A stretch of DNA of 34,114 nt from an uncultured bacterium (lineage in GTDB: Bacteria > Cyanobacteriota > Vampirovibrionia > Gastranaerophilales > Gastranaerophilaceae): contig CAIPUE010000012.1 of NCBI GenBank assembly GCA_903868125.1, positions 1-34,114 of the forward strand, written 5' to 3'. The notes under the pieces were generated by a model. That model was not told the origin of the DNA. It saw only the letters and a program-made list of their open reading frames with translations, and did not search any database. Positions within the stretch are counted from its first letter, which is position 1, and each line of letters opens with the position of its first letter. Position numbers and translations under genes: made by a program. Positions 1 to 34,114 of this stretch are shown here, piece by piece.

Positions 1-1
1 A

Positions 2-67
2 GCGTATAACATGAAAAGGGCGATAACAGAGATAGGAATAGAGAAATTAATAGAGTCAATGGCATAG
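2..67 (+). CDS. C-terminal fragment of a DDE transposase
   Basis: The frame starting at base 2 is open from the window edge and ends in TAG. It reads AYNMKRAITEIGIEKLIESM plus a final alanine. The AYN-M/L-KR-A/V pattern followed by an I-G-x-x-K-L-I tail is characteristic of the extreme C-terminus of IS1182/IS5-type DDE transposases, whose last helix carries the tyrosine-asparagine-lysine-arginine cluster. Only 21 residues are visible, so catalytic residues cannot be checked and the family call rests on this tail plus the IS-like end that follows. The stop codon lies in the loop of a perfect 20-bp hairpin. Confidence 0.55.
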   Translation, partial: AYNMKRAITEIGIEKLIESMA

Positions 68-91
68 TCAAGCCATTGACTCTATTAATTT
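44..91. repeat. Perfect 20-bp inverted repeat at the transposase stop
   Basis: Arms 44-63 and 72-91 are perfectly complementary with an 8-base loop (64-71) that contains the transposase TAG stop codon. There is no good T-run after the right arm, so it is not a textbook intrinsic terminator. It may act as an mRNA 3' structure or limit transcription running through the IS. Confidence 0.7.
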
Positions 92-328
92 TAATGAGAG
101 AGACCTTAAAGGATTTGTTTTTAAAGTTTTTACACAGCCTCGTTGTGGGCGGTTGTTCTTATTGTTGACTGTCGGTATGACTGGCATAATTTTCATCGTT
201 CAAATTTCCCTTTCGTTTCTTAATAAATTTTATAATCTTTACACATGCTTTAAAACCCCTCAAGAAAAAATTTGCTATGCAAAATCGTATATCGTTACAA
301 TTTGCAACATGGCAAAGCCGTTGGTTCT

Positions 329-337
329 TGCTATAAT
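329..337 (+). promoter_or_regulatory. Extended -10 promoter of the HAD-ispF operon
   Basis: TGCTATAAT is a consensus extended -10 box (TGn plus TATAAT). No good -35 lies 16-18 bases upstream, as is usual for extended -10 promoters. A start near 344 would give a leader of about 34 bases containing AAAAGG shortly before the ATG at 378. The 142-328 stretch between the IS end and this promoter shows no convincing gene. Confidence 0.5.
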
Positions 338-377
338 TTTATTGGGAAGTTTTCCACAAAATCAAAAGGTCTAAATT

Positions 378-1184
378 ATGATAAAACTAATAGCAACAGA
401 TATTGATGGAACCATTTTAAAACATAACTTTGAATTCAACCAAGAAGTCAAAGATTGTATTAAAAAGTTAACAAATGACGGTATAAAAGTTGTGCTTGTA
501 ACAGGCAGAATGCATTCTGCAGCTGATTATATCGCCGAAGAGTTAGGGCTGCAAACGCCAATTGTTTCATATCAGGGCGGGTTAATCAAACATGAAAATA
601 AAATTCTGTATGAGAAAAATCTTGACCCGAAATATGCCAAAGAAATTATAAAATGGGCAAAGAAAAATAAGGTTCACCTTAATTTATATATGAACGACAG
701 GCTTTATGTCGAAAAAGATGATGCGATAATCCGTCGCTACACCGGCGAACGTCTGGCGGGTTTTAAAGTAAAATCATTTGAAGAACTTGAACTTTGCAGA
801 ATAAATAAACTTCTTGCAATAGATTTCGAAGATGAAAAAAAAGTTACCGGATGGCAGGATTACCTTGCGACTGAATATGAAGATTTGCATATCGTAAAAT
901 CCACACCGTATTTTTGCGAAATTTGTCATCAACACGCAAAAAAATCCGATGCCGTAAATTTCTTAAAAGAGCACTGGGGACTAAAACGAGAAGAAATTAT
1001 GACAATCGGAGACCAAAACAACGATCTTGAACTTTTATCCGCAGGCGGAATAAAGGTTGCGATGGGCAACGCAACCGAGGAATTAAAAGAAGTTGCGGAT
1101 TATGTTACAGACACTGTATGCAATAATGGGTTTGTAAAAGCTGTGGAAAAATTTATTCGGGGGTATGATGAAGCAAAATTTTAG
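378..1184 (+). CDS. Cof-type HAD-IIB phosphatase
   Basis: This is a HAD-superfamily hydrolase of the Cof/YidA type, a cytosolic Mg-dependent phosphatase that usually acts on sugar phosphates or other small phosphorylated metabolites. Motif I is DIDGT (D8 nucleophile, D10 acid/base), motif II is the VTGR segment near residue 42, the lysine of motif III falls in the KKSDAVNFL stretch, and motif IV is GDQNNDLEL near residue 212. Length (268 aa) is normal for the family, with an alpha/beta type-II cap between motifs II and III. The substrate cannot be told from sequence. The end overlaps the start of ispF by 20 bases, so the two are probably translated from one mRNA; this pairing does not by itself imply a role in isoprenoid synthesis. 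Confidence 0.9.
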   Translation: MIKLIATDIDGTILKHNFEFNQEVKDCIKKLTNDGIKVVLVTGRMHSAADYIAEELGLQTPIVSYQGGLIKHENKILYEKNLDPKYAKEIIKWAKKNKVHLNLYMNDRLYVEKDDAIIRRYTGERLAGFKVKSFEELELCRINKLLAIDFEDEKKVTGWQDYLATEYEDLHIVKSTPYFCEICHQHAKKSDAVNFLKEHWGLKREEIMTIGDQNNDLELLSAGGIKVAMGNATEELKEVADYVTDTVCNNGFVKAVEKFIRGYDEAKF

Positions 1185-1662
1185 AATCGGAACAGGTTAT
1201 GATATACATCAATTAGTCCAAAATCGAGCTTTAGTTATAGGTGGAGTGAAAATCCCACACAACAAGGGGCTTTTAGGTCACTCGGATGCAGATGTTTTAA
1301 TCCATGCTATAATTGACGCCTTGTTGGGTGCTTTAGCACTTTCAGATATCGGAACGCTTTTCCCCGATAACAAGGAGGAATTTAAAAACATTTCAAGCTT
1401 AATTTTGCTTGAAAAAGTTTATGATTTGGTTTTAAAAAAAGGGTATGAGATTAATAATATTGATTCAAATATAATAGCTCAAGAGCCCAAAATGATGACT
1501 TATATCCCTGAGATGAAGAAAATTTTGGCAAAAACGCTCAAGATTGAAGAAGATTTGATTTCAATCAAGGCAAAAACAAACGAAAAGATGGATGCGGTAG
1601 GCGAACTGCTTGCTATTGAAGCAAACGCCGTTGTTTTGCTAGTCCGACTCGTTATAAACTAA
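1165..1662 (+). CDS. ispF: 2-C-methyl-D-erythritol 2,4-cyclodiphosphate synthase
   Basis: IspF catalyses the fifth step of the MEP isoprenoid pathway, converting CDP-ME 2-phosphate to MEcPP with release of CMP, as a cytosolic trimer. The N-terminus has the family signature GTGYDIHQL with metal ligands D13 and H15, and the third ligand H47 sits in HSDADVLIH. DIGTLFPD follows as expected. Length (165 aa) is typical. The C-terminal signature is unusual: the family GR-x-EGI block after the conserved T-x-E is replaced by VGELLAIE (about residues 145-152). Two adjacent ATGs (1165, 1168) follow a run of five Gs; either could be used. It overlaps the HAD gene upstream by 20 bases and the 3' end of the opposing permease gene by 24 bases. 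Confidence 0.9.
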   Translation: MMKQNFRIGTGYDIHQLVQNRALVIGGVKIPHNKGLLGHSDADVLIHAIIDALLGALALSDIGTLFPDNKEEFKNISSLILLEKVYDLVLKKGYEINNIDSNIIAQEPKMMTYIPEMKKILAKTLKIEEDLISIKAKTNEKMDAVGELLAIEANAVVLLVRLVIN

Positions 1663-2523
1663 TTTTTTCCGTAACTGCCATTGAATCATCGTTAATACAA
1701 GGATTATTATAAATAAAATGTAGGCTAGGGCACTTGCCTGACCGACTTTGAAATATTCAAAAGCATTTTTGTAAATCGCGTAAACCAAAACATTAGTGCT
1801 GTCTAAAGGCCCGCCCTGAGTCATTAAATAAATCAAATCAAAAATCTGAAATGAACTTATGCAGGTGATTACCACGACAAAAAATATTGTCGGCGACAAT
1901 AGCGGAACGGTTACAAATCTGAAAGTTTCAAAATGATTTGCACCATCAATTTTGGAAGCTTCAAATAAAGATTGGTTTAACGCACTTAATCCCGATAGAA
2001 AAATCACCATATTGTATCCGATAAGTTTCCACACCGATACGATTATAATTGCCGGCATTGCGAAATTCGCATCATAAAGCCAATTGATGTGCAAATGTAA
2101 AACATAATTTAAAATCCCGATATTAGGGTCAAAAATCCACTGCCAAACAATCGCTATAACTATCATAGGAGTAACAAAAGGTAAAAAGTATACCGTTTTA
2201 AAAAATTCCGAACCTCTTATTTTGGAATTTAAAATACAGGCAAGCACAAGCGGGATTATGACTGCAAAAATTGAAGTCGAAATTGCGTAAACAAAAGTAT
2301 TTAATAAAATTTTACCGAAGAGTGGAGCTGTCAGAATTTCTTTATAATTTCTCAGCCCGACAAATTGAGCCTTGTTTATTAAATCCCAATCCACAAAGCT
2401 TAAACTGAATGAAACAATCACCGGAATTATAATAAAAATAAAAGTTCCCAACAGTGCAGGCAAGATAAAAACCCAGCCCATAAATGATTTATTGCTTGAT
2501 AAAGCCGATAAAAATTTTCCCAT
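1639..2523 (-). CDS. Carbohydrate ABC transporter permease (MalF/UgpA type)
   Basis: This is an inner-membrane permease subunit of a CUT1-type sugar ABC importer. Hydrophobic segments recur through the 294 residues (first at about 16-39), and the cytoplasmic EAA loop, which docks to the ATPase, reads EASKIDGANHFETFRFVTVP with the invariant glycine. The C-terminus is positively charged, consistent with the positive-inside rule. The usual partners (second permease, binding protein, ATPase) are not adjacent, so it is either an orphan or works with components elsewhere. The 3' end overlaps ispF tail to tail. The start codon has no Shine-Dalgarno sequence and sits 6 bases after a perfect TATAAT, and an in-frame TAG just upstream rules out a longer form, so a leaderless mRNA is likely. 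The substrate is unknown. Confidence 0.85.
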   Translation of the reverse strand: MGKFLSALSSNKSFMGWVFILPALLGTFIFIIIPVIVSFSLSFVDWDLINKAQFVGLRNYKEILTAPLFGKILLNTFVYAISTSIFAVIIPLVLACILNSKIRGSEFFKTVYFLPFVTPMIVIAIVWQWIFDPNIGILNYVLHLHINWLYDANFAMPAIIIVSVWKLIGYNMVIFLSGLSALNQSLFEASKIDGANHFETFRFVTVPLLSPTIFFVVVITCISSFQIFDLIYLMTQGGPLDSTNVLVYAIYKNAFEYFKVGQASALAYILFIIILVLTMIQWQLRKKLVYNESD

Positions 2524-2529
2524 GTTTGT

Positions 2530-2537
2530 ATTATACT
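2530..2537. promoter_or_regulatory. Overlapping divergent -10 boxes
   Basis: The 42-base gap between the permease and phosphohexomutase genes contains the near-palindrome TTATACTATAA. On the minus strand TATAAT (2535-2530) would serve the permease; on the plus strand TATACT (2532-2537) would serve the mutase, which has its own AAGGGAG ribosome site at 2552-2558. The two boxes overlap, so the promoters may exclude one another. No strong -35 is evident on either side. Confidence 0.5.
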
Positions 2538-2565
2538 ATAAGGAAAGAGGAAAGGGAGAAAAACA

Positions 2566-4038
2566 TTGACTAACACTAAAATACTAGACACGGCATTCGG
2601 TAAAAACGATATTAGAGGTATTTACGGACAAGACATAACAGAAGATTTGTTTTATTATACAGGTCGGGGATTTGTTAAGTATTTAATTGAACACAGCAAA
2701 AAAGACCCGACAGACATGTGGATTACGGTCACGCGTGATGCGAGAAACCATTCGCCGGTTCTTTCTCAGGCACTTATTAAAGGTGTAACTTCGACAGGGG
2801 CGAATGTTGTAGATTTGGGACTTGCTCCGACGCCTATCGGTTATTATTCCGAGGTCGTTGGTATTGACCCGAGAGCCACTGACGGAAATGATATTATCGG
2901 AGCTTTGATTGTTACAGCAAGCCACAATCCGAGCCAGTACAACGGATTAAAGATGACATTTAACAGTCAATCTTTAAACGAAGAACAAATCAAAGAACTG
3001 AAAACTTTTACTTTTAAAGAAATTGATAATACCGAAGCCTCTCAAGTTGTCGGGAAAACGAATATTTATGATTTAATCCCTGATTATATAGAGGTTATGA
3101 AAAAGGATTTTGGAAAAATAGGCAAAGGTGTGAAATTGGTCGTTGACAGTGCAAATGCAACAGGCGGAGTTGTTGCACCGAACCTATATCGCGCTTTGGG
3201 TTGCGAGGTCATTGAATTGTATTCAAACCCTAACGGAAATTTCCCTAACCATCATCCAAATCCCAGTGATGAAAAGACTTTAACGGATATTAAAAAAGCA
3301 GTTATTGATGAAAAAGCCGATTTTGGAATTGCGTTTGATGGCGATGCCGATAGAATTGGCGTTATTGACTCCATGGGGCGCAGCATGACAGGAGACAAAT
3401 TGCTTTTGATTTATGCTCAAGATTTAATAGAAAAATTGCAAGATGCACATAAAAAACCTGTTATTGTTTCTGAAGTTAAGTGTTCGCAAGTGCTTTATGA
3501 CCAAATTAATGAACTTGGCGGGCATGCGATTATGTGCAAAACAGGACATGGTTTTATCAAGGTCAAAATGAAAGAAACCGGTGCAATCCTTGCGGGCGAG
3601 ATGAGCGGACATACGTTCTTTAAAGACAGATATCACGGGTTCGACGACGCTGTTTATGCCGGTTGTCGGATTATCGAAATTGTTTCTAATTGGAAGAAAA
3701 AAAATGCTGATTTTAAAATAGAACAACTTTTAACTCCATTTGATGAAGTCTTCTCTTCTCAAGAAGTTAGATTTCCGTGTATTAATGAACTCAAAAAATC
3801 TACTCTGCAATCATTTGAAAAAATTATTAAAGATAATCCTGATTTGTTTGGGGAAAAAATTAGGGAAATTGTGACACTTGACGGGCTTAGAATAATCTTT
3901 GACGGTGGATTTGCATTGATTCGTCAAAGTAATACTGAACCTGTTTTTACTCTTCGTTTTGAGGCTAAAGAAAAAGAACAAGCCGAACATTATGAAAAAG
4001 TTATGGTTGAAAGTTTGAAAAAAATTCTGGAAGTGTAG
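2566..4038 (+). CDS. manB: Phosphomannomutase/phosphoglucomutase
   Basis: This is a member of the alpha-D-phosphohexomutase family, interconverting hexose 1- and 6-phosphates in the cytosol; with manC nearby, mannose-6-P to mannose-1-P for GDP-mannose is the likely role. All four domains are recognisable: the phosphoserine loop TASHNP (S119), the metal loop DGDADR near residue 254, the sugar-specificity loop GEMSGH near residue 345, and the phosphate-binding RQSNTEP near residue 458. Length (490 aa) is slightly above the usual 450-465. The start is TTG, chosen because AAGGGAG is correctly spaced before it and the protein start matches the family. The membrane gene 4042 follows after 3 bases, indicating co-transcription. 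The symbol rests on context; glucose specificity is possible. Confidence 0.88.
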   Translation: MTNTKILDTAFGKNDIRGIYGQDITEDLFYYTGRGFVKYLIEHSKKDPTDMWITVTRDARNHSPVLSQALIKGVTSTGANVVDLGLAPTPIGYYSEVVGIDPRATDGNDIIGALIVTASHNPSQYNGLKMTFNSQSLNEEQIKELKTFTFKEIDNTEASQVVGKTNIYDLIPDYIEVMKKDFGKIGKGVKLVVDSANATGGVVAPNLYRALGCEVIELYSNPNGNFPNHHPNPSDEKTLTDIKKAVIDEKADFGIAFDGDADRIGVIDSMGRSMTGDKLLLIYAQDLIEKLQDAHKKPVIVSEVKCSQVLYDQINELGGHAIMCKTGHGFIKVKMKETGAILAGEMSGHTFFKDRYHGFDDAVYAGCRIIEIVSNWKKKNADFKIEQLLTPFDEVFSSQEVRFPCINELKKSTLQSFEKIIKDNPDLFGEKIREIVTLDGLRIIFDGGFALIRQSNTEPVFTLRFEAKEKEQAEHYEKVMVESLKKILEV

Positions 4039-4041
4039 AAC

Positions 4042-6210
4042 ATGCTGTTATTTATAATATCTTTTTTATTGATTTTTATATCATCTTACTTTTTAACGAG
4101 TATTCTTGAACCTAAAAAAAGTATTTTAGGATTAATTTACTTGGTTTTAATAGCCTTTGCCCAGATTGTTTTGACATTTGAAGTTTTGTCGTTATTCACT
4201 GCAATAAACCAAATTTGGGTGTTGATATTCAATGTTTTGTTTTTTACATCAAGTATGTATTTTTGGCATAAAAAGTCAAAACCTTGTTGGAGCTTAGATT
4301 GTGGCAATTTCAGAAATCGGGTTATAAATTCTTTTAAGCTGGATAAATCTTTGATGTGGCTATATGTCGGATTTTGTGCTTTTTTAATTGTTACGTTTGT
4401 TTTGTGCTTAGTGTTACCGATAACCAATTCCGATGCTCAGGCTTATCATGTTGCAAGAAGCGTTTTTTGGGTATTACAGGGAAGTTTGAATCACTTTGAT
4501 GTCGCTGATATAAGAAATTTGTGTTTGCCTATAAATTCAGAGATTCTTTACAGTTGGGTACTTTTATTTATCAAAAAAGATGCTCTTTTGGGCTTTTTCT
4601 CTTTTGCGGGATATTTTCTTTCAATTATTTCAATTTACAATATTTTGGGGTTATTGGGCTATTCTACAAGAAAAAAGCTCTGGGTTATTTTTATAATATC
4701 CTCGTTTTCTTCTGTAATCGTACAGGTTTCAAGCACTGAAACCGATATCATTATCGCGGGACTTATTTTGTCAAGTATTTTTCTGTTTTGGTACGCTATT
4801 AAGCATGATAAAAAAATCCCTGTGTTTATGTCTTCGTTGGCATATGCGCTTGCAATAGGTACAAAAACTACTTCTTTGATTGCGCTCCCCGGCGTTGGTT
4901 TGTTTTTGTTGACTCTTTGTTTTTATTTCAAAAAATATAAGCCGCTTGCTTTATTTTTGGGGTTTGGTATCATAAATTTTCTGATTTTTTCAGCTTACAA
5001 CTACATCTTAAATTATATACAGTTTTCGAATTTTATGGGTAGCACCAGTTTTATGGTCGTTTCAAAAAATTATTATGGGATTAAGGGATTAATTTCCAAT
5101 TTTATAAAATATATATTCATGTTTTTTGATTTTACAGGTTTTAGATGGTCTGACTATATAGGTCCGAACCTCACAATTTTAAGAGATTCCATCTTGAAAT
5201 TTTTACACTTGGGCTATATCAATGATGGTTTATATACAACTCCGTATGTTGTCAATCGTTTATTGTTAGAACCTGTTATGGGTGCCGGAATTTTAGGGTT
5301 TTTGGTATATTTGCCTTGCGTAATTCGGGCGATATTAAATCCTATATTCAGGTCTAAATCTAAAAAGAGCTGGTTTCTTTTTGTATTTGCCGTTCTTTTT
5401 ATTGTAAATATGTTGATTCTTTCATATTTACTTGCATATATGTCGTTTAGTGTCAGATTTGTTATGTCTTTTATGCTAATATCTTCTCCTATATTGGTTT
5501 ATTCATATTTGTCAAAGAAAAATATTTTAAAATATATAATAATTGCGTTTTCTTTATTTTATCTGATGGGAGTATCAACCCACCTTTGGGCAAGACCATT
5601 TGTAAAAATAGTAAGAACCTTAATTGAACACCCTTCCATAACTTATTTAAGGGAGGTAGCTCAATGTAAAACTTATGAAAAAATACCTCAATACTCAAGT
5701 GGTACCTGTCCATTGAGGCATAGAATTCAAAAAAGTTTTCCAAAGGACACGAAAATTTTGGCATTTTTAAGTACTTCTGATAGTATTTATTTACTTAAAT
5801 CTTTGGAATTGGATGGCTTTAAAATTGATGTTAGAACAATGGAAGACGTTAAAAAAATAGATTTTAGTAAGTACAATATAATCATTTCAACAAATAAGGG
5901 CCAGTCTGCAACTTTCGTAAAGGACTATGAACAAAGAAAAAACGATTATAAGATAATTAAAAAGAAAATTTTTATAACTAAATATAATCCTGTTCCTTGT
6001 ATATATGTACAAAATCCTAATATACTTAATTCAAAGAATAAAGAAGCTTCTTACCCGTTTAAGGTACGTTGTGCAATGAGTAAAGATTTTTTAAAAGAAA
6101 AAAACTTGGAATTGATAGGCATAACAGGGCTTGTAGAATCAAAAGCTGAAGATTTTGAATATTATAATATTTATCGAAATACGAAACTGCCACTGAAGTT
6201 TAAAAAGTGA
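4042..6210 (+). CDS. Large multi-pass membrane protein, GT-C glycosyltransferase-like
   Basis: The 722-residue protein has roughly ten or more hydrophobic segments from residue 1 to about 520, then a soluble C-terminal part of about 200 residues. The first large extracytoplasmic loop has NSDAQAYHVAR (D131 to R139) followed by a W-x-x-x-GSLNHF stretch; an acidic residue with a nearby Tyr/His/Arg group in this position is the hallmark of GT-C lipid-linked-sugar transferases (GT39/ArnT/PMT-like folds). I infer sugar transfer from a polyprenyl-phosphate donor, possibly mannose, since it is 3 bases downstream of the phosphomannomutase and near manC. It does not match a named family I can state with certainty, and a polymerase or flippase-like role is not excluded. 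It ends just before a strong hairpin region. Confidence 0.6.
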   Translation: MLLFIISFLLIFISSYFLTSILEPKKSILGLIYLVLIAFAQIVLTFEVLSLFTAINQIWVLIFNVLFFTSSMYFWHKKSKPCWSLDCGNFRNRVINSFKLDKSLMWLYVGFCAFLIVTFVLCLVLPITNSDAQAYHVARSVFWVLQGSLNHFDVADIRNLCLPINSEILYSWVLLFIKKDALLGFFSFAGYFLSIISIYNILGLLGYSTRKKLWVIFIISSFSSVIVQVSSTETDIIIAGLILSSIFLFWYAIKHDKKIPVFMSSLAYALAIGTKTTSLIALPGVGLFLLTLCFYFKKYKPLALFLGFGIINFLIFSAYNYILNYIQFSNFMGSTSFMVVSKNYYGIKGLISNFIKYIFMFFDFTGFRWSDYIGPNLTILRDSILKFLHLGYINDGLYTTPYVVNRLLLEPVMGAGILGFLVYLPCVIRAILNPIFRSKSKKSWFLFVFAVLFIVNMLILSYLLAYMSFSVRFVMSFMLISSPILVYSYLSKKNILKYIIIAFSLFYLMGVSTHLWARPFVKIVRTLIEHPSITYLREVAQCKTYEKIPQYSSGTCPLRHRIQKSFPKDTKILAFLSTSDSIYLLKSLELDGFKIDVRTMEDVKKIDFSKYNIIISTNKGQSATFVKDYEQRKNDYKIIKKKIFITKYNPVPCIYVQNPNILNSKNKEASYPFKVRCAMSKDFLKEKNLELIGITGLVESKAEDFEYYNIYRNTKLPLKFKK

Positions 6211-6253
6211 CGAGTTGTTTCAAGTTGAATATACTATAAGACCACTGCACACA

Positions 6254-6366
6254 AAATAAAAAGCAGATTTTTTGTTGTCGGCATGGCAATGCCGACCTAC
6301 TTTAAATTCTCTTGTAGGGCGGGATTGCTATCCCGCCGTCTTGGAGTTAAAATCTGCTTTTTATTT
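6254..6366. terminator. Composite bidirectional terminator with two nested palindromes
   Basis: An 18-bp perfect inverted repeat (6254-6271 with 6349-6366) carries T-rich outer flanks in both directions and sits between the convergent 4042 and manC genes, so it can end both transcripts. Inside are two near-perfect hairpins: 6277-6296 (GTCGGCAT, loop GGCA) and 6318-6337 (GGCGGGAT, loop TGCT). They carry CCTAC and GTAGG on their facing sides, so they look like two head-to-head copies of a dispersed palindromic repeat inserted in the terminator loop. Confidence 0.7.
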
Positions 6367-6433
6367 CAGAAGGAGTATAGTTGAACAGTTTTGCGGTTTT
6401 CGCAATCTCTTTATTCTTTCCCCTTTAGTCTAT

Positions 6434-7822
6434 TCATTCCCGACCGTACATGTCCTCGTAGCGGATTATGTCGTCTTCAATCAGTAAATCTCCGAGTTGA
6501 ATTTCGATAATCTCAAGTTCTTCTTCATAAGGGTTTTGAAGAGAATGTATCGCCTTGAGCGGAATGTCAATGCTATGTCCCGGTGTTAAAAGGTGTTCTT
6601 TGCCCTCTAAAACAACCTTGGCTATACCTGACAGCACCACCCAATGTTCGCTTCTGTGATTATGAGATTGAACTGAGAGTTTTTGACCTGTATTTACATG
6701 GATAATTTTTGACAAAAACCCCTTACCCTGCGCGATTACAGTATAAAACCCCCAAGGACGATAAACAGTTTTATGAATTAAATGTGTATCATCATTCTGT
6801 TTTTTCAGAGTATCAAAAATTTTCTTAACATCTTGAGTTTTGTCTTTTTTGCACGCTAAAATGGCATCTTCGGTCTCAATCAAAACAATATCCTCTAATC
6901 CTATTGTCGCAACCAATTTTGATGAAGCGTAAACAAAAGAATTTTTCGAATTTTCGTCCAAAACATGACCTATCATTACGTTGTTATGAGCATCCTTTTT
7001 GCTTACGTCGTAAATCGATTGCCAAGAGCCCAAATCATTCCAATCACTTTCTAATTTTATCAGCGCAATTTTATCAGATTTTTCCATAATTGCGTAATCT
7101 ATTGAAATACTTGGCATTTTATCAAACAAGTTATACTCTATTCTTTCAGATGTGGAGAAATCAAATTCTTCCATAACTGCAAATATTTCAGGTGATAATT
7201 TTTTAATCTCATCAATCATCGTTGAAGCTTTAAACATAAAAATTCCGCTGTTCCAAAAATAAGTTTTAGCGTCGATATATTTTTGAGCAGTTTCACTGTC
7301 AGGTTTTTCGACAAATTCTTTCACCTTAAACCCATCTAAAATCGGTTCATTGATGATATTTATGTAGCCGTATCCTGTTTCAGGATAATTGGGTTCAATC
7401 CCGAAAGTTACGATATATCCTGCTTCTGCAAGTTTTTCACCTTTCTTAACTGTATCAATAAATTTTTCGTTATTTTCGATTAAATGATCCGAAGGCACGA
7501 CCAAAATTACAGGGTCTTTACCTTTTTGTTGAAGAAATTTTGTAGCAAGAGCAATCGCAGGCGCCGTATTTTTTGATAACGGTTCAGACAAAACATTAAT
7601 TTTATCTGAAATATGCTCAAGTTGTAATCTAACATTTGAAGTATGTTTTATATTGGTTATACTCACGATATTTTCAGCGGGAATAAAACCATTCAATCGC
7701 TCAAAAGTCGATTGCAAAAGGCTTTTTTCAGCATTAAGGTTTAGGAGCTGCTTGGGATACAATTCTCTTGATAATGGCCAAAGTCTGCTTCCTGAGCCAC
7801 CTGCTAATATTATTGCGAACAT
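6434..7822 (-). CDS. manC: Mannose-1-phosphate guanylyltransferase / mannose-6-phosphate isomerase
   Basis: This bifunctional-type enzyme makes GDP-mannose from mannose-1-P and GTP; the C-terminal cupin isomerises fructose-6-P to mannose-6-P. The N-terminal nucleotidyltransferase domain begins with AGGSGSRLWPLSR, followed by VPSDHLI near residue 108, the VEKPD motif and the WNSGIFMF motif near residue 188. The last ~110 residues form a type II phosphomannose isomerase cupin (RPWGFYTVI, then SVQSHNHRSEHWVVLSG with the metal histidines). Length 462 aa is typical of CpsB/ManC. The ATG has GAGGG correctly placed upstream. It is transcribed towards the phosphomannomutase region, and together they could supply GDP-mannose for surface glycan. 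Confidence 0.92.
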   Translation of the reverse strand: MFAIILAGGSGSRLWPLSRELYPKQLLNLNAEKSLLQSTFERLNGFIPAENIVSITNIKHTSNVRLQLEHISDKINVLSEPLSKNTAPAIALATKFLQQKGKDPVILVVPSDHLIENNEKFIDTVKKGEKLAEAGYIVTFGIEPNYPETGYGYINIINEPILDGFKVKEFVEKPDSETAQKYIDAKTYFWNSGIFMFKASTMIDEIKKLSPEIFAVMEEFDFSTSERIEYNLFDKMPSISIDYAIMEKSDKIALIKLESDWNDLGSWQSIYDVSKKDAHNNVMIGHVLDENSKNSFVYASSKLVATIGLEDIVLIETEDAILACKKDKTQDVKKIFDTLKKQNDDTHLIHKTVYRPWGFYTVIAQGKGFLSKIIHVNTGQKLSVQSHNHRSEHWVVLSGIAKVVLEGKEHLLTPGHSIDIPLKAIHSLQNPYEEELEIIEIQLGDLLIEDDIIRYEDMYGRE

Positions 7823-7902
7823 TTAAAACCCTCATTTCCGTTTCAATACCTTATTGTAATCATAGTAAAAAAGTACTGCAATGTAAACATATTGATATAT
7901 TT

Positions 7903-9267
7903 TTATGAAACCAATTTATTTAATTTTTCGATTAATTTTTGTGCTGCCGTTAAAAGCGGGTCTATTGTCGGCGAATATGGAGGTGCGTAGGTCAAATCGT
8001 TTGAGAAAAAGTCATCTACCGTCATCGGACAAAGTAACCCTGTAGTAATCGTATTAATCCTTTTATCGGCGTCTCCGCAACCTATTGCCTGTGCTCCGAG
8101 CAGAATACGGCTTTTTGCATCGGCAATAAGCTTTATCGTAATATTTTTTGCTTCAGGCATATAACCCACCTTGTCGAGTTTGTTTACAATAACAGAAATA
8201 GGCTCAAACCCTAATTTTGTGGCTTGTTTTTCAGTTAGTCCGGTTATTGACATTGTTAATCCGAAATATCTTGTAACCGCCGAACCCAAGACACCCTCAA
8301 AACATTCATCCCCTCCACATATATTGATTGCCGCACAGCGACCTTCCTTGCCCGCAGTCGAGCCAAGCGGAACCCATACCGGCGTTTTTGAAACCAGATT
8401 TATTTCTTCTACGCAATCTCCTGCTGCATAAATATCAGGAATATTCGTTTCCATTTTGGGGCTAACTTTAATTGCACCGGTTTCTCCCAGCTCAATCCCT
8501 GCGTCAACAGCCAGTTCGACATTCGGCTTTACTCCTGTTGCGATAATAACCAAATCGGCATTAAACTCCAGTCCGTTTTGGGTCTTAACTCCTGTTACTT
8601 CATTTTCTCCCAAAAGTTCAACAACAGAATCGGAATTAATTATTTCAACGTTTTCATTATCGCGTTTAAGTATATGGGCTTTTATTAAATCTGAAATATC
8701 GTCATCAAAAATCGACATTATTCTAGGGGCAAATTCAATCATCGTAACTTTTAATCCTTGCTTGACAAACGCCTCTAAAAGCTCAATCCCTATATATCCG
8801 CCACCGACAATTACTGCATGCTTTGATTTTAAAACTTTTTCCTTAATATTAACTCCGTCCTCGATTGTTCTCAGTGTAAAAACATTTTTTAAATCAATAT
8901 TTTTAATCGGAGGAATGAAAGGTCTTGCTCCTGTTGCAATAAGTAATTTATCGTAATCAACATTCGTTTCCTGATTTTTTTCTAAATCAAGCACAATAAT
9001 CTGTTTTGTATCAGGTAAAATTTTTGTAACCCTATTTTTAAGATGAATATGAATATTGTTTTCTTCAAACTCTTTGGGGTCTCGTGCAAAAAGCATTCTG
9101 TAATCATCAAAATTCCCCTCGATAAAGAACGGCAACCCGCAAGCAGAATAAGACACATGAGTGTCCTCAGTATAGACATTAATCTCAGCCTCCGGCTTCA
9201 ATCGTCTTGACTTTGCCGCTGCCTTTGCTCCTGCGGCAACGCCGCCTATGATAACTATTTTTTCCAT
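7903..9267 (-). CDS. FAD-dependent CoA-disulfide reductase / NADH oxidase family protein
   Basis: A pyridine nucleotide-disulfide oxidoreductase of the Nox/CoADR group. The N-terminal FAD motif is GGVAAGAKAA (8-17); the single redox cysteine is C43 in YSACGLPFF, the arrangement of CoA-disulfide reductase (catalytic Cys43 in the S. aureus enzyme) and water-forming NADH oxidases. The NAD motif VGGGYIGIE lies near residue 154, YAAGDC (second FAD contact) near 282, and the C-terminal dimerisation domain follows. Length 454 aa is normal. Likely roles are thiol redox balance or oxygen removal in an anaerobe; sequence alone does not separate the two activities. It lies between clpB and manC on the same strand with gaps of about 80-106 bases, and has its own promoter with the ATG 6 bases after TATAAT. 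Confidence 0.85.
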   Translation of the reverse strand: MEKIVIIGGVAAGAKAAAKSRRLKPEAEINVYTEDTHVSYSACGLPFFIEGNFDDYRMLFARDPKEFEENNIHIHLKNRVTKILPDTKQIIVLDLEKNQETNVDYDKLLIATGARPFIPPIKNIDLKNVFTLRTIEDGVNIKEKVLKSKHAVIVGGGYIGIELLEAFVKQGLKVTMIEFAPRIMSIFDDDISDLIKAHILKRDNENVEIINSDSVVELLGENEVTGVKTQNGLEFNADLVIIATGVKPNVELAVDAGIELGETGAIKVSPKMETNIPDIYAAGDCVEEINLVSKTPVWVPLGSTAGKEGRCAAINICGGDECFEGVLGSAVTRYFGLTMSITGLTEKQATKLGFEPISVIVNKLDKVGYMPEAKNITIKLIADAKSRILLGAQAIGCGDADKRINTITTGLLCPMTVDDFFSNDLTYAPPYSPTIDPLLTAAQKLIEKLNKLVS

Positions 9268-9273
9268 AAGTTG

Positions 9274-9301
9274 ATTATAAGTGATATGAAAAAAAATTCA
9301 A
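9274..9301 (-). promoter_or_regulatory. Promoter of the oxidoreductase gene, leaderless type
   Basis: On the minus strand TTGAAT (9301-9296), a 16-base spacer and a perfect TATAAT (9279-9274) precede the ATG at 9267 by only 6 bases. No ribosome-binding sequence fits in that gap, so transcription would start at or next to the A of the ATG. Confidence 0.6.
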
Positions 9302-9373
9302 TAGCAAAAGCGGAGATTTTCAGGATAAGTGCATTAAAACCGTTTTATCTTTGTCGTGATTGCCGAATGTTTT

Positions 9374-11971
9374 TTATTCTTTTATAAACCTTATTTCTTC
9401 GTCGTCAACATCGACTATTAAACTGTCGCCGCGAGTGAATTTCTGCGACAAAAGCAACTTAGATAAAGGATTTTCGACCAATTGTCTTATTACACGCTTG
9501 AGAGGTCTTGCGCCGTAAATCGGGTTAAATCCACGAGTTGCAAGAAACTCCCTCGCTTCTTCCGTAATCTGCAATGAAATTTCATGTTCTTTTAGTAACC
9601 CCCTCAAATCCTCGACCTGAATGTCCACGATTGAAGATAATTGAGCCAAAGACAAGCCCTTAAAGAAAATTGTTTCATCAATTCTGTTTAAAAATTCCGG
9701 CTTAAATCTTTCTCTCAAAGCAGCCATGACATTTTCTTTGACAGACTCAAAATTTGAACCCGCTACGAGCGTATTTTCTAAAATCAAATCGCTTGCAATG
9801 TTTGAGGTCATAATGATTACGGTATTTTTGAAATCAATCGTGCGCCCCTTTGAATCGGTCAAACGCCCGTCATCAAAGATTTGCAACATAATATTAAACA
9901 CATCAGGGTGCGCTTTTTCGATTTCATCAAAAAGAACAACCGAATAAGGCTTTCTTCTGACTTTTTCGGTCAACTGTCCGCCTTCTTCATACCCGACATA
10001 TCCCGGAGGCGCACCAACAAGTCTTGCAACGTTATGTTTTTCCATATATTCCGTCATATCAATCCTAATAAGCGCATCTTCATCATTGAACAAAAATTCT
10101 GCCAGAGTTTTTGCAAGTTCGGTTTTTCCGACGCCTGTGGGTCCCAAAAAAATAAACGTTCCGATAGGTCGTTTTGGGTCTTTTAATCCGGAACGAGCGC
10201 GCCTAATCGCATCGGAAACTACCTCCACGGCTTCATCTTGACCAATTACACGTTTATGAAGTACATCCTCCATATGTAAAAGTTTTTGCATTTCACTTTC
10301 TATTAAACGATTTACGGGAATTCCCGTCCATTTACTCACAACATTTGCAATGTCTTCTTCGTCAATTTCTTCTTTAAGCATGCGGTTTTCTTTTTCATTT
10401 ACCCCTTCTTTTTTTTGTGCCTGAGTTAACTTTTTTTCAAGCTCAAGAAGTTTACCGTATTTTAGTTCTGCGGCGGTTTGCAAATCTGTAGCTCTTTCAG
10501 CCTCCTCGATTTTTTGCTTAATCTGTTCAATTTCTTCTTTTGTCGAAGCTTCCTCGGTGATAACGCTTTTTTCCTTTGTCCATTGAGTTTTCAAAATATC
10601 AATCTTCTTTTCAAACTCATTTATTTGGTTTGAAATATTTTTAATTTTTTCTTCGACTTCTTCGCCGGATTCCTTTTTAAGTGCTTCGCGCTCGATTTCA
10701 AGCTGAATTTTTTGCCGAAGCATTGTGTCTATTTCTTCAGGCATAGAATCAATTTCAATTCTAAGCGAAGATGCCGCTTCATCAATTAAATCAATTGCCT
10801 TATCAGGCAAAAATCTGTCCGTAATATATCTGTCAGAAAGTTTTGCCGCCTGAATCAGTGCCGAATCTAAAATTCTCACTCCGTGGTGAACCTCGTATTT
10901 TTCTTTAAGCCCGCGCAAAATACTTATCGTGTCCTCAACACTCGGCTCGTTAATCAAAACCGGTTGGAATCGTCTTTCAAGCGCAGGGTCTTTTTCTATG
11001 TATTTTCTGTACTCGTTAATTGTCGTTGCGCCGATTGTTCTAAGCACGCCGCGCGCAAGCATCGGTTTAAGTAAATTCCCCGCATCCATCGACCCCTCAG
11101 TCGCCCCCGCACCCACAACGGTATGAAGTTCATCAATAAACATCACAATCTGACCGCTTGAATTTTCGACCTCTTTTAAAACCGCCTTTAATCGTTCTTC
11201 AAATTCCCCACGATATTTTGCCCCCGCAATCAAAGCCCCCATATCAAGCGCAATAAGTCTCACTTCCTTTAAGCTCTCTGGAACATCCCCTCGGACAATC
11301 CTTTGTGCTAAGCCTTCAACAATAGCGGTCTTTCCCACCCCCGGCTCGCCGATTAAACAAGGGTTGTTTTTAGTTCTTCTATTCAAAACCTGAATAATTC
11401 TTCTAACCTCCTCGTCACGACCTATTACGGGGTCTAACTTCCCTTTTTTGGCTAAATCGGTCAAATCCGTCGAATATTTTTCCAACGCCTTGTACATTTC
11501 TTCTGCATCTTTATTATCCACTTTTTTATTACCTCTTATTTTCTTCATAGCTTTTAAAACCGAATTTGTATTAACATTAAAATCCAAAAATAATTTTTGT
11601 ATATTGTGATTTATTTTTGTCATTGCAAGCAAAATATGTTCAATACTTATAAAATCATCTTTCAATTCTTTTGATTGTACATCAGCTATGTCGAGAAGTT
11701 CGTTTGTAGCTTGTGAAAGATACATTTGCTGAGTATTTATAGGTCCGGATATTGTAGGTAAATCCCTAATCTCCCCCACAACCTTATCAATAAAATCCTG
11801 AGTTAAAAGTTTCAGTTCTTTTAAATAATCCCCTGCAACGCCATCCACATCTTTAATCATAGCCATAAGAATATGCTCAGGCTGCATCTCAAAATTCTTG
11901 TATGAAGACATAATATTTTGAGCAGAAGCCAAAATTTCTTGAGAATAATTTGTAAATTTATTAAAATCCAT
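9374..11971 (-). CDS. clpB: ATP-dependent chaperone ClpB
   Basis: ClpB is a cytosolic hexameric AAA+ disaggregase that rescues aggregated proteins with DnaK. Visible parts in order: N-domain (about 1-145, with two Clp_N repeats around PEHILMAM and IEHILLAM), AAA-1 with Walker A GEPGVGKT (208-215) and Walker B FIDELH, a long charged coiled-coil middle domain (about 400-530) that distinguishes ClpB from ClpA/ClpC, AAA-2 with GPTGVGKT near 605, and the D2-small domain ending IRFIKE. Length 865 aa matches the family. I place the start at the ATG at 11971, which has TTGAGG just upstream; a GTG 15 bases further up would add five residues and destroy that site. The leader contains a hairpin element also present at 22327-22380. 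No CIRCE element is visible. Confidence 0.95.
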
Positions 11972-11977
11972 ATTTTG

Positions 11978-12032
11978 CCTCAACACGAATTTTTTCGTAT
12001 TCGCGCCTTTACTTATTTTTTTAAATTACTAC
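11978..12032 (-). repeat. clpB leader element, copy 1 of a dispersed 55-bp element
   Basis: Bases 12004-12032 (29 nt) and 11978-11989 (12 nt) are identical to 22352-22380 and 22327-22338. The middle differs but keeps a small hairpin: here CGAAT/ATTCG, in the other copy CGAAA/TTTCG, a paired substitution. On the minus strand the element ends in GTGTTGAGG, which supplies the clpB ribosome-binding site. It is either a conserved 5' UTR element or a mobile repeat that lends a Shine-Dalgarno sequence. Confidence 0.65.
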
Positions 12033-12119
12033 ACTCACACTTTTATTTTAAGGGTCTTTTTTCAAAAATCATTAAATTTTTATTTTTTATTAATATTCTT
12101 TAAGCACAAAACTTATTTA

Positions 12120-12128
12120 TGCTAAAAT
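12120..12128 (+). promoter_or_regulatory. Extended -10 of mnmA, leaderless type
   Basis: TGCTAAAAT ends 7 bases before the mnmA ATG at 12136. The intervening bases are A/T only with no Shine-Dalgarno sequence. The rest of the 164-base clpB-mnmA gap is AT-rich and otherwise holds the clpB leader element. Confidence 0.55.
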
Positions 12129-12135
12129 AATAATT

Positions 12136-13227
12136 ATGCGTATATTAGTAGGTATGTCAGGCGGTGTCGATTCATCAGTGGCGGCGCTTTTATTAAAAGA
12201 ACAAGGTCATGAAGTTATAGGTGCAATCATGTCTATTTGGAGTGAAGAAAAACACGAAAGGCTTGCGCCTTCTGTTAATACAAACTCCTGCAAAGACGCA
12301 TGTTACGGTCCAAACGAAAAAGAAGATATTGAGGAAGCGAGAAAAATAGCCGAAAAAATCGGGATTCCATTCCATGTTTTTGACTGCTCAAAAGAATACG
12401 AACAAATAGTTTTGGAAAATTTCAAAGAGGAATACCTCTCCGGAAGAACCCCAAACCCTTGTGTCCGCTGTAACAGTCTAATAAAATTCGACGTTTTACC
12501 TTTTTTGGCAAAACAATCAGGACTTAAGTTTGATAAATTTGCAACAGGTCATTACGCAAGAGTCGAATTTGACGGGCAAAACAATCGCTACATCCTTAAA
12601 AAAGGAATAAACCCGAAAAAAGACCAAAGTTATTTTTTGTATAAGTTAAGACAAAATCAGCTTGCAAATATTTTAATGCCTTTGGGTGGATATGAAAAAA
12701 CGAAAATCAGAGAAATCGCTCAAAATGGCAAGTTAGAAGTTTACGACAAGCCAGACAGTCAGGATTTTTACTCGGGTGATTACAACGAGCTTTTGGAAGT
12801 CAAACCTCAAATTGGCAATATTGTTGACAAATCAGGAAAGATTTTAGGTAAGCACGAGGGAATTTGGAATTATACAATCGGGCAGAGAAAAGGGCTGGGG
12901 ATTGCTCATACAAGCCCTTTATACGTAATTGATTTAAACAAAGACCTCAACGAAGTAGTAGTAGGCGAAGCCGATGAGACTTTCAAAAGTTCGCTTGTGG
13001 CTGTTGATTTAAATTGGGTTTCAATCGCAGGACTTGATAAAAAAACAAAGGCAACTGCAAAAGTCCGTTCCTCGCAAACGCCTGTAGATGTAACGTTAAA
13101 ACCAGATGGCGGAAGTATTTTAGTTGAGTTTGACGATATGCAAAAAGCCTTAACAAAGGGACAATCTGTAGTTTTTTATCAGGATGATATTTTGCTCGGC
13201 GGAGGGATTATTGATGACGTCAATTGA
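12136..13227 (+). CDS. mnmA: tRNA-specific 2-thiouridylase, variant form
   Basis: MnmA adenylates and thiolates U34 of tRNAs for Lys, Glu and Gln in the cytosol. The PP-loop GMSGGVDSS is at 6-14, TGHYARV near 137, KDQSYFLY at 162-169, and a C-terminal beta-barrel follows IGQRKGLGI. The first catalytic cysteine lies in NPCVRCN (C109, C112), so there is a CxxC. The second catalytic cysteine, normally in an SxGICFIGE-like motif, is absent: the site reads DSQDFYSGD (207-215) with Tyr212 in that place. Additional cysteines occur at C52, C56 (CKDAC) and C84. I believe similar forms occur in anaerobes, where CxxC-type enzymes may hold an Fe-S cluster. The gene overlaps the following E1-like gene by 14 bases, so the two are co-translated. 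Confidence 0.88.
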   Translation: MRILVGMSGGVDSSVAALLLKEQGHEVIGAIMSIWSEEKHERLAPSVNTNSCKDACYGPNEKEDIEEARKIAEKIGIPFHVFDCSKEYEQIVLENFKEEYLSGRTPNPCVRCNSLIKFDVLPFLAKQSGLKFDKFATGHYARVEFDGQNNRYILKKGINPKKDQSYFLYKLRQNQLANILMPLGGYEKTKIREIAQNGKLEVYDKPDSQDFYSGDYNELLEVKPQIGNIVDKSGKILGKHEGIWNYTIGQRKGLGIAHTSPLYVIDLNKDLNEVVVGEADETFKSSLVAVDLNWVSIAGLDKKTKATAKVRSSQTPVDVTLKPDGGSILVEFDDMQKALTKGQSVVFYQDDILLGGGIIDDVN

Positions 13228-14050
13228 GCAAGTAAAAAGGGGAAAGCAAAAAGCAAACAAAACCCACAAAGCCGTTCACCGTTTACCGTTTACCGTTTAC
13301 CCGTCCTCTCATCTCTCACCTCTCACCTCTCACCAATTACAACGTTACAATCGAAACATGCTTATTGAACAAATCGGCGAGGAGGGGCAAAAAAAGCTTT
13401 CTCAGGCGAAAGTGCTTGTTTGTGGTGCGGGCGGGCTTGGCTCAACAGTTTTGACATCTCTTGCAAGTGTCGGAATCGGCACAATCGGGATTGTTGATAA
13501 TGATGTCTTGGAACTGTCAAATTTGAACCGTCAATATATCCATAAATTTGAAAACATAGGGAAAATCAAGGTCGAAAGTGCTAAAAAATGGATAAACGAA
13601 TTTAATCCTGAAATTGTTGTAAATACTTATCAAATAAGGCTGGATGAAAATAATTATCAAGATATCGTGAAAGATTACGATTTGATTATGGATTGTTTCG
13701 ATAGCTTTAAATCAAAATTTTTGTTAAATAAAATCGCGATAGAAACCGGAAAAACGTTAATCCATGGCGGGGTAACAGAATTTTTCGGACAGGTTACAAC
13801 GATTATTCCTCACAAAACTGCTTGCTTGAACTGCATTTTGCCGCAAGAAGATGCTTATGTTATTAAAGGGGTCTTGAGTCCTGCGGTTTCTGTAATTGCC
13901 TCAATCGAAACGATGGAAGCGGTCAAGGTAATTTTAAATATAGGCGAAAGGCTTGAGAATAAGTTTTTGAGCTATGACGGATTAAATATGAAATTTAAAA
14001 CGATTAACCTTGCAAGAAATCCCGATTGCATTTTGTGTTCTGAGAAATAA
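13214..14050 (+). CDS. ThiF/MoeB/HesA-family E1-like adenylyltransferase
   Basis: E1-like enzymes adenylate the C-terminal glycine of ubiquitin-like sulfur carriers (ThiS, MoaD, TtuB) for thiamine, molybdopterin or tRNA thiolation. Visible are the conserved entry RYNRNMLIEQIGEEGQ (44-59), the ATP loop GAGGLG (71-76), NLNRQYIH, and two zinc CxxC pairs (CLNC and CILC). No extra catalytic cysteine or rhodanese domain is seen, so it is MoeB-like in build. I start at the ATG at 13214 because GGAGGG lies 7 bases upstream and the gene then overlaps mnmA by 14 bases. Residues 7-40 are encoded by repeat DNA inserted between MTSIEQ and the conserved core. The overlap with mnmA suggests a link to sulfur transfer; molybdopterin or thiamine roles remain possible. 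Confidence 0.8.
   Translation: MTSIEQVKRGKQKANKTHKAVHRLPFTVYPSSHLSPLTSHQLQRYNRNMLIEQIGEEGQKKLSQAKVLVCGAGGLGSTVLTSLASVGIGTIGIVDNDVLELSNLNRQYIHKFENIGKIKVESAKKWINEFNPEIVVNTYQIRLDENNYQDIVKDYDLIMDCFDSFKSKFLLNKIAIETGKTLIHGGVTEFFGQVTTIIPHKTACLNCILPQEDAYVIKGVLSPAVSVIASIETMEAVKVILNIGERLENKFLSYDGLNMKFKTINLARNPDCILCSEK
13232..13333 (+). repeat. 102-bp in-frame repeat insertion in the E1-like gene
   Basis: The segment holds an A/G-rich block like those at 32800 and 21318 (AAGTAAAAAGGGGAAAG), four heptamers GTTYACC (13274-13301) and four heptamers TCTCAYC (13307-13334). CAA flanks both sides (13229-13231 and 13334-13336), compatible with a 3-base duplication. The length is 34 codons, without a stop, so the reading frame survives. 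Confidence 0.7.
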
Positions 14051-14079
14051 TGAGCAGTTAAAAATTAGATTTAGACAGA

Positions 14080-14331
14080 TTAGTTGTACCTATCTGCGTC
14101 TATTTTCCTATCTTTTCCTTGGTATCTTTTATTACCTGATTGCCATCTTGTTTCTTGGATTTTGTTCAATTCGTTTTTCCCTCTGGTGACTTTATTTATG
14201 AACTTATTAGGGAGTTGCTTTTCTAATAATACAAGTTCAGTCTGAATTATTGACTTTGCTAATTGTCCTCTTTGACTTTGATTCCCAAAATAAATAGTCG
14301 AAGTTGTATTAAAATTTAATCTCACATTCAT
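14080..14331 (-). CDS. Small basic protein with N-terminal FG tag, unknown function
   Basis: An 83-residue polar, lysine/arginine-rich protein with no hydrophobic segment or signal peptide. The start MNVRLNFNTTSTIYFGN has an aromatic-glycine tag like the NVSFGS and NVTFSG tags of the proteins encoded at 18590 and 19662. AGGAG lies 12 bases before the ATG and TATAAT just above that, which supports a real gene. It is downstream of the duplicated membrane-protein cassette on the same strand, separated by 130 bases of AT-rich DNA. I do not recognise a family. Confidence 0.55.
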   Translation of the reverse strand: MNVRLNFNTTSTIYFGNQSQRGQLAKSIIQTELVLLEKQLPNKFINKVTRGKNELNKIQETRWQSGNKRYQGKDRKIDADRYN

Positions 14332-14461
14332 TATTTCACTAAACTCCTATTATAATTTTCATCTGATTAAAAACAACTAAAAGCAAAAAAGTGCTTAAAT
14401 AATCATAAATATTAAATAATGTAAATTACTATAGATGATACGGAATAATTCCAAAACATAC

Positions 14462-15073
14462 TTAAATTTTCAGTAAACCGCGGTTTACAAGATAAGAGTC
14501 CATGCCTGAGATAAGGTGTGCATTTAAAGTTGCCTTCTTTTGTATTTTTTCTTGAGCAATGCTGTTTTTTTGCTGATTGGCACCGATGTGGTTTCTGATG
14601 ATGGGCGTAATCGCGTTACAAGAAACGACAGAGCCGACACTTGCAGCAATCATATCCATACCTCCTTTGAATTGGTCATAGACATCGTGGAATTGTTTAT
14701 CTTCTTTGAATGTTTTACCCAAATTTGTGGACATATCACCCATTTTTATGCTTTTTGTGGCAACAAAATCCCTTATGGCTTTTGTGGACCATTTACCCGT
14801 TGAAACGAGTTTTCCTGAAATATTTTTCAATGAGTTTGTGATTAAATAAAACGTTAGAACATTTAATGCCCCATCGGCGATTTCTTGTGGGATTAGAAAT
14901 TTTTTCTGGTCGGATGGGATTTTGTCGTTAATCATGATTGCCGCAACCTGAGACAAGGAGGCAGTAATCCACGTTACAACGCCTGCATGGACAATCATTT
15001 TGCCCGATTCTTGACCGTATTTTTCGTATACGGTATTTTTTAAACTATTCCAGAGGGTGCTAGGATTTTTCAT
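14462..15073 (-). CDS. Unknown membrane-associated protein, family B copy 1
   Basis: A 203-residue protein closely related to the 219-residue product encoded at 15607-16266. Shared blocks are WxSLKN near the N-terminus, GKMIVHAG followed by a hydrophobic segment, NDKIP, QKKFLIPQEIAD, STGKWS and a second hydrophobic stretch ending in a TPI motif before GANQQK. I place the start at the ATG at 15073, which aligns exactly with copy 2 and follows GAGGGGGGAAG; a GTG/ATG start 15 bases upstream is less likely. It overlaps family A copy 1 by 14 bases. Function unknown; the hydrophobic pairs suggest a membrane protein without a cleavable signal peptide. Confidence 0.75.
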   Translation of the reverse strand: MKNPSTLWNSLKNTVYEKYGQESGKMIVHAGVVTWITASLSQVAAIMINDKIPSDQKKFLIPQEIADGALNVLTFYLITNSLKNISGKLVSTGKWSTKAIRDFVATKSIKMGDMSTNLGKTFKEDKQFHDVYDQFKGGMDMIAASVGSVVSCNAITPIIRNHIGANQQKNSIAQEKIQKKATLNAHLISGMDSYLVNRGLLKI

Positions 15074-15578
15074 TTCTTCCCCCCTCAAATTTTTTGGTAA
15101 AATGGTTAGTTAAAAAGTTTGTGAGCGGTGCATCAATAGCAAAATTTGTTATAATTAAGCCAAAAACTGCCAACAACATGCCCATTGCATTTTGGTATTG
15201 CTTATAGGCGTAAGTCATTTTAGGCGGAGCTTTTGAGGGAGTAAAAAAGTTTTTAAGTTGCCTATTTTCCACACTTTCAAGTTCCGAGTATTTCTTTGTA
15301 AGGTGGATAAAACCTGCTCGAACCGCAACACCTGTGATTATTCCTGAAATGGTTTTCCCCAGTGTTCTTGCACAGGAAATTATTCTTGTTTTTTCATCCA
15401 CTTCTTTGTTATATAGGTCAATAAAAGGCTGGGATGCAAGTGCGCTAATCCCTATAATCAACCTGTTTTCCGGAGTCGAAATATTTTTTCCGAACCAGTT
15501 AATAAATTTTTCGCCACGTCCACCGTTGAACTCACGCTTGGGGATTTTGCTGACGATTTTTTCTGTAATATTTATCAT
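15060..15578 (-). CDS. Unknown membrane-associated protein, family A copy 1
   Basis: A 172-residue paralogue of the protein at 16259-16861. The signature shared almost unchanged is QPF-x-DLYNKEVDEKTR-x-ISCART (about 50-72), placed between two hydrophobic stretches; the C-terminal part shares FFTPS, QYQN and NF-x-IDAPLT-x-FLT. It is shorter than copy 2 by about 20-25 residues before FFTPS. It has its own promoter (TGGTAAAAT 6 bases before the ATG) despite lying in the cassette, and overlaps family B copy 1 by 14 bases. No known family is recognised; role in the membrane is inferred from hydrophobicity only. Confidence 0.75.
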   Translation of the reverse strand: MINITEKIVSKIPKREFNGGRGEKFINWFGKNISTPENRLIIGISALASQPFIDLYNKEVDEKTRIISCARTLGKTISGIITGVAVRAGFIHLTKKYSELESVENRQLKNFFTPSKAPPKMTYAYKQYQNAMGMLLAVFGLIITNFAIDAPLTNFLTNHFTKKFEGGRNEKS

Positions 15579-15584
15579 TAAAAT

Positions 15585-15593
15585 ATTTTACCA
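15585..15593 (-). promoter_or_regulatory. Extended -10 of family A copy 1, leaderless type
   Basis: On the minus strand TGGTAAAAT (15593-15585) is followed by six bases and the ATG at 15578. No ribosome-binding sequence is present. It lies in the 28-base gap after family B copy 2, so the duplicated pair can be transcribed independently. Confidence 0.5.
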
Positions 15594-15606
15594 TGGTTAT
15601 AAATAC

Positions 15607-16266
15607 TTAAATTTTCATCTGAGCGTTTGTACTTGTTTTTGTGGCATTTAGGCTTACCTGCTTTTTATAATCGTCCATCCCGAATCTGTTTTGAGCCGGT
15701 AAAACGATTGGCGCAGGAGACATTGCATCAAGTTTACCTTTTTCGTTTGCAATGTATGCTTTTTGACGGTTGGCACCAAATTTATTTCGTGCAATAGGAG
15801 TTAGAATATTGCTTGAAATGATAGAACCAATGGTTGTGGTAATCATCGCCACCCCATTTTTAAAGGGCTGATAAGCTTTGTGAAAATCTTCACTCTTTCC
15901 AAACGTTGTTTCTAAATTAACTGAGTAATCACCCAATTTTATATTTTTGCCTTGAATAAAGTTTTTTATAGCTTTATTTGACCATTTGCCTGTTGAAACA
16001 AATTTTTGACCCATATCCTTCAGAGCTTTAGTGACAATATAAAAAGAGGCGACATTAACTACAGCATCTGCAATTTCTTGCGGGATTAAAAATTTCTTTT
16101 GCTCAGGAGGAATTTTATCGTTAAAAACTATAACAGAAATTTGTGCTAAAGATGAAAGGAACCAAGATAAAGCTCCGGCATGAACAATCATTTTTCCTGC
16201 ATCTTTGCTGTAGTTCTGAAAAATATTATTTTTTAAAGATTGCCACATGTTACCAATATTAGCCAT
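15607..16266 (-). CDS. Unknown membrane-associated protein, family B copy 2
   Basis: A 219-residue protein with hydrophobic segments at about 27-50, 72-88 and 138-158 separated by lysine-rich loops. NDKIPPEQKKFLIPQEIAD lies between the first two; the third ends in SSNILTPIARNKFGA. AAAGGAGG stands six bases before the ATG, and the gene overlaps family A copy 2 by 8 bases, so the pair is translationally coupled. Compared with copy 1 it has a longer polar C-terminal tail. The central loop aligns weakly with that of family A (N-x-x-I/V ... E-x-K/R ... I/V-A), so A and B may be ancient paralogues. Function unknown. Confidence 0.75.
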   Translation of the reverse strand: MANIGNMWQSLKNNIFQNYSKDAGKMIVHAGALSWFLSSLAQISVIVFNDKIPPEQKKFLIPQEIADAVVNVASFYIVTKALKDMGQKFVSTGKWSNKAIKNFIQGKNIKLGDYSVNLETTFGKSEDFHKAYQPFKNGVAMITTTIGSIISSNILTPIARNKFGANRQKAYIANEKGKLDAMSPAPIVLPAQNRFGMDDYKKQVSLNATKTSTNAQMKI

Positions 16267-16861
16267 TCACTACCTCCTTTGGCTTGGGGGAGGTTTTGTT
16301 TTCCGGAGTTTCAATTTTTTTAAGGATTCGAGTTGTTAAAAATTTTGTTAAAGGGGCATCTATAATAAAATTTGTAAATACCATTGTTACTATAGCTAAC
16401 CCTGTGCCTATAGTGTTTTGGTATTGGTTATATTCATGGCTGTTATTTACTTTTGCTTGCGAGGGAGTAAAAAATTGTTTAGCTTTTGTAATAATAACTT
16501 CTTTTGTTTTTATCTGCCCCGCTCTTCCTACATTTATAAGAGTTTTAGTATCTAATCTGCCTACTGCAGAAAAATTTTTGGTTAAATAGATATATCCTGC
16601 ACGAATTGCCACTCCTGTTAGAGTTCCTGCTATGATTTTTGCAACCGTTCGAGCACAGGAAATATTTCTGGTTTTTTCATCTACCTCTTTATTGTATAAA
16701 TCAAAAAAAGGTTGTGTTGCAAGCGCGGTAGTTCCTAATATTAATCTGTTTTCAGGCGAAGAAATATTATCATTAAACCATTTAATGACTTTCCCCCCGC
16801 TTTGTTTGTCGTCAAATTCGTGGATCTTAAATTTATTAAATATATGTTGGTTGATTTTCAT
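16259..16861 (-). CDS. Unknown membrane-associated protein, family A copy 2
   Basis: A 200-residue protein, first gene of the duplicated A-B cassette. Residues 36-53 (PENRLILG to QPFF) and 73-93 are hydrophobic and enclose DLYNKEVDEKTRNISCART (54-72), nearly invariant in copy 1. A third hydrophobic region (about 150-172) ends in IDAPLTKFLT, followed by a lysine/proline tail. A 25-residue insert before FFTPS is absent from copy 1. No signal peptide is seen. It is divergent from rarA across a 121-base gap; no clear promoter or ribosome site was found on the minus side. Function unknown. Confidence 0.75.
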   Translation of the reverse strand: MKINQHIFNKFKIHEFDDKQSGGKVIKWFNDNISSPENRLILGTTALATQPFFDLYNKEVDEKTRNISCARTVAKIIAGTLTGVAIRAGYIYLTKNFSAVGRLDTKTLINVGRAGQIKTKEVIITKAKQFFTPSQAKVNNSHEYNQYQNTIGTGLAIVTMVFTNFIIDAPLTKFLTTRILKKIETPENKTSPKPKEVVNG

Positions 16862-16967
16862 TTTATCGTCACACTTGTCTACCTAAGTCCTAAAACCTCG
16901 TAAAGGTTAAAAATTGCCGATTTTTTCATGTTTTGTAATTAATATTTACAATCTCAAGCAAACATCA

Positions 16968-16976
16968 TGTTACAAT
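16968..16976 (+). promoter_or_regulatory. Extended -10 of rarA, leaderless type
   Basis: TGTTACAAT ends 6 bases before the rarA ATG at 16983. A TTTACA at 16945-16950 is a possible but widely spaced -35. No Shine-Dalgarno sequence fits between box and start codon. Confidence 0.5.
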
Positions 16977-16982
16977 TATATT

Positions 16983-18287
16983 ATGAATAATTTATTTACG
17001 GAGTTAGAAAATCAAAATAAACAAATTCCGCTTGCGGAGCTGCTGCGTCCGAAAACTTTGGACGATTTTTTGGGACAAAGCAATGTTATTTCTAAAAATA
17101 GTCCGTTGCTGAATTTGTTGAAAACCAACAGACTTTTTTCACTTATCCTATGGGGAACCCCCGGATGCGGAAAGACCACGCTGGCAAGATTAATCGCACT
17201 TCAATCCAAAAGCCACTTTATTGAAATTTCCGCAGTAACTTCAGGTGTAAAAGAAATTAAAGAGTCGGTTGAAGCTGCAAAAATGGCTCTTAGAAGCGGA
17301 GTGAAAACCATTCTGTTTATCGATGAAATTCACAGGTATTCAAAAATCCAGCAGGACGCACTTTTGCCGCATTTGGAGAACGGAACAATCTTTTTAGTCG
17401 GTTCAACTACCGAAAACCCTTCTTTTCAGGTAATTCCCGCACTACTTTCTCGCGTTCAGGTTATCAGGCTTAATGCATTAAACGACGAAAGTATAAAAAA
17501 TATTACACTAAAAGGATTTACTTACCTGCAAGAAAATTATCAGAAAATCGAATTTGACGAAAATGTTATCGAATTTATTACAAACCATGCCAGAGGTGAT
17601 GCAAGAACCGCCTTAAATCTGGTAGAAAATTCTTATTTTGCAAGTGATTTAATGGAAAATCAAAGAAGATTGAGTTTGGAAATTTTGGAAAATATTTCCC
17701 AAAAAAGAAATACAAGATACTCAAGACAGGAGCATTACGATTGCGCTTCCGCTTTTCAAAAAAGTTTGAGAGGAAATGATTCAGACGCCGCTATTTATTA
17801 CCTTGCAAAAATGATTGAAGCAGGCGAAGACCCTAGATTTATTGCCAGAAGACTTGTCGTAACCGCCTCGGAAGATGTCGGCAACGCAGACACAAACGCT
17901 CTTAGCGTTGCAATAAACGCCTATAACGCAGTTGAACTCTTAGGTTTGCCGGAAGGCAGAATCCCGCTTGCACAGGCAGTGATTTATATAGCCAAAGCTC
18001 CAAAATCAAACGCCGCTATTTGTGCGATTGATTCGGCACTGTCAGATATTCAAAACGGTTTGGATTATCCTCCACCAAATCATTTAAGAGATTCTCATTA
18101 CAAAGATGCCTCAAAATACGGTTTCGGGACCGATTACGTTTATTCGCACGCTAATCCCGAGCAATATCAACAATTTTTACCCGATGAATTGATAAATAAA
18201 AAATATGTTAAAGATAATCCGAATATAAAAGTTTGCCCTAAAAATGAAAATTATAAGAATGAATTGAATAAAGAGGATGTGAAATAA
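16983..18287 (+). CDS. rarA: Replication-associated recombination protein A
   Basis: RarA (MgsA) is a AAA+ ATPase related to clamp loaders and RuvB that acts at stalled replication forks and on SSB-coated DNA. The N-terminus has the family motif PLAELLRPKTLDDFLGQ (16-32), Walker A GTPGCGKTT (58-66), Walker B LFIDEIHRY near 117, sensor 1 VGSTTENPSF, and arginine-finger region ALLSRVQV. The C-terminal oligomerisation part has PRFIARRLVVTASEDVGNAD, a strong RarA signature. The 434-residue length is standard. The start is the ATG at 16983; a longer frame opens 69 bases upstream but its extra residues do not resemble the family and it would run over the promoter. Confidence 0.93.
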   Translation: MNNLFTELENQNKQIPLAELLRPKTLDDFLGQSNVISKNSPLLNLLKTNRLFSLILWGTPGCGKTTLARLIALQSKSHFIEISAVTSGVKEIKESVEAAKMALRSGVKTILFIDEIHRYSKIQQDALLPHLENGTIFLVGSTTENPSFQVIPALLSRVQVIRLNALNDESIKNITLKGFTYLQENYQKIEFDENVIEFITNHARGDARTALNLVENSYFASDLMENQRRLSLEILENISQKRNTRYSRQEHYDCASAFQKSLRGNDSDAAIYYLAKMIEAGEDPRFIARRLVVTASEDVGNADTNALSVAINAYNAVELLGLPEGRIPLAQAVIYIAKAPKSNAAICAIDSALSDIQNGLDYPPPNHLRDSHYKDASKYGFGTDYVYSHANPEQYQQFLPDELINKKYVKDNPNIKVCPKNENYKNELNKEDVK

Positions 18288-18381
18288 TTCTAAAATATAT
18301 ATTACACTCTCATTTATCATTCCCTCCTCCCCATGGGTAGTAACAAATGTAAACAAATATTTAAGTAATGAAACTAAAGGG

Positions 18382-18410
18382 TTGATTAATATTAAAATAA
18401 TAAGTATACT
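18382..18410 (+). promoter_or_regulatory. Promoter of the 18590-20417 gene pair
   Basis: TTGATT (18382-18387), a 17-base spacer and TATACT (18405-18410) form a good sigma-70-type promoter. A second candidate is the extended -10 TGCTACAAT at 18430-18438. Either gives an AT-rich leader of about 145-175 bases with no obvious riboswitch. The rest of the 302-base gap after rarA shows nothing recognisable. GGAGAAGG at 18566-18573 is 16 bases from the ATG, which is far for a ribosome site. Confidence 0.5.
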
Positions 18411-18589
18411 AAGTACACTTGTTATTTTTTGCTACAATTGTAAAAATTAGTAAATGAAAATGAAAAAAATAGCAATTAATCATTTTTAAATTTCTTTTAT
18501 ATAGTTATGAAGTGTTAAATGAGTCCTTAGTTGTAAATTGACTCAAATATTGTAGACAAAACAGTGGAGAAGGTTAAACGTAAAGTAAA

Positions 18590-19675
18590 ATGAAAATAAT
18601 TCCGGCTTTTAAAGCAAATTATAATACAAATTACCCTAAAAATAATAAGTTACCCGCATTGCAGGAAAGTTCAAAAAATTCTGCTTCAGGTCATAATGTT
18701 TCTTTCGGTTCTTTTAAATCAGGGCTTGCACGTTTTTTTGATGCTGTTGAAAGCAAGGGGTTTTTCGCTGAATTTTTAGTGGTAGATTTTTTTAGTATGA
18801 TTCTTCCTCGAGTATTAATAGGGCTTAATAGAGATAAAGAAAAAACAGGAGAAATCAACTATAAATCAGGAATAGAAGAAGCAGGACGGGAGTTGGCATC
18901 GGGTCCGAGTATGTTTTTGATTCCGATGGGGATTTTATCTTTTTACCAGAAATACGCCCCTGCTTCTCACATGTCAAAAGATGCGTTAGGTGCGTTGACA
19001 AATAATATGGAGCAGGTTGTTGAGGAGATTAATAATGTTAATTTGCTTAGAAATAAAGACCATTTGAATAAGAGTCTTGCGAATAAATTATTTGAACAAG
19101 CTTTTGAAGGGATTGAATTAGATAATAGACAAGATTTAAAAAACACATTCAGTGAATTACTTAATAAAGCTGTGAAAACAGAGCCTAAATCGACTGTAGT
19201 TCAGTGGTTTAAAAGGGTGATGAGATTAAAGCAGGAACCTGATTCTTTTGCAGGGGCTGCGGCTGAATTTGAAAAACATATTATCAACATTAATAATGCA
19301 AATAAAGTAAAAGCACCTCTTGATACAAAAAGTGTTAATCTGGTGAAAAATGGTATAAGTGCAAGAAAGTTGTTTGAGGATTTTCATAATTACTCTAAGG
19401 ACGCACTCACAAAACTTACCAAGCTTAATTTTACGCAAAATGGAACAAATAACTTTAAGGAAGAAGCAAAAATATTCTTAAACGCAATTCAAGCGGTTAG
19501 AAGTAATCTTAAATTAGCAACCGCAGTTACAGGTTTCTTGGCAGTCGGAGCATTTTTACTATATTTACCAAAGCTTTATCAACAGGGTAATATTTCACCT
19601 GCTATGGAAAGTGCTAAACGTGCAATGGCTGAAGCAGAACATCCAGCGAAAGGAGGAGCAAATGAAAATTCATAA
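18590..19675 (+). CDS. Unknown membrane-associated protein with NVSFGS tag
   Basis: A 361-residue protein. The first ~55 residues are polar and asparagine-rich and contain NVSFGSF, a tag resembling those of other proteins in this window. Hydrophobic stretches lie at about 63-78 and 105-120, around the charged loop GLNRDKEKTGE; a long alpha-helical, lysine/asparagine-rich middle (130-300) follows, and a last hydrophobic segment (about 308-325) ends LLYLPKLYQQ. The same order (hydrophobic, charged D/E/K/R loop, hydrophobic, linker, hydrophobic plus proline) occurs in the next gene and in the A/B cassette, so I place it in the same broad family. It overlaps the next gene by 14 bases. Function unknown. 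Confidence 0.7.
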   Translation: MKIIPAFKANYNTNYPKNNKLPALQESSKNSASGHNVSFGSFKSGLARFFDAVESKGFFAEFLVVDFFSMILPRVLIGLNRDKEKTGEINYKSGIEEAGRELASGPSMFLIPMGILSFYQKYAPASHMSKDALGALTNNMEQVVEEINNVNLLRNKDHLNKSLANKLFEQAFEGIELDNRQDLKNTFSELLNKAVKTEPKSTVVQWFKRVMRLKQEPDSFAGAAAEFEKHIININNANKVKAPLDTKSVNLVKNGISARKLFEDFHNYSKDALTKLTKLNFTQNGTNNFKEEAKIFLNAIQAVRSNLKLATAVTGFLAVGAFLLYLPKLYQQGNISPAMESAKRAMAEAEHPAKGGANENS

Positions 19676-20417
19676 TGCAACTCCAATCATAAACAATCAA
19701 CAGGCAAAAACTAAAAAAAATGTCACTTTTTCAGGAAAATCAGGCATTATAAAAGATTTTTTTCAATTGGGACGAAGCGGAAATTTCACAAGAGGGCTTT
19801 TTATTGCTAATGCGTTTGCATTTTTGCTTGGTGGTAGATTGGTTACCTCCAGAGATGAAAACGAGCGAAGAGAAACGCTTACAAGAGATATTCCAACGAT
19901 TGTTATAGCTGTTCAGGGGGTTCCTGTCATCAAAAATTGGGTGGCTAAACAAATTCAAAAACATACAGGATTTGCTATTATTACCGAAGCAAAACAGGTA
20001 GCAAGCAGTAGTCAATTACAAGATTGGTATAAATATGACGACAAACTTGCTTCGGGATTTGACGGTTTTTCTAAAAGATTGGTTGACTGTAAAGGTAATT
20101 TGAAAAAAATCTATTCCTCATTGGGAAATGATATGAAAAACAAACTAGCTAACTTCAGCGAAGATAATTCGAAATTTATGGAAGAACTATCAAACCATAA
20201 AGAGTTGAAACAATCTATTAAAGAGGCATTTAGCCATTCAGGCAATAAGGTACTTGAACAGGCTGCTTTTTTAAAGACTATTCCTACAATAGTCGGTTTT
20301 GCTATTACTTTGAGCACAATCGGTATATTTATCCCTAAGTTAAATATTTTTATAACCGAAAAACTCAATAAAAATAAAAGCGCAGATGAACAACCTAATA
20401 ATTTAAAGATGCCTTAA
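19662..20417 (+). CDS. Unknown membrane-associated protein with NVTFSG tag
   Basis: A 251-residue protein whose start at 19662 follows GGAGGAG closely; a longer frame from 19611 lies inside the upstream gene without such a site. The N-terminus holds NVTFSGKSG (about 23-31), then hydrophobic stretches at about 45-58 and 74-90 around the loop SRDENERRETLTRD, a helical charged middle, and a final hydrophobic segment ending IGIFIPKLNIFI. It resembles the upstream protein in layout and in the PKL end of the last segment. Its stop overlaps the mazG stop by 4 bases. No known family recognised. Confidence 0.7.
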   Translation: MKIHNATPIINNQQAKTKKNVTFSGKSGIIKDFFQLGRSGNFTRGLFIANAFAFLLGGRLVTSRDENERRETLTRDIPTIVIAVQGVPVIKNWVAKQIQKHTGFAIITEAKQVASSSQLQDWYKYDDKLASGFDGFSKRLVDCKGNLKKIYSSLGNDMKNKLANFSEDNSKFMEELSNHKELKQSIKEAFSHSGNKVLEQAAFLKTIPTIVGFAITLSTIGIFIPKLNIFITEKLNKNKSADEQPNNLKMP

Positions 20418-21187
20418 ACATTTTGTAAAATGAGGTTCTTTGCCTGAGTCCATAATTCGTCAAATTCTTTAAAAGAATATTCTTCCAAGGGCTTGGTCGC
20501 CAATTTTTCCATCTGTTTAAATCGTTTAATAAATTTTTTGTTGGCTTTTAGAAGTGCCTGTTCTGCATCAAGCTTGTTCCAGCGAGCGAGGTTCACAATT
20601 GAAAAAAGAATGTCACCCATCTCTTCTTCAATATGTTCAGAATTAGAAGTTTTACAAGCCTCTTGAAATTCTTCAATTTCGGAAAAAACACAATCATACA
20701 AAGTTTTTTCGCAGTCCCATTCAAATCCGACCTTAACAGCCTTTTTGCTTATTTTTTGTGCCGACATCAACGCCGACTGGCTACGCGAAATACCGTCCAT
20801 AATAGAAGTTCTGTGACTTTTTTCTTTCTGTTTAATCTGGTCCCAATTATCCAAAATATCTTGGGTTGAATTGACTTCAACATCAGCAAAAACATGCGGG
20901 TGTCTTCGAATTAATTTTTCTTTAATCTCAAGTGCCACATCTTCAATATTAAAAGCATTTTCTTCATCTGCGATTTGAGAATGGAGAACGACCTGCAATA
21001 AAACATCGCCCAATTCTTCTTTCAGATGCTTCATATCGCCACTGTCAATCGCATCCACAGCCTCGTAAGCTTCTTCAAGCATATTAGGCTTCAATGAATT
21101 GTGGGTCTGCTCCCTGTCCCATTGGCATCCGTTTTCGGAACGCAATATTTTTACTATTTCAATTAATTTTTCAAGATTTGTTGTCAT
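20414..21187 (-). CDS. mazG: Nucleoside triphosphate pyrophosphohydrolase MazG
   Basis: MazG hydrolyses NTPs and dNTPs to monophosphates and pyrophosphate, cleaning damaged nucleotides or lowering ppGpp in stress. The protein has two MazG domains: the first with CQWDREQTHNSL, the metal cluster EEAYEAVDAI and EELGDVLLQVVLH; the second with EEEMGDILFSIVNLARW. Length 257 aa is typical of the E. coli-type protein. I set the start at the ATG at 21187, which begins MTTNLEKLIEIV as in the family and has AAAAAGG upstream. The frame stays open for 37 more codons, but these are translated repeat DNA. The distance to hisG is taken up by that repeat element, so co-transcription with hisG is uncertain. 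Confidence 0.92.
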   Translation of the reverse strand: MTTNLEKLIEIVKILRSENGCQWDREQTHNSLKPNMLEEAYEAVDAIDSGDMKHLKEELGDVLLQVVLHSQIADEENAFNIEDVALEIKEKLIRRHPHVFADVEVNSTQDILDNWDQIKQKEKSHRTSIMDGISRSQSALMSAQKISKKAVKVGFEWDCEKTLYDCVFSEIEEFQEACKTSNSEHIEEEMGDILFSIVNLARWNKLDAEQALLKANKKFIKRFKQMEKLATKPLEEYSFKEFDELWTQAKNLILQNV

Positions 21188-21207
21188 TGTTTGTACCTTT
21201 TTATTTT

Positions 21208-21358
21208 GGGTAAACGGTAAACAGTAAACGGTGAACGGGTTTTTGGAGGAATGGAAGGCTAGATGTATGGATGTATAGCTTTTTTGATTGATTATCAATT
21301 GTCACAATTCCATACCTCTTTTCCCTTTTTACTTCTTGCCGTTTACCCTTCACCCTAC
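21208..21358. repeat. MITE-like composite repeat between hisG and mazG
   Basis: The left end has four heptamers (GGTAAAC, GGTAAAC, AGTAAAC, GGTGAAC; 21209-21236), and the right end has the inverted form (CCGTTTACCC TTCACCC, 21339-21355) ending in CCTAC. The inside carries AGATGTATGG-like sequence and, on the minus strand, AAGTAAAAAGGGAAAAG, both shared with 32797-32883. The right edge includes the hisG stop codon. Confidence 0.65.
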
Positions 21359-22221
21359 TTAACCATTTGATCAACGGTCATTATTAAAATCCCCTGACCG
21401 CCAAGAGATTTAAGATGTCGGATACTGTCATAAACCTTGTCCGCATCAACGACAACGTGGATTACAACATGTTCATCATCATCCATGAGTGTCATTACGG
21501 TTGGAGAAGAAAGCCCTGGTAAGAATGCTTTGATATCCTCAAGTGCCGCTTTTGGAACATGACCCATTAAATATTTTTTTTCACGCGCATCAATGACCGA
21601 ATTTAAAGCTCTCAAAAGGTTTTGTGTATTTTGTGCTTTAATTTCTGATAAATTTTTTCTTGCTATGACAACGGCTGAAGAACTAAAAATTTTGTCGATA
21701 ATTTTTAGTTTGTTAGATTTCAAAGTCGAACCTGAAGATGTTATATCCACAACAACGTTTGACAGCCCCAATCTGGGCGTAATTTCAGTTGCGCCTGACA
21801 CTTCAATGATTTTTGCATTTTTACCGATACTGCTAAAATAATCTTTTGCAATATTAGGAAAAGAAGTTGCGACCTTGATTTCAGAGGGCAAATCTTTTGC
21901 GCAGTTAAAGTCATCTTCTTCCTTGACTGCAACAATCATATCACATTGTCCAAAATCCAAATCCATAATTTTATCGACATCAGCTTTTGTTTCTGTAACA
22001 ATATCAAATCCAGTAAACCCAATATCGGCGACTTCATCCTCAACAAATTTTGGAATATCCTGAGTCCTTACAAAAATCAGGGAATATTTTCCGTCACGTG
22101 TGGTAACTTGAAGCGTTCTTTCGCTTTTTGACGGGAAATTAAGCCCCGCATCGCTTAACAATGCGTATATTTTTTCTGATAATCGTCCTTTATTCGGAAT
22201 TGCTATTCTTAATTGCTCCAT
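21355..22221 (-). CDS. hisG: ATP phosphoribosyltransferase, long form
   Basis: HisG joins ATP and PRPP in the first step of histidine synthesis. The N-terminus LRIAIPNKGRLSEKIYALL is characteristic, with GFTGFDIV and the PRPP-loop region VVDITSSGSTLKSNKL (about 155-170). The last ~75 residues (PTVMTLMDDDEHVVIHVVV onward) form the HisG_C regulatory domain, so this is the long form that needs no HisZ and is normally inhibited by histidine. Length 288 aa fits. GAAGG lies 5 bases before the ATG. No other his gene is nearby. The TAG stop lies within the GTAGGGTG edge of the adjoining repeat, without apparent loss of conserved residues. Confidence 0.93.
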   Translation of the reverse strand: MEQLRIAIPNKGRLSEKIYALLSDAGLNFPSKSERTLQVTTRDGKYSLIFVRTQDIPKFVEDEVADIGFTGFDIVTETKADVDKIMDLDFGQCDMIVAVKEEDDFNCAKDLPSEIKVATSFPNIAKDYFSSIGKNAKIIEVSGATEITPRLGLSNVVVDITSSGSTLKSNKLKIIDKIFSSSAVVIARKNLSEIKAQNTQNLLRALNSVIDAREKKYLMGHVPKAALEDIKAFLPGLSSPTVMTLMDDDEHVVIHVVVDADKVYDSIRHLKSLGGQGILIMTVDQMVK

Positions 22222-22326
22222 GTTTGCCTTCTTTCTCCGTTGAGCCTCTGGCTAAACGTGAGAAATTGCCTCACGACTTAACTAAAAGCTGTCTTATTAT
22301 TAATTATTTCTCCTACAGTGAGAAAC

Positions 22327-22380
22327 CTCAACACGAAATTTTTTAGGTTTCGCCTTTACTTATTTTTTTAAATTACTACT
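22327..22380 (-). repeat. Second copy of the clpB-leader element, upstream of hisG
   Basis: This copy lies about 105 bases upstream of the hisG start. It shares 29 and 12 identical bases with 11978-12032 and a hairpin with paired base changes. Between it and hisG are two more small hairpins (22243-22253, AGCC/GGCT; 22257-22275, CGTGAG/CTCACG). If transcribed with hisG, it forms a structured leader of roughly 150 bases. Confidence 0.6.
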
Positions 22381-22473
22381 TTACTTTTTCGAATTATCGG
22401 CTTACTAGCCTTGTTGCACTCGGGTTTGGTTTCGCTGACTCTCGATTGTTTCGCTGTACCCTCGCATCTGTTT

Positions 22474-22502
22474 TGCTTGGAAATCTATATTTATGATACA
22501 CT
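22474..22502 (+). promoter_or_regulatory. Probable der promoter
   Basis: TTGCTT (22474-22479), a 17-base spacer and TACACT (22497-22502), which carries the extended TG, precede der by about 90 bases. The resulting leader would contain the heptamer array and the palindrome at 22517-22575. Confidence 0.4.
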
Positions 22503-22516
22503 AAAAATAGTGAATG

Positions 22517-22575
22517 GTAAACAGTAAACAGTAAACAGTAAACAGTAAACGGTAGGGTGCGGATTTAACCGCACC
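22517..22575 (+). repeat. Heptamer array plus GTAGG palindrome in the der leader
   Basis: Five GTAAACR heptamers (22517-22551) run directly into GTAGG and the hairpin GGTGCGG-ATTTAA-CCGCACC (22556-22575). The hairpin belongs to the same general class as those at 6318-6337 and 32933-32952. It ends 17 bases before the der start codon and could affect ribosome access. Confidence 0.75.
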
Positions 22576-22592
22576 GACAACAAGCCCAAAGA

Positions 22593-23951
22593 ATGAAAAA
22601 GGAAAAAGTAAGTGTGAAAAATAAAAAACCAATCGTAGCAATAGTAGGTCGTCCGAATGTGGGGAAATCCACGTTCGTCAATCGTTTAGTGGGTGCAAGA
22701 CAGTCAATAGTTGACGATATGCCGGGTGTTACCCGCGACAGGATTTATTTTGACATCGAATGGCAACATAAATATTTCACGGTAATCGATACAGGCGGAA
22801 TAATTCCGGGTGATGAAGATGAAATTATGCTTTCTATTTTTGACCAAGCCCAAATCGCTTGTGATGAAGCAGATAAAATAATTTTTCTTGTTGACGGTAA
22901 AGACGGAGTTCATCCCGTAGATGAAGATATTGCAAATATTTTAAGAAAATCAAAAAAAGAAATTTTCCTTGTTGTTAATAAAATTGATTCAATTCATGCA
23001 ATGCCGATGCTTTCCGATTTTTATTCACTTGCAATCGGAGAACCTATGGCGATTTCAGCTTTGCACGGAAGCGGCGGAGTTGGCGATTTGTTGGATATTT
23101 TGACTGAAAATTTTGAAGTAGAGGATGAGATAACTGATGAAAATACAATTAAAATAGCGATTGTAGGACGACCAAATGCAGGTAAATCCTCCATTATCAA
23201 CGCACTTTTAAACGAAGAAAGAGTAATCGTTTCAGATATTTCGGGCACCACAAGAGACAGCATCGATTCAAAAATCAGTTATAAACAAAAAGATTTTGTC
23301 ATAGTTGATACGGCAGGGATAAGAAAAAGGGCCAGAGTTGACTGGGGTGTGGAAAAATTTGCGGTTGACAGGGCAATTCGCTCAATCAGAGAATGTGATG
23401 TGGCGGTTTTGGTGATTGATGCAACTGAGGGAATTTCGGATCAGGACAAAAAGATTTCCGCATTGATAACAGAAGCTGGAAAAGGTATTATTATCGCAGT
23501 AAACAAGTGGGATTTAGTTGACAAAGAAACCAACACCATGAACCAATTTGAAAAACAAATTTCAAAAGATGTTCCGTTTTTGGAATATTCGCCAAAAATT
23601 TATATAAGTGCGGTAACAAAACAAAGACTTAACCAAATTTTTGACAAATCCATTGAAGTTTATGAACAGTGTATCAAGCGCGTTTCAACCGGACTTTTGA
23701 ACAAAATTATCAATGATGCATATGCAATGAATCCGCCTTCAACAGTTAAAAACAAGCGGCTTAAAATTCTTTACACAACGCAAATAAATACCCAACCGCC
23801 GACATTTGTAATGTTCACAAATAACGGTGATTTAATGAAAGACCACTATAAGAGATACATGGAAAAGAAGCTTCGTGAAGCTTTCGGTTTCTTTGGAACC
23901 CCTATTAGAATTGCATTAAGGGAACGCAGCGATAAAAAGGGAAAGAACTAA
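22593..23951 (+). CDS. der: Ribosome-biogenesis GTPase Der
   Basis: Der (EngA) has two tandem GTPase domains and acts in assembly of the large ribosomal subunit. G1 motifs are GRPNVGKST (about 18-26) and GRPNAGKSS (about 187-195); each domain has its DTGG or DTAG G3 motif and NK-x-D G4 motif (NKID, NKWD). The C-terminal KH-like domain (PPTFVMFTNN, then HYKRYMEKKLREAFGFFGTPIRI) is typical. Length is 452 aa. The ATG at 22593 lacks a ribosome site; a GTG at 22611, preceded by AAAGGA, would shorten the protein by six residues and is a real alternative. The gene is single between repeat DNA and gap. Confidence 0.94.
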   Translation: MKKEKVSVKNKKPIVAIVGRPNVGKSTFVNRLVGARQSIVDDMPGVTRDRIYFDIEWQHKYFTVIDTGGIIPGDEDEIMLSIFDQAQIACDEADKIIFLVDGKDGVHPVDEDIANILRKSKKEIFLVVNKIDSIHAMPMLSDFYSLAIGEPMAISALHGSGGVGDLLDILTENFEVEDEITDENTIKIAIVGRPNAGKSSIINALLNEERVIVSDISGTTRDSIDSKISYKQKDFVIVDTAGIRKRARVDWGVEKFAVDRAIRSIRECDVAVLVIDATEGISDQDKKISALITEAGKGIIIAVNKWDLVDKETNTMNQFEKQISKDVPFLEYSPKIYISAVTKQRLNQIFDKSIEVYEQCIKRVSTGLLNKIINDAYAMNPPSTVKNKRLKILYTTQINTQPPTFVMFTNNGDLMKDHYKRYMEKKLREAFGFFGTPIRIALRERSDKKGKN

Positions 23952-23981
23952 TAATTTTAAACTTTTCTTCAAATAAAAAGC

Positions 23982-24010
23982 TTGATTGTCTTTTTTGTTT
24001 GAGGTATAAA
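23982..24010 (+). promoter_or_regulatory. Promoter of gap
   Basis: TTGATT (23982-23987), 17 bases, TATAAA (24005-24010): a near-consensus sigma-70 promoter. With start near 24017 the leader is about 38 bases and has AAGGAG at 24041-24046, fitting strong expression of a glycolytic gene. Confidence 0.65.
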
Positions 24011-24036
24011 CTACATGTTTATAGACCGTAATTTAA

Positions 24037-25065
<1,029 letters not shown>

Positions 25066-25084
25066 TTAAGTATTATAAATATTT

Positions 25085-25114
25085 AAAACGAGGGGTTTAA
25101 GCCCCTCGTTTTTT
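25085..25114 (+). terminator. Intrinsic terminator of gap
   Basis: An 11-bp perfect stem (AAAACGAGGGG with CCCCTCGTTTT) and a six-base loop, followed by T-rich sequence up to 25114, 20 bases after the gap stop codon. The extended -10 of the next gene begins two bases later. Confidence 0.9.
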
Positions 25115-25115
25115 G

Positions 25116-25124
25116 TGCTAAAAT
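25116..25124 (+). promoter_or_regulatory. Extended -10 of the acyltransferase operon, leaderless type
   Basis: TGCTAAAAT ends 6 bases before the ATG at 25131; the gap reads TATCTT with no ribosome site. Because the gap terminator is immediately upstream, readthrough mRNA would not give a leader either. Confidence 0.55.
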
Positions 25125-25130
25125 TATCTT

Positions 25131-25808
25131 ATGAAAATATCGGGAGAGAAACAACTAAATTTTTTAGCTAAGCTGGTTTATATCGCGTTTAGAATACAAG
25201 AGCCGTTTACAAGGATTAAAGAAGTAAACAATCCTGAAATCAAGCCTTGTATCTACGCAATGTGGCATGCTCATCAATGCTGTATCCATGGGATTCAGGA
25301 CAAAACAAATTTAAATGTCCTTATCAGCCGTTCTGTTGATGGCGAAATCATTGCAAGAACTGTTGTAAAATGGGGATTTAAGGTCGTTAGGGGCTCAAAA
25401 GGCAAAAAAGGCAGCGTGGAAGCGACAATGCAGCTTATAGACAGGCTAAAACAAGACGAATGCGTTGCGATGATGGTGGATGGACCTTCGGGCCCAGCTT
25501 ATCAGGCGAAAAACGGCGTCGTAAAAATCGCCAAAATGTCAGGCGCGCCGATTGTTCCGCTATATTGGTATTCAGAAGACCCTAGTTTCTTAAAACTTCC
25601 GTCTTGGGATAGTTTCAGATATCCTTTTTTCTACACAAGGTTGTTAAACCTATATGGGGAGCCTATTTATGTAAATCCTGATAATACGGATGAGCAAGAT
25701 GAAGCTATTAGAATTCAATTACAAAACTCTTTAAACGAGCTTGAAAAAAAAGCTCCCGAAATTTATAAGGAAGTGCATAAGTTCAGACTATGGAAGAAAA
25801 AAGTTTAA
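25131..25808 (+). CDS. Lysophospholipid acyltransferase family protein (DUF374-like)
   Basis: A 225-residue protein of the DUF374 branch of the acyltransferase superfamily, thought to add acyl chains to lipid A-like or glycerolipid acceptors at the inner membrane. The short version of the acyltransferase site is seen as MWHAHQCC near residue 44, followed by SRSVDGEIIARTVVKWGF and RGSKGKKGSVEA (about 87-98), then VDGPSGPAYQAKNGVVKIAKMSG (about 121-143), all hallmarks of DUF374. No clear transmembrane helix is present. Exact substrate is unknown. The 3' end overlaps the amidase gene by 19 bases, starting a three-gene operon with it and the PBP4 gene. Confidence 0.82.
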   Translation: MKISGEKQLNFLAKLVYIAFRIQEPFTRIKEVNNPEIKPCIYAMWHAHQCCIHGIQDKTNLNVLISRSVDGEIIARTVVKWGFKVVRGSKGKKGSVEATMQLIDRLKQDECVAMMVDGPSGPAYQAKNGVVKIAKMSGAPIVPLYWYSEDPSFLKLPSWDSFRYPFFYTRLLNLYGEPIYVNPDNTDEQDEAIRIQLQNSLNELEKKAPEIYKEVHKFRLWKKKV

Positions 25809-26626
25809 AAATATTATCAATACAAATGGCTTCTGTTCTTGGGGATAAAGAGGCGAATTTCCACAAAGTTATGGATTTAATCCATAAGAATATAAAAAAA
25901 GGCACGGATATTATAATTCTGCCTGAAGTTTGGAATGTTGGCTGGAAACCCAACATATTCAACGACTGTGCAGAAGATATAGAAGAAAGCGAAACAATCG
26001 AATTTCTCTCGGAAATAGCAATCGCTTTTGACGCAAACGTAATCGGCGGAAGCTTAATTATTGGCAAACGGCAAACGGTGAACGGTAAACGGAAGCTTTT
26101 CAACACTTGTGTTGTGATTGATAGAGACGGAGAACTAGTTGCGACTTACGATAAGATGCATTTGTTTTCTTATTACGGTTGTGATGAGGGAAAATTCGTT
26201 GAGGCGGGGCAAAACCCAGTGATGATAGAATTGGATGGGGTAAAAATCGGATTAACTCTTTGTTATGACATAAGATTCCCTGAAATTTATCGTGCATATA
26301 GAAAAGCGGGTGCCGATTTGCTTATTAATATGGCGGCGTGGCCAATGAAAAGGGCGGGGCATTGGGAAGCATTGAGCAAAGCTCGAGCGATTGAGAATCA
26401 GACTTTTATGGTTGCATTGACCCAATCAGGTCTGATAGAGGCTGAAGAATATAATTTGGGTCATTCTAGGATGATTGATTATAACGGAGAAGTAATTTCT
26501 GAGATAAAAAGCGGCGAGGGGGCTATGTTTGCAGAGATTAAATTTGAAGAAATGTACGAATTCAGGAAAAAATGCTCAGTTCTTCTTGATATTCATGATG
26601 CTTATGAGGTACAATTGAAAACATGA
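25790..26626 (+). CDS. Carbon-nitrogen hydrolase (nitrilase superfamily, omega-amidase-like)
   Basis: A cytosolic amidase of the Nit2/YafV group, many of which deaminate alpha-ketoglutaramate or other omega-amides. The Glu-Lys-Cys triad is visible: E in LPEVWNVGW (about 45), K in YDKMHLFSYYG, and C in LTLCYDIRFPEIYR (about 159). Length 278 aa is close to the family's usual 255-275. About seven extra residues between GGS and LFNTCVVID (about 86-103) are encoded by four tandem heptamers of the GGYRAAC repeat. It overlaps the acyltransferase by 19 bases and the PBP4 gene by 4 (ATGA), indicating translational coupling. The start has no strong ribosome site. Substrate not determined. Confidence 0.85.
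   Translation: MEEKSLKILSIQMASVLGDKEANFHKVMDLIHKNIKKGTDIIILPEVWNVGWKPNIFNDCAEDIEESETIEFLSEIAIAFDANVIGGSLIIGKRQTVNGKRKLFNTCVVIDRDGELVATYDKMHLFSYYGCDEGKFVEAGQNPVMIELDGVKIGLTLCYDIRFPEIYRAYRKAGADLLINMAAWPMKRAGHWEALSKARAIENQTFMVALTQSGLIEAEEYNLGHSRMIDYNGEVISEIKSGEGAMFAEIKFEEMYEFRKKCSVLLDIHDAYEVQLKT
26063..26090 (+). repeat. Four heptamers inside the amidase gene
   Basis: GGCAAAC, GGCAAAC, GGTGAAC, GGTAAAC in tandem, translated in the protein as GKRQTVNGK. The 9-base sequence CGGAAGCTT occurs on both sides (26047-26055 and 26090-26098). Three extra units equal seven codons, so the frame is kept. Confidence 0.85.
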
Positions 26627-27990
26627 AAAGAGTGTTAAAATTATTAATCGTATTTGTTATATTTGTAGGATTTATGGGAGTTGCAAGCGCAAGACCTTTT
26701 GAAAATCCTATTGCAGCTGCGATTAAAAAAGCAGATATTTCCAACAGTGCCTTGATTTCTGTGTCATTCAAAGAAATTTCAACAGGAAAAAAAGCTTTTG
26801 AATTAAATCCAACTGCTCCTATGACGCCCGCATCCATTCAAAAAATTGTAACTTTACTACCATCGTTAGATACGTTGGGAAAAGATTATGAGTTTAAAAC
26901 GCAACTTTATAAAAATGGCGAAAATAATTTATATATAAAACTGGGTGCTGACCCTTATTTTACGACAAGGGATTTAAAAGACCTAATAAAAAATCTTAGC
27001 AATTACAAAATATATACGACAAAAGCCATATACATTGACGATTCAATCCTTGACAGCAATGAATGGGGCGAGGGATGGCAATGGGATGATGACCTGAATC
27101 CATCAACCCCCAAATTCGGCTCTTATAATATGGATAAAAACCTTATTACTGTAAACATTTGTCCTGCCGTAATCGGTGCACCTGCGGAGATTACGACCAC
27201 TGTATTTTATCCAACGGCGTTTATTAATAATATTATTACCGCAGAAAAAACTGATGTGAAGTTAGAACGAAAAAACTATATTTCACCTGATGTAATCAAT
27301 GCTGACGGAACAGTATCTTACGAACTAAATATAGATATTCCGATAAATTATCCGAGACGATATTTTATTCTCCGATTAGAAGATATTTTAAGAAAACAGA
27401 AAGTCGCGTATTACGGGGATTTTAATAGACTAAAACTACCTAAAAATACCTATATGATAGCAGAAACTAAACATCCACTGTCGTTGGCAATGGACGATAT
27501 TCTTAAAAAGAGTAACAACATGGTGGCAGAAACCGTTTTTAAACTTGCGGGCGGCAAATACACAAACGAAACTGGTTCGGCATCGGCATCAACTGAAATG
27601 TTGAATGATTATTACAAAAAACAGGGAATTAATACGGATAACATAAGAATAGTTGACGGAAGCGGGGTTTCGAAAAACAATCTTATTAGCTCCGATTTTA
27701 TGACAGAAGTGCTTTTAAAAGCCTCTCAAGAAAAGAATTTTGATGATTTTAAAATTCATATGGCAACTCCCGGAGAAGGAACTTTAACTGACAGAATGTT
27801 GTATTTTAAGGATAAAATAAGAGCAAAAACAGGAACTTTGTCCAATATAAGTTCTATTGCGGGATATTTAACCACAAAAAGCGGAAAAAGTTACGCATTT
27901 TGTATAATGGTAAACGATTCAAAATCAAAATCAGCGGATAAAAAATCCTTTGAAGAATACGTGCTTAGAGAAGCGTTTGATTCTTTGTAA
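26623..27990 (+). CDS. dacB: D-alanyl-D-alanine carboxypeptidase/endopeptidase, PBP4 type (S13)
   Basis: An exported peptidoglycan hydrolase of family S13 that trims or cleaves D-Ala cross-links in the periplasm. Residues 1-23 form a signal peptide (MKRVLKLLIVFVIFVGFMGV, then ASA and cleavage). Active-site motifs are SIQK (S71, K74), SNN in KKSNNMVAET near residue 292, and KTG in RAKTGTLS near residue 406. The long insert between the first two motifs is typical of PBP4. Length 455 aa fits. It overlaps the amidase gene by ATGA and ends 8 bases before the opposing transpeptidase gene. With the LysM enzymes on the other strand it makes a cell-wall remodelling block. Confidence 0.9.
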   Translation: MKRVLKLLIVFVIFVGFMGVASARPFENPIAAAIKKADISNSALISVSFKEISTGKKAFELNPTAPMTPASIQKIVTLLPSLDTLGKDYEFKTQLYKNGENNLYIKLGADPYFTTRDLKDLIKNLSNYKIYTTKAIYIDDSILDSNEWGEGWQWDDDLNPSTPKFGSYNMDKNLITVNICPAVIGAPAEITTTVFYPTAFINNIITAEKTDVKLERKNYISPDVINADGTVSYELNIDIPINYPRRYFILRLEDILRKQKVAYYGDFNRLKLPKNTYMIAETKHPLSLAMDDILKKSNNMVAETVFKLAGGKYTNETGSASASTEMLNDYYKKQGINTDNIRIVDGSGVSKNNLISSDFMTEVLLKASQEKNFDDFKIHMATPGEGTLTDRMLYFKDKIRAKTGTLSNISSIAGYLTTKSGKSYAFCIMVNDSKSKSADKKSFEEYVLREAFDSL

Positions 27991-27998
27991 ATATAGAC

Positions 27999-28967
27999 TT
28001 ATGAAATTTTTGCAGGAGTCAATTCCCACAAGCTAGAATAGCTTTTAACGCTTTTATGATAAGTGTTTGAACTAGGAGTTGCCTTTTTACTTAATATTTT
28101 ATTTCTTTGATTATTCCAAAGATATAACAACACATCAGTATCACTCATATCAGGCATTTTATTTTTCAAAGCTGGGAGTTCATTTTTGGAGAGACTATTA
28201 AGTAGGGTCATGGTTGCTATAGCTGATTTGTCAGGGATTGATAAGTTATCTGCATTGATACTATATTTAGCTAAAAGTGCGTTGACTTGGGGATCTTTAT
28301 TATTACTATTTAATTTAATTTGGGTTAAACCTCTAGAATTTGAGGGCTTTTCTCCTTTTATAAGTTTAATGGCAGAAACAAGCAAATTACAATTTTCTTT
28401 AATCTTATATTTAATTCCTGCACCATATTCAGTTTCTTGTCCTGCAATTCCGAGTGATAAACGCGCTAGTTCGTCATAAGTTTTATTATCTATTTGTAAA
28501 TCTTTCATTAGTTTAGCTTTATTTGAAACAAGGCTATTTGCAAATTGAACTCCTTCTCTAGTCATATTTTTATTGTTAGTTTTTATCTTAAGGGGAGTTG
28601 GTTCAAAAGCCTGCCTTTGTTTTTTAAAGTCAGCCGGAAGAATTAAAATATATTCTCCTGATTGAACATGATTTGCCAAATTATTTATACTGTCATTACT
28701 ATGCCTTATGCATCCGCCTGACACATTTCGACTTAAAGACCCTGACATATTTGTGCCATGAAAAAACTCTCCGGTGGTAGTTTTTTGACCAGTTTGTGCG
28801 TTAACCATTACATTTGTAATCACTTTAGATCCGTAAGCTTCTGGATTGGCCTTCCGTCTTGTTCCGTTAGCACCGCTGTATGGATATTCTTCTATTCCTG
28901 TAATTTGTCTTATGCCTGCATTAGTGGGCGATTCTTCTTTGCCAACTGCATTTTTAAACGATTTCAA
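27999..28967 (-). CDS. C-terminal part of a nonsense-split LysM / L,D-transpeptidase
   Basis: This holds a YkuD domain with H70, the HGT motif and SGGCIRH (nucleophile C86, R88), the L,D-transpeptidase signature, followed by a lysozyme-like region (about 150-300) with GIAGQETEYGAG and SRGLTQIKL, resembling the catalytic-glutamate and substrate-cleft motifs of lytic transglycosylases. A TTG at 28967 is the only plausible start, without a good ribosome site. The reading frame upstream continues in frame for six codons to a TAA and then into the LysM part at 28986-29480, and the beginning of the YkuD fold (DNHLTYL, then DKDGKFLKSF) straddles the stop. One TAT/TAC to TAA change would explain this. 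It is thus a probable pseudogene fragment, unless reinitiation or readthrough occurs. Confidence 0.7.
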   Translation of the reverse strand: MKSFKNAVGKEESPTNAGIRQITGIEEYPYSGANGTRRKANPEAYGSKVITNVMVNAQTGQKTTTGEFFHGTNMSGSLSRNVSGGCIRHSNDSINNLANHVQSGEYILILPADFKKQRQAFEPTPLKIKTNNKNMTREGVQFANSLVSNKAKLMKDLQIDNKTYDELARLSLGIAGQETEYGAGIKYKIKENCNLLVSAIKLIKGEKPSNSRGLTQIKLNSNNKDPQVNALLAKYSINADNLSIPDKSAIATMTLLNSLSKNELPALKNKMPDMSDTDVLLYLWNNQRNKILSKKATPSSNTYHKSVKSYSSLWELTPAKIS

Positions 28968-28985
28968 AAATTTACCGTCTTTATC

Positions 28986-29480
28986 TTACAAATACGTTAA
29001 ATGATTATCTTGTGATACGACAGCTTTCGCTAATTTAGAAGTATTTTTTATTGTAATGATAGGTTGTGGGGCATTATTTTTAGTATTATAATCCCGAACT
29101 TCTTGTGAAAGTAGACGCAAATTAGCAACTTTTGGCTCCGTTGCTAATCCTCCAAAAGATGTTTTAACTAGCTTGGAAGGTTGGGGCAATACTTGTTTGA
29201 GATTATTGGTAGATATTGTCATGTTATCAGTGGGCGCTTCTTCGATTGCTTGAATGGAATCACTTTTGGTCTTTATTGAATTCCCAAGATTAGAAAATTT
29301 GGCACTGTTAAATTTTGAAACTGAATCATAACCATTTATTTGGGCTAATCTGTCCATTTCTTTTACAATATCAGCATTCGTGGGTTTTTGCCCATCCAGT
29401 GATAAATTTCTTTTAGCAACTTTCCATGCACAATCGCCAATTTGAATCTTGTAGGAAAGATTAATAGTCTCTTTAGGCAT
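28986..29480 (-). CDS. N-terminal part of a nonsense-split LysM / L,D-transpeptidase
   Basis: A 164-residue product with an N-terminal LysM-like domain (about 9-60: YKIQIGDCAWKVAKR, then GYDSVS and NLG) that should bind peptidoglycan, then a polar, asparagine/serine-rich linker, then the first strand of the YkuD domain (about 150-164). The TAA after LTYL cuts the domain; the rest of the enzyme follows in the same frame (27999-28967). The full-length form would be about 493 residues. AGAGGAT precedes the ATG. No signal peptide is visible, which is odd for a wall enzyme and is shared by the next gene upstream. Confidence 0.7.
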   Translation of the reverse strand: MPKETINLSYKIQIGDCAWKVAKRNLSLDGQKPTNADIVKEMDRLAQINGYDSVSKFNSAKFSNLGNSIKTKSDSIQAIEEAPTDNMTISTNNLKQVLPQPSKLVKTSFGGLATEPKVANLRLLSQEVRDYNTKNNAPQPIITIKNTSKLAKAVVSQDNHLTYL

Positions 29481-29639
29481 TTTAAATATCCTCTTGTCTT
29501 TATACTCTTACTCATAGAATATAGCTTATATATATAAAGGGTATACACAATAAAAAATTGCCTTTTTTTAAAAAAACTTAACACTTGCCATCGTCAGAAA
29601 TTCAATGATGTGGCTCAAAAGATGCTCATAAAATTTATT

Positions 29640-30917
29640 TTATTTGAACGATTTTATTATTCCGCTTGCAAGCCCTTGAGCTATTTTACTTTGGTATGTA
29701 GGATTAAGAAGATTTTTTCTGTCTTTCGGATTAGACATATAACCAGTTTCTACAAGTGCAGAGGCAACATAAATATTATCCAAAACATTAGAATCTGTTA
29801 TTACTGCAAAATTATTTTCAATAACATTATTATTTTTTGCCTTACTTGAAGTTATTGTATGCGTAGTCGCTAATAATTCTCCTTGAAGTCTTTGAGCAAA
29901 TATTTTATTTTTGATTGCTAACTGTGTACTCCAATTTTTGTTATTTCTATATCTCGAATTAGTATTTAGGGTGTTTTCATCTTTGATTAAATCATTATAA
30001 TTTTTTAATTTATCCGCAGAAATTGTTCGAGGAAGTGTTTTTTTCCAACTTGCAAAATCTTTATTTGAAAAGAAGTAAGTTTCTACCCCATGGGTCGATG
30101 TCCCATTTTCCGAATTACAATGAATACTCAAGAATAAATTAGGTCTTATTGTGTCCTTAGCCCTTACTCTTTTATGCGTATCATTTTCACCGACCAAGCT
30201 GGGAATTTGATAACCTTGAGCAGCTAAATCTTTTTCGATATTTCGTTCGGTTCCAAGTCTTGTATAAACTACTTTATAGCCCTTATTTTTGAGAATTAGA
30301 CCTAATTTTTGGGCCAATTTAAGATTGATATCTTTTTCCGCAATTACTTTGCCTGATTCATGTGCAACCGCACCTGAATCATTTCCTCCATGTCCGGGAT
30401 CAAGCATTATAACCCCTTTATACGGCGTTCTAATATCTTTAGATGTACGACTTGCGACAGATATTTCATTTTTATGCGGTGGGGAAATTTGTGTGATATT
30501 TTTATCCAATTTAAGATGCTGCCCAACAAAAATTTTACTTGAATTTTTAATATGGTTATCAGACACAATTTTATTTACTTTTGCGGTAATGACTTTGATA
30601 TCGGTAATTTGATAACGTTTGCGGACAATATTAAATAAACTTTTGTCATTCTGCATTACCACATAAAGTTCTTTGTCGGAATTCGCCAATTGCTTAGTCG
30701 ATAAAGCACTGGATGTTACAGCTAAGTCATTATCCAACTTAAGAATTTGCCCTACAAAAATTGTACCTGACTTATTAAGGTGGTTATTAGCCTGAATTTG
30801 ATGCACTTTTTTATTAATAGCTTCTTCATCGCCAAGACGGTACTTTTTTCGAACAATCCCAAACAAATTCTCTTTTGGCATGACTGTATAAGATGTTATA
30901 TTGACTTTATCTGCCAT
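29640..30917 (-). CDS. LysM-domain N-acetylmuramoyl-L-alanine amidase (Amidase_3)
   Basis: A 425-residue zinc amidase that would cut the bond between muramic acid and the peptide stem. Two LysM-like repeats (about 9-62 and 83-137), each ending in FVGQ-x-LKLD, are followed by an Amidase_3 domain with DPGHGG (173-178, zinc ligand H176), E194 in AEKDINL, SIHCN near 266 and the catalytic VETGYMSN near 395. LysM units are longer than usual (about 53 residues). No signal peptide or transmembrane helix is present, so export by a non-Sec route, or release by lysis, must be considered. TAGGAG precedes the ATG. It lies 159 bases upstream of the transpeptidase gene on the same strand. Confidence 0.88.
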   Translation of the reverse strand: MADKVNITSYTVMPKENLFGIVRKKYRLGDEEAINKKVHQIQANNHLNKSGTIFVGQILKLDNDLAVTSSALSTKQLANSDKELYVVMQNDKSLFNIVRKRYQITDIKVITAKVNKIVSDNHIKNSSKIFVGQHLKLDKNITQISPPHKNEISVASRTSKDIRTPYKGVIMLDPGHGGNDSGAVAHESGKVIAEKDINLKLAQKLGLILKNKGYKVVYTRLGTERNIEKDLAAQGYQIPSLVGENDTHKRVRAKDTIRPNLFLSIHCNSENGTSTHGVETYFFSNKDFASWKKTLPRTISADKLKNYNDLIKDENTLNTNSRYRNNKNWSTQLAIKNKIFAQRLQGELLATTHTITSSKAKNNNVIENNFAVITDSNVLDNIYVASALVETGYMSNPKDRKNLLNPTYQSKIAQGLASGIIKSFK

Positions 30918-31133
30918 TTAATTCTCCTATCAAATATCCATAATTCCTCTATATCCCTATATAAGTAATAAAAAAAAATGGCAATAGAAATTGACAAGCC
31001 AAAACAGTCCAGCCATGCCAAGTCTGCTGGTATCAAATGGTTTCACCTATTTAAAACTTATATTTACAAAGATTCATAAACATGAAATCAAAGTCAAGTT
31101 TTGAATGAAACTCAGCATGAAAAGAAAGTCCGT

Positions 31134-31176
31134 AGGAACATTTCACGTGAACGAGCAAGAGAGGCTCGTAGTTCCT
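31134..31176. other. Two-part stem-loop between TPR and amidase genes
   Basis: AGGAAC (31134-31139) pairs with GTTCCT (31171-31176), enclosing the hairpin ACGAGC-AAGAGAG-GCTCGT (31151-31169) and a TCACGTGA palindrome (31143-31150). No T-run follows, so the terminator role for the TPR gene is only possible. The rest of the 284-base gap shows nothing I can name. Confidence 0.4.
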
Positions 31177-31201
31177 GCCATTCAATAAAAGTCCACATTA
31201 T

Positions 31202-32623
31202 TTAAATCATACTCAAAGCTTCATTGATTTCTGTCATCAATTGAACATCGTCCGTTTGTCTTGCTTTTGCAAGTGCTTTTTCAAATAAAGATTTTGCCTT
31301 TTTAGGGTTTTTGAAATCCTGCATAATTTCGGCAGCCCTTTTGTAATTTATTGCCACCTTATGCGGAGATTGAGCTTCTTCATATTCTTTAACCGCTGTA
31401 GAATAATATTTGAGAGCAGATTGAGGCTCATTAATTTTATTATACGCACTAGCAATATTGCTTGATACATAACCTTTTGCCTTGGCATTTTTAGTCTCAG
31501 ATGCAATTAATTCAGCTTCTAAAAGAAAATCAAATGCTTCTTTTCTGTATTCATCAGAATAAATATTTCCAATTCGTGTCAAAGAAGTTGATTGAGCAAT
31601 TAAATTCTCATTTTCTCCTGCGTAAGAGATGGAACTCATATAATGATTAATAGCCGGTTCGAACTGAGATATATCATCATAAATTTGCGCCATTGAATAA
31701 TGAGCCTTTGTCTTTACACTAATATCTTTTGTCGTACTTAATGATTTATTGTAGCTGGTCAAAGCTTGCGCAAGATAATCATTTTTATCATAAATTTTTC
31801 CTATTTCATAAAGAACTTTCGATTCTGTTTCATTATCAGAGACTTCAACAGCACGTTCTAGGGCTTCTTTAAACAATTCCATTGCCTTTTGGGAATTATT
31901 CGCATAAACATATTTTTTTGCCTGTATAAAAAGTGCTTTTAATTTATCGTCTGTAGGAATATTCAAAGATTTTTTAGATTGGTTATTTTCATCTTTGTCA
32001 TCATTTTCATTTTCTTCTTCGCTTGATGAATTTCCGTCATCATCTTTATTTTGATTCGGAAATTTTACAAGAAAGTGGGGATTTACTTCGTCATCGTTAA
32101 ATTTGTAATTTATTTGTTGCAAAAAGAGTGCATCAATCCAGTTTTCCACGACTTTTGAAGGACGGTTAAGGGTTTCTGTAATATAGTTATCAAGTAAAGA
32201 GGATGCATTTTTTAAGTTTGATTTTATTAATTTTGAATCGGGATTTTCTTTAAGAACTTGTTTCTCAATCAGGGATAAATAAGCATTTACATCTTCCGTT
32301 AATTCAGGGGATGCACCTATTGCTTTTGCAGTACTTCTGAAATCTTTTAAAATTTGGGCAATATTAATGGTTGCATTTTTAATATTTGCATCACGAGATG
32401 CAATTGCTGATTGTTGTGATGCCTTAGAATCTATTACTTGCTGTTGACTATTCTTATTGTTATTTGCCTCAGTCTGATGAGAGCTAACCAAGCTCTGAGA
32501 TTGGGGCTGGGAAGAGCGCGAAGATTGAGAAGATTCATTATCTTCTTTTTGCTTTGCAAACCCTCTGTTATTATTTACCAGATAGGGTCTTGGTCTTACC
32601 GGTGACATTGTATTGTACGCCAT
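31202..32623 (-). CDS. Tetratricopeptide-repeat protein with low-complexity N-terminus
   Basis: A 473-residue, probably soluble protein. Residues about 20-95 are serine/glutamine/asparagine-rich; 96-190 are helical; 200-235 are a very acidic stretch (D/E/N/S); from about 240 to the end run at least five TPR motifs (for example KAMELFKEALERAVEVSD, QALTSYNKSLSTTKDISV, SALKYYSTAVKEYEEAQS), ending KAKSLFEKALAKARQTDD. TPR arrays bind partner proteins; the partner is unknown. No signal peptide. GAGGGG lies six bases before the ATG, and a TATAAT at 32714-32709 on the same strand is a likely -10. Its position upstream of the wall enzymes suggests, but does not prove, a scaffold role. Confidence 0.75.
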   Translation of the reverse strand: MAYNTMSPVRPRPYLVNNNRGFAKQKEDNESSQSSRSSQPQSQSLVSSHQTEANNNKNSQQQVIDSKASQQSAIASRDANIKNATINIAQILKDFRSTAKAIGASPELTEDVNAYLSLIEKQVLKENPDSKLIKSNLKNASSLLDNYITETLNRPSKVVENWIDALFLQQINYKFNDDEVNPHFLVKFPNQNKDDDGNSSSEEENENDDKDENNQSKKSLNIPTDDKLKALFIQAKKYVYANNSQKAMELFKEALERAVEVSDNETESKVLYEIGKIYDKNDYLAQALTSYNKSLSTTKDISVKTKAHYSMAQIYDDISQFEPAINHYMSSISYAGENENLIAQSTSLTRIGNIYSDEYRKEAFDFLLEAELIASETKNAKAKGYVSSNIASAYNKINEPQSALKYYSTAVKEYEEAQSPHKVAINYKRAAEIMQDFKNPKKAKSLFEKALAKARQTDDVQLMTEINEALSMI

Positions 32624-32796
32624 TTTTTCCCCTCTTGAATTAACCTTCTCAGTTTAAGTATCGGTAAAATCTGTCATAGCCATCAATATTTCAGCTAAAA
32701 ATCATCTGATTATACGAGCCATGGCGTTTGCAAGTTCTACAACTTCTTTTTAATGTTTTTTTTTCAAAAGTCATTTCTTTTAGTTGAGCAGAACGG

Positions 32797-33004
32797 CAGG
32801 AAGTAAAAAGGGAAAAGTAAAAAGAGGTACGGAGGAGAAGAGGTATAGATGTATGGCTTTTTGGTAAACGGTAAACAGTAAACGGGTTTGCAGTTTTCGC
32901 TTACTTTTCCTTTCCTTTCGGGGCTTATTGACGGTGGGATAGCAATCCCACCCTACTTTGACGACCTCGGGCTTGTTGCCGCCGTTTACCGTTTACCGTT
33001 TACT
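32797..33004. repeat. Composite repeat: A/G block, inverted heptamer arrays and a palindrome
   Basis: In order: AAGTAAAAAGGGAAAAG block (from 32800), a segment with AGATGTATGG, three heptamers (32863-32883), palindrome GGTGGGAT-AGCA-ATCCCACC (32933-32952) followed by CTAC, and three heptamers in inverted orientation (32984-33004). The two heptamer arrays form arms of about 20 bp around 100 bp, a MITE-like build. It fills most of the 447-base gap between the TPR and GT9 genes; 32624-32796 holds only the TPR leader. Confidence 0.65.
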
Positions 33005-33023
33005 TCGTTTCAACTTTTCAACC

Positions 33024-33050
33024 AAGATAATTTTATGATAAAATTATCTT
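33024..33050 (+). promoter_or_regulatory. Perfect 12-bp palindrome over the GT9 gene -10 box
   Basis: AAGATAATTTTA and TAAAATTATCTT are perfect complements around TGA. The right arm includes the extended -10 TGATAAAAT (33036-33044), so a dimeric repressor bound here would block the promoter. Without a T-run outside the gene it is not a good terminator. A TAAAATTATCTT is also present at 25119-25130 at the acyltransferase promoter. Confidence 0.5.
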
Positions 33051-33070
33051 GTGCAGACTAGGAGAGAGCT

Positions 33071-34114
33071 ATGAAGAAAATACTGATAATTCGATTAACT
33101 TCTTTAGGTGATGTCATTTTTACTATTCCTTTGGCATGTACGCTCAAAAATGATTGTGAAAACACAAAAATCGGTTGGTTGGTCGCTGAAAAGGGCATAG
33201 ATATTATTAAAACTAATCCTTGCGTGGATAACTGTCATTTTGTTCCGCTTGAAAAATGGAAAAAAAATCCGTTGTCTTTAGCAACTTTTAAAGAATTTTT
33301 TACAATAATAAAAGAAATTAGAAAAGAAAAATATGATATTGCATTGGATTGTCAACAAATGTTCAAAAGCCTGTTTTTATTTCGATTTTGTGGAGCTAAA
33401 AGAAGAATAACATTCAAGGATGCCCGTGAATTATCCGTTTTGGGCGGAAATGAATTTGTAAAACCGAAAGTAAATTTTAGAGATTTTAACTACCATATAG
33501 TAGAAAGAAATCTTGATTTTGCGAGGCATTTAGGGATTGAACCTGAAAAAATAGAATTTTGCATGCCCGAACCTTCTCAAAATGTAAAAAATAAAATTGA
33601 TGATTTGCTTAAAAATCTTGATAAAACCAGACCGATTGTTGTCATTGCACCCGCTACCACTTGGGCAAATAAGCATTGGGCTGAGCAAAATTGGGCAGAT
33701 GTTATAAATTCCATTCATTCTAAATGTAATTTAATTTTTACAGGTACAAATAAGGATGAGGAACTTATTGCAAGAATTTTAGAGAAAACGAACGGGAATA
33801 TCCATTATACTAATTTAGTCGGCAAGACCAATATAGAAGACCTGACAGAACTATTTTCTCGTACAAAACTTGTTATCAGCCCTGATTCGGGAAGCACCCA
33901 TCTTGCGTGGGCGAACGGCAGTCCCTCGGTTATTGCAATTTTTACGTGTACACCACCATGTCGATTTGGACCTTACGGAAATAATAAAAAATATTTTGCT
34001 ATTGGGGCAAACCTCCATTGCCAACCTTGTTTTAAAAAAAGATGTCCCCTACAAAAGGAAAAGAATTTTTGTCAAAATTATCCGAAATCAGATGTAATAA
34101 TAAAGATTGTAAAT
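33071..34114 (+). CDS. Glycosyltransferase family 9 (heptosyltransferase-like), 3' end outside window
   Basis: The frame is open for 348 codons to the window edge. It begins MKKILIIRLTSLGDVIFTIP, the classic GT9 start of WaaC/WaaF/RfaQ, with the acid/base aspartate in SLGDV. Later blocks fit the nucleotide-sugar domain: IAPATTWANKHWAEQNWADVI (about 195-215), FTGTNKDEE, VGKTNIEDL and ISPDSGSTHLAWANGSP (about 272-288). An unusual cysteine-rich tail follows (CTPPCRFGP, HCQPCFKKRCP). It would add heptose or another sugar to LPS core at the cytoplasmic face of the inner membrane; the acceptor is unknown. AGGAGAG precedes the ATG. Only the extreme C-terminus is likely to be missing. Confidence 0.9.
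   Translation, partial: MKKILIIRLTSLGDVIFTIPLACTLKNDCENTKIGWLVAEKGIDIIKTNPCVDNCHFVPLEKWKKNPLSLATFKEFFTIIKEIRKEKYDIALDCQQMFKSLFLFRFCGAKRRITFKDARELSVLGGNEFVKPKVNFRDFNYHIVERNLDFARHLGIEPEKIEFCMPEPSQNVKNKIDDLLKNLDKTRPIVVIAPATTWANKHWAEQNWADVINSIHSKCNLIFTGTNKDEELIARILEKTNGNIHYTNLVGKTNIEDLTELFSRTKLVISPDSGSTHLAWANGSPSVIAIFTCTPPCRFGPYGNNKKYFAIGANLHCQPCFKKRCPLQKEKNFCQNYPKSDVIIKIVN

Follow-up and report, generated by a model that had tools for sequence, protein, structure and literature searches.

A single in-frame stop in a putative two-enzyme cell-wall protein gene of an uncultured Gastranaerophilaceae bacterium

Among described proteins, the YkuD L,D-transpeptidases (PF03734) are close to the gene considered here; their catalytic motif we take to be a His together with Ser-x-Gly-Cys. 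The gene lies in a stretch of 34,114 nucleotides from an uncultured member of the Gastranaerophilaceae (hereafter the window). Its frame resembles these enzymes in scoring above the Pfam cut-off and in carrying the His and Ser-Gly-Gly-Cys motif behind a LysM-like part. It differs from them in that the assembled chain ends within the domain, and in that the protein lacks a hydrophobic N-terminal stretch and is fused to a third domain. The lytic transglycosylases (MltC, MltE, MltF and Slt) and goose-type lysozyme are the top structural matches of this third domain, in which an invariant Glu is a candidate for a catalytic role. In contrast to this structural likeness, identity to these enzymes is 9–17% in the first 36 rows of the comparison and the third domain has no Pfam match. 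Also close are proteins which combine YkuD with the same C-terminal domain, namely relatives of the window's own family and at least one Bdellovibrio record (L082). They have the C-terminal domain in common with the window protein, whose gene differs from theirs by its stop and by a YkuD domain of another clade. We found no paper on this fused architecture in the Gastranaerophilales and Bdellovibrio literature, which is not proof of absence, and no family name for such proteins.

Genes with a single in-frame stop are a known kind. Single nonsense alleles are ordinary in assembled genomes, and an interrupted gene as such matters little. More interesting is the fusion itself, with its remote relatives: transpeptidase-like and predicted lysozyme-fold domains are joined in intact relatives from an uncultured gut lineage, and also in one or more Bdellovibrio records.

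The frame, on the minus strand, runs from an ATG at 29480 to a TAA at 27999, and its sole in-frame stop is the TAA at 28986–28988 (codon 165). The original prediction was right about the coordinates and the total of 493 codons, about the stop and the frame continuing past it, and about the HGT and SGGC motifs; the strand was absent from it and the third domain (residues about 302–489) had been missed. Judged from sequence and structural models, the best reading of the interrupted gene is that of a putative two-enzyme cell-wall protein, composed of a LysM-like part, a YkuD L,D-transpeptidase-like domain and a predicted lytic-transglycosylase-like domain. Its features are the following.

27999..29480, minus strand: whole interrupted gene, 493 codons before the final stop, with the TAA codon 165 among them
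29489..29494, minus strand: AGAGGA, the ribosome-binding-like site of the interrupted gene, read from the sequence
29301..29453, minus strand: LysM-like stretch (residues 10–60) that no Pfam family matches directly; it aligns by BLASTP (E 1e-7) with a Pfam LysM protein of genome G021
29028..29258, minus strand: low-confidence linker (residues 75–151), model pLDDT under 50
28653..29024, minus strand: YkuD (L,D-transpeptidase) domain (residues 153–276, Pfam), with the stop inside it
28986..28988, minus strand: in-frame TAA, codon 165, at the end of predicted YkuD strand 2; sense in 38/38 distinct covering relatives
28965..28967, minus strand: TTG at codon 172, the earliest place for a restart; no ribosome-binding-like site precedes it and it falls within predicted strand 3
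28758..28760, minus strand: His241 of the HGT motif, invariant in 13/13 rows
28710..28712, minus strand: Cys257 of SGGC, invariant in 13/13 rows
28014..28577, minus strand: third domain (residues about 302–489), predicted lysozyme-like (lytic-transglycosylase-like) fold, from alignment and model
28434..28436, minus strand: Glu349, candidate catalytic acid, invariant in 21/21 rows

A chance open reading frame behind the stop was rejected, since 328 open codons have a probability of about 1e-11 in random bases at the local GC content of 33.7%. The hexamer coding score is 0.51–0.52 behind the stop versus 0.32 before it, the former value being partly circular because that ORF is long enough to enter the training set. 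A promoter scan returned 2 sites versus 3.4 expected, and terminator-like sites on the plus strand number 2 versus 0.5 expected. A search of PHROGs yielded weak matches only (best 5.5e-4). Pfam LysM does not match residues 1–164 at E up to 1; the LysM-bearing protein found by BLASTP belongs to another genome of the window's family.

With a Pfam cut-off of 23.4 bits, the YkuD match reaches 49.4 bits when the stop is read through and 41 bits when only the sequence behind it is taken, and a PDB sequence search gave one match in the YkuD region (7o21, E 8.5e-05). It had been claimed that the LysM part ends at the TAA. This does not hold: the LysM-like stretch covers about residues 10–60 and is followed by the linker, and the stop falls within YkuD, which by Pfam starts at residue 153, 12 codons ahead of it. 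In the model of the read-through frame, which is of moderate confidence (mean pLDDT 65, about 56–60 around the stop), the first YkuD strands are predicted at residues 152–156, 161–165 and 171–179, so that the stop would coincide with the last codon of strand 2 and the TTG codon would fall within strand 3. The active-site residues H241, S254, G256 and C257 are kept and are invariant in 13 rows. As written, the translation ends after 164 residues, inside YkuD, and reaches neither the catalytic His and Cys nor the third domain; no single translated chain holds the whole YkuD domain.

Relatives were compared at the column of the stop. A first search of the genome contigs with a single protein query found none. 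Many matches show internal stops; that the relatives share such a stop was rejected, since within the matches of 52 re-aligned loci stops occur solely at positions 282 and 283, which lie beyond YkuD. The stop column is covered by 39 of the 52 loci, which represent 38 distinct genes (L011 and L030 are one gene): 37 carry one and the same residue, one carries another aromatic and none a stop. In the 13-row alignment the codon is likewise sense in 12/12 relatives. The seven aligned relatives of the window's family have the same domain order and no internal stop, one of them being cut at a contig end. The congener G001 has an open gene of 513 aa at the same place, adjoining dacB. Thus intact relatives with a sense codon at the site, the mark of a nonsense pseudogene, are present throughout the 38 genes. 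The window's species and G001 are the two species of the genus compared and, at 36% identity in the enzyme protein, are too distant for dN/dS.

Because there is one TAA in 493 codons, at a site which is sense in all 38 relatives, and because the active-site residues are kept, we favour, with reasonable though not strong confidence, the reading that the stop is a real and recent nonsense allele of the two-enzyme wall protein. Translation would then give a LysM-like protein of 164 residues with two YkuD strands and no active site, presumably devoid of enzyme activity. The allele is probably young, and the loss of the enzyme may be tolerable thanks to a second, open YkuD gene in the same genome (C17, 228 aa, with a hydrophobic start), where no other YkuD was found. 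The original prediction had offered a recent mutation or a functional stop. The first half is favoured by the lack of a second stop, the kept active site and the sense codons of the relatives; the second finds none of the 38 relatives sharing the stop. A functional split or readthrough is unlikely.

A possible but rather doubtful alternative is that the stop arose as an artefact in assembly or consensus calling, or reflects a minority-strain base in a metagenome bin, and that the real population has an intact gene. By their titles, the named records of relatives come from metagenome assemblies or uncultured isolates, and the window's genome, in 60 contigs, is probably of the same origin; the sense codons of the relatives and the preserved active-site residues would also be expected of an intact gene. 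Against an artefact, the lesion keeps the frame and lies outside a homopolymer, and this is not typical of assembly errors. How common such interruptions are was surveyed in the window and in twelve 20-kb pieces of its genome (240 kb), 274 kb in all. Among 138 same-frame ORF pairs, 17 score as coding on both sides. Thirteen of these read as tandem genes, the criteria being the start codon and the ribosome-binding-like site alone: in 11 an ATG follows within 14 codons and in 2 a GTG or TTG stands behind a GGAGG- or AGGAG-like site. Three are short, on the plus strand and taken as noise (L097 15113 and L098 6022 are among them). The sole remaining pair is the window gene, in which the next start, a TTG, follows 6 codons on and has no ribosome-binding-like site. 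A generally error-ridden assembly was rejected on this basis, with one unexplained interruption among the 17 candidate pairs. The survey bears on the artefact in both directions: that no second unexplained interruption occurs in 274 kb is in its favour, and that the surveyed stretches hold no other such error speaks against it.

The same data bear on readthrough of the TAA, by a suppressor tRNA or by recoding, which would yield the full protein at some rate. TAA terminates 108/163 of the long coding ORFs sampled in the genome, so that a changed genetic code was rejected and the codon is not reassigned. Furthermore, the stop is common to none of the 38 relatives, the 274-kb survey holds no second such gene, and the window, the sole stretch checked for a suppressor tRNA, contains 0 tRNA genes. 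Some weight is nevertheless left to this alternative, which we regard as highly improbable, because one study argues that in-frame stops within bacterial genes are often read through, with dN/dS below 1 around TAA, TAG and TGA (PMC7918605).

A further alternative is a functional stop in a split gene, with translation restarting at the TTG at 28967, or at the ATG at 28565 before the third domain to give a separate enzyme. The downstream frame is open with its key residues kept, the TTG does sit 18 bases past the stop, as had been pointed out, and the ATG (codon 306) would yield nearly the whole third domain. Reinitiation at the TTG had been proposed to supply the catalytic part. This proposal is not supported: codon 172 falls within predicted strand 3, so that according to the model the product would lose predicted YkuD strands 1 and 2, and neither the TTG nor the ATG is preceded by a ribosome-binding-like site, in contrast to the first ATG of the gene with its AGAGGA. 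Together with the 0/38 distinct covering relatives that have the stop, these observations make a split gene very unlikely.

The third domain aligns with the C-terminal domain of the window-family proteins and with that of 12 further records, assigned to Bdellovibrio, Bdellovibrionales, Bdellovibrionaceae, Bacteriovoracales, Bacteriovoracaceae, Halobacteriovoraceae or Oligoflexia (L073, L075–L079, L081, L082 and L085–L088); these names we group as Bdellovibrionota. The alignment of 21 rows has 18 invariant columns, Glu349 and the constant letters of an NSxGxTQ motif among them. No family of the lytic-transglycosylase or lysozyme kind is found among the 12 Pfam families matched by 8 members at E up to 1. 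The domain is modelled with a mean pLDDT of 91.4. A Foldseek search with it was weak (best MltC, E 0.16). In VIA-align, the first 36 of 50 rows are MltC, MltF, Slt, MltE, goose-type lysozymes, one chitinase and the muramidase Tse3, with Z of 7.8 to 9.9, a range in which matches may be due to chance for helical models (Z under about 13). The best of them is MltC (Z 9.9, rmsd 3.4 over 142 residues). Because the structural rows agree on one superfamily, we read the third domain as having a predicted lysozyme fold, similar to that of lytic transglycosylases, with an activity that would be of this kind.

Whether the two halves of the protein have decayed was approached by counting conserved columns. 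In the third domain (residues 317–475) the window protein keeps 36/41 columns fixed in seven other full-length rows; when the other rows are left out in turn, 36/36 to 36/42 columns are kept, and the window protein thus lies within their range. In the part of YkuD behind the stop it keeps 11/24 fixed columns and, ahead of the stop, 4/16, a smaller share than in any other of the 8 rows. We attribute the YkuD value to this domain belonging to a different clade, but decay in this part is hard to judge. In a tree of 30 YkuD rows, where branches are long and many inner forks weak and from which two Bdellovibrionota rows were dropped for want of the motif, the window's domain groups with stand-alone domains of the HGT/HGN type. 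A split of 100/100 separates it from a clade of 11 rows. These are eight third-domain relatives (L004, L005, L011, L034–L037 and L072, which include the same-place counterpart of the congener), two LysM-YkuD proteins and the second YkuD of the window's own genome. The window YkuD is 26% identical to that of G001 and 36–43% identical to four stand-alone proteins compared, whereas the C-terminal domain is 50% identical to that of G001. From this contrast and the placement in the tree, the window protein looks like a domain chimera with an apparent swap of YkuD, the active-site residues being intact.

The absence of a second stop dates the mutation only weakly. A substitution behind codon 165 makes a stop in 5.35% of cases, and a second stop would become 95% likely only after about 54 substitutions, or 5.5% of the 984 bases there. 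The earlier statement that no other lesion is seen is correct as far as a second stop is concerned; it is poor evidence of age.

The start of the protein sets the window's family apart from its distant relatives. The six Bdellovibrionota-type relatives checked begin with a hydrophobic stretch, whereas the window's family does not; among the three Bdellovibrio-type proteins scanned, L082 alone has a Pfam YkuD. A hydrophobic N-terminal stretch is lacking in the window protein (27999–29480, minus strand), in the neighbouring LysM-amidase (29640–30917, minus strand) and in L004, L005, L011, L035, L036, L037 and L072. The fused proteins on the gut side have no signal-peptide-like start, and their catalytic domains have apparently been exchanged.

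Around the gene, the flanking DNA of the two species (G000 and G001) is 90–93% identical where aligned, up to the end of dacB, versus 36% for the enzyme protein. Upstream of the start of the enzyme gene, G001 carries the dacB 3′ end a second time, together with a piece of the adjacent amidase gene that has an internal deletion (L033 9376–9441 and 9447–9585). They lie near a contig end, so that an assembly fault is possible at this duplication. If the arrangement is real, the place has been rearranged, which would fit a dispensable and shuffled locus. A third domain set free by a weak restart at ATG 28565, beside the 164-residue LysM-like protein, would be a natural step in domain shuffling at such a locus, an idea to which we attach only the slightest probability. 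Elsewhere in the window, two segments (32921–33003 and 13271–13340) match the non-syntenic start of L033 (2–84 and 62–133) with 89% and 74% identity and are perhaps copies of a dispersed repeat.
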